64,000 nucleotides of DNA, taken from positions 1,798,001 to 1,862,000 of the forward strand of contig CP095846.1 of NCBI GenBank assembly GCA_023100825.1, read 5' to 3'. The notes under the pieces are model-generated. The model ran no database searches, was not told where the DNA came from, and saw only the letters and a list, made by a program, of their open reading frames with translations. This DNA is from Nocardioidaceae bacterium SCSIO 66511. Lineage in GTDB: Bacteria; Actinomycetota; Actinomycetes; Propionibacteriales; Nocardioidaceae. A program made the position numbers and the translations under genes. Positions 1-64,000 of the stretch are shown here, piece after piece; positions within the stretch are counted from its first letter, which is position 1; every line of letters begins with the position of its first letter.

Positions 1-762
1 GTGAGCGGTACGACCGGCGAGTCGCCGACCACCAACCCCGATGAGGACGGCCGGCTGCTGTCCGCGGTACTCGAGGCCGTCGGCGACCGGGCGTCCGTGC
101 TCGCTGGAGTCGGCAACAACGACACCCAGGCGTCGTCGCGTCTCGCGCGACAGGCGAAGGCCGCGGGGGCTCACGGCCTGCTGCTGGTCTCGCCCTACTA
201 CAACAAGCCGCCGCAGGCCGGTCTCGTACGCCACTTCGCCGCCGTCACCGAGGCCGGCGACGACGTACCCGTGTTGCTCTACGACATCCCGGGTCGCGCG
301 GGCGTACGCATCGCACACGAGACGTACGCCGAGGTCGCCGAGGACCCCCGCATCGTCGGCGTCAAGGACGCCGTCGGTGACCTGGCCAGCGGCGCCTGGG
401 TGATGAGCGAATGCGGTCTCGCGCTGTACTCCGGCGACGACGCGCTGAACCTCGCCTGGCTCGCCGTCGGCGCCGCCGGCATGGTCTCGACGGTCGGGCA
501 CGTCGGCTCCCGCAAGTACGCCGAGCTCGCCGACGCCGTCGAGAAGGGCGATCTCGCGACCGCGCGCCGGATCAACATCGAGATGTTGCCGGTCGTACAG
601 ACGATCATGGATCCCGTCACCCAGGGCGCGATCATGTGCAAGGCGGCACTGGAGCTGTCGGGTGTGCTGCTCAACCGCACCGTACGCTCGCCGCTCGTCG
701 ACGCCACCCAGGCACAGGTCGACACTCTGCGCGACGTACTCACCGAAGCGAGCCTGCTCTGA
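1..762 (+). CDS. dapA: 4-hydroxy-tetrahydrodipicolinate synthase, 5'-truncated by the window
   Basis: Condenses pyruvate with aspartate semialdehyde in the diaminopimelate/lysine pathway; cytosolic TIM barrel. The reading frame is open from the first base. The GTTGES motif, normally about 40 residues into the protein, lies at residues 3-8 here, so the GTG at base 1 is an internal codon and roughly 40 residues lie upstream of the window. The pyruvate-binding Schiff-base lysine is K122 (in VGVKDA) and the catalytic tyrosine is Y94 (in LLYDIPG). The YYNKP motif is also present. It stops at 760-762, 46 bases before rnj. The dapA-rnj pairing is common in actinobacteria. Identity is certain; only the start is missing. 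Confidence 0.96.
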   Translation: MSGTTGESPTTNPDEDGRLLSAVLEAVGDRASVLAGVGNNDTQASSRLARQAKAAGAHGLLLVSPYYNKPPQAGLVRHFAAVTEAGDDVPVLLYDIPGRAGVRIAHETYAEVAEDPRIVGVKDAVGDLASGAWVMSECGLALYSGDDALNLAWLAVGAAGMVSTVGHVGSRKYAELADAVEKGDLATARRINIEMLPVVQTIMDPVTQGAIMCKAALELSGVLLNRTVRSPLVDATQAQVDTLRDVLTEASLL

Positions 763-808
763 GCGCCGCCCGCATCCCGTCGCCGTGCCCGAGCAGTTCA
801 GGAGACCT

Positions 809-2500
809 ATGAGCCATACGCATCCAGAGCGCGGCACACCGCCGAAGCTGCAGCCCGGCGCTCTGCGCGTCACACCACTCGGCGGACTCGGCGAGATCGG
901 TCGCAACATGACCGTCTTCGAGTACGACGGCAAGCTGCTCATCGTCGACTGCGGCGTTCTCTTCCCCGAAGACCATCAGCCGGGCGTCGACCTGATCCTG
1001 CCGGACTTCGAGTCGATCCGGCACCGGCTCGACGACATCGTCGGGATCGTGTTGACCCACGGCCACGAGGATCACATCGGCGGCGTGCCGTACCTGCTGC
1101 GCGAGCGCGGAAACATCCCGGTGATCGGCTCGAAGCTGACGCTGGCCCTTCTCGACTCCAAGCTCCGAGAGCACCGTCTCAAGGACATCCCGCACTACGT
1201 CGTCTCCGCGGGCGACGTCGAGGACCTCGCTCCGTTCGAATGCGAGTTCGTCGCAGTCAACCATTCGATCCCGGATGCGCTCGCCGTCGCCATTCGTACG
1301 CCCGCCGGCAACGTCGTGCACACCGGCGACTTCAAGATGGACCAGCTCCCGCTCGACGGGCGCATCACCGACCTGCGGGCGTTCGCGCGGCTCGGCGAGC
1401 AGGGCGTCGACCTGCTGCTCGCCGACTCCACCAACTCCGACGTACCGGGCTTCACCACCACCGAACGCGATATCACTCCGGTGCTCGACCGGGTGTTCGC
1501 GGCATCGGAGCAGCGGATCATCGTCGCCTGCTTCGCCTCCCACGTGCACCGCGTGCAGCAGGTGCTCAACGCCGCCGTCGCACACGGCCGCAAGGTCGCG
1601 TACATCGGTCGCTCGATGGTGCGCAATATGGCGATCGCGCGCGACCTGGGCTATCTGCACGTGCCCGACGACGTACTGGTCGACGGCAGGGCGGTCGAGG
1701 ACTACCGCCCCGAGGAGCTCGTGCTGGTCTCGACCGGGTCGCAGGGCGAGCCGATGTCTGCGCTCGCTCGCATCGCCAACCGCGACCACGACAAGGTGCG
1801 CATCGAGCCCGGTGACACCGTCGTGCTCGCATCGTCGATGATTCCGGGCAACGAGAACGCCGTTTTCCGGGTGGTCAACGGGCTGACGCGTCTCGGTGCG
1901 ACCGTGGTGCACAAGGGCAACGCGCTCGTGCACGTGTCCGGCCACGCGTCAGCGGGGGAGTTGCTCTACCTCTACAACATCGTTCGCCCCCGCAACGCGA
2001 TGCCGGTGCACGGCGAGGTGCGGCATCTGCATTCCAACGCGGCGCTCGCCGTGGCGACCGGGGTGCCGGCCGAGCAGGTGATCATCGGTGAGGACGGCAT
2101 CGTCGTCGATCTCGTCGACGGCGTCGCGCGGGTCGCCGGCCAGGTCGACTGCGGCTACGTGTACGTCGACGGGTCGACCGTCGGCGACATCACCGACTCC
2201 GAGCTGAAGGATCGCCGCATCCTCGGCGACGAAGGCTTCATCTCGGTGATCGTGGTGATCGACTCGACAACCGGCAAGATCGTGAGCGGCCCGCAGATCC
2301 AGGCCCGTGGCTTCGCCGAGGACGACTCGGTGTTCGACGACATCCGCCCGCGCCTGGAGGAGGCGCTGGAGGTCGCCGTACGCGACGGGGTACGCGATAC
2401 GTACCAGCTGCAGCAGATCATTCGCCGTACGATCGGCCGCTGGGTCAGCGGTGCGCATCGTCGCCGCCCGATGATCGTGCCGGTCGTACTCGAGGCCTGA
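809..2500 (+). CDS. rnj: Ribonuclease J
   Basis: Metallo-beta-lactamase/beta-CASP ribonuclease with 5'-3' exonuclease and endonuclease activity in rRNA maturation and mRNA decay. The protein has 563 residues, the usual RNase J length. The zinc motif H84-x-H86-x-D88-H89 is intact, and later beta-CASP signatures (GSQGEPMSAL and the PVHGE segment) follow in order. The start chosen is ATG 809, preceded by GGAG at 801-804; an in-frame codon further upstream would run into dapA and is unlikely. It is probably cotranscribed with dapA. A palindromic zone immediately downstream looks like the end of the operon. Confidence 0.96.
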   Translation: MSHTHPERGTPPKLQPGALRVTPLGGLGEIGRNMTVFEYDGKLLIVDCGVLFPEDHQPGVDLILPDFESIRHRLDDIVGIVLTHGHEDHIGGVPYLLRERGNIPVIGSKLTLALLDSKLREHRLKDIPHYVVSAGDVEDLAPFECEFVAVNHSIPDALAVAIRTPAGNVVHTGDFKMDQLPLDGRITDLRAFARLGEQGVDLLLADSTNSDVPGFTTTERDITPVLDRVFAASEQRIIVACFASHVHRVQQVLNAAVAHGRKVAYIGRSMVRNMAIARDLGYLHVPDDVLVDGRAVEDYRPEELVLVSTGSQGEPMSALARIANRDHDKVRIEPGDTVVLASSMIPGNENAVFRVVNGLTRLGATVVHKGNALVHVSGHASAGELLYLYNIVRPRNAMPVHGEVRHLHSNAALAVATGVPAEQVIIGEDGIVVDLVDGVARVAGQVDCGYVYVDGSTVGDITDSELKDRRILGDEGFISVIVVIDSTTGKIVSGPQIQARGFAEDDSVFDDIRPRLEEALEVAVRDGVRDTYQLQQIIRRTIGRWVSGAHRRRPMIVPVVLEA

Positions 2501-2514
2501 GCGGTCGCGTCCTG

Positions 2515-2546
2515 GGCGGTTTGCCTTGGTCCCAAGCCAAACCGTC
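2515..2546. terminator. Palindromic hairpin downstream of rnj
   Basis: Two 15-base arms (2515-2529 and 2532-2546) pair at 14 of 15 positions (one G:U, one mismatch), with the loop formed by opening the central pairs. It sits 14 bases after the rnj stop. No U tract follows, which is usual for actinobacterial terminators. The remaining gap to 2702 holds shorter repeats, including GTTGGG/CCCAAC (2668-2673, 2684-2689) just before the next ribosome-binding site. No gene is visible in 2501-2702. Confidence 0.6.
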
Positions 2547-2702
2547 ACCTCCCAAGGGCCACACGCCGTGGGCAGTGACAACCCGCCCTGGGAAGCATCG
2601 ACCGTACGTGTGCCCTTCCAGATCAGTTCGTAGCCTCGGGCAACCGAATACGGTTTCAACGCCTCTAGTTGGGTAAGAGTTCGCCCAACGAGGGGAGATC
2701 GT

Positions 2703-5700
2703 ATGCCGCGCCGCCCGATGCCACCTGCTCGTACGAGATGGAGGCGCGCAGCTGCAGTCGGCGCGGCAGCGGTGGCCGTTGCGATCACGCCGATACAGGT
2801 GGTTCCCGCCACTGCGTCCTCCGGGGCACCGAGCGGCCCCGACCCGATCGCGACCGACCGGAGCGGGAGCTCTCGGGTCGTGACACTGGTGACCGGTGAT
2901 CGCGTGCGCCTGCGCGAGTACGCGGGCTCCCGGACCACAGCTACGCTGCTACCCGGTTCGCCGTCGAGCGGAGACCCTGCCCAACTGGTGAGCTCTCCGG
3001 GTCACACATACGTGATCCCGAAGCTGAGCGTCGAGGCTCGTAAGCGGCTCGACTACTCCATGTTCGACGTGGCGACCCTGGCCGAACGATCCGGTCCGGT
3101 GGCGGTGCGCGTCCGCTTCGACCGTGATGTGAAGCCACGCGATGTCGTGGGCCTGCACGTCGATGAGTCCTCAGCACGTACGGTGGGCAGCGCCTCGGTC
3201 GTAGACGCGACCTACACGCCCGGTGAGGCCGTCGATCCAGCTGCGTGGACGGGTGTCAACTCCGTACGGCTTGCCTCGACGCAGCAGCCGACTCGGTCAC
3301 CGGACTACGAGATGCGCACCTTGACCATCAAGGCCAAAGGTCCGGGCGGCGGTGACGCGCGGTTCGTAGACGCATACGTGCAGAACGCTCGTAACACCCG
3401 TCTGTTCCTGTATCCGGTTGCCGTAGTGAACGGCGTCGGCAAGGTGTCGGTGCCCAAGGGTGACTACTCGGTGGTCGGGCTCGGGTTCTCGAGATCCGAT
3501 TCGTGGCTCAATATCGCGCCGGAGGTCAAGGTCGTCGATGACACCACGGTCACCTTGCGTGCGAAGCAGGCGGACGTTCATCCGAGAGTGTCCGTCGCCG
3601 GAGCACGGACCGTCGAGCGGAGCTTGAACCTCGTACGTACGTCGCAGCAGCACGGCAGCCTCGCGCTGGGCCTCACCGGGTTCGTGCCGAGGTTGCAGCC
3701 CGTGCCGGCGAAGCTCGCTCACGGTGGGCTTCGCGCGTACTTGGATTCGACGCTCCGATCGAGGAAATCGTGGCGTCATGAGATCTACACCAAGGACATG
3801 TGGGCGGGCATACCCAAGCGGATCTCCGTGCACCATCGACGTAAGGCATTCGCGCGCACCCAGCAGAAGTTCCATGCGCTCGGCGGCGGAGCGGTCTGGT
3901 CGGGCGTGTATGGCTTCGCACCCGGTGAGACGTCAGCCTGGGTGTCCGAGTACCGCGTGAAGACGCCTAGTCGGCGACGCATCTGGCTCCAGGCCCGAAA
4001 GAACGTGCGATGGCTCCAGTCCGCAAGCGTGGAGGGCAAGGGGCGGTTCGCATCGGTGTCCCACATCCGGCGGTACCAACGCGGAAGGGTGGCGGCCGAG
4101 AACTTCCAACGGAGTCCGATCGGGCCCGGGCTCGAACGCGGCAACGACTCGGCGGCCACCGGCCGGTACTGTTCGTTCTGCCGCGACGGCAAGGAGCTCC
4201 GCGGCTCGCTGCCGCTGTGGAACAGCGCCGGTACTGCGCAGTTCGGGTCGTTCTGGTTGCGGTCGATGGGGTCGTGGAGCCTGCATCATGGCAAGCAGAC
4301 CCTAGCCAAGGGCGCCGGAGCGATCGCACCGAAGGTCACGCTGCCCGCGAAGCGCCGGAAGTATCGGCTGAGTGCGACGGCAAGGCCGGGCTTCGCGCCG
4401 AGAGCGTTGTCCGGGCGGGTGTCGACGTCGTGGGGCTTCTCATCGGCGAAGTCGAAGCGGGTCGTCCGACTGCTGATGCCGAGCTACGTGCCGCCCGCGG
4501 ATCTGCGCGGTCGCGTGCGTGCGGGGAAGGTCAGCTACCGGCTGAACTTCGACAACCTCGGGCCGCGCGAGTCGCGGGTCAAGAGGGCCACCGTTCGCTA
4601 CTCGACGAGCGGCGGTAAGAAGTGGCGGAAGGCCCGGGTACAACGGATCGACAAGAACTCGTTCCGAGTGCGATACCGCAACCCATCCGCCGTCGGTAAA
4701 CGCCGCTACGTGAGTCTGCAGGTGAAAGGCAAGGACGCCGGTGGTCGCACGGTGAAGGAGACGGCGGTCCGGGCGTATCGCCTGCGGGCCGCGAACAGGT
4801 CGGAGACGTCTTCGGCGGCCGCGCCAGGGTTCACGGCGAGGTCGGGTTCGTCGGCCGCTACGACCACGGCGATCTCGGACGGTTCGGCCTCACCGCGTGA
4901 CCGGCGACGGGCAGAGCACGCCAGACCTGCATGTGCGAAACCCGATCATCGGGCGTACCGCTGCTATGCGCTGATTGAGCGTTCCGGCCGTGAGGCGCTC
5001 ACTCGTGCGGGTGATCCGGCCGGATGGGGCGCGACCGAGCTACGCGCCGCGTACGGTCTGCCGAAGGACCCGAAGCCGGGGCAGAAGGTCGGCGTTGTGG
5101 TGGCGGGCGATTACCCGACGGCAGCGGCCGATATGAACAAGTACCGTCGCCAGTACGGGCTTGCGCTCTGCAAGATCAAGGACGGCTGCTTCAAGAAGAT
5201 CAACCAGCGCGGCAAGGCGGGCGCCTACCCGAGACCCGACCCCGGCTGGGCGATGGAGGCCGCGCTCGATCTACAGATGATCTCTGCGGCGTGCCCCACG
5301 TGCAAGATCGTGCTGGCAGAGTCCGACAACCCAACCGTCGCCTCGATGGGCAAGGCAGTCGACGCCGCGGTCGATGCCGGTGCGGTTGTCACCAACCACT
5401 CGTACGGCCTCTACGAGTACAAGGGAGTGAAGAAGGCGAACCGCAAGTACGCCCGCAGCGGCGTCACGGCGGTCTCCGCCTCGGGTGACTACGGGTTCGA
5501 GCCCGCGAGCTTCCCGGCGAGCTCGAACAACGTACTGGCCGTTGGGGGCACGACGCTCCATCACGCGGCCACCAAACGAGGCTGGCGCGAGAAGGTCTGG
5601 AAGTACGGCGGCTCGGCCTGCTCGGCGTACTTCTCCGGCCCGTCCGGTCAGGACGATCCGGCCTGTCAGATGCGCACCGTCGCAGATGCGGCCGCGGTCT

Positions 5701-5993
5701 CGGACGGCCTCGCGGTCTACAACTCCTTCAGCGGCGGGAAGAAGCGTCGCTGGTGGGTGATCGGCGGTACCAGCGCATCGTCGCCGTTCATCGCGGGCAT
5801 GATCGCCGCCGCGAAGGCGGGCGGGCTGAAACCACGCGATCTGTACGCATCCGGAGGCGACGGGTTCAACGACGTACGCAAGGGCCGCAACGGCTTCTGC
5901 AAGCGCAGTTACCTGTGCACCGCCAAGCGCGGCTACGACGGACCGACCGGGTTCGGCACTCCTCGTGGACTCGCCACCTTCCGTACGCCCTGA
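2703..5993 (+). CDS. Large secreted sedolisin-like (S53) serine-carboxyl peptidase
   Basis: Predicted exported peptidase of 1096 residues. The N-terminus has twin/multiple arginines followed by a hydrophobic stretch (about residues 15-35), so a Sec or Tat signal is likely. The S53 catalytic signature is complete: E852-x3-D856 in a MEAALDLQ context, the oxyanion aspartate D929 in SGDYG, and nucleophile S1024 in GGTSAS. Catalysis is thus confined to the last 300 residues. Residues 54-145 (VTLVTGDRV type) and 205-275 resemble the regions that flank the catalytic domain of Streptomyces secreted S8 peptidases, but no S8 Asp-His-Ser domain is between them. Start ATG 2703 follows GAGGGGAG. It stands alone between two hairpins. 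Substrate unknown. Confidence 0.85.
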   Translation: MPRRPMPPARTRWRRAAAVGAAAVAVAITPIQVVPATASSGAPSGPDPIATDRSGSSRVVTLVTGDRVRLREYAGSRTTATLLPGSPSSGDPAQLVSSPGHTYVIPKLSVEARKRLDYSMFDVATLAERSGPVAVRVRFDRDVKPRDVVGLHVDESSARTVGSASVVDATYTPGEAVDPAAWTGVNSVRLASTQQPTRSPDYEMRTLTIKAKGPGGGDARFVDAYVQNARNTRLFLYPVAVVNGVGKVSVPKGDYSVVGLGFSRSDSWLNIAPEVKVVDDTTVTLRAKQADVHPRVSVAGARTVERSLNLVRTSQQHGSLALGLTGFVPRLQPVPAKLAHGGLRAYLDSTLRSRKSWRHEIYTKDMWAGIPKRISVHHRRKAFARTQQKFHALGGGAVWSGVYGFAPGETSAWVSEYRVKTPSRRRIWLQARKNVRWLQSASVEGKGRFASVSHIRRYQRGRVAAENFQRSPIGPGLERGNDSAATGRYCSFCRDGKELRGSLPLWNSAGTAQFGSFWLRSMGSWSLHHGKQTLAKGAGAIAPKVTLPAKRRKYRLSATARPGFAPRALSGRVSTSWGFSSAKSKRVVRLLMPSYVPPADLRGRVRAGKVSYRLNFDNLGPRESRVKRATVRYSTSGGKKWRKARVQRIDKNSFRVRYRNPSAVGKRRYVSLQVKGKDAGGRTVKETAVRAYRLRAANRSETSSAAAPGFTARSGSSAATTTAISDGSASPRDRRRAEHARPACAKPDHRAYRCYALIERSGREALTRAGDPAGWGATELRAAYGLPKDPKPGQKVGVVVAGDYPTAAADMNKYRRQYGLALCKIKDGCFKKINQRGKAGAYPRPDPGWAMEAALDLQMISAACPTCKIVLAESDNPTVASMGKAVDAAVDAGAVVTNHSYGLYEYKGVKKANRKYARSGVTAVSASGDYGFEPASFPASSNNVLAVGGTTLHHAATKRGWREKVWKYGGSACSAYFSGPSGQDDPACQMRTVADAAAVSDGLAVYNSFSGGKKRRWWVIGGTSASSPFIAGMIAAAKAGGLKPRDLYASGGDGFNDVRKGRNGFCKRSYLCTAKRGYDGPTGFGTPRGLATFRTP

Positions 5994-6076
5994 CCGGTGA
6001 CGAGAGGGTTCGTGCGCGGTGCGGACAGACTCACCGCGTACGAGCCCTCTGCCCGTTATGCCCAAGCGCTCTTTGA

Positions 6077-6107
6077 GACCCGCGGGTTCAATCCGAACCC
6101 GCGGGTC
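6077..6107. terminator. Perfect 13-bp hairpin after the S53 peptidase gene
   Basis: Arms 6077-6089 (GACCCGCGGGTTC) and 6095-6107 are perfect inverse complements around a 5-base loop, 84 bases after the peptidase stop. It is very GC-rich and lacks a U run. It most likely ends transcription before ftsK. Apart from this and the ftsK promoter, nothing is visible in 5994-6253. Confidence 0.75.
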
Positions 6108-6241
6108 GAGTTCGGCGGTAGAGCTTCTGGCCGCGACACGCCCGTCCGTCACTGGCAGACCGCGCGGCTCACGGCGGGTATCGGCGCGGAAATTCGCCGG
6201 ATTCTCGGCGTGTAACGCGTGGGACTCCAGTGATTTCGGCC

Positions 6242-6247
6242 TAGGCT
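6242..6247 (+). promoter_or_regulatory. -10 box TAGGCT, leaderless-type promoter of ftsK
   Basis: TAGGCT fits the actinobacterial TANNNT -10 element and lies exactly six bases before the ftsK ATG. Transcription starting about seven bases downstream would begin at the start codon itself. No Shine-Dalgarno sequence is present. Confidence 0.55.
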
Positions 6248-6253
6248 GCAGCC

Positions 6254-8797
6254 ATGGCGACCCGCACGTCTTCCCCACCGCGGTCGCGAGGCTCCAAGAC
6301 GTCCGCGTCGAAGAGCTCTCGATCACGGTCGTCCGGTAGCCAGGCACGCAGTACGTCGCGGCAGCGGTCCGCCGCCAAGAAGCGGACCTCGAAAGCGCGC
6401 AGCGGGCCTGGCCTACTTCCACGTCTGCTGATGGCCATCGGCAGGGGCATCGCCGCCGTCTGGCTCGGCATCGCCGGTGTGATCGGCGCGATCGCCCGCA
6501 GCATCGGCTCGACCGCTCGCGACCTGTCGCCCGAGCACCGTCGCGACGGCGTTGGGCTGGCGTTGGTCGGCTGCGGCGTCATCGTCGCCGCAGCGATCTG
6601 GTGGCAGATCCCGGGTCGCGCGGGCGACGTGCTCCGCGATGTCGTCACCGGAGCGGTCGGGATGGGCGGCTGGGCGGTTCCCGTCCTGCTCGGCGTCATC
6701 GCCTGGCGTACGCTGCGCCACCCCGATAAGAACGGTCCCGCGGGCCGTCAGGTGATCGGCTGGTCGTCGATCGCGGCAGGCGTACTCGGCATCGTGCACA
6801 TCAGCCACGGCCTGCCCAGGCCGAACACCGTCGCCGGTACCGAGGCGATGAACGACGCAGGTGGTGCGATCGGCTACTTCATGTCGGCGCTGTTGGTCGA
6901 CCTGTTCCGCACCGAGTACGTCGCGATTCCGCTGCTCGCGCTGCTGACCGTATTCGGCCTGTTGGTCGTCACCGCGACACCTGTGTACGCGATCCCGCGC
7001 CGGCTCGCGGCTGCCCGCGACACTCTGCTCGGCCGGCATCCGGACGACGAGAAGGAGCCCGAGCCGAAGAAGAAGCGGACCAAGCGCAAGGCCGACGAGC
7101 CGCGCGAGGACTCCAGCAAGCCCTACGACACGCCGCTCATCGAGGACGGCAGCGCGTTCGACGATCCGCCGAGCTCAGAGGTGTTCGACGCCGAGCAGCA
7201 CACCGACGACGCGGCTCCCGCGCCTGCCGCCGAGTCGCGTACGCCCGCTGCCGAGCCCGAGACAGCACCGCCTCCACCGCACAACCCGCTCCCGGACCGC
7301 GCCGAGCAGCTGATGCTGTCCGGCGACGTCGTCTACGCGCTTCCCGGTGGCGATGTCCTGCGGCAGGGGACCCCCCACAAGGCCCGCTCTGCAGCCTCCG
7401 ACGCGGTGGTCGATCGGCTCACCGAGGTGCTCGAGCAGTTCAACATCGACGCGAAGGTCACCGGCTACACCCGCGGTCCCACCGTCACGCGCTACGAGGT
7501 CGAGCTCGGCCCGGCCGTGAAGGTCGAGAAGGTCACCGCGCTCACCAAGAACATCTCGTACGCGGTCGCCTCGAACGAAGTACGCATCCTGTCGCCGATC
7601 CCCGGCAAGTCCGCGATCGGCGTGGAGATCCCGAACACCGACAAGGAGACCGTCTCGCTCGGTGATGTGCTCCGATCGGGCAAGGCCCGTGGTGATCACC
7701 ACCCGATGGTCGTCGGCCTCGGTAAGGACGTCGAGGGCGGGTTCGTCGTCGCCAACCTCGCGAAGATGCCGCACCTGCTGGTCGCGGGCGCGACCGGCTC
7801 CGGTAAGTCGAGCTTCATCAACTCGATGATCTCCTCGTTGCTGATGCGGGCGACGCCCGACGAGGTGCGGATGATCCTGGTGGACCCGAAGCGCGTCGAG
7901 CTCACCGCGTACGAAGGCATCCCGCATCTGATCACGCCGATCATCACCAACCCGAAGAAGGCGGCGGAGGCGCTGCAGTGGGTCGTACGCGAGATGGACA
8001 TGCGTTACGACGACCTCGCCAACTTCGGGTTCCGCCACATCGACGACTTCAACAAGGCCGTACGCAACGGCAGCATCGAGGCGCCGCCGGGCAGCGAACG
8101 CAAGCTGTCCCCGTACCCGTACCTCCTCGTCGTCGTCGACGAGCTCGCCGATCTGATGATGGTCGCACCGCGCGATGTCGAGGACTCGATCGTGCGGATC
8201 ACCCAGCTCGCCCGGGCCGCCGGCATTCACCTCGTACTCGCCACCCAGCGTCCGAGCGTCGACGTCGTCACCGGCCTGATCAAGGCGAATGTCCCGAGCC
8301 GGTTGGCGTTCGCGACCTCCTCGCTGGCCGACAGCCGGGTCATCCTCGACCAGCCCGGTGCGGAGAAGCTGGTCGGCGGGGGAGACGGGCTCTTCTTGCC
8401 GATGGGTGCCAACAAGCCCATGCGGATGCAGGGTGCGTGGATCACCGAGTCCGAGATCGAGGCGATCAGCAAGCACTGCAAGGACCAGCTGCAGCCGGTC
8501 TACCGCGAAGACGTGACCGAGTCGCAGCAGAGCAAACGACAGCTGGACGACGACATCGGCGACGACCTCGACCTGGTCATCGCAGCGACGGAGCTGATCG
8601 TCTCGACCCAGTTCGGGTCGACGTCGATGCTGCAACGCAAGCTGCGAGTCGGGTTCGCCAAGGCCGGCCGACTGATGGACATAGTCGAGTCCCGCGGAAT
8701 CGTCGGACCGAGTGAGGGATCGAAGGCACGCGACGTACTGATCAAACCCGATGACCTCGACGGCGTGCTCGCCAGCTTGAGGGGAGAGTCGTCATGA
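6254..8797 (+). CDS. ftsK: DNA translocase FtsK
   Basis: Septum-anchored ATP-driven DNA pump that clears chromosomes during division and sporulation-type septation. It is 847 residues long. The order is a very basic N-terminal tail (1-55), four or five membrane segments (about 56-245), an acidic/proline-rich linker (250-350), the RecA-like motor with Walker A GATGSGKS (512-519) and Walker B ending at D629-E630, and the winged-helix gamma domain (about 770-847) that reads polar DNA motifs. Start ATG 6254 has no Shine-Dalgarno sequence and is probably leaderless. Its stop overlaps the next start by four bases (ATGA), so the RodZ-like gene is translationally coupled. Confidence 0.97.
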   Translation: MATRTSSPPRSRGSKTSASKSSRSRSSGSQARSTSRQRSAAKKRTSKARSGPGLLPRLLMAIGRGIAAVWLGIAGVIGAIARSIGSTARDLSPEHRRDGVGLALVGCGVIVAAAIWWQIPGRAGDVLRDVVTGAVGMGGWAVPVLLGVIAWRTLRHPDKNGPAGRQVIGWSSIAAGVLGIVHISHGLPRPNTVAGTEAMNDAGGAIGYFMSALLVDLFRTEYVAIPLLALLTVFGLLVVTATPVYAIPRRLAAARDTLLGRHPDDEKEPEPKKKRTKRKADEPREDSSKPYDTPLIEDGSAFDDPPSSEVFDAEQHTDDAAPAPAAESRTPAAEPETAPPPPHNPLPDRAEQLMLSGDVVYALPGGDVLRQGTPHKARSAASDAVVDRLTEVLEQFNIDAKVTGYTRGPTVTRYEVELGPAVKVEKVTALTKNISYAVASNEVRILSPIPGKSAIGVEIPNTDKETVSLGDVLRSGKARGDHHPMVVGLGKDVEGGFVVANLAKMPHLLVAGATGSGKSSFINSMISSLLMRATPDEVRMILVDPKRVELTAYEGIPHLITPIITNPKKAAEALQWVVREMDMRYDDLANFGFRHIDDFNKAVRNGSIEAPPGSERKLSPYPYLLVVVDELADLMMVAPRDVEDSIVRITQLARAAGIHLVLATQRPSVDVVTGLIKANVPSRLAFATSSLADSRVILDQPGAEKLVGGGDGLFLPMGANKPMRMQGAWITESEIEAISKHCKDQLQPVYREDVTESQQSKRQLDDDIGDDLDLVIAATELIVSTQFGSTSMLQRKLRVGFAKAGRLMDIVESRGIVGPSEGSKARDVLIKPDDLDGVLASLRGESS

Positions 8798-10524
8798 CCG
8801 TTCAACCCGATGCCACCCAAGAGCCGATCGAGGTACGCCGTAACGCCGGCCTGCTCGCGCTCGTCGCGTTCGGCTCATTGGCGATGGCGCTCGCGTACGG
8901 ATGGCGTGCGGCCGCCGACGGATCGGCCGTGCTGTGGATCGTCGTCGGCGCACTGTGCGTCATCGGCGCGCTGCACGTGGTCGCCTGGATCGATGCGCGC
9001 GCACCGCTTCTGGTTGCCGACGAACACGGCGTACGCCTGCGGGTCGGCCGCGACTGGCGCGGACTGCCGTGGGTGTCGATCGATCGAGTCGAGCTGGAGC
9101 CGCGCCGCGGCTTCCTTCGAGACGGTCGGATCGTCGTCGTACCCGAGTCGGACGAGGAGCCGCTGTCGCTGCCCATGGGGCTGTCGACGGCCGCGCGCGC
9201 CGAGGAGGTCGTCCGCCGGCTGACCGGACTCGCCAAGGACCGCACCGCGGTGTCGGTGCGTGTCTCTCACCCGGAGTCGGAGAGTGCGGCCGACCCCGAT
9301 GCCCCGCACTGGGAGTCGTCCGCCGCCGAGTACGCCGCGACGCGCGACGAGTACGAACCCGACGTCGACTTCGGCGGTGATGGCGGTGGCGAGCTCGGTA
9401 CCGATGACGCGGTCGACCACCGTGATGACGAACCAGCGATCAACCCAGCCGGCCCGGTGCTCACCCCCGGGCCGGCGGGTCCCCCAACCGAGCCGTCGCA
9501 TCCGAGACCGCCGCGGCGCGCACCGGTGCCCGCGATCCAGGGCGCGGGTCGGGCGGTCCGCGCCGACATCGTCCGTACTGCACCGTCGTCGGTGGGCATG
9601 CTCGCGCTCAAGTCGGATCCGGCCGATCTACCGGAGGCACGAGAACTGCGCGGCACGGAGGGCCGGGTCGGCCTGGTGATCGAGTCGACGCCCGTGATCG
9701 AGAGCGCACCCGAAACGTCGCCGGAGCCGGTCGTCGACGAGGAGCCGGAGCCCGAACCGCTGGTTGAGCCCGAGGCCGAACCCGAGGTCGAGCCGCTGAT
9801 CGGGCCGACCTTGCGCGAGGCACGCGAGCGGCTGCATCTATCGGTCGACGCGCTCGCGGAGCGTACGCGTATCCGCCCGCACGTGATCGAGTCGATCGAG
9901 ATGGACGACTTCGCCCCGTGCGGCGGTGACTTCTATGCGCGCGGGCACCTCCGTAGCCTGTCGCGGGTACTCGGGGTCGATGCCGACGAGCTCATCCAGG
10001 TGTACGACGCCGCGTACGCGCAGGCGCCGATCGAGGCGCGAAAGGTATTCGAGGCCGAGCTCGCGACCGGGCCGAGACCCTCGATCCGGTTGACGACCGG
10101 CGGTCCGAACTGGGCCGCGTTGATCGCCGTGGTGCTGGTGCTGGGCATCGTGTGGGGCGCCGTCCAGTACTTCACCGACACCGGTGACTCCGATGGCGCG
10201 GCGGCCGGCAACGACTCGGTCAGCTCGGCGGGGCCCGGAGCCGATAAGTCCGAGCTGAAGAACTTCAAGGCCCCGACGCCCAACGACGTCGTACTGACCG
10301 GAGCGCCCGGGCGCCCGAGCCGAGTCGTCGTACGCACCTCCGACGGCGAGGTCGCCTGGAGCGGGATCCTGCGGAAGGGCCAGCACAAGCGCCTTGAGGT
10401 GCCCGGCAGAGCGACGGTCGAGGTCAAGAACGGCGCGGGCGTACGCACCGAGGTCAACGGCAAGCGCTCGGGAGTGCTCGACTCCAACGGGCCGAACAGC
10501 CAGGCGACGCTCGGCAAGAAGTAG
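8794..10524 (+). CDS. RodZ-like membrane protein with N-terminal PH-like membrane module
   Basis: Probable cell-shape or division-associated membrane protein. Residues 338-405 form the RodZ-type HTH_25 domain. A single membrane span follows at about W440-F462, then a C-terminal DUF4115-like beta domain (about 485-560). In RodZ this HTH contacts MreB. Unusually, 330 residues precede the HTH: two membrane spans (about 20-65), a compact segment resembling a bacterial PH domain (about 70-150), and a long acidic/proline linker with Glu-Pro repeats. The start overlaps the ftsK stop (ATGA) and is preceded by GGGGAGAG. The HTH and DUF4115 calls are firm; the PH-like call is an inference from pattern only. 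Confidence 0.8.
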   Translation: MTVQPDATQEPIEVRRNAGLLALVAFGSLAMALAYGWRAAADGSAVLWIVVGALCVIGALHVVAWIDARAPLLVADEHGVRLRVGRDWRGLPWVSIDRVELEPRRGFLRDGRIVVVPESDEEPLSLPMGLSTAARAEEVVRRLTGLAKDRTAVSVRVSHPESESAADPDAPHWESSAAEYAATRDEYEPDVDFGGDGGGELGTDDAVDHRDDEPAINPAGPVLTPGPAGPPTEPSHPRPPRRAPVPAIQGAGRAVRADIVRTAPSSVGMLALKSDPADLPEARELRGTEGRVGLVIESTPVIESAPETSPEPVVDEEPEPEPLVEPEAEPEVEPLIGPTLREARERLHLSVDALAERTRIRPHVIESIEMDDFAPCGGDFYARGHLRSLSRVLGVDADELIQVYDAAYAQAPIEARKVFEAELATGPRPSIRLTTGGPNWAALIAVVLVLGIVWGAVQYFTDTGDSDGAAAGNDSVSSAGPGADKSELKNFKAPTPNDVVLTGAPGRPSRVVVRTSDGEVAWSGILRKGQHKRLEVPGRATVEVKNGAGVRTEVNGKRSGVLDSNGPNSQATLGKK

Positions 10525-10611
10525 CCGCCGGCGGGATCTGGGCGTAACCGATCGCAAACCGCGACCGCCGCCCGACCGACGATGTGACGCGTACGCGATA
10601 ATGGCCGTCCC

Positions 10612-12060
10612 ATGTCGACCGAAACCGATCCCACCACCGTCGCCCTGGTCACTCTCGGGTGCGCGCGCAATGAGGTGGACTCCGAAGAGCTCGCCGGCCG
10701 TCTCGAGAATGACGGGTTCCGCCTCGTCGCCGACGCGGCCGATGCCGAGGCAGTCGTCGTCAACACCTGCGGATTCGTCGAGTCCGCGAAGAAGGACTCC
10801 GTCGACACCCTGCTGCAGGCAGCGGAGCTGAAGGACGGCGGGCGTACGAAGTCCGTCGTCGCCGTCGGCTGCATGGCCGAGCGGTACGGCAGTGAGCTGG
10901 CCGACTCGTTGCCCGAAGCCGACGCGGTGCTCGGGTTCGACGACTATCCCGATATCGCCGGCAGACTGCGCACCATCATCGCCGGTGAACGGCCCGAGTC
11001 CCATGTGCCCGTCGACCGGCGTACGTTGCTCCCGATCAGTCCGGTCGAGCGTTCCGCCGCCGACGTCGTCGTCCCCGGCCATCAGCCGGCCGAACCCGAT
11101 CTGCCCGCCGGCGTGGGGCCCGCATCGGGCCCGCGCATCGTCCGTCGCCGTCTCGACGACTCGCCGACCGCGCCGCTGAAGATCGCGTCCGGCTGCGACC
11201 GTCGGTGCAGTTTCTGCGCGATCCCGGCGTTCCGTGGATCGTTCCTGTCGCGACGCCCTGCCGATGTGCTGACCGATGCCCGATGGCTTGCGGCCAACGG
11301 TGCCCGAGAGCTGTTCCTGGTCAGCGAGAACTCCACCTCGTACGGTAAGGACCTCGGCGACCTGCGGCTGCTGGAGACCCTGCTGCCCGAGCTCGCGTCC
11401 GTCGACGGCGTCGAGCGCGTACGCGTGTCGTACCTCCAGCCCGCCGAGACTCGTCCGTCGCTGATCGAGGCGATGACCGGCACCCCCGGCGTGGTGCCGT
11501 ACTTCGATCTGTCCTTCCAGCACGCGTCTGGGCCGCTACTGCGCCGGATGCGACGGTTCGGCGACGCCGACAGCTTCCTCGAGCTCCTCGGCCAGGTGCG
11601 AGATCGCGCACCGCAGGCAGGCGTACGCAGCAACGTGATCGTCGGCTTCCCCGGCGAGACCGAGGCCGATGTGGAGACGCTCTGCGAGTTCCTGGTCGCC
11701 GCGCGACTCGACGCGACCGGAGTGTTCGGCTACTCCGACGAAGACGGCACCGAGGCCGCCTCGCTCGACGGCAAGCTCGACGACGACGAGATCGCCGACC
11801 GGGTCGAGCACGTGTCCCGGCTCGTCGAGGAGCTGACCGACCAGCGCGCCGCCGACCGCCATGGCGAGGTCGTCTCCGTGCTCGTCGAGTCCGTCGATGA
11901 CGAGGTGGTCGGGCGCGCCGAGCACCAGGGCCCGGAGGTCGACGGTTGTACGCTGTTGCGCGGCGCGTCGGCGGAGATCGTACGGGGCGCCACGGTGGCC
12001 GCACGTGTCACCGGCAACGATGGGGTGGACCTGATCGCCGATGTAGTGCAGGTGAGCTGA
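10612..12060 (+). CDS. rimO: Ribosomal protein S12 methylthiotransferase RimO
   Basis: Radical-SAM enzyme that methylthiolates Asp of ribosomal protein S12. It has 482 residues in the MTTase order: N-terminal UPF0004 domain with LGCARN and NTCGF cysteines, the radical-SAM cluster C195-x3-C199-x2-C202, and a C-terminal TRAM domain. RimO is preferred over MiaB because of the N-terminal [13 protein letters not shown] and because a canonical MiaB lies at 51397. A -10-like GATAAT (10597-10602) sits nine bases before ATG 10612, so the leader is at most a few bases. It overlaps pgsA by one base. Confidence 0.94.
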
Positions 12061-12662
12061 TGCCCAATGGTGCAAGCGACGCGGCACCCGGCGGAGAGAC
12101 ACAGCCGAGCAATCTGAACATCGCGAACGCGCTGACCGTGCTGCGAATCCTGATGGTTCCGGTGTTCGGCTGGCTCCTGCTGGTCGACGACGGTGAGAGC
12201 ACGGGTTACCGGCTGGCGGCGTTCGCGGTCTTCGTACTCGCGATGGCGACCGATCGCATCGACGGCGACCTTGCTCGCAGCCGCGGCCTGATCACCGACT
12301 TCGGCAAGATCGCCGATCCGATCGCCGACAAGGCTCTCACCGGTATGGCCTTCGTAGGGCTGTCGATCATCGGCGAGCTGTGGTGGTGGGTCACCATCGT
12401 CGTGCTCGTACGCGAGTGGGGCATCACCCTGATGCGCTTCTGGGTGATCAGGCGCGGCGTGATCGCGGCGAGCAGGGGCGGCAAGATCAAGACCGTGCTG
12501 CAGTCGGTCGCCTTGGGGCTGTACGTGCTCCCGCTGCCCGATTGGGCCATGTGGGTCGCCCACATCACGATGGCCGCGACCGTCGCCGTGACCGTCGTGA
12601 CCGGGCTCGACTACATCCGACAGGCGATGACGATGCGTCGCACCGACGGCGACGCGAAATGA
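12060..12662 (+). CDS. pgsA: CDP-diacylglycerol-glycerol-3-phosphate 3-phosphatidyltransferase
   Basis: Membrane enzyme of phosphatidylglycerol synthesis, making PG-phosphate from CDP-diacylglycerol. The 200-residue protein has about four to six hydrophobic spans and the CDP-alcohol phosphotransferase motif D-x2-D-G-x2-A-R-x8-G-x3-D-x3-D (from TDRIDGDLAR through IADPIADK). The first motif aspartate is followed by Arg-Ile rather than Gly, a tolerated variation. Start ATG 12060 shares one base with the rimO stop; AGGTGA lies seven bases upstream. Other CDP-alcohol transferases are possible in principle, but the rimO-pgsA-cinA-clgR order supports PgsA. Confidence 0.92.
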   Translation: MPNGASDAAPGGETQPSNLNIANALTVLRILMVPVFGWLLLVDDGESTGYRLAAFAVFVLAMATDRIDGDLARSRGLITDFGKIADPIADKALTGMAFVGLSIIGELWWWVTIVVLVREWGITLMRFWVIRRGVIAASRGGKIKTVLQSVALGLYVLPLPDWAMWVAHITMAATVAVTVVTGLDYIRQAMTMRRTDGDAK

Positions 12663-13135
12663 CCGATCCGCGTGAGGTGATCGCGGCGCTGCGAACGGCC
12701 GGGCTCACCGTTGCGACCGCGGAGTCACTCACCGGCGGTCTGGTCTGCGCAACGTTGGTCGACGTACCCGGCGCCTCGGAGGTCGTACGCGGCGGCATCG
12801 TGGCGTACGCCGCCGACCTGAAGAGCTCGGTCCTCGGCGTCGACCCGGCCTACCTTGCGGCACACGGTACCGTTGACGGCGGTACGGCCGAGCAGATGGC
12901 CGTCGGTGTTCGGCAGCGTTGCGGAAGCGATCTCGGCGTTGCGACCACGGGGGTCGCCGGTCCCGACCCGAGCGAGGGTCGACCAGCGGGCACGGTGTTC
13001 GTGGCGGTTGCGAGCGAGACGCAGGTCGTCAGCCGTGAGCTCGCGCTAGACGGTGGTCGTTCCGCGATTCGTACGTCGACCGTTGCGGGGGCGCTCACCT
13101 TGGTCCTGGAGCGAATCTCGTTCGGCGGGAAGTAA
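12659..13135 (+). CDS. cinA: CinA C-terminal domain protein (NMN amidohydrolase type)
   Basis: The 158 residues correspond only to the CinA C-terminal (PncC) domain, which in other bacteria deamidates nicotinamide mononucleotide for NAD salvage. Signatures are TAESLTGG near residue 20, GGIVAYA, the K-x8-G segment and TTGVAGP. The N-terminal molybdopterin-binding-like domain of full CinA is absent, as is common in actinobacteria. The start overlaps the pgsA stop by four bases (ATGA), so pgsA and cinA are coupled. Confidence 0.9.
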   Translation: MTDPREVIAALRTAGLTVATAESLTGGLVCATLVDVPGASEVVRGGIVAYAADLKSSVLGVDPAYLAAHGTVDGGTAEQMAVGVRQRCGSDLGVATTGVAGPDPSEGRPAGTVFVAVASETQVVSRELALDGGRSAIRTSTVAGALTLVLERISFGGK

Positions 13136-13189
13136 TTCGGCGCGTACCGTGTTGGAAATGGTGTCTAGTCAACGAGCGGAGGTCCGAGG

Positions 13190-13486
13190 GTGGTTGTGCT
13201 CCGAGAACTGATCGGCGAGACGCTCCGCACGCATCGCATGCGGCGCGGTATGACGCTGCGCGAGGTCTCCGCAAAGGCCCGGGTGAGCCTGGGTTACATC
13301 TCCGAGGTCGAGCGCGGGCAGAAGGAGCCGAGCTCGGAGCTGTTGGCCGCCCTGTGCGAGGCCCTCGAGGTGTCGCTGTCTCGGGTGTTACGCGACGTGA
13401 GCGTCCAGCTCGAGGTCGCCGAGCAGCTGGAGACGCTGGTGCCCGACGACGCCGCCAAGCTCGCCGTACCCGTTTCTGTCGGTTGA
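13190..13486 (+). CDS. clgR: ClgR-type XRE transcriptional activator of Clp/stress genes
   Basis: The 98-residue protein has an XRE helix-turn-helix at about residues 10-65 with the ClgR hallmark [20 protein letters not shown] and the [12 protein letters not shown] segment. In Corynebacterium, Mycobacterium and Streptomyces ClgR activates clpP/clpC and other proteostasis genes. The location after pgsA and cinA is the canonical clgR context. GTG 13190 is preceded by GGAGG at 13178-13182 with ideal spacing, unlike many neighbours that look leaderless. The gap of seven bases to the convergent nei2 leaves no room for a separate terminator. Confidence 0.92.
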
Positions 13487-13493
13487 CCCTCGG

Positions 13494-14279
13494 TCACGAC
13501 AACGGTTGGCACGACGGGCACACGTAGCACGATCGTTCGGTATCCGGCCCGTCGCCGAGGTGATGACGTTCGACGGGCGTGCCGCAGCGACGGCACGGAT
13601 GCCCCGCCCTTCCGTAGACCCAGGTCTGCTCGCCGCGACGCCGGTTGCCGGTGGTGACGATTGCGGCGTGCTCTCGATTGGCGTACAGCAACCGCCGGGC
13701 GAGCGAGACTAGCTCGGCGAGCCCACGGGTCGCAGCGACCGGCGTACGCGGATCGACGCCGCGTAGGAAGCACACCTCACTGCGGTAGATGTTGCCGATT
13801 CCGGCGAGGTTGCGCTGGTCGAGCAGAGCAAGACCGATCGGGCGTTCTCCGTCGGCGCGAAGGTTCGCGACGGCCCGTTCGGCGTCCCAGTCCTGTCCCA
13901 ACAGGTCGGGTCCGAGATGGCCGACCAGCGTCGACTCGGCCGTACGCGGCACCACATCGAGCGCGCCCAGTGCGAAACCGACTGCCTGATGCTGTGCATT
14001 GAGCAGGACGACACGTGCCTGGTGGGCGGGACGCCGCCACCGCTGGCCGGGGCGATACACCTGCCAGACACCCTCCATCTTCAGGTGACTGTGCACTGTC
14101 ACCGACCCGATTCGGATCAGTAGATGTTTGCCTCGGCTGACGACCTCGTCGACGTTGCGTCCGCTCAGATCGAGCGTGGCATGTGCCGGCACCCTGAAGT
14201 CGGTCGCGGTCAGGATCCGTCCGGACAGTGCCAGGTCGAGGGTGCGCGCGGTACGCCACACGGCATCGCCTTCGGGCAC
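13494..14279 (-). CDS. nei2: Fpg/Nei family DNA glycosylase, Nei2 type
   Basis: Bifunctional glycosylase/AP lyase removing oxidised bases in base-excision repair. The true start is GTG 14279, giving N-terminal (V)PEGD with catalytic Pro2 and Glu3. In-frame codons further upstream would bury the catalytic proline and are rejected. It has 261 residues. The helix-two-turn-helix segment (NLAGIGNIYRSE) and a C-terminal zinc finger of the type C-x2-C-x16-C-x2-C are intact. AAGGAG sits seven bases before the start. lhr is its neighbour, as in M. tuberculosis where nei2 and lhr adjoin. Confidence 0.93.
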   Translation of the reverse strand: MPEGDAVWRTARTLDLALSGRILTATDFRVPAHATLDLSGRNVDEVVSRGKHLLIRIGSVTVHSHLKMEGVWQVYRPGQRWRRPAHQARVVLLNAQHQAVGFALGALDVVPRTAESTLVGHLGPDLLGQDWDAERAVANLRADGERPIGLALLDQRNLAGIGNIYRSEVCFLRGVDPRTPVAATRGLAELVSLARRLLYANREHAAIVTTGNRRRGEQTWVYGRAGHPCRRCGTPVERHHLGDGPDTERSCYVCPSCQPLS

Positions 14280-14404
14280 GGTCTCGACTCCTTCCGACCG
14301 TCGAATTCGGACCCTTTGTCTAGACCTGACCCCCCCTCCGTGCATGATATGCGTGCACGCGGCCAGTCCGGGTCGCATGTTTTCCATCAGGGAGGGAAAC
14401 CCAG

Positions 14405-14818
14405 ATGATCACCAAGAAGATGGTCGCGGCCACTGCCGTTGCGGCCGGCCTCACGGCCACCGCCGGCGCGTCGTATGCGGCGAACGATGGATCGGATGCG
14501 GAGCAGGCCGCAACGGCGAAGACGCAGAGTGCGGTCGTCAAGGCCGACCGGGCGAAGACCGCGGCGGCTGCCAAGACCTCGGCTGAGGCGAAGCGCAAGT
14601 GCGTGAGCGTCAAGAAGATGAAGCGCATCCGCGTGTTCATGCCGTACAAGAAGGTCATGAAGATCCTGCCCAAGGCCACCAGGAAGAGCCAGTCGGGCGG
14701 CCTGCGGTTCAGGTACTTCAACGCCTGCACGTCGTCGCTCAACACGGACTTCGATGTGGTCTTCAAGAAGCGCAAGGGTAAGTGGACGACTTACGACGTG
14801 AGCGTGTTCTGGAGCTGA
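14405..14818 (+). CDS. Small secreted basic protein of unknown function
   Basis: The 137-residue protein has a clear Sec signal peptide (basic MITKK, hydrophobic core, cleavage likely after ASYA at residue 25). The mature part is an Ala/Lys-rich, probably helical linker (26-65) and a compact basic C-terminal part with two cysteines (in KRKCVSV and FNACTSS) that could form a disulphide outside the cell. Lysine and arginine dominate, so binding to an anionic wall polymer or nucleic acid is conceivable. ATG 14405 is preceded by AGGGAGG. It is divergent from nei2 and ends at a strong terminator. I do not recognise a family. Confidence 0.75.
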   Translation: MITKKMVAATAVAAGLTATAGASYAANDGSDAEQAATAKTQSAVVKADRAKTAAAAKTSAEAKRKCVSVKKMKRIRVFMPYKKVMKILPKATRKSQSGGLRFRYFNACTSSLNTDFDVVFKKRKGKWTTYDVSVFWS

Positions 14819-14832
14819 ACCGACAAACGTCG

Positions 14833-14873
14833 ATGCGGCTGTGGGGCGTCAGCCCCGCAGCCGCATTCCTTTT
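14833..14873. terminator. Bidirectional intrinsic terminator between the small secreted protein gene and lhr
   Basis: A 15-bp stem (14833-14847 with 14852-14866, one G:U) with a GTCA tetraloop is followed by TTCCTTTT. The lhr stop codon (14849-14851) lies in the loop, so the same hairpin forms at the end of both convergent transcripts. This is the most classical terminator in the window. Confidence 0.88.
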
Positions 14874-17800
14874 GGCGTCGGATGGAAGCCCGCCGCATCG
14901 AGCGGCTCGGCGAGAAGACTCTGCATCGGCCGCTCGCCGTCCACCCGCTCGATGCTGAGGCCGCCGAGCGATCCGCCGGCGACCGCATCCGCAAGGGCAC
15001 GCACGGCGTCATCGATGCCCTCAGGGGAGAAGGTCAGCACGGTACGCCCGCCGCGTTCGAGATAGAGCACGAGTCGCCCGTCGACCAACACGACGGTTGC
15101 GCCCGCCTTACGGCCCGGCCGGTGACCTGCGTCGGCCGAATTGCGTTCGGGCCACGGCAGCGCCGCGCCGAACGGATTCGCCGGATCGGTGGCCGCAAGT
15201 ACGAGGGCCTCGGTTCGTCCGGCGTCGGTCGGCTCGCGGATGAAGGTGCGAAGCCGGTCGATGGAGCCCGAGGTGCCGAACTGCGCGGCGCCGAGCGAGT
15301 CCACGAAGTAGCCGCGTCGGCAGCGGCCGCTCTCCTCGAATGCGCTGAGCACCTTGTAGATGCCGCCGAAGCCACCCGGCGTGCGTTCGGCCATGACCGA
15401 GCCGCGGGTCACAACGCCGTAGCGTTCGAGCAGCAGCTCCGCGGCCGCGTGTGAGCGCAGCGTCGGGTCATTTTCGTGTTTGGGGAGCAGCGACCATCGC
15501 CCGGCCGCCGTCGGCGGGCCGGTTCGGCTGGGCATTCGTGGCCGGCCGATACCTCCGCGACGAGCCGTGCGGGTGCGCGGAGCGCGCGCGGCCGATCGAT
15601 GTGAGGTCCGCCCGCCGGATAACAGCGTGCGTAACGGCGCCAGCGTGTCGTTGGTGATGCGCCCGGACCAGACCAGACTCCACAGCGCGTCGTGCAGCTC
15701 GTCGTCGGCGACGACCTCGCCGAGGGCTGCCGCAACGCTGTCGGACAGCCCGCGGAAGAAGTACGCCCCGCCGCCCGTGAGCGAATCGAGGACTGCCGAT
15801 TCGACAGCCGTGAGCTCGTCATCGGCCGGCGGAGGCAGCGTCAGCGGCGCCGAGTCGGCGAGGTGCAGGCAGACCCAGCCGTCGTTGCCGGGTATCGACC
15901 CCGCGCCCGACCAGATCACCTCGCCGGAGGCCATCAGCTCGTCGAGCATCGCGGGAGAGTAGTCGCCGACCCGCGATGCGAGCACCAACGGCTCGAGCGC
16001 CGATGCGGGCACTGGGGAGCCCGCCAGCTGGTCGACCACCGAGGCGACGCCGTCGACGCCGCGCAGCCGGCCGCCGACGTGCTGCCACACCGGCAGGAAC
16101 CGGGCAAGGGTGTCGGTCGAGACGGGCTCGACCTCCTTGCGCAGCGCTGCCAGTGAGCGACGGCGGATGCGGCGGAGGACCTCGGCGTCGCACCACTCGG
16201 AACCCCTCGCATGCGGGCGGAACTCACCCTCGACGACCCGTGCCGACGGTTCCGCGCGGCCGCCGGGTGGCGCCGTGACCGTGGCGAGCCGGCGCAGCGT
16301 GTCGAGTACGACGGCCTCGCCGATGCCCAGTGCGGAGGCCGCGTCGTGCGCGGCGAACGGCCCGTGCGTACGGGCGTACCGGCCGATGAGGTCGCCGAGC
16401 GGATCCTCGACCGGCTCGACGAACGCCTCGGGTGTGCCGACGGGGATCGGTACGCCGAGTGCATCGCGCAGCCGCGCGGCATCCTCGATGGCGGCGAAGC
16501 GGGGCGTGCCGCCGAGGTTCACCGCAAGGGCGCGGCGCCGATCGACGAGCTCGCTCAGCGCCTCGTCGACGTCGACGCCGGACGCACACCGGTCGCGGAT
16601 CTCGTCGGGAGACAACGGACCGAGCAGCCGGAGCAGATCGGCGATGCCCTCGAGGTCACGGGCACGCCGGTCGGGTGCGAGCCGTTGCAGCTCGGATTCG
16701 ACCTGGTCGATCACGTCGGCGTCGAGGAGCTCGCGTAGCTCGGCACGGCCCAACAGCTCCGACAGCAGCCGGGAGTCGAGTGCGAGCGCGGCGGCCCGTC
16801 GCTCGGCGAGCGGGCTGTCGCCTTCGTACACGAACGTGCCCATGAAGCCGAACAACAGGGCGCGCGCGAACGGCGACGGTTGTGCAGTGGTGGTCTCGTT
16901 GACCTGGATGGTGCGCGCGTCGATGCTGCTCATCAGGGTGTGCAGTGCGGGTACGTCGTAGACGTCCTGAAGGCATTCGCGTACGGCCTCCAGCACGATC
17001 GGGAAGCTCGGGTACTTGTGCGCGACCTCCAGTAGCTGCGCCGAACGCTGACGCTGCTGCCATAACGGCGACCGGCGGCCGGGGTCTCTGCGCGGCAACA
17101 ACAGGGCTCGTGCGGCGCATTCGCGGAACCTGGCCGCGAACAGCGCCGATCCACCGATCTCGGCCGTGACGATCGACTCGATCTCGTCGGGTTCGAAGGT
17201 GAACAGCTCCGCGCCCGGCGGCTCCGCATCGGTCTCCGGTAGTCGCACGATGATGCCGTCGTCACCGGCGACGACCGCGCCGTCGAGGTCGTACTGCTCG
17301 CGGATCCGCGCACCGATCGCGAGCGCCCATGGTGCGTGCACCTGCATGCCGTACGGCGAGTGGAGTACGACCCGCCAGTCTCCGAGCTCATCGCGGAAGC
17401 GCTCGACCAACAGCTGACGGTCATGGGGTACGCGCCCGGTCGCGGTCTGCTGCTCGCCGACGAGCGAGGTGAGGTTGGCGATCGCCCAGTCGTCGAGGCC
17501 CGCCTCGCGGCAACGCTCGAGCGCAGCGCCGGAGTCGCGGGAGGCGAGTGCCCGCAGGAACCCGCCGACCGCCCGACCGAGCTCGACCGGTCGGCCGATC
17601 GCATCGCCCTTCCAGAACGGGAGGCGCCCGGGCTGGCCGAACGCCGGTGAGACGAGGACCCGGTCGTGGGTGATGTCTTCGATTCGCCAGCTGGTGGTGC
17701 CGAGCGCGAAGACATCGCCGACGCGCGACTCGTAGACCATCTCCTCGTCGAGCTCGCCGACGCGTGCCCCGCGGGACCCGGCCTCGGCGCCGGCGAGGAA

Positions 17801-19420
17801 CACGCCGTAGAGCCCGCGGTCAGGAATGGTGCCGCCCGAGGTCACTGCTAGACGCTGGGCTCCCGGACGGCCGGTCAGCTCGCCGGTGACGCGATCCCAG
17901 ACGATGCGCGGGCGCAGCTCGGCGAACTCGTCGGACGGGTAGCGCCCGGCAAGCAGGTCGAGGGTCGCGTCGTACGCCGACCGCGGGAGGGACGAGAAGG
18001 CGGCGCTGCGGCGAACGCAGTCGTACCAGTCGTCGACGTCGATCGCTTCGAGAGCGCAGGCCGAGACGGTGTGTTGGGCGAGTACGTCGAGCGGGTTGGA
18101 CGGTATCGCGAGTTGCTCGATATCGCCGGCACGCATCCGCTCCGCGACGACGGTCGCGGAGACCAGATCGGTGCGGTGAGTCGGGAACACCACGCCGCGC
18201 GAGGTCTCACCGACCTGATGACCGGCGCGCCCGACTCGTTGCAGGCCGCTGGCGACCGACGGCGGGGACTCGACCTGGACGACGAGGTCGACAGCACCCA
18301 TGTCGATACCGAGCTCGAGGCTGCTGGTCGCGATGACACAGGGGAGTCGGCCGCTCTTCAGATCGTCTTCGATCGCTGCGCGCTGCTCCTTGCTGACCGA
18401 CCCGTGATGCGCTCGTGCCAGAAGTCCGGGGACGCCTTCGCTCGCGCCGCTCTGCGCCATGATCTGTGCGGGGGGAGGACTCGGGCCGGTCTGCGGCTCG
18501 CCGCTGCGCTCGGCGTGGATCTCGTTGATCCGTGCGGTCAATCGCTCGGCGGTGCGGCGTGAGTTGGCGAAGACGATCGTCGACGTATGTGCCGTGATCA
18601 GGTCGACGACCCGCTCCTCGATATGCGGCCAGATCGAGGGGCGAGTCGGCGCCTCCTGCGGGCCGGCATCGGTCGACGGCGACGTCAGCTCGGTCATGTC
18701 TTCGACCGGCACCGTGACAGACAGGTCGAAACGCTTGTCGGAGGATGGCGCCACGACGCGCACCGGTGCGGCACCGCCGAGGAACCTCGCGACCTCGTCG
18801 TGCGGTTGGACGGTTGCGGACAGGCCGATGCGTTGGGCGGGGTGCCGGAGCATGCCGTCGAGGCGCTCCAGCGACAGCGCCAGGTGCGATCCGCGTTTGG
18901 TGCCGGCGATTGCGTGGATCTCATCGACGATGACGCAGTCGACAGAACGCAATGACTCGCGGGCCGAGGAGGTGAGCATCAAGAACAGCGACTCGGGCGT
19001 CGTGATCAGGATGTCGGGCGGGTGCTGGCTCAGTCGGCGACGCTCGGCAGGCGGTGTGTCGCCGGAGCGTACGCCCGCGCGGACCTCCGGAGCCTCGACC
19101 CCGAGCCGCCGTGCGGTCTGTGCGATGCCGACGAGCGGCGCCCGCAGGTTGCGCTCGACGTCGACCGCAAGCGCCTTGAGCGGTGAGATGTACAGCACTC
19201 GCGTACCCGAATCGGCGTGATCGCCCTGCACACCGAGCCGGTCGAGTGCCCAGAGGAACGCCGCGAGGGTCTTGCCCGAGCCGGTCGGCGCGACGACGAG
19301 GGCGTGCGCACCCTCGGAGATCGCCTCCCAAGCGCCGATCTGCGCCGGAGTGGCCGACGGGAACGAACCCGAGAACCAGGCACGGGTGGGCTCGGTGAAG
19401 CGTTCGAGTACGTCGGCCAT
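14849..19420 (-). CDS. lhr: ATP-dependent helicase Lhr
   Basis: Very large SF2 helicase (1523 residues) that unwinds RNA:DNA and DNA duplexes 3'-5' and belongs to the DNA-damage response. It has Walker A APTGSGKT at residues 44-51, a DEIH box (VIVDEIHA), SAT-like LSAT, the QRVGRAGH motif VI and the long Lhr C-terminal extension that distinguishes it from short helicases. The start is ATG 19420; 32 additional in-frame residues upstream have no similarity to the family and overlap a hairpin. A -10-like CAAAAT ends six bases before the ATG. It is encoded next to nei2 with the small secreted protein gene between them. Confidence 0.95.
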   Translation of the reverse strand: MADVLERFTEPTRAWFSGSFPSATPAQIGAWEAISEGAHALVVAPTGSGKTLAAFLWALDRLGVQGDHADSGTRVLYISPLKALAVDVERNLRAPLVGIAQTARRLGVEAPEVRAGVRSGDTPPAERRRLSQHPPDILITTPESLFLMLTSSARESLRSVDCVIVDEIHAIAGTKRGSHLALSLERLDGMLRHPAQRIGLSATVQPHDEVARFLGGAAPVRVVAPSSDKRFDLSVTVPVEDMTELTSPSTDAGPQEAPTRPSIWPHIEERVVDLITAHTSTIVFANSRRTAERLTARINEIHAERSGEPQTGPSPPPAQIMAQSGASEGVPGLLARAHHGSVSKEQRAAIEDDLKSGRLPCVIATSSLELGIDMGAVDLVVQVESPPSVASGLQRVGRAGHQVGETSRGVVFPTHRTDLVSATVVAERMRAGDIEQLAIPSNPLDVLAQHTVSACALEAIDVDDWYDCVRRSAAFSSLPRSAYDATLDLLAGRYPSDEFAELRPRIVWDRVTGELTGRPGAQRLAVTSGGTIPDRGLYGVFLAGAEAGSRGARVGELDEEMVYESRVGDVFALGTTSWRIEDITHDRVLVSPAFGQPGRLPFWKGDAIGRPVELGRAVGGFLRALASRDSGAALERCREAGLDDWAIANLTSLVGEQQTATGRVPHDRQLLVERFRDELGDWRVVLHSPYGMQVHAPWALAIGARIREQYDLDGAVVAGDDGIIVRLPETDAEPPGAELFTFEPDEIESIVTAEIGGSALFAARFRECAARALLLPRRDPGRRSPLWQQRQRSAQLLEVAHKYPSFPIVLEAVRECLQDVYDVPALHTLMSSIDARTIQVNETTTAQPSPFARALLFGFMGTFVYEGDSPLAERRAAALALDSRLLSELLGRAELRELLDADVIDQVESELQRLAPDRRARDLEGIADLLRLLGPLSPDEIRDRCASGVDVDEALSELVDRRRALAVNLGGTPRFAAIEDAARLRDALGVPIPVGTPEAFVEPVEDPLGDLIGRYARTHGPFAAHDAASALGIGEAVVLDTLRRLATVTAPPGGRAEPSARVVEGEFRPHARGSEWCDAEVLRRIRRRSLAALRKEVEPVSTDTLARFLPVWQHVGGRLRGVDGVASVVDQLAGSPVPASALEPLVLASRVGDYSPAMLDELMASGEVIWSGAGSIPGNDGWVCLHLADSAPLTLPPPADDELTAVESAVLDSLTGGGAYFFRGLSDSVAAALGEVVADDELHDALWSLVWSGRITNDTLAPLRTLLSGGRTSHRSAARAPRTRTARRGGIGRPRMPSRTGPPTAAGRWSLLPKHENDPTLRSHAAAELLLERYGVVTRGSVMAERTPGGFGGIYKVLSAFEESGRCRRGYFVDSLGAAQFGTSGSIDRLRTFIREPTDAGRTEALVLAATDPANPFGAALPWPERNSADAGHRPGRKAGATVVLVDGRLVLYLERGGRTVLTFSPEGIDDAVRALADAVAGGSLGGLSIERVDGERPMQSLLAEPLDAAGFHPTPKGMRLRG

Positions 19421-19468
19421 GCCCCTATTTTGACGGACGGCACCGACAACGGCTTGCGCCGCACAGAG

Positions 19469-19520
19469 TTCGGTGCGTTGTCGACGGTGTGGAGGGAGAC
19501 ACCAGCGACAACGCACCGAA
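19469..19520. terminator. Long two-tier hairpin between the propeller protein gene and lhr
   Basis: The outer arms 19469-19483 and 19506-19520 (TTCGGTGCGTTGTCG and its complement) are perfect over 15 bp. An inner GGTGT/ACACC stem (19486-19490, 19499-19503) continues it. It follows the minus-strand propeller gene (stop at 19537) and precedes lhr, so it should stop read-through. It shares the GAGTTCGGYGCG opening with the hairpin at 45500. Confidence 0.78.
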
Positions 19521-19536
19521 GTGTTGGGTCAGCGGC

Positions 19537-20874
19537 CTACGGCAGCGACTCCACCCGCCAAGTCGCTCCCGCGTCGTCGGAGCGCGCGAGCGCGCCGCCG
19601 GTCGTCGTCGCGTAGCCGGTGCCGTCGGAGTCGAACCGGATCGAGGTGTAGCCGACCTTGTCGCCCCAGACCTTGTCGCCGGAGAAGGGCACGGTGGCCT
19701 CGGCCGTGACGCCGTTGGTGTCGAAGACGTAGAGCATCTTGCCGGACGAGACTATCGCGGTGCGCGAATCGATCCCGCCGAGTGCGGTGAGCTGCGGGGA
19801 GACTTCGAGCCTGCTGGACTTCCACGAAGCGCCGCCGTCGGTGCTCCACGACACCGTGCCGAGTCCGTTGGCGCGGCGACAGCCGAGCCAAACAGTGCCG
19901 TCGGCGGTGGAGCTCTCCACGGGCCGTGCGCACGGTGCGGGCGAGCGTACCCAGCGACTGCCATCGTGCCGGACGAATGCACTCTTGTCGGTGCCGTTGG
20001 TCGCCACGAATGCGACCTCGTCGTCGACTGCCATCGGCGTGGTGATCGTCTCGTCGGCTCGTACCGGTGCTGCCGCGGTGACCCAGTCGTCCTTGTGCTC
20101 CTCGGAGGAGGCGACGACCGCTCGACCGTCGGGCCGTGAACCGAAGGCCCAGACACGACCGCCCGCGGCCTGGACGTCATTGACGCTCATCGAGCCGGGC
20201 AGGCGGACGGCCTGCCAGGTCTCGCCGGCGTCGTGACTCGCGTAAAAAGCGTCGGTCCACGTCCATGAGTTCGACTCATCGTCGCCGACTTGGATGCCAG
20301 GGCGGGTCGCCGTCGATGCCGTGGCCCGCACCGTCACCGGCTTCAGCAGCCGCTCCGTCGTCGGTGCGACCCGGAAGTTGCCGGCAGACTCCGGAGCGCC
20401 GGTCACCAGGCAGGGGCCGTCGGAGCAGGAGCCCTGACCGATCAGGCTGAGATCACCCTGATCGCTCAGCGCGATATCGGACACGGCGAGGTCGGTCGCC
20501 TTGGTCGCCGAGCCGGCCGCGAGCGTTGCGCGCTCGGCGGTCGCCTTGCCCTTGCGGCGAGGGCTCTCGATAGCGGCACTGCCCTTCTTGTGGAGCTCGG
20601 TGCTGTGCAGTGGCTGCTTGTGGTGGGACTTGACCGATGCGGGTCCGTCGGCGACGTTGCTCTCCTGGTCGAACGTGGGTACGACCACGAAGGCGGTTGT
20701 CGCCACGGCCGCAACGCCGACGACCGCACCACCGATGCGCCGCCGGCGTACACGGCGACGGGCGCCGGTCTCGACCCGCGACAGCACGGCGTCGGCGTCA
20801 GCGTGGGGAGAGGGCACCTCTCGGAGGACCCGGCGAAGCCGCTCTTCGTACTCTGTGTCGTCGTGCTCAGTCAT
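19537..20874 (-). CDS. Membrane-anchored beta-propeller protein encoded with an ECF sigma factor
   Basis: The 445-residue protein has a charged cytosolic N-terminus (1-46), one membrane span (about 47-66), a linker (67-125) and an extracytoplasmic region with sialidase/BNR- and Ycf48-like repeats (S-x-D-x-G-x-x-W motifs such as SHDAGETW, STDGGASW, SDDAGATW). Its start overlaps the upstream sigma gene by eight bases, so the two are made together. This suggests an anti-sigma or sensor role, but the zinc anti-sigma HxxxCxxC motif is absent. Start ATG 20874 was chosen because it begins the conserved acidic N-terminus and overlaps the sigma stop. Confidence 0.75.
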   Translation of the reverse strand: MTEHDDTEYEERLRRVLREVPSPHADADAVLSRVETGARRRVRRRRIGGAVVGVAAVATTAFVVVPTFDQESNVADGPASVKSHHKQPLHSTELHKKGSAAIESPRRKGKATAERATLAAGSATKATDLAVSDIALSDQGDLSLIGQGSCSDGPCLVTGAPESAGNFRVAPTTERLLKPVTVRATASTATRPGIQVGDDESNSWTWTDAFYASHDAGETWQAVRLPGSMSVNDVQAAGGRVWAFGSRPDGRAVVASSEEHKDDWVTAAAPVRADETITTPMAVDDEVAFVATNGTDKSAFVRHDGSRWVRSPAPCARPVESSTADGTVWLGCRRANGLGTVSWSTDGGASWKSSRLEVSPQLTALGGIDSRTAIVSSGKMLYVFDTNGVTAEATVPFSGDKVWGDKVGYTSIRFDSDGTGYATTTGGALARSDDAGATWRVESLP

Positions 20875-21388
20875 CGTCTCCACCTCGCCTTCGGGCAGAC
20901 ACATCTGCGAACGTCGGAATCAGTGCTCGCAACTTGGTGATCGCCTTCGACGCCTGGCTCTTCACGGTGCCGACGGAGCAGCCGAGGATGGCGGCGACCT
21001 CGGCCTCGGTCTTGTCCTCGTAGTAGCGCAGCGCGATCACCGCACGCTGGCGGGGTGGGAGAGTCAGCAGTGCTTCCCAGAGCTCGCGGTCGCGATGGCG
21101 GTCTGTGTAGCCGTCGTCGGGAAGCGTGTCGGTGATGCGCTCGCGGCGCAGGCGGCGCCAGATGCTGATGTTGCGGTTGACCATGACCCGGCGGACATAG
21201 CCTTCCGGGTCATCGCGTGACTCGACGCGAGACCAATGCATGATGGTGCGTTCGAGCGCATCTTGTACGAGGTCGGCTGCCGCCTCCTCGCTACCGGTCA
21301 GGACTCGTCCGAAACGGAGCAGGTCGGGTAGCCGTGCGCGTACGAATGCGTCGAACGTGGCGTCCACATCCGACACCGTCGCCCCCAT
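20867..21388 (-). CDS. ECF RNA polymerase sigma factor, SigE-like family
   Basis: It has region 2 (FDAFVRARLPDLLRFG through VRRVMVNRN) and region 4 (LPPRQRAVIALRYYEDKTEAEVA and CSVGTVKSQASKAI), without regions 1.1 and 3. This is the actinobacterial SigE-type ECF layout. The chosen start ATG 21388 gives 173 residues. The frame stays open to 21517 with another ATG at 21484, but third-position GC collapses just upstream of 21388, which suggests non-coding sequence there. It is coupled to the propeller protein gene by an 8-base overlap. The signal sensed is unknown. Confidence 0.85.
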   Translation of the reverse strand: MGATVSDVDATFDAFVRARLPDLLRFGRVLTGSEEAAADLVQDALERTIMHWSRVESRDDPEGYVRRVMVNRNISIWRRLRRERITDTLPDDGYTDRHRDRELWEALLTLPPRQRAVIALRYYEDKTEAEVAAILGCSVGTVKSQASKAITKLRALIPTFADVSARRRGGDDD

Positions 21389-21605
21389 TTCCTGATCTTT
21401 CGAACCAGGATGCCACAACGACTCCAGGCCGACGCGCTGTGGCGCACCGGCGTGGGGGGCAGCCATCGTCGTCGCGATGGTCATCGGGGGAACCTCACGC
21501 ACGCTAGGACGTGTCACTGCCGACGATGGTTGCCCCTCGGCGGGCGCGAACCACGCAGCGTGACCGATTTCTCATGACGCGCCGAGCCGACCCGCCGAGG
21601 CGGGC

Positions 21606-22391
21606 TCAGCGGGCGAGCTCGTCGGCGAAGATCTGCTCGAGACCGGGCAGTGTGTCGGCATTGATTCCGATCGTTCGGCCGCAGTCGGCCACGACCGTGC
21701 GGAACAGCGCCGCGCTGTCGACGATGCCGGGGGCGATGTGGCCGAACACCTCGAGCGCGACGATGCCGAACAGGCGCGTCCACGCCTGGAGGAAGACCCA
21801 CTGCACGCCCGGAGGTATCTCCGACTCTGCGGGTGTGGCGTCCGCTGGGACGAACGGGTTCATCGGGTCGTCGAGAACGGTTGCGAGCTCGCCGACCTCG
21901 GCTTCGTCGGGTAGGTCGAACGGCCGTCGCTGCCAGATCTCGACGAACAGGTCGGCGAAGAACCGGCGAAAGCGGTCTCCGGCGACTGCGCAGGCGTTCT
22001 GGTCGGGTTCGTCGGCATCGGTGATCTGGTTGACGAAGCACAGCACGAACTCGTCGCGATGACGCAACGCCCACTGCCGGTACGAGACCGCGGCCGCGAT
22101 GATCTGTGCTTCCGGTGCCGTCGAGTGGCGGTCGGCGGCACCTCGGAGCACGCCGACGATCTCGTCATAGATCGATGCGGCGACGGTGAGCGTGAGGCCC
22201 TCGAGGCTCGAGACGTACCGGTAGAGCGCCGGTGCGGTCATACCCATCTCGTGGGCGATCGCGCGCAGGGAGAGGCCACCGGGCTCGGAGAGCTGGCCGC
22301 GAGCGGTACGCACGATCTCGTCCATCGTCGCCTGCCGTTGGCGCTCTCGGCGGCTGCTGCCCGCTTCGGTGGTCTGCCTCGTGCTCGGCAC
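21606..22391 (-). CDS. TetR family repressor, WHG-type ligand domain
   Basis: The 261-residue regulator has an N-terminal helix-turn-helix at about residues 30-70 (LSLRAIAHEMGMTAPALYRYV) and a C-terminal domain resembling the WHG/TetR_C_33 group. Start GTG 22391 is preceded by AAGGAGA with four-base spacing; the in-frame ATG upstream lies inside the operator region. It is divergent from an MmpL transporter across a 98-base gap holding GTAAAC repeats, so it probably represses both itself and the exporter. Confidence 0.88.
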   Translation of the reverse strand: MPSTRQTTEAGSSRRERQRQATMDEIVRTARGQLSEPGGLSLRAIAHEMGMTAPALYRYVSSLEGLTLTVAASIYDEIVGVLRGAADRHSTAPEAQIIAAAVSYRQWALRHRDEFVLCFVNQITDADEPDQNACAVAGDRFRRFFADLFVEIWQRRPFDLPDEAEVGELATVLDDPMNPFVPADATPAESEIPPGVQWVFLQAWTRLFGIVALEVFGHIAPGIVDSAALFRTVVADCGRTIGINADTLPGLEQIFADELAR

Positions 22392-22400
22392 GCAATCTCC

Positions 22401-22450
22401 TTGACAACTTGGGTCGACGACGTCGATAGTAAACACCGTAAACGGTAAAC
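22401..22450 (+). promoter_or_regulatory. Promoter and operator of the MmpL gene
   Basis: TTGACA (22401-22406) and GATAGT (22425-22430) are separated by 18 bases, a near-consensus promoter pointing at mmpL. Three GTAAAC copies start at 22429, 22438 and 22445, and the palindrome ACCGT-AA-ACGGT spans 22435-22446 over the expected transcription start. A TetR dimer bound there would block initiation. A second -10-like TATAAC lies at 22454-22459. Confidence 0.65.
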
Positions 22451-22489
22451 ACCTATAACGCTAGTGACAATGCATCACAGGGGGTACAC

Positions 22490-24670
22490 ATGTTAACTCG
22501 GTGGGGCGGCTTCATCGCCCGACGCGCCCGCGCCGTGCTGATCGTCGGCGTGCTCGTCGTCGCTGCCGCTGCTGCGTACGGAGGCGGTGTCTTCGACCAG
22601 CTCGGACAAGGGGGCTACAGCTACGACGACGCCGAGAGTACGAAGGCCGCACAGACCGTCGAGCGCGACTTCCAGGGTGGCGAGACCGACGTCGCCGTCA
22701 TCTACTCCAGCGACTCGATGCAGGTACGTGACGCGGGCTTTCGTACCGCCGTCGAAGACGTCGTCTCCAGCCTTCCCGACGACGCGGTCGAGGCCGTCAC
22801 GACCTGGTACGACACCGGGGCTCCCGGCATGATCGCCGACGACGGCCACTCCACCCTGATGACGATCTCGCTCAACGGCACCGACGACGACGCCCTGATG
22901 AGCGCGTACGAGGAGATCGAGCCCGACCTCGAAGCGACCGGCCTCGACACCCAGATCGCGGGGCAGATGGCGGTCTACGGCGATGTGAACGACACCGTCT
23001 CGGAGGACATCGAACGGGCAGAGCTGCTGTCGATGCCGCTCGTCCTGCTGCTGAGCCTGGTCATCTTCGGCAGCGTCGTCGCAGCGCTCCTGCCGGTCGG
23101 TGTCGGCGCGATCGCCGTCGTCGGCAGCTTCGGCGTCGTACGCCTGCTCACCGAGATCACCGATGTGTCGGTCTTCGCGATCAACATCATCACGCTTCTC
23201 GGCCTCGGCCTCGCGATCGACTACGCGCTGTTCATCGTGAGTCGCTTCCGAGAGGAGCGGGACAGTCGGGGGGACGACCGCGATGCCGTCAACGCAGCCG
23301 TCGCGGCAACGGTCGCGACGGCCGGGCGCACGGTGATGTTCTCCGGGTTGACGGTTGCGGCGGCGATGTCGTCGCTGCTCGTCTTCCCGCAGGGCTTCCT
23401 GCGCTCGATGGCGTACGGCGGCATCGCGGCCGTTCTGGTGGCGATGGTCGCATCGCTCACCTTGCTGCCGGCGGTTCTTGCCGTGCTCGGGCGCAGGGTC
23501 GAGGTCGGTGCGATGCCGTGGCGCCGCAAGCGCACCGCGGCGCTGACCGGCAGCCATGGCTGGGCCCGGTTCGCACGCGCGGTCATGAGGCGTCCGGTGG
23601 TCAGCATCGTCGTGGTGGGTGCCATCCTCGTCGGCCTCGCGCTGCCGTTCCTGCGCGCCGATTTCGGCAGCGTCGACGAGCGGGTGCTACCGACCGACGC
23701 ACCCGCGCGGGTCGCGACCGAGGCGATGGAGAGCGGCTTCGACGTTCCGGTGTCGACCGCGTCGGTCGTCCTCACCGGGGCCGGAGACGCACAGGCGCAG
23801 GCGTACGCGAACGACCTCGCCGACGTCGACGGAGTCGATCAGGTACGCCCGGTCGAGACGGCCCAGACGGGTGGGTCGAGCGCCACTCTGCTCGAGGCAT
23901 CGTGGGACTCCGACAGCCAGACGGGGAGGTCGCAGCAGATCGTGCGCGACCTGCGCGAGGTGCCGACGCCGGGTGACTCGACGGCGTTGGTCGGGGGTGA
24001 GAGTGCCCAGACGGTCGATCTACTCGACTCGCTGTCCGACCGGCTGCCTTGGATGGCTGCGATCGTCATCGGTGTGATGTTCGTACTGCTGTTCCTGGCA
24101 TTCGGGTCCATTGTGCTACCGCTCAAGGCCGTCATCGTGAACACGTTGTCGATCGGAGCCTCCTTCGGTGTCGTGACGTGGATCTTCCAGGACGGTCACC
24201 TGTCCGGCCTGCTCGGTTTCGAGTCGCCCGGCTACCTGGATGCGACCCAGCCGATCCTGATGCTGGCGATCCTGTTCGGGCTGTCGATGGACTACGAGGT
24301 GTTCCTGTTGTCTCGCGTCCGCGAGCAGTGGGACGCAACCGGCGACAACACCGCGGCCGTCGCGGGCGGTGTGCAGCGCACCGGGCGCATCATCACCTGC
24401 GCTGCGCTTTTGCTCGCCGTGGTGATCGGTGCGTTCTCGACCTCGGGAATCCTGTTCATGAAGATGATCGGCGTCGGCATGCTGGTCGCGCTGCTCCTCG
24501 ATGCGACCGTCGTACGTCTCGTGCTCGTGCCGGCGGCGATGAAGGTGATGAACCGCGCCAACTGGTGGGCGCCCGGGCCGATGCGCCGTTGGTGGCAGCG
24601 GTACGGCATCCGGGAGGCACCGGACAAGCCTGAGGCGACCGACGAACGAGAGCCCGCAGCGGTCGGCTGA
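22490..24670 (+). CDS. MMPL/RND family exporter
   Basis: The 726-residue polytopic protein has the MmpL layout: one span at the N-terminus, an extracytoplasmic loop (about 35-175), five spans, a short cytosolic loop, then a second repeat of span, loop and five spans. The intramembrane proton-relay region (GLGLAIDYALFIVSR and FGLSMDYEVFLLSR) is present in both halves. Such pumps export lipids, siderophores or drugs. Start ATG 22490 has AGGGGG five bases upstream. The divergent TetR suggests substrate-induced expression. Substrate not deducible. Confidence 0.92.
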   Translation: MLTRWGGFIARRARAVLIVGVLVVAAAAAYGGGVFDQLGQGGYSYDDAESTKAAQTVERDFQGGETDVAVIYSSDSMQVRDAGFRTAVEDVVSSLPDDAVEAVTTWYDTGAPGMIADDGHSTLMTISLNGTDDDALMSAYEEIEPDLEATGLDTQIAGQMAVYGDVNDTVSEDIERAELLSMPLVLLLSLVIFGSVVAALLPVGVGAIAVVGSFGVVRLLTEITDVSVFAINIITLLGLGLAIDYALFIVSRFREERDSRGDDRDAVNAAVAATVATAGRTVMFSGLTVAAAMSSLLVFPQGFLRSMAYGGIAAVLVAMVASLTLLPAVLAVLGRRVEVGAMPWRRKRTAALTGSHGWARFARAVMRRPVVSIVVVGAILVGLALPFLRADFGSVDERVLPTDAPARVATEAMESGFDVPVSTASVVLTGAGDAQAQAYANDLADVDGVDQVRPVETAQTGGSSATLLEASWDSDSQTGRSQQIVRDLREVPTPGDSTALVGGESAQTVDLLDSLSDRLPWMAAIVIGVMFVLLFLAFGSIVLPLKAVIVNTLSIGASFGVVTWIFQDGHLSGLLGFESPGYLDATQPILMLAILFGLSMDYEVFLLSRVREQWDATGDNTAAVAGGVQRTGRIITCAALLLAVVIGAFSTSGILFMKMIGVGMLVALLLDATVVRLVLVPAAMKVMNRANWWAPGPMRRWWQRYGIREAPDKPEATDEREPAAVG

Positions 24671-24680
24671 GGCGCGACCA

Positions 24681-24720
24681 GCACTGCCGGGTACGCAAGT
24701 GTGTGTGTACCCGGCAGTGC
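24681..24720. terminator. Perfect 14-bp bidirectional hairpin
   Basis: Arms 24681-24694 (GCACTGCCGGGTAC) and 24707-24720 are perfect complements with a 12-base GT-rich loop. It lies between the convergent mmpL and acid phosphatase genes, 10 and 11 bases from their stops, and serves both. Confidence 0.85.
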
Positions 24721-24731
24721 ATCGGTGCCCG

Positions 24732-26363
24732 TCAGGGCAGGTAGTACGTCGGGTTGGGCAGCTTGACCGAGCGGTCGGCGTACCCGCCCTTGAGATCGGA
24801 GAACTGGTCGCCGAAGTTGGCGATGATCCGATAGCCCTGTTTCTCGACGTGGGCCCGGGTCTGTGACTTGTACTCGATCGTGGTGCATTTGTCGGCGGCA
24901 CAGTCGACGTAGTCGGGCTGGTCGGCCGCGTCGACCCACTTCGTGTAGTAGTTGTCTGCGCTGAAGCCGGTGTAGCCGACCTTCTCGAGGTTGCCGAGCG
25001 TTGCCTTCTCCTGCTCGGAGTTGCGCCCGGTCAGACCGACGATCGTGCAACCCGCGTCATCGGCGGCATTGACGAGGTCGACCATGCCCGGTGTCGCCGG
25101 GAACCGTTCGTCCTGCACCCAGACGTCTTGCAGGTCGGGGTCGAAGTTGAACCCCATCGCGGCGTCTTCCATGTCGTACGTCCACAGCGTCGTGTCGTCG
25201 GCGTCGAGCACGATCGCGGGCTGCTCGCCGTGGCGGTCCAGCCGCTCACAGGTGCGTTCGAGGCGAGGTGCCCACCGCGCCGCGAGCCGCTCGGTCTCGG
25301 AGATGTACGCCGAGGAGCCTTTGTCGGCGATGCCGTCGGTGGCCTTGTAGTACGTGCGAATCGTCGATTTCACCGAGTCGATGTTCGGTATCGCCTCGCC
25401 GCTCTGTGACAGGCCGCTCGAACCATCTGGCCGCATCGTGAAGTGTCGGCGCGGGCGCAGCTGCGGTTCGTGTCGCCCAGGGAGGTTCGGGCTCGGGAGG
25501 TAGTACGTCGGATTGGGCAGCTTGAGCACCTTGTCCGCGTACCCGCCCTGGAGATCCGACCACTGATCGCCGACATTGAGCACGATGTCGTAGCCGAGGT
25601 CCTTCTCGATGTGCTTGCGCGTACCGGCCTTGTACTCGACTGTCGTGCACTTGTCGGTCGCACAGTCGACGTAGTCGGGCTGATCGGCGGGATCGACCCA
25701 TTTGGTGAAGAAGTTGTCGGCGTCGAACGGCGTGTATCCGACCTTGTCGAGGTTGCCGAGCGTGGCCTCCTCCTGGTTAGCGTTGCGTCCGGTGAGTCCG
25801 AACACGGCGTACCCCATGTCCTTTGCGTCATTGACGAAATCGACCATGCCCGGTGTCGCCGGGAACCGCTCGTCCTGCACCCAGACGTCTTGCAGGTCCG
25901 GGTCGAAGTTGAACCCCATCGCAGCGACCTCCATGTCATAGGTCATCAGCGTGGTGTCGTCGGCGTCGAAGACGAGCGCCGGCTTCTCGTGGTGCCGGAT
26001 CGCACGCCGGTACGCATGGCGAAGATAGCGTTGCTCGGCGCGCTGGATCCGGTGCAGCTCGGAGATGTACGGCGACGCGGTCATGTTGGCCGTGCCGTCG
26101 CCCTGATCTCCGTAGTACGCGGCAATGGTGTCCTTCACGGAGTCGATGTTCGGAATGCCCTCGCCGTCGGCTCTGCGGCCGCTGGAACCGTCGGGGCTCA
26201 TCGTGAAGTGGGTACGGGGCTCGAGGCGTGGGTGATCGCCGTGCTGGTCGCCCTGCTGGCCGCGGGGTTCTCCCGACGCGCCGGGTGATGCGAGCAGCAT
26301 CGCCGCTGCGAGGGTCGCGGCGATGGCACCCGCGAGTGGCTTGCCTGGTCCGGACAGAGTCAT
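24732..26363 (-). CDS. Secreted tandem-duplicated HAD acid phosphatase
   Basis: The 543-residue exported protein has a signal peptide (about 1-33) and two complete HAD subfamily IIIB (acid phosphatase B-like) domains at about 46-290 and 300-543. Each has the nucleophile motif DxD (D133/D135 and D387/D389 in LDADDTTL-type context), the LTGRN motif II and the GDQ(W/F)SDL motif for magnesium. Residues 147-175 and 401-429 are identical. Both copies look catalytically complete. Start ATG 26363 is preceded by AAGGA. The likely role is phosphate release from organic phosphomonoesters outside the cell; regulation is not visible. Confidence 0.88.
   Translation of the reverse strand: MTLSGPGKPLAGAIAATLAAAMLLASPGASGEPRGQQGDQHGDHPRLEPRTHFTMSPDGSSGRRADGEGIPNIDSVKDTIAAYYGDQGDGTANMTASPYISELHRIQRAEQRYLRHAYRRAIRHHEKPALVFDADDTTLMTYDMEVAAMGFNFDPDLQDVWVQDERFPATPGMVDFVNDAKDMGYAVFGLTGRNANQEEATLGNLDKVGYTPFDADNFFTKWVDPADQPDYVDCATDKCTTVEYKAGTRKHIEKDLGYDIVLNVGDQWSDLQGGYADKVLKLPNPTYYLPSPNLPGRHEPQLRPRRHFTMRPDGSSGLSQSGEAIPNIDSVKSTIRTYYKATDGIADKGSSAYISETERLAARWAPRLERTCERLDRHGEQPAIVLDADDTTLWTYDMEDAAMGFNFDPDLQDVWVQDERFPATPGMVDLVNAADDAGCTIVGLTGRNSEQEKATLGNLEKVGYTGFSADNYYTKWVDAADQPDYVDCAADKCTTIEYKSQTRAHVEKQGYRIIANFGDQFSDLKGGYADRSVKLPNPTYYLP
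25082..25159. repeat. Internal DNA repeat of the acid phosphatase gene, copy 2
   Basis: This stretch matches 25848-25925 with only about two or three differences over 78 bases. The surrounding parts of the two domains differ far more. The pattern points to recent duplication or gene conversion within the gene. Confidence 0.85.
25848..25925. repeat. Internal DNA repeat of the acid phosphatase gene, copy 1
   Basis: Partner of the repeat at 25082-25159, in the same orientation and reading frame, 766 bases apart. It encodes the identical segment around NFDPDLQDVWVQDERF. Confidence 0.85.
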
Positions 26364-26472
26364 AGGTGGGTCCTTAGTTTTAGCGTGCAACCGTCTGAAC
26401 GTACGCCTCCGGCGGGACCTTGGGAAGGGCATCCCGTCGAAGGCGGTCGGACCCCGGCGTCATACTTGCCGC

Positions 26473-26667
26473 GTGAGGCACAGTGAGTTCTGGGACCGGA
26501 TGTACGACCACCTCGGTGAGGGGTACGCGCGGGTGTGGGCAGACGACCAGGTCCTGCGCGAGCTCGACGGTCGTACCGTCGAGCAGGCACTCGCGTCGGG
26601 AGAGTCGCCCAAGACCGTGTGGCGCGCGGTCTGGTCAGCGCTGGAGCTGCCCGCCTCCGAACGATGA
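26473..26667 (+). CDS. DUF3046 small protein
   Basis: The 64-residue protein matches the actinobacterial DUF3046 pattern: an N-terminal EFWDRMYDHLG, then LRELDGRTVEQAL and a closing KTVWRAVW. Function is unknown; in many actinobacteria it is encoded close to recA. Here it is 14 kb away. Start GTG 26473 has CATACT six bases upstream (leaderless-like) and no Shine-Dalgarno sequence; the 50 codons upstream in frame are unlike the family. Its stop overlaps the MFS start by four bases (ATGA). Confidence 0.85.
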   Translation: MRHSEFWDRMYDHLGEGYARVWADDQVLRELDGRTVEQALASGESPKTVWRAVWSALELPASER

Positions 26668-27911
26668 CGGCGCTCTCCGATGCCGAGGTGGCATCGGTAC
26701 AACGCCGTACGATCGGCACGCTGATCGGCAGCCAGGCACTCGGCGGGATCGGGGTCTCCACCGGAATCGCGGTGACCGCACTGCTGGCCGAGGACATCCT
26801 CGGCTCAGCAGATCTCGCGGGTCTCGCGCAGACCGCACAGGTGCTCGGCTCGGCTGCCGCCTCGTACCTCGTCGCTCGGATCACGGTGGCACGCGGCCGC
26901 CGGCCGGGCCTGACAACCGGTTACGTCGTCGGCGCTCTGGGGGCGGTTCTCTGCCTGGTCGCAGGAATTGTCGAGTCGTTCGGCGTACTCCTGGTCGGAT
27001 CGACGCTGCTCGGCGCAGCGACGGCGGCGAACTCCCAGGCCAGGTTCGCCGCCACCGATCTCGCCGACCCGGCACACCGGGCACGAGCACTCTCGATCGT
27101 CGTCTGGGCCACGACGATCGGTGCAGTCGCGGGTCCGAACCTCGTCGGCCCTGCCGGTGACCTCGCCGAGCTCCTCTCACTGCCCCGACTGACCGGCGCG
27201 TACCTCATCGGTGCAACGGGCATCGGGCTCGGTGTCGTGTTCGTCAGCGTGCGAATGCGTCCCGACCCGCTGTTGGTCGCCCGCGACCTGGAGCAGGCAT
27301 CCGGCGGCACGGTGCCTGTGCGTCGGCGTGCGATCGAGGCAGTACGCGAGCATCCGCGCGCATTGGCCGGCATCATCGCCATCGCGGCGGCGCACGCGAC
27401 GATGGTCAGCGTCATGGTGATGACCCCGCTGCACATGGGCCACGGTGGCTCGGAGCTCGAGGTGATCGGCTTCGTGATCAGCGTGCACATCCTCGGCATG
27501 TACGCCTTCTCGCCGATCGTCGGTTGGTTGAGCGATGCCATCGGTCCGCGGCAGGTGCTCTTGGCTGGTGCGGCGCTGTTGTTCGGCGCAGTCGCGCTCG
27601 CCGGCACCGCGCACGAGGGTTGGTCGCTCGGGTTGACCGCAGGGCTGTTCCTGCTCGGTCTCGGCTGGTCGTTCGCGCTGGTTGCGGGTTCGGCGGTCGT
27701 CACGGCGGCAGTGCCGCTCACGGACCGGCCGGCCGTTCAGGGCTTCTCCGATATGACGATGGGCATCGCCGCCGGTGTCGGCGGCGCGGTCGCGGGCGTT
27801 GTCGTCGGAGCCTGGGGCTTCGCCACCCTCAACGCTTGCGCGGCGGTCATCGTGTGCGTCGTCGTGGCGGCCGCTCTCGCCGTACCGCGGAGCGAGCAGA
27901 CACGCGTGTGA
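26664..27911 (+). CDS. Major facilitator superfamily transporter
   Basis: The 415-residue protein has about 12 hydrophobic segments, an arginine-rich loop after the second/third span (ARGRRPG) as in MFS motif A, and a central cytosolic loop (about 185-215) before the second half. Resemblance is to actinobacterial MFS permeases of unknown substrate, often annotated as drug exporters. ATG 26664 overlaps the DUF3046 stop (ATGA), so translation is coupled. No regulator is adjacent. Confidence 0.88.
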   Translation: MTALSDAEVASVQRRTIGTLIGSQALGGIGVSTGIAVTALLAEDILGSADLAGLAQTAQVLGSAAASYLVARITVARGRRPGLTTGYVVGALGAVLCLVAGIVESFGVLLVGSTLLGAATAANSQARFAATDLADPAHRARALSIVVWATTIGAVAGPNLVGPAGDLAELLSLPRLTGAYLIGATGIGLGVVFVSVRMRPDPLLVARDLEQASGGTVPVRRRAIEAVREHPRALAGIIAIAAAHATMVSVMVMTPLHMGHGGSELEVIGFVISVHILGMYAFSPIVGWLSDAIGPRQVLLAGAALLFGAVALAGTAHEGWSLGLTAGLFLLGLGWSFALVAGSAVVTAAVPLTDRPAVQGFSDMTMGIAAGVGGAVAGVVVGAWGFATLNACAAVIVCVVVAAALAVPRSEQTRV

Positions 27912-27921
27912 CGAGGATCCT

Positions 27922-27951
27922 TTGAACGAGTGCGGTATCGCCTCGTAGGAT
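27922..27951 (+). promoter_or_regulatory. Promoter of the GtrA gene, leaderless type
   Basis: TTGAAC (27922-27927) and TAGGAT (27946-27951) are 18 bases apart, and GTG 27959 begins seven bases after the -10 box. This is one of the few leaderless starts in the window with a recognisable -35 as well. Confidence 0.6.
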
Positions 27952-27958
27952 CACGCGG

Positions 27959-28432
27959 GTGTCCACAGCAGTCCTGATCCGCGAGCGCGTAGGGCGCCGG
28001 GTGCCGGCATGGGCCTCGGAGTTCGCCGGCTTCGGTGCCGTCGGCGCCGTGGGGTACGCCACGGACCTGGTGGTGTTCAACCTACTGTGCTACCTCGGAG
28101 ACCCGGGACTCCTCGCCGACCGGCCGGTCACTGCGAAGCTGATCTCGTCCGGAGTGGGACTCCTGGTCACCTACCTCGGCAACCGCCACTGGACGTGGCG
28201 CTGTCGGCCCAGCACCTGTCGCCATCGCGAGGTGATGCTGTTCGTACTGTTCAACCTGATCGGGTTGGCCATCGCGCTCGGCTGCCTCGGCGTCTCGCAT
28301 CACGTGCTCGGGTTCACCTCGCCCCTCGCCGACAACATCGCGGCGAACATCGTGGGCGTCTCGCTCGGCGGACTGTTCCGCTTCTGGACGTACCGCACGT
28401 ACGTCTTCCAGCCGGTCCCTGCTGCGGCGTGA
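27959..28432 (+). CDS. GtrA family membrane protein
   Basis: The 157-residue protein has four membrane spans and the GtrA pattern: FAGFGAVGAVGYATDLVVFNLL in span 1, LGNRHWTW after span 2 and FRFWTYRTYVF at the end. GtrA proteins are thought to help polyprenyl-phosphate-linked sugars cross the membrane during glycosylation of surface polymers. Start GTG 27959 is leaderless-like. It precedes the phosphodiesterase operon by 133 bases that include a TACAGT box (28524-28529). Confidence 0.88.
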   Translation: MSTAVLIRERVGRRVPAWASEFAGFGAVGAVGYATDLVVFNLLCYLGDPGLLADRPVTAKLISSGVGLLVTYLGNRHWTWRCRPSTCRHREVMLFVLFNLIGLAIALGCLGVSHHVLGFTSPLADNIAANIVGVSLGGLFRFWTYRTYVFQPVPAAA

Positions 28433-28565
28433 ACCACACCACGTCCTGAGCCTGACGTTCGCGCGCGACACGCTCGCGAGTCGGCGCTCGAACGTCCGGC
28501 CCACGGCGGGGGCGTCGGGAGCCTACAGTTGACTGCACTCAACCAGCCGCTGCTCGGAGGACGCG

Positions 28566-30686
28566 ATGGCCCAGGCCAGCTCGATCAGGCGTCGTATCCG
28601 CCTGATCGGCGTGCTGGCTTCGGAATGGCGCCCGACCTGGCCACGGATTCGCGCCATGATCCGGTACGTCCTCACGTCGTACCTCGCGCTCGGTGTGGCT
28701 CTGTGGCTGCTGCCCGGTGTGCAGTCCTCGGACGTCGGTGCGGTCGCGCTGCTCGCCATCGTGGTCATCATCGTCGGCGCCGTGCTGCGTACGCTGCTAC
28801 TCGCGATGACGATCGTCCTCGGATCGTTCGGATTACTGCTTGCCGGCGTCGTCATCCAAATGGTGATTCTCGGCATCGCTCTCTCGATCACGCCGGGGCT
28901 GGAGTCCGACAGCACGGCCGATGTCGTTCTCGCGGCATGGATCGCAACGGCGGCCGGCGCGATGATCAACTGGCTGTTCGACGCCGGCAGCGATGATGCG
29001 TTCCTCGCCCAGGTGCTCGGCCGCGCCATCCGGCTCTCCGCCGTCAACGGCGAGCGATCCGGCCGTCCGGGGTTGCTGATCATCCAGCTCGACGGTGTCA
29101 GCGCACCGCTGCTGCGTCAGGCGGTCACCGGCGGCACGATGCCGAACGTCTCGCGCTGGCTGCGATCCGGAAGCCACGAGCTCCGCGACTGGCACACCGG
29201 GCTGCCCGCGACGACACCCGCGGGACAAGCCGTGCTGTTGCACGGCGACACCCAGCACATCCCGTCGTTTCGCTGGTACGACAAGGAAACCGGCAAGATC
29301 CTCGTCGCGAACCGGCCGGGAGACGCCGCAGAGATCGAGAAGCGGATCTCCGACGGCCGAGGGCTGTTGGCCGATGACGGAGTCAGCGTCTCCAACCTGT
29401 TCTCCGGTGATGCTCCGACCCGGCTGCTCACGATGAGCGATGCCCGGCTCCCGTCGGCCAAGCACGGCGTTGCGGCGTACGCGGTCGCCCGCAGCGGACT
29501 CGCGCGGTCGCTTGTCGTGTTCGCGGGCGAGGTCATCACCGAGTGGTATCAGGGTCGTCGCCAGCGGCTTCGCGATGTGCAACCGCGGGTACGCCGGGGA
29601 GGGGTCTTCGTACTGCTGCGCGGCGTGACCACGGTGATCCTGCGGGATCTCAACGTGTCGATCGTCGCGGAGCAGATGGCGCATGGCGCTCCGACGATCT
29701 ACGTCGACTTCGTCGACTACGACGAGGTCGCGCACCACGCGGGCCCGAGCCGACCCGAGGCCGTGCGTACCCTCGACGGTCTCGACCACGTGATCGGATT
29801 GTTCGAGCGGATCGCGCACGAGGTCGACCGTCGCTACGAGATCGTGCTGGTGTCCGACCACGGTCAGGCGCAGGGTGCGACGTTCCGACAGATGTCCGGG
29901 GCCACACTCGACGAGACCGTTGCGACGCTGGTCGCCTCGGCGTCGAGCGACGCTCGCGAGCACACGCCCGCAGAGCCATGGGGACCCGCTAACGTACTGC
30001 TCACGGGTGCGGCCAGATCGGACGACATCGTCGGTGGGGCGACCCGCGGGCTGATGCGTACGAAGGTCGAACCCACGCACGCTCCCGGTGACGTGCAGGT
30101 CGATCTCGGTCGTACGAAGCAACCGCAGGCGACGCGCGAATCACCCGACGTGGTCGTCGTGGTCTCGGGAAGTCTTTCGCATTTGTACCTCGCCGATGTG
30201 CCCGGCCGGGTCGACCGCGTCGATATCGAGAGACGGCATCCCGCGCTCATCGAGGGCCTCGCTCGACATCCGTACGTCGGCGCGGTCATCGTCCGAGACG
30301 GTGATGATCTCGTCGTGCTCGGCTCCGACGGTTGGCGGGTGCTTGTCGATGGCGCCACCATCGGTGGTGAAGGCGTGGATCCGCTTGCCGTGTATGGGGA
30401 TCGCGCTGCCGGGGATCTGCTGGCGCTCGACCAGCGTGCGCACGTCGGCGACCTGGTGTTGCTCGGCCGGCACGACCCGAGCCTTGGCGATGTCGCGGCG
30501 TTCGAGGAGCTGGTCGGCTCGCATGGGGGCCTTGGCGGCGACCAGACCTCAGCCCTGCTGATCCATCCCACCGAGATGCGCGTACCGGAAGGCGATCTGA
30601 GTGGCCGCGATGTCTTCGAGGCCCTGCGGGCACGGCAGCGTACGCTCGGGCTGCGCGACGACGAGACGGAGGACTCGAGCAGATGA
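28566..30686 (+). CDS. Membrane phosphodiesterase: holin-like spans fused to alkaline-phosphatase-superfamily domain
   Basis: The 706-residue protein has four spans at about 35-140, in the manner of the Phage_holin_4_2 (PF04020) family. An alkaline-phosphatase/nucleotide-pyrophosphatase superfamily domain follows. Metal and nucleophile residues are visible: D176 in IIQLDGVS, Thr216/217 in ATTPAGQ, D384-Y-D386 with H390 in DYDEVAHHAG, and D431-H432 in SDHGQ. It should cleave a phosphodiester or phosphomonoester at the membrane; which face is uncertain. RBS CGGAGG lies five bases before ATG 28566. The next gene overlaps by ATGA and the third by GTGA, so these form one translational unit with the MBL and DedA proteins. 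Confidence 0.82.
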   Translation: MAQASSIRRRIRLIGVLASEWRPTWPRIRAMIRYVLTSYLALGVALWLLPGVQSSDVGAVALLAIVVIIVGAVLRTLLLAMTIVLGSFGLLLAGVVIQMVILGIALSITPGLESDSTADVVLAAWIATAAGAMINWLFDAGSDDAFLAQVLGRAIRLSAVNGERSGRPGLLIIQLDGVSAPLLRQAVTGGTMPNVSRWLRSGSHELRDWHTGLPATTPAGQAVLLHGDTQHIPSFRWYDKETGKILVANRPGDAAEIEKRISDGRGLLADDGVSVSNLFSGDAPTRLLTMSDARLPSAKHGVAAYAVARSGLARSLVVFAGEVITEWYQGRRQRLRDVQPRVRRGGVFVLLRGVTTVILRDLNVSIVAEQMAHGAPTIYVDFVDYDEVAHHAGPSRPEAVRTLDGLDHVIGLFERIAHEVDRRYEIVLVSDHGQAQGATFRQMSGATLDETVATLVASASSDAREHTPAEPWGPANVLLTGAARSDDIVGGATRGLMRTKVEPTHAPGDVQVDLGRTKQPQATRESPDVVVVVSGSLSHLYLADVPGRVDRVDIERRHPALIEGLARHPYVGAVIVRDGDDLVVLGSDGWRVLVDGATIGGEGVDPLAVYGDRAAGDLLALDQRAHVGDLVLLGRHDPSLGDVAAFEELVGSHGGLGGDQTSALLIHPTEMRVPEGDLSGRDVFEALRARQRTLGLRDDETEDSSR

Positions 30687-31456
30687 ACATCTCCGTCTCG
30701 CTCACCTGGTGGGGACATGCGACCACGACGATCGAGATGGGCGGCGTACGGGTGCTGACCGATCCCGTCCTCACCAGACGCCTCGGCCACCTGAGTCGCA
30801 TCCGCTCGACCACTCCGACCGGGCAAGCGCGAGAGGCCGATGTGGTCGTCATCTCGCATCTGCACGGTGACCACCTCCATCTACCGTCGATGAAGCTCAT
30901 CTCCCCGGCGGCGCAAGTCATCGGCCCCCGCGGCACACGTGCGGTCCTCGGCGCCTCCCGAATGCGCGTACGCGAAGTGGAGCCCGGCGACGTCGTGGAG
31001 TATGAAGGACTCCGGATCAGAGCCGTGCCCGCCGCCCACGACCCGCGCCGGCACCAGCGGTCGCGCATCAGCGGGCCAGCGCTCGGCTTCGTCCTCGAGC
31101 GGGACGGCTGCCGGGTGTGGTTCGCCGGTGACACCGCATTGTTCGACGAGATGGCCGAGCTCGCTCCGGTCGACCTGGCGGTGGTGCCGATCGGCGGATG
31201 GGGACCGACCCTTGAGCCCGAGAAGCACATGAACCCCGATCACGCCGCCAAGGCCGTTCGTCTCGTCGGCGCCCGGTACGCCGTGCCGATGCACTACGGC
31301 ACGTTCTGGCCGACCGGACTGCGGCACGTGCATCGGCCGAGCTTTCGCCGCCTGTTCGTTGAACCTGGCGAGCGATTCCGCGCCGCGATGACGGAGACCG
31401 ACGCGCAGGCGCGCGTACTGCAGGTGGGCGAGACGACACGTTGGCCGGCGACGTGA
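30683..31456 (+). CDS. MBL-fold metal-dependent hydrolase
   Basis: The 257-residue protein has the metallo-beta-lactamase motif H59-x-H61-x-D63-H64 (SHLHGDHLH), a second histidine in PAAHDPRR, the bridging aspartate in FAGDTALF and a final histidine in VPMHYGTF. The pattern is closest to the UlaG/N-acyl-phosphatidylethanolamine phospholipase D-like branch (WGHATTTIE start), whose known members cut lactones or phosphodiesters. No export signal. ATG overlaps the phosphodiesterase stop by four bases. Confidence 0.86.
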   Translation: MNISVSLTWWGHATTTIEMGGVRVLTDPVLTRRLGHLSRIRSTTPTGQAREADVVVISHLHGDHLHLPSMKLISPAAQVIGPRGTRAVLGASRMRVREVEPGDVVEYEGLRIRAVPAAHDPRRHQRSRISGPALGFVLERDGCRVWFAGDTALFDEMAELAPVDLAVVPIGGWGPTLEPEKHMNPDHAAKAVRLVGARYAVPMHYGTFWPTGLRHVHRPSFRRLFVEPGERFRAAMTETDAQARVLQVGETTRWPAT

Positions 31457-32031
31457 GTGACGCGACCACCTTGACGTTCGGTTACCTCGTCGGGATGTTC
31501 GCGGTCGTGGCGTTCGGCTCGTTCATCCCGGTGCTGCCGACGGGAGCGGCCGTGAGCGTTGCCGCCGTCCTGGCGGAGCACAACGTCGCGGAGCTCGTCC
31601 TCGTCGTCGCGGTCGGCGCGCTGGCCGCGTACCTCGGCGACCTCGCCACCTTCGCCGTGTTGTCGCGCGCGGGTGCGTCGCTGGCGCAGCGGATCGGCTG
31701 GCTCAGCCGGGAGCGGCCCGCCGAGCGTCTGACTCAGATGCGTACCCAGGTGGAGCAGAACGAGGTGGCGGCGCTGATGCTCTCGCGGCTGTTACCGGCC
31801 GGACGGATACCGGTTCTGCTCGCCGCTGCGATCGGCGGCTACTCGTGGCGAAGGTATGTCACGGCCGACGTCGGCGCGGTGATTCTCTGGTCGAGTGTGT
31901 ACGCCGCGATCGGCGTCGCCGGAGGGTCGATCTTCCCGCATCCGTGGGAGGCAGTCGTCGCAGCGATGGTGGGCGTGATTGCGTTCAGCCTGCTCGCCCG
32001 GTTGGTTCGGCGGTTCATGGTGCGCCTGTGA
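31453..32031 (+). CDS. DedA family membrane protein
   Basis: The 192-residue protein has about five hydrophobic spans and DedA/SNARE-associated features: an early amphipathic re-entrant segment (FIPVLPTGAAVS), then SRLLPAGRIPVLLAAAIGGYSWRRYV, matching the conserved F/SR-x-xP-x-x-R. DedA proteins act in membrane lipid and undecaprenyl-phosphate recycling. GTG 31453 was chosen over a TTG at 31441 because it overlaps the upstream stop as GTGA, as the rest of the operon does. Confidence 0.86.
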   Translation: MSDATTLTFGYLVGMFAVVAFGSFIPVLPTGAAVSVAAVLAEHNVAELVLVVAVGALAAYLGDLATFAVLSRAGASLAQRIGWLSRERPAERLTQMRTQVEQNEVAALMLSRLLPAGRIPVLLAAAIGGYSWRRYVTADVGAVILWSSVYAAIGVAGGSIFPHPWEAVVAAMVGVIAFSLLARLVRRFMVRL

Positions 32032-32098
32032 GGAAGCGTCACTGGACTGTCACGAGCACAGCGCACGCAGGGAGCCGCTACCTGGCAGGCTCGTGAGT

Positions 32099-32890
32099 AT
32101 GGACAGTGCCTCTGCTGATCTCGCCGTCATCGGCGGCTCCGGGTTCTACACCTTCCTCGACGACCCGACGGAGGTCGCCGTCGACACGCCATACGGGCCA
32201 CCGTCGGCACCTGTCGCGGTCGGCGCGATAGGCGACCGTGGTGTCGCGTTCCTGCCTCGGCACGGGCGTCGGCACGAGTTCCCGGCGCATCAGGTCAACT
32301 ACCGGGCCAACCTGTGGGCGCTGCGCAGTCTCGGCGTACGCCAGGTGCTGGCGCCCTGCGCGGTCGGCAGTCTGCGGGCCGACCTGGTGCCTGGCGCGCT
32401 CGTTGTGCCCGATCAGCTCGTCGACCGTACGACCGGGCGAACCCAGACGTACTACGACCAGGGCGCATGTCATATCGGCTTCGCCGATCCGTACTGCTCG
32501 CGTCTCCGCGCGGCGATGCTGTCCGCTCTCGACGCCGTCGACGGAGGGACGATGGTCGTGATCGACGGCCCGCGGTTCTCGACCCGAGCGGAGTCGCAGT
32601 GGTACGCCGCGCAGGGTTGGTCGCTGGTGAACATGACGGGGCATCCCGAAGCAGTCTTGGCTCGCGAGCTCGCACTCTGCTACGCCAGCGTCGCGCTCGT
32701 CACCGACCTCGATGCGGGTATCGACGCGGAGCAAGCGGTCAGTCAGGCCGACGTCATGGCTGTGTTCGCCGCGCACCTTGACGCGCTGCGTACGGACCTG
32801 CGTACCGTCGCGGGAACTGTGCCGCAGGAGCGCGAATGTACCTGCGCATCGTCGCTCGACGGCTTGGACCTGCCGATGGAACTGCCATGA
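32099..32890 (+). CDS. mtnP: S-methyl-5'-thioadenosine phosphorylase
   Basis: Phosphorolyses methylthioadenosine to adenine and methylthioribose-1-phosphate in methionine salvage and polyamine metabolism. It has 263 residues. MTAP signatures are VIGGSGFY at the N-terminus, the PRHG(R)RHEFPAHQVNYRANLWAL phosphate-binding stretch (split here by the usual insertions) and NMTGHPEAVLARELALCYA. Start ATG 32099; a GTG six bases upstream (32093) is equally possible. It overlaps the following epimerase by ATGA, an arrangement I recall from the M. tuberculosis Rv0535-Rv0536 pair. Confidence 0.9.
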   Translation: MDSASADLAVIGGSGFYTFLDDPTEVAVDTPYGPPSAPVAVGAIGDRGVAFLPRHGRRHEFPAHQVNYRANLWALRSLGVRQVLAPCAVGSLRADLVPGALVVPDQLVDRTTGRTQTYYDQGACHIGFADPYCSRLRAAMLSALDAVDGGTMVVIDGPRFSTRAESQWYAAQGWSLVNMTGHPEAVLARELALCYASVALVTDLDAGIDAEQAVSQADVMAVFAAHLDALRTDLRTVAGTVPQERECTCASSLDGLDLPMELP

Positions 32891-33930
32891 GGGTCTTGGT
32901 CACCGGGGCGGCCGGCTTCATCGGTGCGCGTACGGCCGACGCACTCGCCGCAGCGGGTCACGAGGTGATCGGGATGGACGCGCTCATACCCGAGGCGCAT
33001 GGTCAGGAGGCGGTAGCCCCGCCTGACGTCCGCTTCGGTGATGTACGCGACGGCGCGTTGCTCGACTCGCTGCTCGGCGGCGTCGACGCGGTGTGCCACC
33101 AGGCCGCGATGGTCGGCAACGGAGTCGACGCGCAGGACTTCCCGCTGTACGCCGCGCACAACGATCTCGGTACGGCCGAACTGCTCGCGGCGATGGCGCG
33201 CAACGGCGTCGACCGACTCGTGCTCGCCTCGTCGATGGTCGTGTACGGCGACGGCGCCTATACCTGCGAGTACGACGGCAGCGTCCGACCGGCGCCGCGA
33301 TCCGTCGAAGACCTCGCTGCGGGTTCGTTCGATCCGCGCTGTTCGGTTTGCGGCGGGCCCGCACGGTGGCGGCCGGTCGACGAGTCGGCGCCGATCCGCC
33401 CGCGTACGAGTTACGCGGCGTCGAAGGTCGCGCAGGAGAACCTCGCCGACGCTTGGTGCACCATGCAGTCCGCGCGGTGCATCGCGTTGCGCTACCACAA
33501 TGTGTACGGCCCGGGCATGCCGGCGGATACGCCGTACTCCGGTGTTGCCGCGATCTTCCGGTCGGCCCTGGAACGCGGCGAGGCGCCGAGGGTGTTCGAG
33601 GACGGCAAGCAGCTACGGGACTTCGTACACGTCGACGACATTGCGCGAGCCAATGTCGCCGCGCTTGCGGCGCTCGACTCGCACGGTACGCGGGTGACGC
33701 CCTACAACGTTTGCTCAGGCACGCCGTTCACGATCGGCGAGATGGCGGAGGTGCTCGTGCGCGCAGCCGGGGGAGCGGTGCCGATCGTCACGGGTGAAGC
33801 GCGGCAGTTCGACGTACGTCATGTGGTGGCATCGCCGGACCGCGCGCGTACCGGTCTCGGGTTCGAGGCGCGCGTACGTCCGGAGACGGGCCTGGCCGAG
33901 CTCGCTTCCGCCCGGCTGCGCACTCGGTGA
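32887..33930 (+). CDS. NAD-dependent sugar-nucleotide epimerase (extended SDR)
   Basis: The 347-residue protein has the Rossmann motif GAAGFIG at residues 7-13 and the catalytic Y176-x3-K180, with an upstream Ser in the SSMVVYG segment. It belongs to the GalE/dTDP-rhamnose-epimerase-like extended SDRs. Between the nucleotide-binding half and the catalytic tyrosine is an insertion with C127 and C152-x2-C155, which could bind zinc or form a redox pair. Start ATG 32887 overlaps mtnP. Substrate unknown; probably a sugar for surface glycans. Confidence 0.88.
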   Translation: MRVLVTGAAGFIGARTADALAAAGHEVIGMDALIPEAHGQEAVAPPDVRFGDVRDGALLDSLLGGVDAVCHQAAMVGNGVDAQDFPLYAAHNDLGTAELLAAMARNGVDRLVLASSMVVYGDGAYTCEYDGSVRPAPRSVEDLAAGSFDPRCSVCGGPARWRPVDESAPIRPRTSYAASKVAQENLADAWCTMQSARCIALRYHNVYGPGMPADTPYSGVAAIFRSALERGEAPRVFEDGKQLRDFVHVDDIARANVAALAALDSHGTRVTPYNVCSGTPFTIGEMAEVLVRAAGGAVPIVTGEARQFDVRHVVASPDRARTGLGFEARVRPETGLAELASARLRTR

Positions 33931-33974
33931 CCCAGGCGGTAGGAGAGTTGAGGTGTCGCGGTGCGGGCGAGGTG

Positions 33975-34988
33975 TCACGCCGCCGGGAGCCGCACCGTGA
34001 AGCGACACCCGGGGCCGTGATTCGCGACCTCGATGGTGCCGCCGTGGGCGTCCACCAGGCCGCGGGCGATGGTGAGTCCGAGTCCTGCGCCGACCGGCTC
34101 GGCGCCGTTGGAGTCCGTACCGCGGGCGGTGCTCCCGCGGTACGCGAGGTCGAAGACCTGCGCGAGCTCCGATTCGGGTATCCCTCCGCATTCGTCATCG
34201 ACGCGTACGAACACCGCTCCGGACTCCGTAGCGACCGATAGGGTCACGGTTCCTCCGGTTGGTGTGTGGCGAATCGCGTTGCCCAGTAGGTTCCTGAGCA
34301 CTCGCACGAGCTCCGGCTCTCCGCCGAGGACGACTGCGTCGGCCTCCTCCACGAGTACGCGCACGCCCGCGGCGTCCGCGCTGGGAGCCGCCGACGTCGC
34401 CGCTTCTCGTACGACCGACCGCATCGGCAGCGGCTCGCGATCGACGGCGAACGCGCCGGCATGGATACGTGACAGCTCGAAGAGGTCGTCGACCATGCCC
34501 GACAACCGGCCGGTCTCGCGTCGGATCCGGCGCGCGTACTCGCGCACGTCATCCGGGTCGTGCACAACACCGTCGTCGAGCGCTTCGGTCATCGCGATCA
34601 CTCCGGCGAGCGGTGTGCGCAGGTCGTGGCTGAGCCACACCAGCAGTTCGCGCCGCGACCGCTCGGCGGCGCGTTCGCGCTCGGCCGCCTCGTGTTCCCA
34701 AACGCTTTGCCGGGCAAGGGACCTGCCGAACAGGATCGCGGCCGGTACACAGATCAGGGTCACGACGATCCAGACCAGGATGCTCTGGCGCAGCTGGGCG
34801 GTGAACATGAAGCCGCTGGTCACGACGACGCCGGCGATGATCGCCAGGAGAGGCACCATCGTGACGACACTCATGGACAGCGCGAGTGTTCGCGAACGCA
34901 GCGTGCGTACGACGACGGCGCCCAGCAGCGTGACCGTCACCGAGCATGCGAGCGCGAGAAGTACCGCCTGCAGGTCCGCGGAGCTCAT
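33975..34988 (-). CDS. Sensor histidine kinase, short membrane sensor
   Basis: The 337-residue kinase has three predicted spans (about 8-28, 38-60, 68-88) with almost no extracytoplasmic loop. A coiled-coil linker (95-115), a HisKA domain with phosphoacceptor H121 in SHDLRTPL, and a HATPase domain with N box (LLGNAIRHT), G1 (DECGGI) and G2 (VGAGLGL) follow. It therefore probably senses something in or at the membrane. ATG 34988 overlaps the response regulator stop by four bases. Confidence 0.93.
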
Positions 34989-35671
34989 CTCGTCGTCCGC
35001 TCGTACCGATAGCCGACGCCGTAGACCGTAGCGATTCGATCGGGCGATGCCGGATCGCGTTCTATCTTGTGGCGTAGGCGTTTGACGTGCACCGTGACAG
35101 TGGAGTGGTCGCCGAACGACCACCCCCAGACCTTGTCCAGCAGGTCCGACCGGCTGTACGCATGGCCGGCGTTCGAGAGCAGGAACGACAACAGATCGAA
35201 CTCGCGTACCGTCAGATGCAGCGGCTCGTCGCGCAGCGTGGCGGTACGCGCCGCACGGTCGAGGCACAGATCGCCGTCGACGAGCGGTGTGTCGTCGGCG
35301 ACGTCGACGGAAGCGCGGCGCAGTACGGACCGGATCCGGAGCACGAGCTCCTTGGGACTGAACGGCTTCGTCACGTAGTCGTCTGCACCGAGTTCGAGCC
35401 CGGTGATGCGGTCGTCGACCTCACCGAGCGCGGTGAGCATCACGATCGGCACGTACGGGTCCGGCTGTCCGCGGATCGCCTTGCACACAGTCAGACCGTC
35501 GAGCTCGGGAAGCATCAGGTCGAGGACCACGAGGTCGGGGGAGTGCTCCTGGGCTGCGCGCAGCCCTTCGCGCCCGTCGTGTGCGAGCAGCACGTCGTAC
35601 CCGTCGTGCTCGAGATATCGGCGTACGACGTCGCGTACGGACTCGTCGTCCTCGACGACCAGGACTCTCAT
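34985..35671 (-). CDS. OmpR/PhoB-type response regulator
   Basis: The 228-residue protein has a receiver domain with acidic pair in VVEDDE, phosphoacceptor D51 in VLDLMLP and the conserved lysine in TKPF, followed by a winged-helix DNA-binding domain ([16 protein letters not shown]). Start ATG 35671 gives the canonical MRVLVVEDD; twelve in-frame residues upstream are spurious. It starts only four bases after the stop of the upstream membrane protein, so it is cotranscribed with it and with the kinase. Confidence 0.94.
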
Positions 35672-35675
35672 GTCA

Positions 35676-37001
35676 TCACCATCGCGTGAGCAGCAGTAGC
35701 TGAACAAGTAGACCTGTTGCGGCCTGGCCGACGAGCATCGGGGTTCGCCACCGGCTCGGTAGTAGCGCCGGGAGCAGCAGCGCCCACAGGGTGAACGGCA
35801 TCCAGATCCGCTCGACCTCGGCCTTGCTCATACCCGAAAGGGTCGCGACCACGATGCACAGCAGAGACGCGCATCCCAGTACTGCAACTGGATTGCGCTC
35901 GCGCAGGCGCTCGAGCCCGGTGGGGATCGCGGCCCACGTGGCCAGGCCGGCGGTGAACGTCCAGGCGGCGAGATTCGCCCACACCCAGTACCCGTACTGG
36001 CGTCGGCTCGCCACACCGTCGTAGTAGCGCTCGTGCAGCACCGGGTACGCGTCCCACCAAGCGAAACCGGCGAGGGTGAACGCTGCGGCAACGGCCAACG
36101 CCCCGGCGCATGCCCACGGCAATGCGCGTACGGTGCCCGCGGCGATGAGGATCGCCACCGCGAGCAAGCCGAGAAGGACCAGCCCGTACGAGAGATACAC
36201 GCAGTAGCCGAGGAGCACGCCCGCCGGCACCGCGTACGCAGCGAGGGTACGTCCGCGGCGCCGCGATGCGAGCGCCAGCAGGGCAAGCCCCCACGTCGTG
36301 ACGGCGACGAACAACGCGTCTCCGCTGACGCCCATCCAGACGGCCATCGGCGCAAGTACCAGCCACGGTGCCGTACGTCGAGCGAGTGACTCGTCGCCGA
36401 GCGAGCGTACGGCGACAAGAGCGGCGATGACCGCGGTGGACCCGATGGTCATCACGGTCACGCCGATCCAGAACTCGTCGGTGATGCCGATGCGGTCGAG
36501 ACCGACGAACGCGAGGAGTGCACCCGGCGGATGTCCAGCGACGTGGATGAACCAGTGGTCGGGTGCGTCGAGCGGAATGCGGTCGATGAATCCCGAAAGG
36601 GCGTCGCTCACCGAGGTGACCCGTCGAGCGTCGTACACGTACTCGCCCGGTCGTTCCCACTGCTCGCTCAGCCCCTTGGTCCCGTCGACGTAGGCGAGCG
36701 TGAACGTCCAAAGCCAGCTCGCAATCCAGGTGACGGCGACGAATGGTCGCCATCCGAGCCGTTCGATCCGGTTCCACAGCGCGAGAGTGCCGACGGCGAC
36801 GGCTATCGGGAGGATTGCCCGCGCGTCGAGGCTGGGTACCCAGTTCGCGTGCAGGGGAGGGAACGGCTCGTACGCGGAGACTCCGACGTGCACATCGAGC
36901 CCCGACGTCAGAGGTATGAGGATCGCCGAAACGACGAGTGTCACGCCGACGAGGACAGATCCGAGCACCCATGCGTACGTATGGGTGCGCGGCGAGGTCA
37001 T
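35676..37001 (-). CDS. Multipass membrane protein, possibly GT-C-like glycosyltransferase
   Basis: The 441-residue protein has about ten or eleven hydrophobic spans. A conserved-looking extracytoplasmic segment (residues about 110-170) ends in WFIHVAGHPPG, with acidic and aromatic residues in the first large loop as in GT-C mannosyltransferases. I do not recognise the exact family. A comparable integral membrane protein lies near the glycosyltransferase/DUF2064 genes in mycobacteria. It is first in an operon with a two-component system. Leaderless-type start: TACCGT ends six bases before ATG 37001. Confidence 0.72.
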   Translation of the reverse strand: MTSPRTHTYAWVLGSVLVGVTLVVSAILIPLTSGLDVHVGVSAYEPFPPLHANWVPSLDARAILPIAVAVGTLALWNRIERLGWRPFVAVTWIASWLWTFTLAYVDGTKGLSEQWERPGEYVYDARRVTSVSDALSGFIDRIPLDAPDHWFIHVAGHPPGALLAFVGLDRIGITDEFWIGVTVMTIGSTAVIAALVAVRSLGDESLARRTAPWLVLAPMAVWMGVSGDALFVAVTTWGLALLALASRRRGRTLAAYAVPAGVLLGYCVYLSYGLVLLGLLAVAILIAAGTVRALPWACAGALAVAAAFTLAGFAWWDAYPVLHERYYDGVASRRQYGYWVWANLAAWTFTAGLATWAAIPTGLERLRERNPVAVLGCASLLCIVVATLSGMSKAEVERIWMPFTLWALLLPALLPSRWRTPMLVGQAATGLLVQLLLLTRW

Positions 37002-37007
37002 GGTTCG

Positions 37008-37105
37008 ACGGTAGACGGCAACACCGGTGGATCGCGCCGTGCTGAGGCGATGTCACCGGCTTGTCATCGTTCGGCGCTGATCTGCGGCACGGACATCCCT
37101 AAGGT
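37008..37105. promoter_or_regulatory. Divergent leaderless promoters of the membrane protein/TCS operon and the glycosyltransferase chain
   Basis: On the minus strand TACCGT (37008-37013) ends six bases before ATG 37001. On the plus strand TAAGGT (37100-37105) ends seven bases before ATG 37113. The 111-base gap thus serves two operons. No Shine-Dalgarno sequence is seen for either first gene. Confidence 0.55.
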
Positions 37106-37112
37106 CCAAAGC

Positions 37113-37781
37113 ATGAGCCAGTGCGACATCGTGATTCCGTGCCGCGACGAGGCGCCTGCGCTACCCGCGCTGTTGGCCCGGGTGCCCGCGGGCTTCCGGG
37201 CGATCGTCGTCGACAACGGATCGACGGACGACACGGCGACGGTGGCGCGTACGGCCGGCGCGACGGTGGTGTCAGAGCCGAGACCCGGGTACGGCGCGGC
37301 CGTCCATGCGGGAGTGCGCGCCGCGACCGGCGAGTACGTCGCGGTGATCGACGGTGACGGGTCGATGGATCCCGATGCACTCCGCAGACTGCATTCCGAC
37401 GTGCGAGCGGGCCGTGCAGACCTGGCCGTCGGTCGCAGACGGGCAGTCAGCGCGGGCGTGTGGCCATGGCACGCGCGCGTCGGCACGGCGCTGCTCGCCT
37501 GCCTGATCCGGCGTCGTACCGGACTCGCAATCCACGACCTGGCGCCGATGCGGGTGTGTCGGCGTGCCGACCTGATCGCGCTGGACGTACGCGACCGGCG
37601 GTTCGGCTACCCGCTCGAACTGATGATCCGAGCGGCGCGCTCCGGGTGGTCGGTACGCGAGCACGACATCGTCTACACCCGTCGGGCGCCGGGCACGCGC
37701 TCCAAGGTGTCCGGGAGTGTTCGGGGAACGGCGCTCACGATGCTGGACTTCGCGGGCGTACTACGCGAGGTGGGCAGATGA
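37113..37781 (+). CDS. Family 2 glycosyltransferase
   Basis: The 222-residue soluble protein has the GT-A fold pattern: IVIPCRDE at the start, VVDNGSTDDT (nucleotide binding) and the metal-binding VIDGDGSMD. It resembles dolichyl-/polyprenyl-phosphate sugar synthases but lacks C-terminal spans. ATG 37113 was chosen because the 194 codons upstream in frame lie antisense to the divergent membrane gene. It overlaps the DUF2064 gene by ATGA. Confidence 0.88.
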   Translation: MSQCDIVIPCRDEAPALPALLARVPAGFRAIVVDNGSTDDTATVARTAGATVVSEPRPGYGAAVHAGVRAATGEYVAVIDGDGSMDPDALRRLHSDVRAGRADLAVGRRRAVSAGVWPWHARVGTALLACLIRRRTGLAIHDLAPMRVCRRADLIALDVRDRRFGYPLELMIRAARSGWSVREHDIVYTRRAPGTRSKVSGSVRGTALTMLDFAGVLREVGR

Positions 37782-38446
37782 TGCGTTCCGATCCTGCCGT
37801 CCTGATCGTCGCCCGCGCCCCCGTACCGGGTGCGGCGAAGACCCGGCTGGCGGCGCACGTTGGCGACGAGGCGGCTGCGTCGCTCGCGGGTGCGGCCCTA
37901 CTCGACACCATCGATGCCGCCGGCGCTACCGGTTGGCCGGTCTGTGTTGCCATGACGGGCTCGCTCTCGGAGTCTCCGATGGGTGCTGAGGTCGAGGATT
38001 CGCTGGCGCCGCATCGGCTGATCAGCCAACGCGGTAAGGGATTTGCCGCACGGTTGGCCGCCGCGCATGCGGATGCCGACTACGGTGCCGGTGTCGTCCA
38101 GATCGGGATGGACACGCCGCAGTTGCACCCAGAGCTGCTGCACGAGAGCGGACGAGCGCTCGCGGATCACGAAGCGGTGCTGGGCCCGGCGCATGACGGC
38201 GGGTGGTGGCTACTAGCCCTGCGGCACGCCGCACACGCCGAGTGTCTGCACGAAGTGCCGATGTCGACCGAGCGTACGGGCGAGTTGACCAGGTCGGCAC
38301 TCCGTGCCCGTGGCGCAGGTGTTGTGGACGGCGCGGCGCTGACCGATGTGGACACGTGGGCGGATGCGCTCGAGGTGGCGACTATCGCACCGGACACACG
38401 ATTCGGGCGCGCGGTCGCACGACTCCGGGGCGATGGTCTCGGGTGA
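37778..38446 (+). CDS. DUF2064 protein (GT-A/TagA-like)
   Basis: The 222-residue protein has VLIVARAPVPGAAKTRL at the start and GMDTPQLHPELL plus GPAHDGGWWLLAL in the middle, hallmarks of DUF2064 proteins with a nucleotidyl-transferase-like fold. Function unproven; they accompany glycosyltransferases. Overlapping starts on both sides (ATGA with the glycosyltransferase, GTGA with the methyltransferase) tie it to the chain. Confidence 0.88.
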   Translation: MMRSDPAVLIVARAPVPGAAKTRLAAHVGDEAAASLAGAALLDTIDAAGATGWPVCVAMTGSLSESPMGAEVEDSLAPHRLISQRGKGFAARLAAAHADADYGAGVVQIGMDTPQLHPELLHESGRALADHEAVLGPAHDGGWWLLALRHAAHAECLHEVPMSTERTGELTRSALRARGAGVVDGAALTDVDTWADALEVATIAPDTRFGRAVARLRGDGLG

Positions 38447-39147
38447 GCGTCCCCGCGAAGAGCTCAGTGCAGTCTGAGCGATCGCTCCCGAGCGCGCTAC
38501 TGCGACGGTCGTCGGAGCAAGTGCGCCGGTCGGCGGGGGAGGCGCTCGACGCCGCGTACGCCGGTGAACCCTGCGAGGTCGTCCTCGAGGACGGCACCAT
38601 CCAGGCGCTGCCGGTCCGGCGTTGGCAGGATGACGCGGACGCGTCCGATCACGAGCTGTTCGTACGCCCCGCCGGGGGCGATGTACTCGACGTCGGTTGC
38701 GGGCCCGGCAGACTGACGTACGCGAACGCTGTCGCGGGTGCCCGGGCGACCGGGATCGACGTTTCGCACGAAGCGGTCAGGCAGACCCGCGCACGTGGCG
38801 CAAACGCCTTGCTGCACGATGTGTTCGAGTCGCTGCCAGGACGCTGGAACCACGTTCTGCTCGCTGACGGCAACGTCGGCATCGGGGGCGAGCCGGGCAG
38901 GTTACTGCGACGCTGCGCCGAGCTCGTTCACGAGGGCGGTCGCGTACTCGCTGAAGTCTCGGGTTACGGAGGCGTCGAACGACACGTACTGCGGCTGCGA
39001 GTCGGCGGGGACCTGAGCGAGGCGTACGCCTGGGCGACGGTAGGCGTCGATGCGATCGGGGCGTTGGCGATGACGGCCGGACTCCGCGTCGAGGACATCG
39101 CCTCGGTCGCCGGCCGCACAGTCGCCGTTCTCACCAGGGCGGTGTAG
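38443..39147 (+). CDS. Class I SAM-dependent methyltransferase
   Basis: The 234-residue protein has motif I VLDVGCGPGRL, an acidic residue at the end of beta-2 (GIDVSHEA) and a DGNVGIGG motif in place of the usual D-x-F. The N-terminal 60 residues carry an acidic LEDGT segment. Substrate unknown. The start is GTG 38443, overlapping the DUF2064 stop (GTGA). It is followed after three bases by the molybdopterin fusion gene. Confidence 0.85.
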   Translation: MSVPAKSSVQSERSLPSALLRRSSEQVRRSAGEALDAAYAGEPCEVVLEDGTIQALPVRRWQDDADASDHELFVRPAGGDVLDVGCGPGRLTYANAVAGARATGIDVSHEAVRQTRARGANALLHDVFESLPGRWNHVLLADGNVGIGGEPGRLLRRCAELVHEGGRVLAEVSGYGGVERHVLRLRVGGDLSEAYAWATVGVDAIGALAMTAGLRVEDIASVAGRTVAVLTRAV

Positions 39148-39150
39148 CCG

Positions 39151-40272
39151 ATGCGACTACCGAACGTCGACGACTTCTCGAGCCGCTTGCGCGGCCCGCA
39201 GGTCACCAGCCGAGTGGGCGTCTGGCTCGGGGTCACGATGACGGTCGCCTTCGCCACCGGGCTGTGGAGTCATTACCAATACGAGACTCCGTCCTGGTTG
39301 ACGCTGCCCGTGGGGCCGGTCTGGCTCTACCGGGTGACGCAGGGGCTGCATGTCATCTCCGGCACCGCGGCCATCCCGCTGCTGCTCGTCAAGCTGTGGT
39401 CGGTCTTTCCTCGGTTGTTCGTCCGGCCTCCCCGGCCGTCACGAGAGCTCGTGCTGCACCTGTTGGAACGCGGTTCGATCGCGTTGCTCGTCGCGTCTGC
39501 GGTCTTCCAGCTCGTCTCCGGAACGGTGAACATCTCGCAGTGGTACCCGTGGGACTTCAGCTTCCGGGCAACGCACTACGCGGTCGCATGGGTGTTCATC
39601 GGGGCACTTGCGATCCACATCGCAGTCAAGCTGCCGGTCGTACGCGAGGCCTTCTCGGGCGGTCTCGCCGAGCCGGGGGGTCCTGGCCTCAGCCGCCGCG
39701 GCCTGTTGCGCACGACCTGGGCAGCCGCCGGGCTCGCGATCCTCGCAACCGCCGGCCAGTCCGTTCCGTTGCTACGCAACGTCTCGGTTTTCGCGGTGCG
39801 ATCCGGTTCGGGTCCGCAGAGCTTGCCGGTCAACCGCTCGGCGGCTGCGGCAGGTGTCGAGCCGGTCGATGCTGGCTGGACGCTCGAGGTCGCGTACGAC
39901 GGAGTCACGCGGCGGTTCACCCGCGAGGAGCTCGAGCGTATGTCTCAGGCGACGGAAACGCTGCCGATCGCTTGTGTCGAGGGCTGGAGCGTTTCCGCGT
40001 CGTGGGAGGGGGTGCCGATCGCCGACCTGCTGGCGGCCGTCGGTGCGCCGACGTCATCTCGGGTCTATGTCTCGTCGATGCAGACCCGGGGTGCGTTCAG
40101 ATCGAGCGAGCTTCCTCCGCAGTTCGCGGCTGACCGACGTACGTTGCTCGCGTTGCGGCTCGGTGGCGACGACCTCGATCTCGATCACGGCTACCCCTGC
40201 CGGCTCATCGCCCCGAACCGGCCCGGCGTCATGCAGACCAAATGGGTGGATCGGCTGGAGGTGAGCGCGTGA
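39151..40272 (+). CDS. Cytochrome b-like / sulfite-oxidase-type molybdopterin oxidoreductase fusion
   Basis: The 373-residue protein has four or five spans in its first 170 residues with paired histidines, in a cytochrome b561/DMSO-reductase-subunit-like arrangement that could hold haem. An RR motif follows (S181-R182-R183-G184-L185-L186) before a further hydrophobic stretch, then a sulfite-oxidase-type Mo-cofactor domain (about 225-370) with the Mo-ligand cysteine C275 in IACVEGWS. This puts the Mo domain on the outer face, electrons passing to the membrane haem part. It is coupled by GTGA to the next gene. Confidence 0.82.
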   Translation: MRLPNVDDFSSRLRGPQVTSRVGVWLGVTMTVAFATGLWSHYQYETPSWLTLPVGPVWLYRVTQGLHVISGTAAIPLLLVKLWSVFPRLFVRPPRPSRELVLHLLERGSIALLVASAVFQLVSGTVNISQWYPWDFSFRATHYAVAWVFIGALAIHIAVKLPVVREAFSGGLAEPGGPGLSRRGLLRTTWAAAGLAILATAGQSVPLLRNVSVFAVRSGSGPQSLPVNRSAAAAGVEPVDAGWTLEVAYDGVTRRFTREELERMSQATETLPIACVEGWSVSASWEGVPIADLLAAVGAPTSSRVYVSSMQTRGAFRSSELPPQFAADRRTLLALRLGGDDLDLDHGYPCRLIAPNRPGVMQTKWVDRLEVSA

Positions 40273-40670
40273 GAGCGCTGCGTGGGGTGCTCGTCGTCGC
40301 CGGGATAGCGATGGTGTGTTTCGGGCTCTGGTCGATGCGGGAGTTCGAACTGGATCAGTTGACGTCTGCGTTCGGCTGGCTGGCCGGTGGTGTCGTCGTA
40401 CACGACTTCGTACTCGCCCCGGTCGTTGTCGGGCTCGGGCTCGTCCTGTTCAGGGTCGTTCCGGTGCGGATGCGTACGCCGCTCGTGGTGGCGTTCGTAC
40501 TGTGGGGGTCGTTGACCTTGATCGCGCTTCCGGCGATGAGCGGTCTCGGGGTACGCCCCGACAATCCGACGCTGCTCGACCGCTCGTACTTCACCGCGTG
40601 GGTGGTGCTCAGCGGCGTCACCGCCGCGGTGGTGGGTGCGTACGCCTGGTTCCGTCGAGCGCGAGACTGA
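40269..40670 (+). CDS. Small four-span membrane protein
   Basis: The 133-residue hydrophobic protein has four spans and no recognisable catalytic motif. GTG 40269 overlaps the molybdopterin fusion stop (GTGA), so it is probably a partner or assembly factor for it. I do not recognise a family. Confidence 0.75.
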   Translation: MRALRGVLVVAGIAMVCFGLWSMREFELDQLTSAFGWLAGGVVVHDFVLAPVVVGLGLVLFRVVPVRMRTPLVVAFVLWGSLTLIALPAMSGLGVRPDNPTLLDRSYFTAWVVLSGVTAAVVGAYAWFRRARD

Positions 40671-40704
40671 AGTCGAGCGGAACGAGCGGCGTGTCGGATT
40701 CGCA

Positions 40705-40720
40705 TCGAACAGGCGTTCGG
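40705..40720. promoter_or_regulatory. LexA (SOS) box upstream of recA
   Basis: TCGAAC-aggc-GTTCGg matches the actinobacterial/Gram-positive SOS box TCGAAC-N4-GTTCGA at every position but the last. It lies about 130 bases before the recA start. Confidence 0.85.
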
Positions 40721-40787
40721 CCTATTCTCGTCCACAGGTCGACGTGATCACGCCGCTTTTCCACAGCGGGCGCTTCGATGCGCACCG

Positions 40788-40810
40788 TTGTCGGTGGCTC
40801 GATCTAACGT
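40788..40810 (+). promoter_or_regulatory. LexA-independent DNA-damage promoter (RecA-NDp type) of recA
   Basis: TTGTCGGTG, eight bases, then TAACGT exactly fits the mycobacterial TTGTCRGTG-N8-TANNNT promoter that PafBC activates after DNA damage. TAACGT ends 41 bases before ATG 40852 and five bases before an in-frame ATG at 40816. Confidence 0.85.
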
Positions 40811-40851
40811 CGTAGATGACCGGCCGCGAACGAGAGATTGGGACCATTCAG

Positions 40852-41895
40852 ATGGCTGCTGGAGACCGCGACAAGGCACTCGAGACTGCGATCGCGCAGA
40901 TCGACAAGACGTACGGCAAGGGTTCGGTCATGCGGCTGGGCGACGGGTCGCGGGCGCCTGTCGAGGTGATCCCGACCGGCGCGACCGCACTCGATGTCGC
41001 GCTCGGCATCGGCGGCTTGCCGCGCGGGCGAGTCGTCGAGATCTACGGCCCTGAGTCGTCCGGTAAGACCACGGTGGCGTTGCACGCGGTGGCGAGCGCT
41101 CAGCGGGCGGGCGGTCTGGCCGCATTCGTCGACGCCGAGCATGCGCTCGACCCCGAGTACGCCAAGGCACTCGGCGTCGATACCGATGCGCTGCTGGTCT
41201 CTCAGCCCGACTCCGGCGAGCAGGCGCTTGAGATCGCCGACATGCTGGTCCGCTCCGGTGCGCTCGACATCATCGTGATCGACTCGGTCGCAGCGCTCGT
41301 GCCGCGCGCCGAGATCGAGGGCGAGATGGGCGATTCGCACGTCGGTCTGCAGGCGCGGCTGATGAGCCAGGCGTTGCGCAAGATGACCGGTGCGCTCAAC
41401 TCCGCCGGCACGACCTGCATCTTCATCAACCAGCTGCGCGAGAAGATCGGCGTCATGTTCGGTTCGCCCGAGACCACGACCGGCGGTAAGGCGCTCAAGT
41501 TCTACTCGTCGGTGCGCCTCGACGTACGCCGGATCGAGACGCTCAAGGACGGCACCGACATGGTCGGCAACCGCACCCGGGTCAAGGTGGTCAAGAACAA
41601 GATGGCCCCGCCGTTCAAGCAGGCCGAGTTCGACATCATGTACGGCAAGGGCATCAGCCGCGAGGGCAGCCTGATCGACGTCGGCGTCGAAGCCGGCCTG
41701 ATTCGTAAGGCCGGCGCCTGGTACACCTACGAGGGCGATCAGCTCGGCCAGGGCAAGGAGAACGCCCGCAAGTTCCTGCTCGACAACCCCGACCTCGGCA
41801 ACGAGATCGAGAAGAAGATCAAGGAGCACTTCGGCGTCGAGGCCGCGGCCGATGAGCCGGCGGTTGTCGAGGAGCCCGTGAACGTCGACTTCTGA
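40852..41895 (+). CDS. recA: Recombinase RecA
   Basis: The 347-residue protein forms the strand-exchange filament and co-protease that triggers LexA self-cleavage. Walker A GPESSGKT is at 66-73; the L1/L2 region and the RecA signature ([14 protein letters not shown]) are intact, and no intein is present. Start ATG 40852 gives the usual [10 protein letters not shown]. An in-frame ATG at 40816 would add twelve residues and could be used on a leaderless transcript, but the added codons have mixed third positions. Two damage-responsive control sites lie upstream. recX follows after 17 bases. Confidence 0.98.
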
Positions 41896-41912
41896 GCTGT
41901 CGAGCCGCGGTC

Positions 41913-42551
41913 ATGAAACCCGATCCGTCCGATTGGCACACCCCCGCTGGCCCGCACGTTTCGGCCCCGTCTGCGCGCAAAACGGGGCAGAAACGTGCGG
42001 CCCACGGGGGCAGGCGGGGCAGGCGTACCCGCGAACCCGACGACGCCGAGGCACGCGATCTCGGGCCCGACGCCGATCCGGAGTCCGTTGCGCGCAAGAT
42101 CCTGCTGCAGCGGCTGACCGAGCAGCCCCGCAGTCGTGCCGAGCTCGAGCGAGCGCTCGCCAAGCGTGATGTGCCCGACGACGTGGCCAGCCGACTGCTC
42201 GACAGATTCGAGGACGTCGGGCTGGTCGACGACGAGGCGTTCGCGCGGGCATGGGTCGACTCGCGCCAGCGCACCCGCGGGCTCGCCGGGCGGGCGCTCG
42301 CGCAGGAGTTACGTCGCAAGGGCGTCGAGGACGACGTCGTACGTGAGACCGTCGACGACATCGACCCCGAGACCGAACGCGAGAACGCGCGCTCGCTCGT
42401 CCGAAAGAAGCTGCGGTCGGTCCGCTCGCTCGACCGGCAGGTGCAGGTGCGCCGGCTCGCCGGCATGCTCGCGCGCAAGGGCTATTCGTCGGGCCTGGCG
42501 TACGCCGTGATCCGCGAAGAGCTCGACGTCGAGCTCGACCCCGACCTCTGA
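41913..42551 (+). CDS. recX: Regulatory protein RecX
   Basis: Binds RecA filaments and limits their activity. The 212 residues contain the three-helix RecX repeats from about residue 55 (ARKILLQRLTEQPRSRAELE...LVDDEAFARAWVDSR). The first 50 residues are not conserved and are encoded by a large inverted repeat. No in-frame ATG, GTG or TTG exists between that repeat and the conserved part, so ATG 41913 must be used unless initiation is unusual. The hairpin could lower RecX expression relative to RecA. Confidence 0.93.
   Translation: MKPDPSDWHTPAGPHVSAPSARKTGQKRAAHGGRRGRRTREPDDAEARDLGPDADPESVARKILLQRLTEQPRSRAELERALAKRDVPDDVASRLLDRFEDVGLVDDEAFARAWVDSRQRTRGLAGRALAQELRRKGVEDDVVRETVDDIDPETERENARSLVRKKLRSVRSLDRQVQVRRLAGMLARKGYSSGLAYAVIREELDVELDPDL
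41941..42010. repeat. 70-base imperfect inverted repeat inside the recX 5' coding region
   Basis: Arms 41941-41970 and 41982-42010 match at about 26 of 30 positions, with a perfect CCGCACGTTTC core and a second GCCCCGT core. The loop is about 11 bases. It may act as an attenuator between recA and recX or be a palindromic element captured into coding sequence. Confidence 0.8.
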
Positions 42552-42576
42552 GCGGAGATCCGCGTACGCTCGGCAT

Positions 42577-43545
42577 ATGTGGCGCTACGCCGCGACGATG
42601 TCACTCGGCCTGGTACTGCTGACGGCCTGCAGCGACGAGCCCGATCGGCCGGAGCGGCCGTCGGAGCCTTCGGCCACTGAGTCGTCGACCGAGCCACCGG
42701 GCGACGACTCGATGGAGGGTTCGCCGAAACAGCAGCTGAAGCCGTTCGATCCGGACGCCGTTCGCGCAGACGTACGCCGACTCGCGAACGACATCGGGCC
42801 ACGCGAAGCCACGTCGGCAGGCTTCCGACGCGCCACGCGTTTCGTCTCCCAGCGACTCGCGTCGCTGGGCTACGACGTGCGCCGCACCCGCGTGCCCGTG
42901 CCGGCGGGCGACTCCTGGGGCGTGCCGGTTGAAGCCGGCACGTCCTACAACGTGATCGCCGACCCGCCGGACTTCGACCCTCATTCGCCCTACCGCATAG
43001 TCGGCGCACACCTCGACTCGGTCGCGGTCTCTCCGGGCGCCGAGGACAACGCGTCCGGAACGTCCGTCGTCCTCGAGCTGGCTCGGGTCGCAGCCGAACG
43101 CACGCCGGCCGTACCCGTGCGGTTCATCGCGTTCGGCGCGGAGGAGCCGCGCGGGGAGGGTGACAATCTGCACCACTTCGGCTCTCGCAAGTTCGTACGC
43201 CAGCTGTCGGGCGCCGAGCGCAACAGCCTCGACGGCATGGTCTCGCTTGATCGGGTAGGAGTACGCGCTGCCGCGGTGCCGATCTGCCTCGCCGGTTCCG
43301 ACGGTGGCGATCTGCGACGCGAGGTCGTACGCTCCGCGCGCGCTCTGCGCATCCCCTCCACACAATGCGAAGGCCGAGCCAGCGACCACTGGTCGTTCGA
43401 GCGGGCGGGCCTGTCCGCGGTCCGGCTCGGCAGCGTCCCGTACGCCGGCTACCACTCGGCGCAGGACAGACCGCACTACGTCGACCGTCGCCAGGTTCGG
43501 CGCGTCGGCCGCATCATGTGGCGATGGCTGCAGTCATCGCGTTGA
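42577..43545 (+). CDS. M28-family metallopeptidase, lipoprotein
   Basis: The 322-residue exported aminopeptidase-like protein has a lipobox ending at C18 (LLTAC) and an acidic low-complexity linker (20-60), then the M28 domain with zinc ligands visible in GAHLDS, GAEDNASG, FGAEEP, SLDRVG and the final YHSAQD. All co-catalytic positions are present. Leaderless-type start: TACGCT (42565-42570) ends six bases before ATG 42577. It overlaps the convergent CapA gene by 12 bases. Confidence 0.88.
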   Translation: MWRYAATMSLGLVLLTACSDEPDRPERPSEPSATESSTEPPGDDSMEGSPKQQLKPFDPDAVRADVRRLANDIGPREATSAGFRRATRFVSQRLASLGYDVRRTRVPVPAGDSWGVPVEAGTSYNVIADPPDFDPHSPYRIVGAHLDSVAVSPGAEDNASGTSVVLELARVAAERTPAVPVRFIAFGAEEPRGEGDNLHHFGSRKFVRQLSGAERNSLDGMVSLDRVGVRAAAVPICLAGSDGGDLRREVVRSARALRIPSTQCEGRASDHWSFERAGLSAVRLGSVPYAGYHSAQDRPHYVDRRQVRRVGRIMWRWLQSSR

Positions 43546-44955
43546 GAGGTCACCGAGGATCTGTCGTGCTCGGGCGCCGGTCGCGATCCGTGGTGCGAAG
43601 TCGTCACCGATGACGTACGGCACCGGGTCGGCGCTGACGACCTCGCCGTCCCAGAGCACGATCTCGAGGAAGACGCCCTCCTGTGTCTTGCGCATGAAGT
43701 CCATGTCGAACACGAAGTTGCCGAGTGAGTAGGCGACCACGGCGTTCGGAGCCCGCTCGATCGGCTGCACCCAGTGCGGGTGGCCGCCTGCGACCACATC
43801 GGCGCCTGCCCGTACGAACGCAGCCGCCGCGCGACGCTGACTCGGCTCGGGCACATGCGTGTACTGCGTTCCCCAATGGGGCATGACGATCACGGTGTCG
43901 ACCCGACGATCGAGGCGACGGAGGTCTGCGGAGATCTCTCGGAGTGCCGCGCGATCGAGCGGGCCCGTACGCGGCGGCATGTCGAGGCGGTTCGTTCCGG
44001 GGGAGCGTGCGGTGGCGCCCGGCGTCTCGCCGATGGAGTCGGTCGCGTAGAAGCCGATCCGGACGCCGTCGACCTCCCGGACCACCGGCGTACGCGCCTC
44101 CGCACGGTTGGCGCCTGCCCCCACGTACTCGACGCCCGTCGACTCGATGCGAGCCAGGGTCGTGCGCAGCGCCGGCACCCCGTAGTCGCCGAGGTGGTTG
44201 TTGGCGACGTCGAGGACATCGAAGCCCGCCAGCCGCAGCCCACGCCGCACAGACGGCTCGGCCGCGAACGAATCGTCGCCCTGGGTGGGTGCTCCGGCAT
44301 CGGACAGCGTCGACTCGAGGTTTCCGACTGTCACGTCCGCGGATGCGAGGCGCCGAGCGAGCGGCCGGAACACCGCAGCCGGATCGTCGGCCGCGGTCAG
44401 CTGTTCGCCGACCCGGCGACCGAGCATGATGTCGCCGACGACCGTCACTGTCGTGACCGTGTCGGGTGACTGTCCCGCGTCGGATCGCAGCGGGTACTTC
44501 GACGGCGAACGCAGCGGACTCGTCCCGGCCACCTCGAGTACGCGTACGGACGCGTCGACGGCGGTGGCAGGGACGATGGCGAGCGTCGACGGATCCGTAC
44601 GGACGGCCGCGACCGCTGCCTCATTCGACGACGCCACATGGATGCGACTCGACGATGACACGCCGGGCGCTGCGACCACATGCATCGAACCACCGTCGAG
44701 GCCGAGGCTCGACCAGCGCGGCGCACCGTTGGCCACCAGCCGGCGTGCTGCGCTCGTACTCACGCCGCGTCCGACGTCTCGGGACTCGTGCACGACGAGT
44801 GCGAGCGGTTCGTCGGGTGCCCCACTAGTCGTCGCTGCCGACTCGGCGGCCCTGGTTGATGCGGTGTCCGAGTCGGTGGGTTCGGGCTCGCCGCTGCACC
44901 CGCAAGCGACCAAAGCGATCAGGCCACCCGCGCCGGCGATCGCGCGACGGATCAT
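43534..44955 (-). CDS. CapA-like lipoprotein (poly-gamma-glutamate/metallophosphatase fold)
   Basis: The 473-residue protein has a lipobox around C18 (LVAC), a non-conserved N-terminal half to about residue 165, then a PGA_cap domain with VVGDIMLGRR, VGNLEST, VANNHLGDYG, MPHWGTQY and GGHPHWVQ, which form the binuclear metal site of calcineurin-like phosphatases. CapA relatives act in capsule polyglutamate export or wall metabolism. No capB/C genes are adjacent, so a true polyglutamate role is doubtful. Leaderless-type start with TACGCT at 44963-44968. Confidence 0.86.
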   Translation of the reverse strand: MIRRAIAGAGGLIALVACGCSGEPEPTDSDTASTRAAESAATTSGAPDEPLALVVHESRDVGRGVSTSAARRLVANGAPRWSSLGLDGGSMHVVAAPGVSSSSRIHVASSNEAAVAAVRTDPSTLAIVPATAVDASVRVLEVAGTSPLRSPSKYPLRSDAGQSPDTVTTVTVVGDIMLGRRVGEQLTAADDPAAVFRPLARRLASADVTVGNLESTLSDAGAPTQGDDSFAAEPSVRRGLRLAGFDVLDVANNHLGDYGVPALRTTLARIESTGVEYVGAGANRAEARTPVVREVDGVRIGFYATDSIGETPGATARSPGTNRLDMPPRTGPLDRAALREISADLRRLDRRVDTVIVMPHWGTQYTHVPEPSQRRAAAAFVRAGADVVAGGHPHWVQPIERAPNAVVAYSLGNFVFDMDFMRKTQEGVFLEIVLWDGEVVSADPVPYVIGDDFAPRIATGARARQILGDLSTR

Positions 44956-45019
44956 GGTGCCGAGCGTACGCGCTCGGCGAGAGGTGCACGGCTAAGTTAC
45001 TTGCTGGTAGCATTGGCGC

Positions 45020-45484
45020 ATGGCATCCACGTACGACCTGTACCGGCGGCTGGCGAAGCTGCCGCTCGGCGATCGGGTCTTCTCCTTCGCGTTCACCAGA
45101 CGTGCGCCGTACTTCCGTACGGTCAAACCACGAGTCGCCGAGATCCGACCGCATCGTGCGGAGGTGCACCTGCCGAAGCGCAAGGCCGTGCACAACCACA
45201 TCGGCACCGTGCATGCGATCGCGGTGTGCAATGGCCTCGAGGCTGCGATGGGCATGCTCGCCGAGGCGACGACGCCGAAGGGCTGGCGCTGGCTGCCCAA
45301 GGGCATGGAGGTCTCGTACGTCGCGAAGGCGACCTCCGATCTCGTCTGCGTCGCAGAGTCGAGCCAGGCCGACTGGGACGCCGCGCCCGACGTACCTGTC
45401 AAGGTGTCCGCCAGACGTGACGACGGCACGGTCGTCGTCGAGGGTGTCATCCACCTCTGGGTCACCGAGAAGCCTGCTACGTAG
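45020..45484 (+). CDS. DUF4442 hotdog-fold protein
   Basis: The 154-residue protein has the hotdog pattern with the central helix HNHIGTVHAIAVCNGLEAAMGMLAE and a following beta sheet. This matches DUF4442/PaaI-like thioesterases; HxxG-type catalytic residues could be H59/N60 but activity is unproven. Start ATG 45020 has TAGCAT (45008-45013) ending six bases upstream and no Shine-Dalgarno sequence. Confidence 0.85.
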   Translation: MASTYDLYRRLAKLPLGDRVFSFAFTRRAPYFRTVKPRVAEIRPHRAEVHLPKRKAVHNHIGTVHAIAVCNGLEAAMGMLAEATTPKGWRWLPKGMEVSYVAKATSDLVCVAESSQADWDAAPDVPVKVSARRDDGTVVVEGVIHLWVTEKPAT

Positions 45485-45499
45485 GCACTCCCTCGCAAA

Positions 45500-45559
45500 G
45501 AGTTCGGCGCGAATTGCACCACTCAGCACCGCGCCAGTGGTGCAATTCGCACCAAACTC
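45500..45559. terminator. 24-bp bidirectional hairpin between convergent genes
   Basis: Arms 45500-45523 and 45536-45559 pair at 22 of 24 positions around a 12-base loop. It separates the DUF4442 gene and the GGDEF gene, 15 and 11 bases from their stops. Its outer part begins GAGTTCGGCGCG, like the hairpin at 19467. Confidence 0.85.
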
Positions 45560-45570
45560 CGGTGGGTGGT

Positions 45571-46530
45571 TTACGAGGCGGCCTCACCGCGCCGCATGCG
45601 CTTCTCGTCGTACATGGCCCGATCGGTGCGCTCGATCCAGGCGGTCAGCGACTCGCCATGCCACTCGGTGACGCCGACCGACCAGGTCACCCCGGGCTCA
45701 GCTCGCTCGAGGCGTCGTACGACCTGGTACGCGTCCGCGAGCGGAGTGGCCGGCATGTACAGCGCGAACTCGTCGCCGCCGTAGCGGGCGAGTAGGTCAC
45801 CGCGTCGCAGCACCCCGAGCCACGCGCTCGACAGGCGAGCGAGCAGTGCGTCGCCGCCGCCGTGGCCGATCGTGTCGTTGACCTGCTTGAAACCGTCGAG
45901 GTCGAGGATTGCGAGCGAGGGCGTCGCATTCTTGCGCGCCGAGGCGTCGAGGTCGTCTTCGATGTAGGAGAGGAACGCACTACGCCGCAACAGTGCGGTG
46001 AGCGGATCGAGTACGACGAGCTGCTGCATCTTCGATACGAGCAGGTTCGTCATCAGCGACAGCGCGCAGGCGGTCGCCATCATCACGCTCGCGACCAGCC
46101 CGGACGGCTCGAGTGGACTGACCCACAACGCGACCGCATAGCAACCGGCCATGAAGACGATGTGCACCAACGTGACGCCCTGCGAGAAGAAGCAGGCAAC
46201 GTAGACGCCGATCCAGATGTAGCCGATCGTGGTGAGCAGTTGCTCCTGGAGGCTGGTCGCCTGAGCCACGAACGACGATGCGATGACGCTGGTGGTCGCG
46301 ACGACCCCGTGGAGTACGAAGACCGGCGCGCGGCGTCCGGCCCGAAGCAGCGCAACGCCACCGAGTACGCCGGCGGTGCCGACGATCAGTGCCAGCCGGG
46401 TCGCCGATTCGGGGGAGTACGGGAACGCAGCACTCAACAGGCAAAGCGATCCACCCGCACAACACGCGAGTCCGAGTACCCGGGCCGGCAGCGACGCTCG
46501 CCCCGGCGTGGAACGGTACGCGACGTGCAT
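45571..46530 (-). CDS. Membrane diguanylate cyclase (GGDEF)
   Basis: The 319-residue protein has about six spans (15-160) as a membrane sensor, then a GGDEF domain with active-site motif ARYGGDEFALY and LDLDGFKQVND. It would make cyclic di-GMP. An RxxD inhibitory site is not evident. Start ATG 46530 is preceded by GAGAGGGAG; 25 residues further upstream in frame are ignored. No phosphodiesterase is adjacent. Confidence 0.92.
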   Translation of the reverse strand: MHVAYRSTPGRASLPARVLGLACCAGGSLCLLSAAFPYSPESATRLALIVGTAGVLGGVALLRAGRRAPVFVLHGVVATTSVIASSFVAQATSLQEQLLTTIGYIWIGVYVACFFSQGVTLVHIVFMAGCYAVALWVSPLEPSGLVASVMMATACALSLMTNLLVSKMQQLVVLDPLTALLRRSAFLSYIEDDLDASARKNATPSLAILDLDGFKQVNDTIGHGGGDALLARLSSAWLGVLRRGDLLARYGGDEFALYMPATPLADAYQVVRRLERAEPGVTWSVGVTEWHGESLTAWIERTDRAMYDEKRMRRGEAAS

Positions 46531-46624
46531 GAACTCCCTCTCGAAGAGGTCACGCACAGTCTTACATCGGTTGCGTGGTGTTCGCGGAGGTTTCGGGAAG
46601 GTCACGCCCTGTCACACGGAGCGA

Positions 46625-47473
46625 TTACACAGCGGCGCCACTCTGGCGCGTGCCGACGGCCGCGACCTCCAGTTGCTTCTTCTCGCCGACGATGCGCTTC
46701 TGCACCCAGGTGGCGATCGCGGTCAGGATCAGGTTGACCACGATGTAGATGCCGCCTATCACGAGCGCCGCCTCGAGCTGGTTACCGAACTCGCCGGAGA
46801 TCGCCTTGTACGCGAAGGTGAGTCCGGGCGCAGTGATCACGTAGCCGAGGCTGGTGTCCTTCAAGGCGACGACCATCTGACTGATGATCGCCGGCAGCAT
46901 GATCTTCACGGCCTGCGGCAGCAGCACGATGTTCATCACCTGCGTCTTCCGCATACCGATCGCGTACGCGGCCTCGGCTTGGCCGGCCGGCACCGCGAGG
47001 ATGCCCGCCCGGAACACCTCGGCCAGCACCGATCCGTTGTAGAGCGTCAGCGCAATGACGACAGACCAGTACGGCCCGAATCCGTCGCCGATGCCGTAGG
47101 TGAAGAAGATGAAGAACATCAAGAGAAGGACGGGGACCGCACGGAAGAACTCCACGACTGCCCAGGACGGCCATCGCAGCCAGGCATGGTCGGAGAGCTT
47201 TCCGACTCCGAAGAGGACGCCGAAGACGAGTGCCGCGACGATGGCCGAGACGGCCATCTTCAGCGTGTCGACCAGCGCTTCGGCGATCACCTGCACGTAG
47301 TCGGGAGTGAAGAAGACCTCCCAGTACTCGGCGTAGTCGAGCTGGCCGTACTCATCCATTCGCAGAACGAACCATGCGAGTAGGCCGACGATGACCAATG
47401 CGCCGATGGCGGTGTAGATCCGGTGCCGCCGGCGTGCCTTCGGTCCCGGCGTATCGAACATGACCGAACTCAT
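46625..47473 (-). CDS. gluD: Glutamate ABC transporter permease GluD
   Basis: The 282-residue permease of the polar amino-acid uptake family has five or six spans and the EAA loop (AGQAEAAYAIGMRKTQVMNIVLLPQA). The C-terminus is short and basic. ATG 47473 overlaps the gluC stop by four bases. It forms the membrane channel with GluC. Confidence 0.9.
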   Translation of the reverse strand: MSSVMFDTPGPKARRRHRIYTAIGALVIVGLLAWFVLRMDEYGQLDYAEYWEVFFTPDYVQVIAEALVDTLKMAVSAIVAALVFGVLFGVGKLSDHAWLRWPSWAVVEFFRAVPVLLLMFFIFFTYGIGDGFGPYWSVVIALTLYNGSVLAEVFRAGILAVPAGQAEAAYAIGMRKTQVMNIVLLPQAVKIMLPAIISQMVVALKDTSLGYVITAPGLTFAYKAISGEFGNQLEAALVIGGIYIVVNLILTAIATWVQKRIVGEKKQLEVAAVGTRQSGAAV

Positions 47474-48129
47474 CGGCTCACCCTCCAGCGGCGCTCGAGG
47501 CGGTTCGACCCGAACGACATAGCCTCGACGATGATGATGTACCCGAGCGCGATGACTAGGAACAACACCAACGTGTCCTGCTCGCCTGGTACGTACTTCT
47601 TGACGCTCTTGAACCGAGCAGTCGCTTCGGCAAGCCCGAATGCGGCGCCGACCGAGGTGTTCTTCGCAAGCGCGATGAACACACTGGTCAACGGAGGTAG
47701 CGCGGCCCGGGTCGCTTGGGGCAGGATGACCTGACCCATCGTCTGCGTGAACGTCAGTCCGATCGAGCGTGCCGCCTCGGCCTGGCCGAGCGGAACCGAG
47801 TTGACTCCGGCCCGGAGCGCTTCGCATACGAACGCCGAGGTGTAGATGGTGAGCGCGATGCATCCCTTCATCAGGAACGGGATGTCGGCGAGTAGCCCGA
47901 TTCTCGGTGCACCCTCGACCACGAGGACGAAGACCATCAGCAGCGGGATGTTGCGGAAGATCCATACGTACGCAGTGCCGACCCCGCGGACGACAGGCAC
48001 GGGGCTCACCCGTGCCGAGACGAGCACCGTGCCGATGGCCATTGAGGCGACGGCGGAGATCACCAAGAGCTGGATGGTGAGCCAGAAGGACTCCAGGATC
48101 ACGTCCATCGAGTCCCAGATGACGTCCAT
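47470..48129 (-). CDS. gluC: Glutamate ABC transporter permease GluC
   Basis: The 219-residue HisM-type permease has the EAA loop LGQAEAARSIGLTFTQTMGQVILPQA and five spans. It starts 106 bases after the gluB stop, beyond a strong hairpin that could reduce permease expression relative to the binding protein. Translation is coupled to gluD by ATGA. Confidence 0.9.
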   Translation of the reverse strand: MDVIWDSMDVILESFWLTIQLLVISAVASMAIGTVLVSARVSPVPVVRGVGTAYVWIFRNIPLLMVFVLVVEGAPRIGLLADIPFLMKGCIALTIYTSAFVCEALRAGVNSVPLGQAEAARSIGLTFTQTMGQVILPQATRAALPPLTSVFIALAKNTSVGAAFGLAEATARFKSVKKYVPGEQDTLVLFLVIALGYIIIVEAMSFGSNRLERRWRVSR

Positions 48130-48190
48130 GAACAGGGTCCTCCTCTCGGTTCGGTTCGGGCTGCGGCGGGCAGATGTCAGCGTTGGTCAG

Positions 48191-48221
48191 CCGTGGGGCG
48201 GCGGTTGATGCCGCCCCACGG
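48191..48221 (-). terminator. Attenuating hairpin between gluB and gluC
   Basis: Perfect 12-bp arms 48191-48202 (CCGTGGGGCGGC) and 48210-48221 enclose a 7-base loop, 14 bases after the gluB stop in the direction of transcription. No U tract follows, so it may protect the gluAB message or partly terminate. Confidence 0.75.
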
Positions 48222-48235
48222 CGAGACCGATCGGA

Positions 48236-49135
48236 TCAGGCGGACTTGCAGGCGTCCATCTTCGGCGGCTCGGGTGTCTCGACGCCGGACTGACCGAGGG
48301 TGGCCTCGAAGGCCTTCGCCCAGTCGCCGTTGTCCATCTTTTCCTGGACCAGATCGGTGATCCAGGTGCACATCTCCGGGCTGTCCTTCGCGTATCCGAT
48401 CCCGTAGCGCTCCTCGGAGAACTCCGGCCCGACGACCTTGAGCAGGTCGGGGTCCTCGGCGACGTAACCGAGCAGGATCGAACCGTCGGTCGTCATCGCG
48501 TCGACCGTGCCGTCCTTCACCTGGTCGCGGCACTGCGAGTACGTGTCGAAGCCGCGCGGCTCAGCACCCTTGGCCTCGACCTGGTCGAGGGAGGTCGACC
48601 CGGTGACCGAGCAGACCTCTTTGCCCTTGACGTCGTCGACGGTCTCGATCTCGTCGTTGTCCTTCTGCACCATCAGCTGCTGACCGGTGACGTAGTACGG
48701 CCCGGCCTGTCCGACGACCGCGCGCCGCTCCGGCGTGATCGAGTACGACGCGATGACCAGGTCGACCTCTTCGTCCTCGATGAAGCGCTCGCGGTTGTCG
48801 GAGATGGTCTCTTTCCACTCCACGTCTTCGGGCTTGATACCCAGGTCGGCTGCCAACCACTTGCCGACCTCGATGTCGAAGCCGCTCGGGATGTCGTCCG
48901 TTGCGCCCTGGAAGCCGATGCCCGGCTGGTCGATCTTGACACCGATGGTGACGCTGCCGTCTTCGGCGAGCTGCTTCATTGCGGTGCCGTCGTCGAAGTT
49001 GTCGGCGGCGTTCTCTTCGACCTCCGCCTTCGGCGCGCTGCCGCCCTCATCGTCGTCGCCCGCATCGCCGCAGGCGCTCACTGCCACGAGCATCGATGCG
49101 GCCACAACCGCGAACGCGGTTCGCTTGAGTCTCAT
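48236..49135 (-). CDS. gluB: Glutamate-binding lipoprotein GluB
   Basis: The 299-residue substrate-binding protein (SBP_bac_3 family) has a lipobox ending at C22 (AVSAC), an acidic tether, then the polar amino-acid-binding core (GVKIDQPGIGFQG, GFDIEVGKWLAADLG, a DLVIASYSITPERR segment). It delivers glutamate, or a related amino acid, to the permeases. It is second in the gluABCD operon. Confidence 0.92.
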   Translation of the reverse strand: MRLKRTAFAVVAASMLVAVSACGDAGDDDEGGSAPKAEVEENAADNFDDGTAMKQLAEDGSVTIGVKIDQPGIGFQGATDDIPSGFDIEVGKWLAADLGIKPEDVEWKETISDNRERFIEDEEVDLVIASYSITPERRAVVGQAGPYYVTGQQLMVQKDNDEIETVDDVKGKEVCSVTGSTSLDQVEAKGAEPRGFDTYSQCRDQVKDGTVDAMTTDGSILLGYVAEDPDLLKVVGPEFSEERYGIGYAKDSPEMCTWITDLVQEKMDNGDWAKAFEATLGQSGVETPEPPKMDACKSA

Positions 49136-49151
49136 CTTGGTACTGATCCTC

Positions 49152-49928
49152 TCAGTGCTTGAGGATCTTGCCGAGGAAGTCCTTGGCGCGATCCGATTGC
49201 GGGTTGGTGAAGAACTCGTCCGGGGTGTTCTCCTCGACGATCTGGCCGTCGGCCATGAACACGACGCGGTTCGCGGCCGTACGGGCGAACCCCATCTCGT
49301 GGGTGACCACGATCATCGTCATGCCGCCCTCTGCGAGGTCGACCATGACGTCGAGGACTTCCTTGATCATCTCGGGGTCCAGCGCCGAGGTCGGCTCATC
49401 GAAGAGCATCACCTTCGGCTCCATCGCGAGAGCGCGGGCGATCGCGACACGCTGTTGCTGACCGCCGGACAGCTGCGCGGGGTACTTGCCCGCCTGCTCC
49501 TCGATGCCGACCCGACCGAGGAGCTCGCGGGCACGCTGCTCTGCTTCGTCCTTAGGCTGCTTGCGTACCTTGATCGGGCCGAGGGTGACGTTCTCGAGGA
49601 TCGTCTTGTGCGCGAACAGGTTGAATGCCTGGAAGACCATGCCGACGTCGGCGCGCAAGTCGGCGAGCGCCTTGCCCTCGTCGGGAAGCTTGTCGCCGTC
49701 GACGGTGATGGTGCCTTCGTCGATCGTCTCCAGCCGGTTGATCGTGCGGCACAGCGTCGACTTACCCGAGCCGGACGGGCCGATCACGACAACGACCTCG
49801 CCGGGTGTGACGTGCAGATCGATGTCCTGGAGTACGTGCAGGTCTCCGAACCACTTCTGGACGCCGTCCATCGCGACCATGTACTGCGCATGCGAAGACG
49901 TCGCGGAACTTCCCGGGAGATCGGACAT
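49152..49928 (-). CDS. gluA: Glutamate ABC transporter ATPase GluA
   Basis: The 258-residue ATPase has Walker A GPSGSGKS, signature LSGGQQQR, Walker [14 protein letters not shown] and switch H in THEMGF. Start ATG 49928 fits a leaderless promoter: TAGGTT (49936-49941, minus strand) ends seven bases upstream. The frame continues far upstream but that sequence is antisense to the AraC gene region and not family-like. A shorter start (MVAMDGVQ) is possible. Confidence 0.92.
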
Positions 49929-50095
49929 GGGCAGAAACCTACCGATGCCGCGGTTCAGGTGCCACCGCTGAGCGCCCGGGTAACCCGATCGTGACGTTAA
50001 CGTGCCTTCACCCGCGGTGACACGCGACCTCCACCCCGGCGAGACGCGGCGAGTCGTACGCAGAACTCTCGTGTCGACGCGGAGCTTCTCACGTG

Positions 50096-50887
50096 TCAGC
50101 GGCGGCGGGCGTACGCACCCGGTGTCACGCCGAGTACGCGTTTGAAGTGCCGGGTCAGATGCGGTTGGTCGTGGAAACCAACCGCGACGGCGACGTCGGC
50201 GGCGGGCGTGCCGGCGAGCAGCAACCGCCGGGCATTGTCGACGCGCCGCCCGGTCAGGTAGCGGTGCGGCGGCATGCCGAACTCGTTGCTGAACGTACGT
50301 ACGAGATGTGTCGGATGGGCCTGGAGCAACTCTGCGGCATCGGCGAGGCTGACGCCCTCGCTCACCCGTGCGTCGAGCAGCTCCCGAAGCTGCCGCGCGA
50401 GGCGGGCGTCGCGGACGAGCGCGGGCGGGTCCATCCGGCGGAGGTGTCCCTCTACCCGATCCTGGACCAGTGACAACAGCGACTCCGCCTCGAACTCGTC
50501 GCCCGGCCGCACCAGTGCCCGGTGGACACCCGCCAGCCGGTCGTACAGCGCCGGATCGACGATCTCGGGCCGGTCGACGGCGCGTCCGATGAGGCCCTCG
50601 CCGAGCACATCGGACTCGAGGTAGAGGACGCGCTTGCGAAACTCGCCACCGGTCGCCGAGCGGCCGTTGTGCGGTACGTGCGGCGGTAACAGTGCGACCG
50701 TCGAGCCGAGTACGCCGTGCTCGCCGTGGTCGAGGTCGTACCGGACCGCGCCACGGTCGACGATCAGGACCGTCCAGGTGTCGTGGGTGTGCAGCGGATA
50801 CACGTGCTCGGTGAAACGTGCATGGAACACCTCCGCGACGCCGGGTACGTCCGGACGCCACGCGCGTACCTGCTCGCGCGGTCCCAC
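50096..50887 (-). CDS. AraC family transcriptional regulator
   Basis: The 263-residue protein has an N-terminal cupin sensor ([35 protein letters not shown]) and a C-terminal double HTH ([20 protein letters not shown] and [23 protein letters not shown]). GTG 50887 is chosen because TACGTT (50894-50899) ends six bases upstream; a TTG at 50902 would place the start inside the promoter. It is divergent from a DUF2000 gene, a pairing that suggests it controls it. Confidence 0.88.
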
Positions 50888-50892
50888 GCTAG

Positions 50893-50899
50893 TAACGTA
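50893..50899. promoter_or_regulatory. Overlapping divergent -10 boxes of the AraC and DUF2000 genes
   Basis: TACGTT on the minus strand (50894-50899) and TAACGT on the plus strand (50893-50898) occupy the same seven base pairs. Only one polymerase could bind at a time, so expression of the two genes would be mutually exclusive. Confidence 0.5.
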
Positions 50900-50928
50900 C
50901 AAGACGCGCCCAGTCGACCACGCGGACG

Positions 50929-51354
50929 ATGGTCGGTATGGAGAAGCGATTCGACACCAAGATCACCGTGATTCTGCGCGACGACCTGCTGCCGTGGCAG
51001 GCATTGAACGTCGCCGCGTTCCTCACCAGCGGAGTCGCGGCGGCCAACCCGGAGATCATCGGCGAGCCGTACGAGGACGGCGACGGCAACACCTACTACT
51101 CGTTGTTCCGCCAGCCGGTCGTCGTTCTCCAGGGTGACGGCGACGCGGTGAAGACCGCGCATGAGCGATGCCTGCGCCGCGGGCTGCGCGCGGCGGTCTA
51201 CACGGCGGATATGTTCGCGACGGGCAACGACGACGACAACCGAGAGGTTGTGCGTGCGGTGGCCGCGGAGAAGCTCGACGTGGTCGGCATCGCGGTGCAC
51301 GGGCCGCGCAGTGCCGTCGACAAGATCGCCAAGGGCTGCCGGATGCATCCCTGA
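50929..51354 (+). CDS. DUF2000 family protein
   Basis: The 141-residue protein begins with the DUF2000 pattern FDTKITVILRDDLLPWQALNVAAFL and contains YYSLFRQPVVVLQG. The fold is thought to resemble peptidyl-tRNA hydrolase 2; function unknown. ATG 50929 is used, and ATG 50938 is equally possible. It is divergent from the AraC regulator. Confidence 0.85.
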   Translation: MVGMEKRFDTKITVILRDDLLPWQALNVAAFLTSGVAAANPEIIGEPYEDGDGNTYYSLFRQPVVVLQGDGDAVKTAHERCLRRGLRAAVYTADMFATGNDDDNREVVRAVAAEKLDVVGIAVHGPRSAVDKIAKGCRMHP

Positions 51355-51396
51355 CCGGCGGTACGGGGCCTTGCGGGTCGTACCCTGGTGGGTGCC

Positions 51397-52890
51397 ATGA
51401 CGACCCTTTCCGCCGAGCAGCGCACGTACCAGGTGCGTACGTACGGCTGCCAGATGAACGTGCACGACTCCGAGCGACTGTCCGGGCTGCTCGAGGACGC
51501 CGGTATGTCGCCGGCACCCGAGGATGCGCAGGCCGACGTCGTCGTGTTCAACACCTGTGCGGTGCGCGAGAATGCCGACAACAAGCTGTACGGCAACCTC
51601 GGCCATCTCGCGTCGGTCAAGCAGAAGCACCCCGGCATGCAGATCGCGGTCGGCGGCTGCCTCGCGCAGAAGGACCGCAACGAGATCACCCGGCGGGCGC
51701 CGTGGGTCGACGTCGTGTTCGGCACCCACAACATCGGTTCCCTGCCAGCACTGCTGGACCGTGCGCGGGTGCAGCAGGAGAGCCAGGTGGAGATCCTCGA
51801 GTCGCTCGAGGTCTTCCCGTCGACCCTGCCCACCAAACGCGAGTCGGCGTACGCGGCATGGGTCTCGATCAGCGTGGGCTGCAACAACACCTGCACGTTC
51901 TGCATCGTGCCGTCGCTTCGTGGCAAGGAGAAGGACCGTCGGCCGGGGGAGATCCTCGCCGAGATCGAGGCGCTCGTCGCCGACGGCGTCGTCGAGGTGA
52001 CGCTGCTCGGTCAGAACGTCAACTCCTACGGCGTCGAGTTCGGCGACCGGTATGCGTTCGGCAAGCTGCTGCGCGCATGCGGCGACATCGAAGGGCTCGA
52101 GCGGGTTCGCTTCACCTCCCCGCATCCGAAGGACTTCACCGACGATGTGATCGCGGCGATGGCCGAGACGCCGAACGTCATGCCGCAGCTGCACATGCCG
52201 TTGCAGTCGGGCTCTGATGCGGTGCTGAAGGGGATGCGGCGTTCGTACCGCCGTAAGAAGTACCTCGGCATCCTGGAGCGCGTACGCGAGGCGATGCCCG
52301 ACGCCGCGATCACGACCGACATCATCGTCGGCTTTCCCGGCGAGACCGACGAGGACTTCGAGCAGACGATGGAGGTCGTACGCGAGGCGCGGTTCTCCAG
52401 CGCGTTCACCTTCCAGTACTCGAAGCGACCCGGCACACCTGCCGCATCGATGGACGAGCAGGTGCCGAAGGCCGTTGTGCAGGAGCGTTACGAGCGTTTG
52501 GTCGCGCTCGTGAACGACATCGCGTGGGACGAGAACAAGGCGATCGTCGGCCGGCGCGTACCCCTACTCGTCGCCGAAGGCGAGGGCAAGAAGGACGCAG
52601 AGACGCATCGGCTCACCGGCCGCGGACCCGACAACCGGCTCGTGCACTTCGCCCCCGGAGACACCGAGGTACGCCCAGGTGACCTCGTCGAGGTCGAGGT
52701 CACCTACGCGGCGCCGCATCACCTGGTGGCCGACTCGGGAGTTCTGTCCGTACGACGCACGCGCGCCGGTGACGCCTGGGAGGCGCGTACCTCCGATCCG
52801 AAGCCGGTGGCCGTCGGCCTCGGGATGCCTGCGATGGGCGTACCCGACCCGCTCCCGGAAGCCGACGCACCCGCCTGCCAAACCCGCTGA
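51397..52890 (+). CDS. miaB: tRNA-2-methylthio-N6-dimethylallyladenosine synthase MiaB
   Basis: Radical-SAM methylthiotransferase that converts i6A37 to ms2i6A37 in tRNA, acting after MiaA (57464). It has 497 residues with the N-terminal cluster cysteines (TYGCQMN, NTCAVRE, GGCLAQ), the radical-SAM motif C162-x3-C166-x2-C169, and a C-terminal TRAM domain. The last 45 residues are Pro/Ala-rich and not conserved. TACCCT (51381-51386) lies ten bases before ATG 51397; an in-frame GTG nine bases upstream is less likely. Confidence 0.95.
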
Positions 52891-52978
52891 CGGGCAGCTC
52901 CTCTCCTCACCGTTCTTCTGCGGTGGACGTGCCTGCGGTGGGATGATCAAGGCGCAGCCGCGGCGGAGGGAGCCTGCC

Positions 52979-54049
52979 ATGACAGCCGCGAACATCGCCG
53001 ACCGAATCGTTGAGACGGCGGTCGCATCCATGGAAGCGTCGTCGATCGTGATCGGCGTCCGGCTCGGCTGGTGGTCTGCAATCGCCGACGCCGGTGTGCC
53101 AGGCATCGACGCGAACGCACTCGCCAAACGCTCCGGCGCGCATCCGCGTTACGTACGCGAGTGGCTCGAGGCGATGGGCGCCGGAGGCTGGCTCGTCGTC
53201 GTGGCCGACGCCGGGCGGGACGCGCCCGACGACCGTACGTACGCGCTGGCACCAGGAGTCCGCGAGGCGCTCGTCGACACCGAGAGCGACGAGTACCTTG
53301 CGCCCCTGCTGCGCCAGGTCAGCGCCGGCCAGCTCTCGCTGCGCACCCTGGAGCGCGTGTACCAGACCGGTGACGGGTTCGCGTGGGCCGATCACGACCC
53401 CGACATGGTCGTCGCGCAAGGCGATATGAACCGAAATCCGTTGCGCAACGACCTGCCTCGGTGGGTACGCGAGGAGCTGCCCGATGAGGCGGCGGCACTC
53501 GACCGGGGTGCCTGGGTTGCCGACGTCGGGTGCGGGCACGGCTGGGCGTCGATCGGTCTCGCGGAGGCGTACCCGGACGCGACCGTCCACGCGTACGACC
53601 TCGACGAGCCGAGTGTCGCGGCCGCGCGTGCGCACGTTCATGACGCCGGCCTCGACGCCCGGGTCACCGTTCACGGGGAGTCGATCGCGCAGGCGGAGGG
53701 CACGTACCGCCTGATCGTGATGGCGGAGATGCTGCACGACGTACCCGATCCGGTCGGCCTGCTGAAGGCGTGCCGGGAGGCACTCACCGAGGACGGCGTT
53801 GTCTTCGTCGCCGATATGCGGGTGGCCGAGGAGTACGAAGCACCCGCCGAGCTGGTCGAGCGGATGATGTACGGCTTCAGCCTGCTGGTCTGCCTGCCCG
53901 ATGCGATGACGGTACGCCCGTCGGCCGCGACCGGCACCGCGATGCGGCCGGCAATGTTCCGGTCGTACGCACAGCAGGCCGGGTTCACCGACGTACGCGA
54001 GCTTGCGATCGAGCACGACACCTGGCGGTTCTGGCGGCTTGCGGGCTAA
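52979..54049 (+). CDS. SAM-dependent methyltransferase with N-terminal winged helix
   Basis: The 356-residue protein has an N-terminal HTH-like dimerisation domain (residues 20-90; the ALAKRSGAHPRYVREWLEAM helix pair) and a Rossmann methyltransferase domain with motif I VADVGCGHGWASIGLAE and YDLDEPS. This architecture is seen in plant-type O-methyltransferases and in small-molecule methyltransferases of actinobacteria. GGAGGG sits eight bases before ATG 52979; a longer reading frame upstream overlaps miaB. Confidence 0.86.
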   Translation: MTAANIADRIVETAVASMEASSIVIGVRLGWWSAIADAGVPGIDANALAKRSGAHPRYVREWLEAMGAGGWLVVVADAGRDAPDDRTYALAPGVREALVDTESDEYLAPLLRQVSAGQLSLRTLERVYQTGDGFAWADHDPDMVVAQGDMNRNPLRNDLPRWVREELPDEAAALDRGAWVADVGCGHGWASIGLAEAYPDATVHAYDLDEPSVAAARAHVHDAGLDARVTVHGESIAQAEGTYRLIVMAEMLHDVPDPVGLLKACREALTEDGVVFVADMRVAEEYEAPAELVERMMYGFSLLVCLPDAMTVRPSAATGTAMRPAMFRSYAQQAGFTDVRELAIEHDTWRFWRLAG

Positions 54050-54055
54050 CCGACG

Positions 54056-54505
54056 TCAGAAGCCGCTGGACATGATCGCGGGGACGTCGCCGGATGCCAG
54101 CGCGTCGAGCACGTCGCGCTCGTGCGGCGCCATCGGCTCGGGCAGCGCAGCGAGCGGCCACCACCGCATGTCGGCGCACTTCTCGGGCTCCCGGATCGAG
54201 GGGCTGCCTTTCCAGACGGTTGCGGCGAAGAAGAAGTCGCAACGCTGCTCGATCGGGCCGCCCCCGCGCAGCGTCCGGTGCACGGTGGTCAACGCGAGCA
54301 GGTCTGCGGCGTCGACGCGTACGCCAGCCTCCTCGTACGACTCGCGTACCGCCGCGGCGTACACCGACTCTTCCGGCTCGACGTGTCCGGCGAGCAGCGC
54401 CCAGTGTCCGTCGCGGTATCCGGTGTTCTGCCGTAGGTGAAGGAGCACCTCGTCGCCGCGACGAAGGGCGACGTACGCGGCCGGAGTCAGGCTGAAGTCG
54501 GGCAC
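54056..54505 (-). CDS. Nudix hydrolase
   Basis: The 149-residue protein has a complete Nudix box GHVEPEESVYAAAVRESYEEAGV (G-x5-E-x7-REUxEExGU; read as G then E, R-E-x2-E-E-x-G). It hydrolyses nucleoside diphosphates linked to another group; the substrate is not predictable. Start GTG 54505 is leaderless-like (TAGGGT ends seven bases upstream). It is convergent with the methyltransferase, six bases apart. Confidence 0.9.
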   Translation of the reverse strand: MPDFSLTPAAYVALRRGDEVLLHLRQNTGYRDGHWALLAGHVEPEESVYAAAVRESYEEAGVRVDAADLLALTTVHRTLRGGGPIEQRCDFFFAATVWKGSPSIREPEKCADMRWWPLAALPEPMAPHERDVLDALASGDVPAIMSSGF

Positions 54506-54512
54506 GTGCGCG

Positions 54513-54540
54513 ACCCTACCGACGAGCGGCGGACTACGGT
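54513..54540. promoter_or_regulatory. Divergent leaderless promoters of the Nudix and LigB-like genes
   Basis: TAGGGT on the minus strand (54513-54518) ends seven bases before GTG 54505; TACGGT on the plus strand (54535-54540) ends six bases before GTG 54547. The start codons are only 41 bases apart, so both promoters share their upstream region. Confidence 0.55.
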
Positions 54541-54546
54541 CGAGGT

Positions 54547-55218
54547 GTGCGCATCGCCTTCTGCCCTCATCCGCCGGTCCTCGTGCCGGCGGTCGCCCAG
54601 GGCGCGTCCGCTGAGGTGGCCGACCTACGTACGGCCTGCGACGCGGTCGTCCGAGCGCTGATCGCAGGTGACTCCGTCAAGCGGGTGACGGTCGTCGGAT
54701 CGGGGCACGCGTCGGGCAGGTGGGACGAGAGCGCGGGTGGAACCCTCGCCGGCTACGGCGTCGACGTCGGCGCGGGAGGTACGAAAGCCGCACTGCCGCT
54801 GTCCTTGACGATCGGCGCCTGGCTGCTCGACCGTGCAGGCTGGGAGGGCGGCCGTACGTACGTCGCGACCGCAGCTGACGAACCGGTCGACGTAAGCGGT
54901 GCGGTGCTCGTGATGGCCGACGGCACGGCGAAACGCGGTGAGAACGCACCGGGGCACGTCGACGACCGGGCGCCGATCTTCGACAAGGCGATTGCGCAGG
55001 CGCTTGCCAGCGGTGACGCCGATGCGCTCGGCAACCTCGACCCCGCTCTCGGCGAACAGCTGTGGGCGGCAGGTGTACCGGCACTGCGGGCAGTCGGGCG
55101 GCAGATCGTGGCAGCTGGCTCGCGGGTCATCGACGCGCGGCTGACCTACGACGATGCGCCGTACGGCGTCGGCTACTTCGTGGCCGAGTGGACGCTGTCC
55201 GAAATGGCTGGCCAATAA
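54547..55218 (+). CDS. LigB-like (class III extradiol dioxygenase-fold) protein
   Basis: The 223-residue protein begins IAFCPHPPVLVPAVAQG, contains VVGSGHASG and ends DDAPYGVGYFVAEW. This is the conserved actinobacterial protein between miaB and miaA (the Rv2728c type), built on the LigB fold. The HPPVLVP histidine is one metal ligand of the fold; the rest are not clear, so activity is doubtful. Leaderless-type GTG. Confidence 0.82.
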   Translation: MRIAFCPHPPVLVPAVAQGASAEVADLRTACDAVVRALIAGDSVKRVTVVGSGHASGRWDESAGGTLAGYGVDVGAGGTKAALPLSLTIGAWLLDRAGWEGGRTYVATAADEPVDVSGAVLVMADGTAKRGENAPGHVDDRAPIFDKAIAQALASGDADALGNLDPALGEQLWAAGVPALRAVGRQIVAAGSRVIDARLTYDDAPYGVGYFVAEWTLSEMAGQ

Positions 55219-55219
55219 A

Positions 55220-55238
55220 AGCACGATCGTGCTACCTT
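55220..55238 (+). promoter_or_regulatory. Operator palindrome and -10 box of the TetR/hydrolase operon
   Basis: AGCACGATCGTGCT (55220-55233) is a perfect 14-bp palindrome whose last base is the T of the -10 box TACCTT (55233-55238). That box ends six bases before ATG 55245. A repressor bound here would cover the promoter, which is expected for TetR autoregulation. Confidence 0.75.
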
Positions 55239-55244
55239 CGGGAA

Positions 55245-55844
55245 ATGTCGTTGACCAAAGGCGAGTCGACGCGCCTGGCCATCCTCGACGAGGCGCTGCA
55301 GCTGACCTCGCGCACAGGCGTGACCTCGCTGAGCATCGGCGGGCTCGCTCGCGAGACGGGCATGAGCAAGAGCGGGCTGTTCGCGCACTTCCGGTCCAAG
55401 GAGGAGCTCCAGCTCCAAGTCGTCGGCCGAGCCCGCGATCGCTTCGTCGACACGGTCGTACGCCCGGCCCTGGCGGCGCCGCGCGGTGAGAGCAGGGTGC
55501 GGGCGCTGTTCGACGGCTGGGCCCGATGGGAGCGCGAGGCTTTCGACGGCGGTTGCATCTTCGTGACGCTGGCCGCCGAGCTCGACAATCGACCGGGTCC
55601 GGTCCGCGACGCGCTGGTCGCCAGTGAGCGCGACTGGCTCGAGCTGCTCGCCTCGACGGCCGCGACGGCCGTCTCCGAGGGTCACTTCCGCTCCGACCTC
55701 GACACCGCACAGTTCGCCTTCGAGGTGCACGGCATCATGCTCGCCAACCACCATGCGAACCGGTTGATGGACGACTCGAACGGCCCGACACGTGGGCGCA
55801 TCGCCTTCGACTCCGTCGTCGCTTCGGCCCGGCGTACCGACTGA
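55245..55844 (+). CDS. TetR family transcriptional regulator
   Basis: The 199-residue protein has a TetR HTH at about residues 10-55 (LSIGGLARETGMSKSGLFAHFRSKEEL) and a helical ligand domain. Start ATG 55245 gives MSLTKGESTR and is leaderless-like. It lies 24 bases before an alpha/beta hydrolase gene, so the two probably form an operon controlled by the palindrome at 55220. Confidence 0.9.
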   Translation: MSLTKGESTRLAILDEALQLTSRTGVTSLSIGGLARETGMSKSGLFAHFRSKEELQLQVVGRARDRFVDTVVRPALAAPRGESRVRALFDGWARWEREAFDGGCIFVTLAAELDNRPGPVRDALVASERDWLELLASTAATAVSEGHFRSDLDTAQFAFEVHGIMLANHHANRLMDDSNGPTRGRIAFDSVVASARRTD

Positions 55845-55868
55845 ACAGATCTATCCAAAGGGGGAAAC

Positions 55869-56774
55869 ATGAGCAAGTTCCGATTAAAAAAAAGCACGAT
55901 CGGTCGCATTCGGCTCAGGGTAGTTCGCGCGGGGTTCCGCGCGGCAGAGGTGATCGCGCCGGCCATCGGGTCCAAGGTCGCGGCCTCGCTGTGGTTCAAG
56001 ACGCCGAGGCAGCCGCCTGCGGTAGCGGTCCCGGACGGCGGCGTGGCCTTCGAGGTCGAATCGATGGGCAGCATTGTGCGCGGCACGCACTGGGGGAGCG
56101 GACCGGTCGTCTATCTCCTGCACGGCTGGGGCGGACGCGGTGACCAGTTGGCGAGCTTCGTAGAGCCGCTGCGCGCAACCGGTCATCGGGTTGTGATGTT
56201 CGATGCGTTGAGCCACGGCAGCTCGGAGCCCGGGCCGTCCGGCCCGGGGCGAGCACACGCCGTCGAGTTCGGACGCGCGCTCGATGACGTTGCCGCGAGG
56301 TTCGGCCCGGCACGCGCTGTCGTGGCACATTCGATGGGTTCCGTACCGGTCCTTCTCGCTTTGCGGGACGGCTGGATCGGCGTCGACCGCCTCGTGTTCA
56401 TCTCGCCGATGAACGACCTCGCGACCTACTTCGACAGGTTCGGCGCGACTGTCGGCTTCGGCCCACGTATACGTCGCGGCCTGGACGACCAGACGCGGCG
56501 GCGCACGGGCTACCCGGTGGACGAGTTCGAGCTTCCCCGGCTGATGGCCGAGCTCGACGAAAGGCCGCCGACGCTGTTCGTACACGACCGAGGCGACCGG
56601 GAGACGTCACATGCCGCGAGCGCGGCCGTCGCCGAGGGCATGGCCGGCGCCAGCATGCTGAGCACCGACGGGCTCGGGCACAACCGGATCCTGCGCAACG
56701 CCGAAGTCGTCGACGCCGCGGTGCGATACGTACGCGCGGCGGCCGATCCCGACGGCCGCGAGTACGCCGCGTAG
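55869..56774 (+). CDS. Alpha/beta hydrolase
   Basis: The 301-residue protein has the oxyanion motif LLHGWGGRGDQ (residues 83-93), nucleophile S155 in VAHSMGSVP, an acid in HDRGDRE and the histidine in GLGHNRIL. The first 45 residues are basic and amphipathic, perhaps a membrane association. Start ATG 55869 has a GGGGG tract four bases upstream. Its early codons include an A8 run and a second AGCACGATCG half-site. Likely an esterase induced with the TetR. Confidence 0.88.
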   Translation: MSKFRLKKSTIGRIRLRVVRAGFRAAEVIAPAIGSKVAASLWFKTPRQPPAVAVPDGGVAFEVESMGSIVRGTHWGSGPVVYLLHGWGGRGDQLASFVEPLRATGHRVVMFDALSHGSSEPGPSGPGRAHAVEFGRALDDVAARFGPARAVVAHSMGSVPVLLALRDGWIGVDRLVFISPMNDLATYFDRFGATVGFGPRIRRGLDDQTRRRTGYPVDEFELPRLMAELDERPPTLFVHDRGDRETSHAASAAVAEGMAGASMLSTDGLGHNRILRNAEVVDAAVRYVRAAADPDGREYAA

Positions 56775-56779
56775 GTCGC

Positions 56780-57070
56780 TCAGGCCGGTTTGTCGCCTTC
56801 GCCTTCTGCGTTGGGCGGCTCATCGGCCTCGGGTGTCGCTGCGTCGCCGCCGCCGTCGTCGCCGGACTGGCCGACCTTGTCGACGCCTTCCTTGGCCTTA
56901 TCGGTCGCCTTGTCGATCTTGTCCTCGAAGCGCCCGCCGGTGACCTTGTTCACCGCGTCGCCGGCCTTGTCGAGGCCCTGACCGATCTTGTCGCCGTGCT
57001 CGTTCGCGAGCTCACCGGCTTTGTGCTTGAGGTCTCCGCTCTTGCCGCGGAGCTTGTCGAGCCAACCCAT
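56780..57070 (-). CDS. MT0933-like antitoxin-family protein, copy 1
   Basis: The 96-residue hydrophilic protein has the repeating pattern KAGELANEHGDKIGQGLDKAGD and a TGGRFEDKID segment, typical of the MT0933/Rv0909 family annotated as antitoxins, then an acidic tail. Start ATG 57070 is preceded by GGAGGG. No toxin gene is next to it. Paralogue at 57177. Confidence 0.8.
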   Translation of the reverse strand: MGWLDKLRGKSGDLKHKAGELANEHGDKIGQGLDKAGDAVNKVTGGRFEDKIDKATDKAKEGVDKVGQSGDDGGGDAATPEADEPPNAEGEGDKPA

Positions 57071-57126
57071 CGTGCCCTCCCGGGGTGCGGATCCTGATTT
57101 CACGACACTAGTCGATCCGGACCGCA

Positions 57127-57157
57127 GGTGCCGGAGTGCAGGTAACACTCCGGCACC
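57127..57157. terminator. Hairpin between the MT0933-like genes
   Basis: Perfect 12-bp arms 57127-57138 (GGTGCCGGAGTG) and 57146-57157 with a 7-base loop. It lies 19 bases after the stop of the upstream copy 2 in the direction of transcription, so it separates the two paralogues into individual transcripts. Confidence 0.8.
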
Positions 57158-57176
57158 CACGTGCCTGCCCTAGAGG

Positions 57177-57389
57177 TCAGGCGTTGCTCTGATCGCCGCC
57201 CGACTCGTCGGCCTGCTTGTCGATGAAGTCCTTGGCGGTGTCCTTGCCGGACTCGATCTTGTCGTCGAACTTGCCGCCGGTCAGGTCGCTCGCCTTGTCG
57301 GCGGCCTTGTCGAGACCCTCTTCGATCTTGTCGCCGTGCTCGCTCGCTGCGTCGCCGGCCTTGTCCTTGAACTTGTCGAACATTCCCAT
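57177..57389 (-). CDS. MT0933-like antitoxin-family protein, copy 2
   Basis: The 70-residue protein shares ASEHGDKIEEGLDKAADKAS and TGGKFDDKIESG with copy 1 and has a shorter tail. It may be helical and nucleic-acid or membrane binding; the antitoxin label comes from the family name only. Start ATG 57389; another ATG six bases later is possible. Confidence 0.8.
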   Translation of the reverse strand: MGMFDKFKDKAGDAASEHGDKIEEGLDKAADKASDLTGGKFDDKIESGKDTAKDFIDKQADESGGDQSNA

Positions 57390-57463
57390 TGGTGCCCCAA
57401 TCCCTTCGTGAGGAAGCCCGAGTGGCCCCATTCCCCATTACGTTAACTGCCAGAATGTGGGCT

Positions 57464-58381
57464 GTGAACCGTTCAGCGCGTCCGGGTCGCGTGGTGGCCG
57501 TCGTCGGGCCGACCGCCGCGGGCAAGTCCGATCTCTCTGTCGCGCTCGCTCGCCGCATCGGTGGCGAGGTGGTCAATGCCGACTCGATGCAGCTCTACCG
57601 CGGGATGGACATCGGCACCGCCAAGCTCCCGCCCGATGAGCGACAGGGGATTCCACATCACCTGCTCGACGTACTCGACGTACGCGAGCCGGCGACCGTC
57701 GCGGAGTTCCAGGGCTGGGCTCGCGCAGCGATCGCCGACTGCGTCGCGCGAGGCGTGACGCCGATTCTGGTCGGTGGATCTGCGCTCTACGTACGGGCGG
57801 TTCTCGACGACTTCGAGTTCCCGGGCGCTGACCCGGACGTACGTGCCCGGTTGGAGCGTGAGCTCGATCGTGACGGGTCCGCGGCGCTGCATGCGCGGCT
57901 GGCCGAGCGGGATCCGGTCGCGGCCGGGAACATCCTGGTGTCGAACGGCCGGCGGATCGTACGGGCGCTCGAGGTCATCGAGATCACCGGCGAGCCGTTC
58001 AGCGCGACGCTGCCGAGCCAAACGTACGTCTACGACGATGTGGTCGTCCTCGGGATCGACGTGCCGCGCGACGTGCTGGCCGGACGCATCGAGCGACGCG
58101 TCGACCGCATGTGGCACGCCGGTCTCGTCGACGAGGTACGTGGCCTCGACGGGCTGCGGGAGGGACGTACGGCGAGCCGGGCGCTCGGATACGCACAGGT
58201 GTTGGCGTACCTCGCCGGCGAGTGCACCGAGGAGGAGGCCAAGGACCTGACCGTCCGGCGTACCCGCCAGTTCGCCCGGCGCCAGGACGCGTGGTTCCGC
58301 AAGGATCCCCGGATCCGATGGCTTTCGTACGACGACGTCGACCTGGTCGACCACGCCGTGCGACTGCTCGACACCAGATAG
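57464..58381 (+). CDS. miaA: tRNA dimethylallyltransferase MiaA
   Basis: Adds dimethylallyl to A37 of tRNAs reading UNN codons, making the substrate of MiaB. It has 305 residues with the P-loop GPTAAGKS (15-22), the DSMQLYRGMDIGTAK substrate motif and the (R)RTRQFARRQDAWFR segment. GTG 57464 is chosen because CAGAAT (57451-57456) ends seven bases upstream; ATG 57455 inside that box would be the alternative. Confidence 0.95.
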   Translation: MNRSARPGRVVAVVGPTAAGKSDLSVALARRIGGEVVNADSMQLYRGMDIGTAKLPPDERQGIPHHLLDVLDVREPATVAEFQGWARAAIADCVARGVTPILVGGSALYVRAVLDDFEFPGADPDVRARLERELDRDGSAALHARLAERDPVAAGNILVSNGRRIVRALEVIEITGEPFSATLPSQTYVYDDVVVLGIDVPRDVLAGRIERRVDRMWHAGLVDEVRGLDGLREGRTASRALGYAQVLAYLAGECTEEEAKDLTVRRTRQFARRQDAWFRKDPRIRWLSYDDVDLVDHAVRLLDTR

Positions 58382-58390
58382 CCTTTCGCC

Positions 58391-58909
58391 ATGACGCATG
58401 CGAAGACAGTCGACTGCGACGGTGGTTTGCTGATCGGGCACGACGGGTCGGAGTTCTCCGACGCCGCGCTGTCCTGGACGCTCGATCTTGCCGAGCGGCT
58501 CGGCACCCACGTGACGGTGGTCCGGGCGTGGGTGCTCACGACGGCCCCGCGGCCGAAGACCTGGAGCCCCGGCTACATGCCGCCGCTCGTCGACTTCGAG
58601 GAGGCGACGGTCGAGAAGCTGACGGCCGGTGTCGCCCACCTCGTCGCCGAGCATCCCGACGTACGGGTGTCGCATCAGGCGGTGCACGGGCGTCCCGCAT
58701 CGATCCTGGTCGAGGGATCCGAGCGAGCAGACATGCTCGTTGTGGGGCCGCGCGGCCTCGGCGGGTTCCGCGGCCTGGTACTCGGATCGGTCAGCGAGCA
58801 GTGCGTACGCCATGCGAAGTGCCCGGTCGTGGTCGTACACGACCGTGGCGAGCCCAAGACGCCGGCCGCCGGTCTCGCCCTCGACGACAGCCTCACGCCC
58901 GACGACTGA
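58391..58909 (+). CDS. Universal stress protein (UspA family)
   Basis: The 172-residue single-domain protein has the ATP-binding motif G-x2-G-x9-G-(S/T) in VGPRGLGGFRGLVLGSVSEQC and an early LIGHDGSE aspartate. TAGCCT (58379-58384) ends six bases before ATG 58391 and its first three bases are the miaA stop codon, so the promoter is carved out of the miaA end. Such proteins bind ATP during starvation or hypoxia. Confidence 0.9.
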   Translation: MTHAKTVDCDGGLLIGHDGSEFSDAALSWTLDLAERLGTHVTVVRAWVLTTAPRPKTWSPGYMPPLVDFEEATVEKLTAGVAHLVAEHPDVRVSHQAVHGRPASILVEGSERADMLVVGPRGLGGFRGLVLGSVSEQCVRHAKCPVVVVHDRGEPKTPAAGLALDDSLTPDD

Positions 58910-58932
58910 GTCTGTCCAGGGCGACTGCAGGG

Positions 58933-59100
58933 CTAGTGCCCTGCGTTTGAAGTACCTTGACGTCTTTCGCCGCCCAGGCGGCGCCCCGCGGCGTCCTCAT
59001 CGTCGGAAATAGGACCGACTATGCCCGTCCTCCTCGTCCTTGCGGATGCATCCACCTGGACGACGCCTTCCGTAAAGCCACTTCAAACGCAGGGCACTAG
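58933..59100. mobile_element. 168-bp MITE-like element with perfect terminal inverted repeats
   Basis: Perfect 21-bp inverted repeats (58933-58953 and 59080-59100) enclose 126 non-coding bases. The outermost four bases are CTAG on both sides; CTAG is its own complement, so this is consistent with a 4-bp target duplication flanking a 17-bp inverted repeat. Inside are a CGCCGCC/GGCGGCG hairpin (58968-58983) and a GTCGG/CCGAC hairpin. No transposase is present. It lies 23 bases after the usp stop. Confidence 0.8.
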
Positions 59101-59154
59101 GCACGCGACCCCACCATGTAGTACCCATGGGGGACCACCGACGCTGGGAGCCCC

Positions 59155-60999
59155 ATGCCGAAACGTGCAATGACCGCAGCCATCGCGCTGACCTCTGCCG
59201 CCGCGCTTGCGACGGTCTCCGCCCCTCTGGCGGTCGCCGGGCCCGACGACTCGGGCGACGCAGCCGCCGTCCGCAGCAGCAGCCCGCCGAAACCGGGTAA
59301 GCAGCACGTCGCGCGGGGTAGTGGCGGCGCGGTGGCGTCGGTGGACGAGAGCGCGACCCGGATCGGGGTCAAGGTGCTGAAGTCCGGCGGCACAGCCGCC
59401 GACGCGGCGATCGCCACCGCCGCTGCGCTCGGCGTCACCGAACCGTACAGCGCCGGCATCGGCGGAGGCGGTTACTTCGTGCACTACAACGCGAAGACCG
59501 GCAAGGTGCAGACGATCGACGGCCGCGAGACTGCGCCGGCGAAGTTCCCGAACGACGCGTTCATCGACCCCGAGACCGGTGACCCGTACCCGTTCTTCCC
59601 CGACCGGGTGACGAGTGGCGTCTCGGTCGGCACACCGGGCACCCTCGCCACGTGGAAGGCGGCGGCGGACCGTTGGGGCAAGCGGTCGCTCGCGCGCAAC
59701 CTCTCCCCGGCGACGCGGCTTGCCCGCAAGGGATTCAAGATCGATCAGACCTTCTACGACCAGACCGAGGCCAACGCCGAACGCTTCGCCGCGTTCCCCT
59801 CGACCTCGGACCTCTATCTGCCCGGTGGTGAGCCGCCCGCGGTCGGATCGCGGTTCCGCAACCCCGACCTCGCGCGTACGTACCAGCAGATCGCGAAGCA
59901 GGGCCCGAAGGCGTTCTACCGCGGTCCGCTGGCCCGGGAGATCGCGACCACCGTGCAGGAACCGCCCACCTCGGACTCCACCGACCTGCCGGTGCCGGCC
60001 GGCTACATGACGCCGAAGGATCTGCACAACTACGACGTCAAGTGGCAGCAGCCGACGCATCTGAAGTACGAAGGTCTCGACGTCTACGGCATGGCGCCGT
60101 CGTCATCGGGTGGTACGACCGTCGGCGAGGCGCTGAACCTCCTCGAGAACTACAAGCTCGGAAAGGCACGTACGCCTCGGAGCCTGCATCTTTACCTCGA
60201 GGCGTCCGCGACGGCGTTCGCCGACCGGGGCGCGTACGTCGGCGACCCGGCGTTCACCGATGTGCCGACCGACGTGCTCACCAGCCAGAAGTTCGCCGAC
60301 GGACGGGCCTGCACGATCGACCCGAAGCAGGCCGCCGAGAAGCCCGTTGCGGCGGGCGACCTCGACGGTGATCCGTGCGGTGGGGACGCGGCCGCCAAGC
60401 CCGACACCGAGGGCCTGTCGACAACGCACCTCTCGGTGGTCGACAAGTGGGGCAACGCGGTCGCGTACACGCTCACCATCGAGCAGACCGGTGGCTCTGG
60501 CATCGTCGTACCCGACCGGGGATTCCTGCTCAACAACGAGCTGACCGACTTCTCCGCGGAGTACGACGAGGCCGATCCGAACCGCCCGCAGGCGTACGCA
60601 CGGCCGCGCTCCTCGATGTCGCCGACGATGGTGCTCGACGACGGTGAGGTGAAGCTGCTCGTCGGCTCGCCCGGTGGGTCGACGATCATCACGACGGTGC
60701 TGCAGGTGCTGCTGAACCGGCTCGACCTGGGCATGACGCTGCCGCAGGCCGTTGCCGCTCCGCGTGCGTCTCAGCGCAACACCGCCGAGGTGTCCGCCGA
60801 GCCGGAGTTCATCGACACGTACGGCGATGTGCTCGAGCCGTTCGGGCATGTGCTCGTGCCGTCCGGCGACGAGTTCACACCGGACGCGGAGATCGGAGCG
60901 GTCGCGGCGATCGAGGTGCGCCCCGACGGCACCCTGGTCGCAGCGGCAGAGCCGACGCGGCGTGGCGGCGGCACCGCTGGGGTCGTCCGTCCGCGCTGA
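59155..60999 (+). CDS. ggt: Gamma-glutamyltranspeptidase
   Basis: Exported N-terminal-nucleophile hydrolase that cleaves glutathione and other gamma-glutamyl compounds. It has 614 residues with a signal peptide (about 1-28) and a self-cleavage site before T423 (STTHLSVVD), which becomes the nucleophile of the small subunit. The glutamate-binding SPGGS near residue 505 and GGGGYFVH in the large subunit are intact. ATG 59155 has GGGAG four bases upstream. The MITE lies in its upstream region. Confidence 0.95.
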   Translation: MPKRAMTAAIALTSAAALATVSAPLAVAGPDDSGDAAAVRSSSPPKPGKQHVARGSGGAVASVDESATRIGVKVLKSGGTAADAAIATAAALGVTEPYSAGIGGGGYFVHYNAKTGKVQTIDGRETAPAKFPNDAFIDPETGDPYPFFPDRVTSGVSVGTPGTLATWKAAADRWGKRSLARNLSPATRLARKGFKIDQTFYDQTEANAERFAAFPSTSDLYLPGGEPPAVGSRFRNPDLARTYQQIAKQGPKAFYRGPLAREIATTVQEPPTSDSTDLPVPAGYMTPKDLHNYDVKWQQPTHLKYEGLDVYGMAPSSSGGTTVGEALNLLENYKLGKARTPRSLHLYLEASATAFADRGAYVGDPAFTDVPTDVLTSQKFADGRACTIDPKQAAEKPVAAGDLDGDPCGGDAAAKPDTEGLSTTHLSVVDKWGNAVAYTLTIEQTGGSGIVVPDRGFLLNNELTDFSAEYDEADPNRPQAYARPRSSMSPTMVLDDGEVKLLVGSPGGSTIITTVLQVLLNRLDLGMTLPQAVAAPRASQRNTAEVSAEPEFIDTYGDVLEPFGHVLVPSGDEFTPDAEIGAVAAIEVRPDGTLVAAAEPTRRGGGTAGVVRPR

Positions 61000-61009
61000 C
61001 CGGGCGGCG

Positions 61010-61015
61010 TAGCCT
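61010..61015 (+). promoter_or_regulatory. -10 box TAGCCT, leaderless promoter of dapF
   Basis: TAGCCT ends six bases before GTG 61022 in a 22-base gap after ggt. There is no Shine-Dalgarno sequence, so dapF is probably transcribed from its own start codon. Confidence 0.55.
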
Positions 61016-61021
61016 GGCCGG

Positions 61022-61864
61022 GTGAGTACGTTCGCATGGGCCAAGGGCCACGGCACGGAGAACGACTTCGTGATCCTGCCCGACGCCGACACCCGGGTCC
61101 ACGGTGACCTGGCGCCCGATTTCGTTGCCGCTCTCTGCGATCGGCGCCGAGGGATCGGCGCCGACGGGGTGCTGCGAGTCGTACGCTCGTCTGCGGTCGG
61201 TGTCGACGACGGCTCGTTGTGGTTCATGGACTACCGCAACGCCGACGGCTCGGTGAGCGAGATGTGCGGCAACGGCGTACGCGTCTTCGCGGCGTACCTC
61301 GCTCGTGAGGGTCTCGCTGACGGCGCCGCACCGGTGGCGATCGGCACCAGAGACGGGGTCAAAACGGTCACGTACGAGCCCGACGGCCGATACACCGTCG
61401 ACATGGGCGTACCGAAGACCTTCGGCGACTCGTCGGTATCGGTCGGGTCGTCGCAGTGGAGTGCGTTGCACGTCGACACGGGCAACCCGCATGCGGTTGC
61501 GTTCGTCAGCGATCTCGCCGACGCCGGATCGTTGATCGACGAGCCGGAGTACGACCGCGAGGAGTACCCGCACGGGGTGAACATCGAGTTCGTCGTACCG
61601 CGAGGTGAGCGGCACGTGCAGATGCGCGTACACGAACGCGGCTCGGGCGAGACCCGGTCGTGCGGCACCGGTGCGTGTGCGGTCGCGGTCGCAACGGCCG
61701 TACGCGACGGGGCGAACCCGTCCGAGACCGGTCAGCCCGCGACGTACCGGGTCGATCTGCCGGGCGGCACCCTCGACATCACCTGGCGACCCGACGGCCG
61801 GCTGCTGATGACCGGTCCCGCGGCGATCGTCGCCGACGGCGACCTGATCTGGCACGGCGAGTAG
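61022..61864 (+). CDS. dapF: Diaminopimelate epimerase
   Basis: Interconverts LL- and meso-diaminopimelate, the last step before wall crosslinking and lysine. It has 280 residues with the two catalytic cysteines C82 (EMCGNGVR) and C214 (RSCGTGAC) and the usual two-lobed symmetry. Cytosolic and cofactor-free. The pathway partner dapA is at the start of this window. Confidence 0.96.
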   Translation: MSTFAWAKGHGTENDFVILPDADTRVHGDLAPDFVAALCDRRRGIGADGVLRVVRSSAVGVDDGSLWFMDYRNADGSVSEMCGNGVRVFAAYLAREGLADGAAPVAIGTRDGVKTVTYEPDGRYTVDMGVPKTFGDSSVSVGSSQWSALHVDTGNPHAVAFVSDLADAGSLIDEPEYDREEYPHGVNIEFVVPRGERHVQMRVHERGSGETRSCGTGACAVAVATAVRDGANPSETGQPATYRVDLPGGTLDITWRPDGRLLMTGPAAIVADGDLIWHGE

Positions 61865-61966
61865 CTGTCCCGGTGCGGGGTGACGGGGACGTTGTGCAAT
61901 AAGTCGGTCGCCCGTGGCGTTGAACCGTGCAAGGATCGACGTTACGAGCAATTCGATGAGGTGAGC

Positions 61967-63367
61967 ATGACGGTACGACCCGAAGAGCCCATGAGCGACG
62001 AGCAGTACGAGGACGGCCTCGAACTAGAGGAACGCAACTCGCTGCGCCGGATCGCCGGGCTCTCGACCGAGCTGGAGGACATCAGCGAGGTCGAGTACCG
62101 CCAGCTTCGCCTCGAGCGCGTCGTGCTCGTCGGCGTCTGGACGGAGGGCTCGGCCGACGACGCGGAGAACTCTCTCGCCGAGCTGAAGCTGCTTGCGGAG
62201 ACCGCGGGCTCCGATGTGCTCGAGGCCATGATCCAGCGCCGGCAGCGGCCCGATCCGGCGACGTTCATCGGCCGTGGCAAGGTCGACGACCTCCGGATTG
62301 CCGTCGAGTCGTCCGGGGCCGACACGGTGATCTGCGACGGTGAGCTCGCGCCGAGCCAGCTGCGTAACCTCGAGGATCGCGTCAAGGTGAAGGTCGTCGA
62401 CCGCACCGCACTGATCCTCGACATCTTCGCTCAGCACGCCAAGAGCCGCGAGGGCAAGGCACAGGTCGAGCTCGCGCAACTGCAGTACATGAAGCAACGG
62501 CTGCGCGGCTGGGGCGGCAACCTCTCCCGGCAGGCCGGTGGCCGGGTCGGCGCCGACGGCGGTGGCATCGGCGGCCGTGGCCCAGGTGAGACGAAGATCG
62601 AGACCGATCGGCGACGGATCAACGACAAGATCGCGAAGCTGCGGCGGGAGCTCAAGCACATGGGCAAGACCCGCGAGACGAAGAAGTCGCAGCGTCGCCG
62701 TAACGCGATCCCGTCGGTATCCATCGCGGGCTACACCAACGCCGGCAAGTCGAGCCTGCTCAACCGCCTGACGAGTGCGGGCGTGCTGGTCGAGGACGCG
62801 CTCTTCGCGACTCTCGACCCGACCACCCGACGTACCGAGACCGCAGACGGGCGCGTCTACACGTTGTCCGACACCGTCGGGTTCGTACGCCATCTCCCGC
62901 ACCAGCTCGTCGAGGCGTTCCGGTCGACGCTGGAGGAGGTCGCCGAGTCCGACCTGATCCTGCATGTCGTCGACGGGTCGCACCCCGACCCCGAGGGCCA
63001 GATCGCCGCGGTACGCGAGGTGTTCGCCGAGATCGGCGCGCATGACGTACCCGAGATCATTGTTATCAACAAGGCCGATGTCGCCGATCCGCTGGTCATC
63101 TCGCGGGTGCTGTCGAAGGAGCCGCACGCCGTGACGTGCTCCGCGCGTACCGGCGAGGGCATCGACAAGGTGCTCGCGACGCTCGAGGCAGAGCTGCCGA
63201 GGCCGTCGATCCAGGTTGACGTCGTGCTGCCGTACGACCGGGGCGATCTGCTCAACCAGATCCACACCCACGGCGAGATCGACTCGGTCGAGCACACCGG
63301 CGACGGCACCCATGTGATCGCAAGAGTCAACGACGACCTCGCCGGTGCGCTGGCGACGTACCGCTGA
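61967..63367 (+). CDS. hflX: GTPase HflX
   Basis: Ribosome-associated GTPase that rescues or splits stalled and heat-damaged ribosomes. The 466 residues include the HflX N-terminal domain (ELAPSQLRNLEDRV), the glycine-rich GGRGPGE hinge, G1 GYTNAGKSS, G3 DTVGF and G4 NKAD. ATG 61967 is preceded by GAGGTGA; 29 codons further upstream in frame are not family-like. It is about 100 bases after dapF. Confidence 0.95.
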   Translation: MTVRPEEPMSDEQYEDGLELEERNSLRRIAGLSTELEDISEVEYRQLRLERVVLVGVWTEGSADDAENSLAELKLLAETAGSDVLEAMIQRRQRPDPATFIGRGKVDDLRIAVESSGADTVICDGELAPSQLRNLEDRVKVKVVDRTALILDIFAQHAKSREGKAQVELAQLQYMKQRLRGWGGNLSRQAGGRVGADGGGIGGRGPGETKIETDRRRINDKIAKLRRELKHMGKTRETKKSQRRRNAIPSVSIAGYTNAGKSSLLNRLTSAGVLVEDALFATLDPTTRRTETADGRVYTLSDTVGFVRHLPHQLVEAFRSTLEEVAESDLILHVVDGSHPDPEGQIAAVREVFAEIGAHDVPEIIVINKADVADPLVISRVLSKEPHAVTCSARTGEGIDKVLATLEAELPRPSIQVDVVLPYDRGDLLNQIHTHGEIDSVEHTGDGTHVIARVNDDLAGALATYR

Positions 63368-63370
63368 GCC

Positions 63371-63604
63371 ATGGGGTCGGGGCGCCCGGAGGGTTTCGAG
63401 TACGTCGACCGGGGCGGTGAGGTCGTCGTACTGCACCACGGCAAGCGCGCGACCGTGCTACGCGGCGCGCGGGCCGAGCAGTTCCGGCGCGACATCGAGT
63501 ACGACGACCCGCAGGAGCTGATGGCGCGGCTGACCGGCAACTACAAGCGCGGCAATGAGCGGATGGGCAAGAACCACCCGCGCAACCGCGGGGGTCGTCG
63601 TTGA
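63371..63604 (+). CDS. Small conserved basic protein between hflX and dinG
   Basis: The 77-residue protein has FEYVDRGGEVVVLHHGKRATVLRG and a C-terminal MARLTGNYKRGNER...HPRNR basic tail. I recall homologues at the same place in other actinobacteria but no function. It starts three bases after hflX without a Shine-Dalgarno sequence, so translation probably depends on hflX. Confidence 0.8.
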   Translation: MGSGRPEGFEYVDRGGEVVVLHHGKRATVLRGARAEQFRRDIEYDDPQELMARLTGNYKRGNERMGKNHPRNRGGRR

Positions 63605-63656
63605 GCACCTGTGGACAGACCCGCCGCGCGTACGTCGCGGGCGGTAACCTCGCAGC

Positions 63657-64000
63657 GTGACCGACACCCAGCCGCCCGCAACCGACGAACGCACCGTGCG
63701 GGGCGTACTACACGCGGCCGTGTCGGCGGTCGGTGGTCAGGAGCGTCCCGGCCAGATCGAGATGGCCGAGGCGGTCGCGACGGCACTGGAATCGGAGCAG
63801 CATCTGCTCGTCCAAGCGGGCACGGGCACCGGTAAGTCGCTCGGCTACCTGGTGCCGAGCATTCTGCACGAGAAGCGAGTCGTGGTCGCCACTGCGACGC
63901 TCAATCTTCAACACCAGTTGGTCGAGCGCGATATCCCCGCCCTCGTCGAGGGTGTCCGCAGCGAGCTCGGGTCGTCCCCTTCGTACGCGGTGCTGAAGGG
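63657..64000 (+). CDS. dinG: ATP-dependent helicase DinG, 3'-truncated by the window
   Basis: The 114 codons present encode the start of an XPD-like helicase: RPGQIEMAEAV (Q-like motif) and Walker A GTGTGKS at residues 55-61, then TATLNLQHQL (motif Ia). The frame is open at base 64000. Start GTG 63657 is leaderless-like: TAACCT (63645-63650) ends six bases upstream. The upstream 52 bases hold no LexA box. Confidence 0.93.
   Translation, partial: MTDTQPPATDERTVRGVLHAAVSAVGGQERPGQIEMAEAVATALESEQHLLVQAGTGTGKSLGYLVPSILHEKRVVVATATLNLQHQLVERDIPALVEGVRSELGSSPSYAVLK

Follow-up and report, generated by a model that had tools for sequence, protein, structure and literature searches.

A putative IS630-type MITE in an actinobacterial family of short elements with varying ends and a hairpin-forming core

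In the window (the whole stretch of 64,000 nucleotides that was analysed), genes for a universal stress protein (usp) and a gamma-glutamyltranspeptidase (ggt) enclose a conspicuous segment of 168 bases, 58933-59100. It opens with CTAGTGCCCTGCGTTTGAAGT at 58933-58953 and closes with the exact reverse complement of these bases at 59080-59100. A preliminary description of this DNA had given a perfect inverted repeat of 21 bp bounded by CTAG, and this is confirmed; the repeat is nested in arms of 49 nt that are 78% complementary. CTAG is indeed scarce here: single-base composition would predict about 189 sites, and the window has 18 others. The hairpin that had been proposed between the two genes is borne out by folding: the 168 bases reach -81.2 kcal/mol, whereas 200 shuffles averaged -49.9 (sd 4.2) and never equalled the native value (z -7.5).

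The mobile unit within this segment, 162 bp long, starts 26 bases after the end of usp; on its other side, 57 bases separate it from the ggt start codon, an ATG (Table 1). Neither a sigma-70-like promoter nor a terminator-like site was found in 58800-59250. The region 58300-59400 had no Rfam match up to E 1, and four loci from elsewhere in the class gave a single match, at E 0.82 and outside the element, so a known Rfam RNA was discarded as a candidate.

Table 1. Positions of the genes and of the parts of the element in the window.
Feature	Position	Strand	Basis
MITE unit, GTG...CAC, 162 bp	58936..59097	.	Ten own-genome copies; boundaries from targets TTAG (L005) and CTAA (L056)
Left terminal inverted repeat, 18 bp	58936..58953	+	Exact reverse complement of 59080-59097
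Right terminal inverted repeat, 18 bp	59080..59097	-	Exact reverse complement of 58936-58953
Left TA of the target duplication, within CTAG 58933-58936	58934..58935	.	TA at both ends in 22/24 copies
Right TA of the target duplication, within CTAG 59097-59100	59098..59099	.	TA at both ends in 22/24 copies
Core common to other genera with different ends	58971..59065	-	BLASTN, two-strand folding
Purine-rich arm, GCAAGGACGAGGAGGA on the minus strand	59028..59043	-	Alignment A3, columns 26-41
Opposite arm, CGACGATGAGGACGC on the minus strand	58991..59005	-	Alignment A3, 3' arm, columns 66-80
usp, universal stress protein	58391..58909	+	PF00582, E 2.8e-27
ggt, gamma-glutamyltranspeptidase	59155..60999	+	PF01019, E 5.5e-147

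Copies and insertion sites in the genus

The segment had been taken for a mobilised element without a transposase gene of its own, and its distribution agrees with this. The own genome (G000, one contig of 4.6 Mb) holds ten whole-unit copies that are 93-100% identical to the window's; nine of them extend over 167-168 of the 168 bases and one over bases 3-165. Other matches in this genome comprise one weak match of 50 bp and the ends matching each other. At G000:C1:1338782-1338820 (L011) a left end of about 40 bp is followed by unrelated sequence, a truncated copy. The second genome of the genus (G001) carries at least 14 copies, some with about 32 bp extra in the middle. In L054, L056 and L081 of G001 these added bases lie in the loop region and contain a separate small hairpin rich in G+C (GGGGGCACCTCCCGGCGCT...); they may be another repeat. 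Among 294 genomes of the taxonomic family, the end pattern (at most one mismatch) occurred only in G000 and G001.

Insertion targets were compared in 24 two-ended copies, 10 from G000 and 14 from G001 (L057 was left out because it has no right end). Of these, 22 are flanked by TA at either end, and the remaining two, L009 and L050, are decayed. The target reads CTAG in 20 copies, TTAG in one (L005) and CTAA in one (L056). Because TA alone is common to both sides of L005 and L056, the unit runs from GTG to CAC and the duplication is TA. The target duplication of the preliminary description thus exists, but what is duplicated is TA and not CTAG; by the same reasoning the 168-bp segment is real, but the mobile unit is the 162 bp flanked by TA. 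Units are 162 bp as a rule (range 159-163), and the longer form measures 194 bp.

For an empty-site test, the flanks of the ten own copies were joined and sought in G001. The site of L003 is cleanly empty there, reading CCATC-CTAG-GTG with identical bases around a single CTAG, so at least one copy has the clean empty site in a sister genome expected of a mobile element. The window's own site has no element and one CTAG in G001, but the sequence there is CAGAGCACTAG, which matches the element's right end at 10 of 11 positions; this empty site is ambiguous, and an old remnant may lie there. At the L010 site, G001 is empty and reads GTAG, while the L005 and L007 sites aligned without the element and with a changed target. 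Alignment at the joint was poor for L002, L004, L008 and L009, and the L006 site did not align. As expected of a MITE, the unit is too short for a transposase, has perfect ends of 18 bp, occurs in dispersed copies flanked by a TA duplication and has an empty counterpart.

Nine of the 24 copies (L006, L007, L046, L048, L049, L051, L053, L054 and L055) have their insertion point in a neighbouring gene's stop codon, TAG. Since the element starts with G, TA plus this G rebuilds TAG and the end of the gene is preserved. Other CTAG sites coincide with stop codons in 6 of 17 cases in the flanks and in 0 of 18 in the window. A target preference for stop codons was considered but did not emerge from comparing the 9 of 24 copies with these 6 of 35 other CTAG sites, genes being called with a crude caller. 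Paired neighbouring family members that share their target, or nearly so, form insertion chains at L086 (~1501-1860, G001) and L205 (1501-1823, G417).

An IS630-type mover

IS630 is said, going by the title of a 1991 report by Tenzen and Ohtsubo, to prefer TA within 5'-CTAG-3'. Both IS630 and ISY100 duplicate TA, according to the available text of PMC2170065. A TA duplication combined with a preference for CTAG therefore points to IS630/Tc1-mariner behaviour and not to IS5. Searching named genomes with the end pattern gave six matches. Those in Kribbella and Fodinicola were pursued; the ones in Mariprofundus, Sporomusa and Levilactobacillus had no convincing second end, and the sixth came from a Myxococcales MAG. 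Just one full-length IS came up through the end pattern itself: L132 of Kribbella (the same element as L166), an IS630 inserted in CTAG, with ends GTGTCGCGTGTTTGAAGTTG and GTGTCGCGTGTCGTTGATTA and a transposase split over two frames. This IS and the 2-bp duplication of TA speak against the IS5-like mover suggested at the outset.

Further IS630 elements were retrieved by other routes. A DDE_3 search yielded a second one in Kribbella (L167, ends GTGCCTCGTCAAGCAACGTT), and DNA similarity led to plasmid IS630s of Rhodococcus (L176) and Streptomyces (L177) with ends GTGCCCCGAGTTTGAAGTTG and GTGTCCTGAATCG. A scan for TA-anchored ends was successful at four of six IS630 loci, with ends starting GTG at L132, L167, L176 and L177 and none at L174 and L175. 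Across the class, the helper domain (PF13358) was sought in 16 genomes. Convincing ends at IS length, with GTG after TA at either side, were obtained for five of 14 DDE_3 loci: four in G417 and one in G312. The four IS630 copies of G417 measure 1,127 bp, all lie in CTAG, and the transposase frame of 357 aa is open in L214; the IS630 of G312 (L220) lies in CTAG as well, with ends GTGTCATACGCCTGAAATTC and GTGTCCTGCGCCTGAAATTC and an open frame of 433 aa. The end of the MITE L205 and that of the local IS630 in G417 have 13 terminal bases in common; L205 lacks TA flanks and has CTGG on both sides. Between the window's end and the closest-matching end of L220, which is intact, 15 of 20 bases are identical. 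Except for L132 these loci were found by seeking IS630, so their IS630 transposases are no independent evidence. Other actinobacteria do harbour IS630 elements whose ends are similar and whose target is CTAG.

A full-length IS with the same ends, which the preliminary description had envisaged, did not emerge in the genus: neither G000 nor G001 has a pair of ends at IS distance with up to three mismatches, or a DDE_3 (IS630-type) domain at E 0.001. The domain was also missing from 11 of the 16 other family-bearing genomes, and BLASTN with the end of one class member recovered no helper. We infer a helper for the window's element in its own genus, a transposase that would have acted in trans and since been lost from G000 and G001, or never have been resident in them.

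A second genus, represented by seven copies taken from each of G336 and G422, provides a comparison. TA flanks all 14 copies, and the targets are CTAG in 12, CTAA in one and CTAC in one, within differing flanks; in L236 and L239 the two sides share TA alone. The copies of G336 are up to 100% identical. These sites bear on whether an IS5- or IS701-like transposase duplicating the whole 4-bp CTAG could be responsible. Duplications in the IS5 family are 3 or 4 bp long (YTAR, TNA). CTAG at both ends of 20 of the 24 genus copies would suit such an enzyme, as would one interrupted IS701-type DDE_5 fragment in G001 and the example of MITEPsy1 (marked IS5?), for which the available text of PMC3189936 gives a 4-nt duplication of CTAG or YTAA. 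Yet in four copies of the two genera (targets TTAG and CTAA; CTAA and CTAC) the two sides share TA alone, G000 has no DDE_5 match and the single IS surfaced by the end pattern is an IS630. We regard a 4-bp mover as very unlikely.

The segment is very probably an IS630-type MITE. A transposase of the IS630/Tc1-mariner type would recognize the terminal repeats and, acting in trans, cut and paste the 162-bp element; insertion would take place at TA, mostly within CTAG, with duplication of the TA.

Two neighbouring observations concern elements with similar ends. In a plasmid of Streptomyces sp. NBC_01435, L210 (513-896) has a lookalike of an IS630 start, CTAGTGTCCTGCACCTGAAATTG, followed by an ATG frame, and abuts the CTAG of a family element. 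The Myxococcales MAG, which belongs to another phylum, has short elements of its own with similar ends and unrelated interiors. Those at L105, L109, L112, L118 and L124 have GTGTCCTGT ends and are partly nested (68 bp within ~213 bp), and the locus L169 shows a weak DDE_3 match with an end resembling theirs.

Core, ends and folded strand across the class

To survey the class we built a covariance model on 14 genus copies and two Kribbella copies, 16 in all, and ran it on 394 genomes, scoring up to seven places per genome with rough E-values. It matched 49 of the 394 genomes and 18 of 138 genera; among the matches listed, 11 families are represented by label and the full model is covered in all but one place. 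In 34 members the majority base reached a frequency of 0.60 and 0.62 in the outer 25 bases of the two ends and of 0.76 in the core, including two best stretches at 0.82-0.89. For the two ends of one copy the mean agreement is 0.89, with a minimum of 0.39; between genomes it is 0.51 for the best pair of ends and 0.66 for the core.

The window's core is 77-80% identical to those of L180, L196, L197, L201 and others, the ends of which agree with the window's at 0.33-0.50. The 34 loci of other genera compared with it had been preselected with the covariance model or through a different class member; BLASTN of 58971-59065 recovered 15 of them at E 0.001, the best value being 5e-16 at a nominal database size of 1 Mb. 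Fodinicola presents the inverse case, with ends agreeing at 0.89 and cores at 0.42-0.46, the core lying weakly above shuffles (z 3.2 and 3.5). Together, the Fodinicola and window-core comparisons point to an exchange of ends and cores or to very unequal rates of divergence. The window's element is a member of a family of actinobacterial elements whose ends differ between genomes while the core is kept.

Single loci of the class (n=28) carry TAG at both ends in 13 cases and at one end or none in the others, partly because the end points of the model sit a few bases off. A branch of the family resides on Streptomyces plasmids, where 56 records match L203. At E 0.01 neither plasmids nor phages contained a match to the window's element itself; its end pattern and the family's core pattern had none in viral contigs, and one class member searched against phages had none.

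Folding of the core was analysed on the strand opposite to the window, that is the minus strand, here called the S strand. Alignment A3 comprises 33 cores: two of the genus (the own genome being represented by L003 and not by the window copy), five of the six Streptomyces plasmid copies and 26 of the 29 class loci. Its rows were required to contain the motif within 3 and 2 mismatches, so the conservation of these columns is in part a product of the selection; Kribbella and Fodinicola were omitted for want of the motif, L213 as truncated, and L185-L187 as near duplicates or cut sequences. The consensus is a hairpin on the S strand consisting of a middle stem, a purine-rich internal region, in which the two arms face each other through G-C and G.A pairs, and an inner hairpin. 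Pairing is realized in 93.5% of 660 cells, compared with 75.4% after shuffling and 23-57% after sliding, and 17 of 20 pairs changed on both sides; the structure was derived from the same alignment, and the shuffles ignore kinship.

Columns 34.74 and 35.73 hold tandem G.A and A.G pairs in 27 of 33 rows, between G-C pairs three apart. In the six remaining rows both positions form Watson-Crick pairs, with two kinds occurring at 34.74, a switch that would be expected of paired positions. Columns 29.79 and 31.77, which lie inside the selection motif, are A.G and G.A in all 33 rows. Columns 28.80 and 32.76 run counter to the pattern, with A.C and C.A in 28 and 30 rows.

The S strand was the more stable one in all 33 cores with RNA parameters (mean difference 14.6 kcal/mol) and in 32 with DNA parameters. 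Full elements behaved alike: in 34 of 34, which partly share descent and are not 34 independent events, the S strand was more stable with RNA (mean 23.7 kcal/mol) and with DNA parameters (9.1), and it carried 7.1 G.U pairs against 2.2. These 34 were picked by the covariance model and not by the motif, and include the motif-less Kribbella and Fodinicola; since the model has the orientation of the opposite strand, the search should not favour the S strand. Three short Myxococcales stretches with similar ends but different interiors followed no strand rule (+0.8, -5.5 and +1.2 kcal/mol).

How far these features require a use for the folded strand can be debated. There are many MITEs of comparable size that carry long imperfect palindromes, and their arms can be made to match by template-switch repair. 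The element may be an ordinary deletion-derived IS630 MITE, its hairpin and covariation arising only from a transposase's requirement for matching ends and from quasi-palindrome correction, with the folded strand unused. Such repair can also produce covarying stems, and the Kribbella and Fodinicola arms lack the G.A motif, as this reading would allow. Quasi-palindrome repair accounts for covariation but not for one-sided mismatches, and here the mismatches are one-sided, with the same strand favoured in every full element, Fodinicola with its at best weakly related core included. In addition, the G.A mismatches are retained instead of corrected, and the core is retained while the ends change. 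We consider the ordinary MITE a serious possibility that falls somewhat short of probable.

The orientation of the copies indicates whom a folded strand would serve. For the 24 genus copies and 28 class loci, with genes called by a crude caller, the S strand was sense and antisense in a ratio of 26:27 relative to genes running towards the element and 19:19 relative to genes starting after it. Random orientation, and the lack of a promoter- or terminator-like site in the interval searched, suggest that the folded strand serves the element and not its neighbours. A cis-acting regulatory RNA spread by transposition (a terminator, an mRNA stabilizer or a 5' leader) would fit the very stable hairpin and the nine copies that begin at a neighbour's stop codon; the balanced orientation, the missing terminator-like site at the window copy and the frequency of stop codons at other CTAG sites in the flanks, although not in the window, make it improbable.

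Perfect DNA palindromes are badly tolerated by cells. G.U pairs hold an RNA hairpin together yet break a perfect palindrome in the DNA, which makes an RNA reading attractive. Movement as folded single-stranded DNA, in the manner of attC cassettes or REP elements, would also be in keeping with one strand that folds better, with DNA parameters too, and that keeps its mismatches. The TA duplication and matching ends point instead to a double-strand DDE mechanism, and we think this mode of movement unlikely.

The core strand (minus in the window) is predicted to form a long hairpin with covarying stems, G.U pairs and tandem G.A pairs, and the folded single strand, as RNA or single-stranded DNA, would be used by the element itself. 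We infer selection for this folded strand. A tentative proposal, possible but not the likelier side of the question, is an actinobacteria-wide family of cassettes in which a core with a strand-specific hairpin and tandem G.A pairs is framed by interchangeable ends suited to different IS630-like helpers; the fold would act for the element, in trans or during movement, and this would explain why the core is kept.

Comparison with known systems

Elements that act through one folded strand with kept mismatches are known from attC sites and REP/REPIN sequences, which depend on IntI or Y1 enzymes. They are not known to duplicate TA, unlike the window's element. IS630 and ISY100 duplicate TA as here, with the difference, as far as the available text on them goes, that they are autonomous and encode their transposase.

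Closer counterparts are found among short repeats. RUP of Streptococcus pneumoniae is 107 bp long, is present in 108 copies, has ends like those of an IS630-family IS and inserts at TA (PMC2229807, available portion). It thus resembles the window's element in being a short repeat with IS630-like ends and TA insertion. Its partner IS630-Spn1 is known, whereas no partner of the window's element was found in its genus; and a kept core between varying ends, the feature of the actinobacterial family, is not described for RUP in the portion of PMC2229807 available. The same portion attributes inverted ends, terminal TA, target duplication and long stem-loop transcripts to Correia/NEMIS and ERIC elements, which are like the present family in their short size, inverted ends and TA but have other sequences and hosts. 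MITEPsy1 of Pseudomonas syringae, as presented in the available part of PMC3189936, is 100 nt long with 18-nt ends, counts CTAG among its targets and moves in cells. Short size, 18-nt ends and the CTAG target are shared with the window's element; MITEPsy1 differs in its 4-nt duplication and in its suggested parent, ISPsy2, where the window's element has TA and IS630-type ends.

Five sequence strings of the family occurred in no paper of the open-access literature searched, and no actinobacterial MITE of this sort was described in the accessible parts of that literature; the available text of PMC2267715 and PMC2770080 has nothing on an actinobacterial MITE family. The kind of element is already known from RUP, Correia, ERIC and MITEPsy1, and what appears to be new, on the sequence comparisons made here, is a class-wide MITE family with a kept core, varying ends and a strand-specific hairpin. 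If this is correct, there would be MITEs with a function of their own, and actinobacteria, including their Streptomyces plasmids, would offer many natural variants for testing. The folded strand could in itself be relevant to the biology of these elements. Bacterial MITEs are usually seen as passive remnants of IS elements in which the ends alone matter; in this family the ends change and the middle stays.
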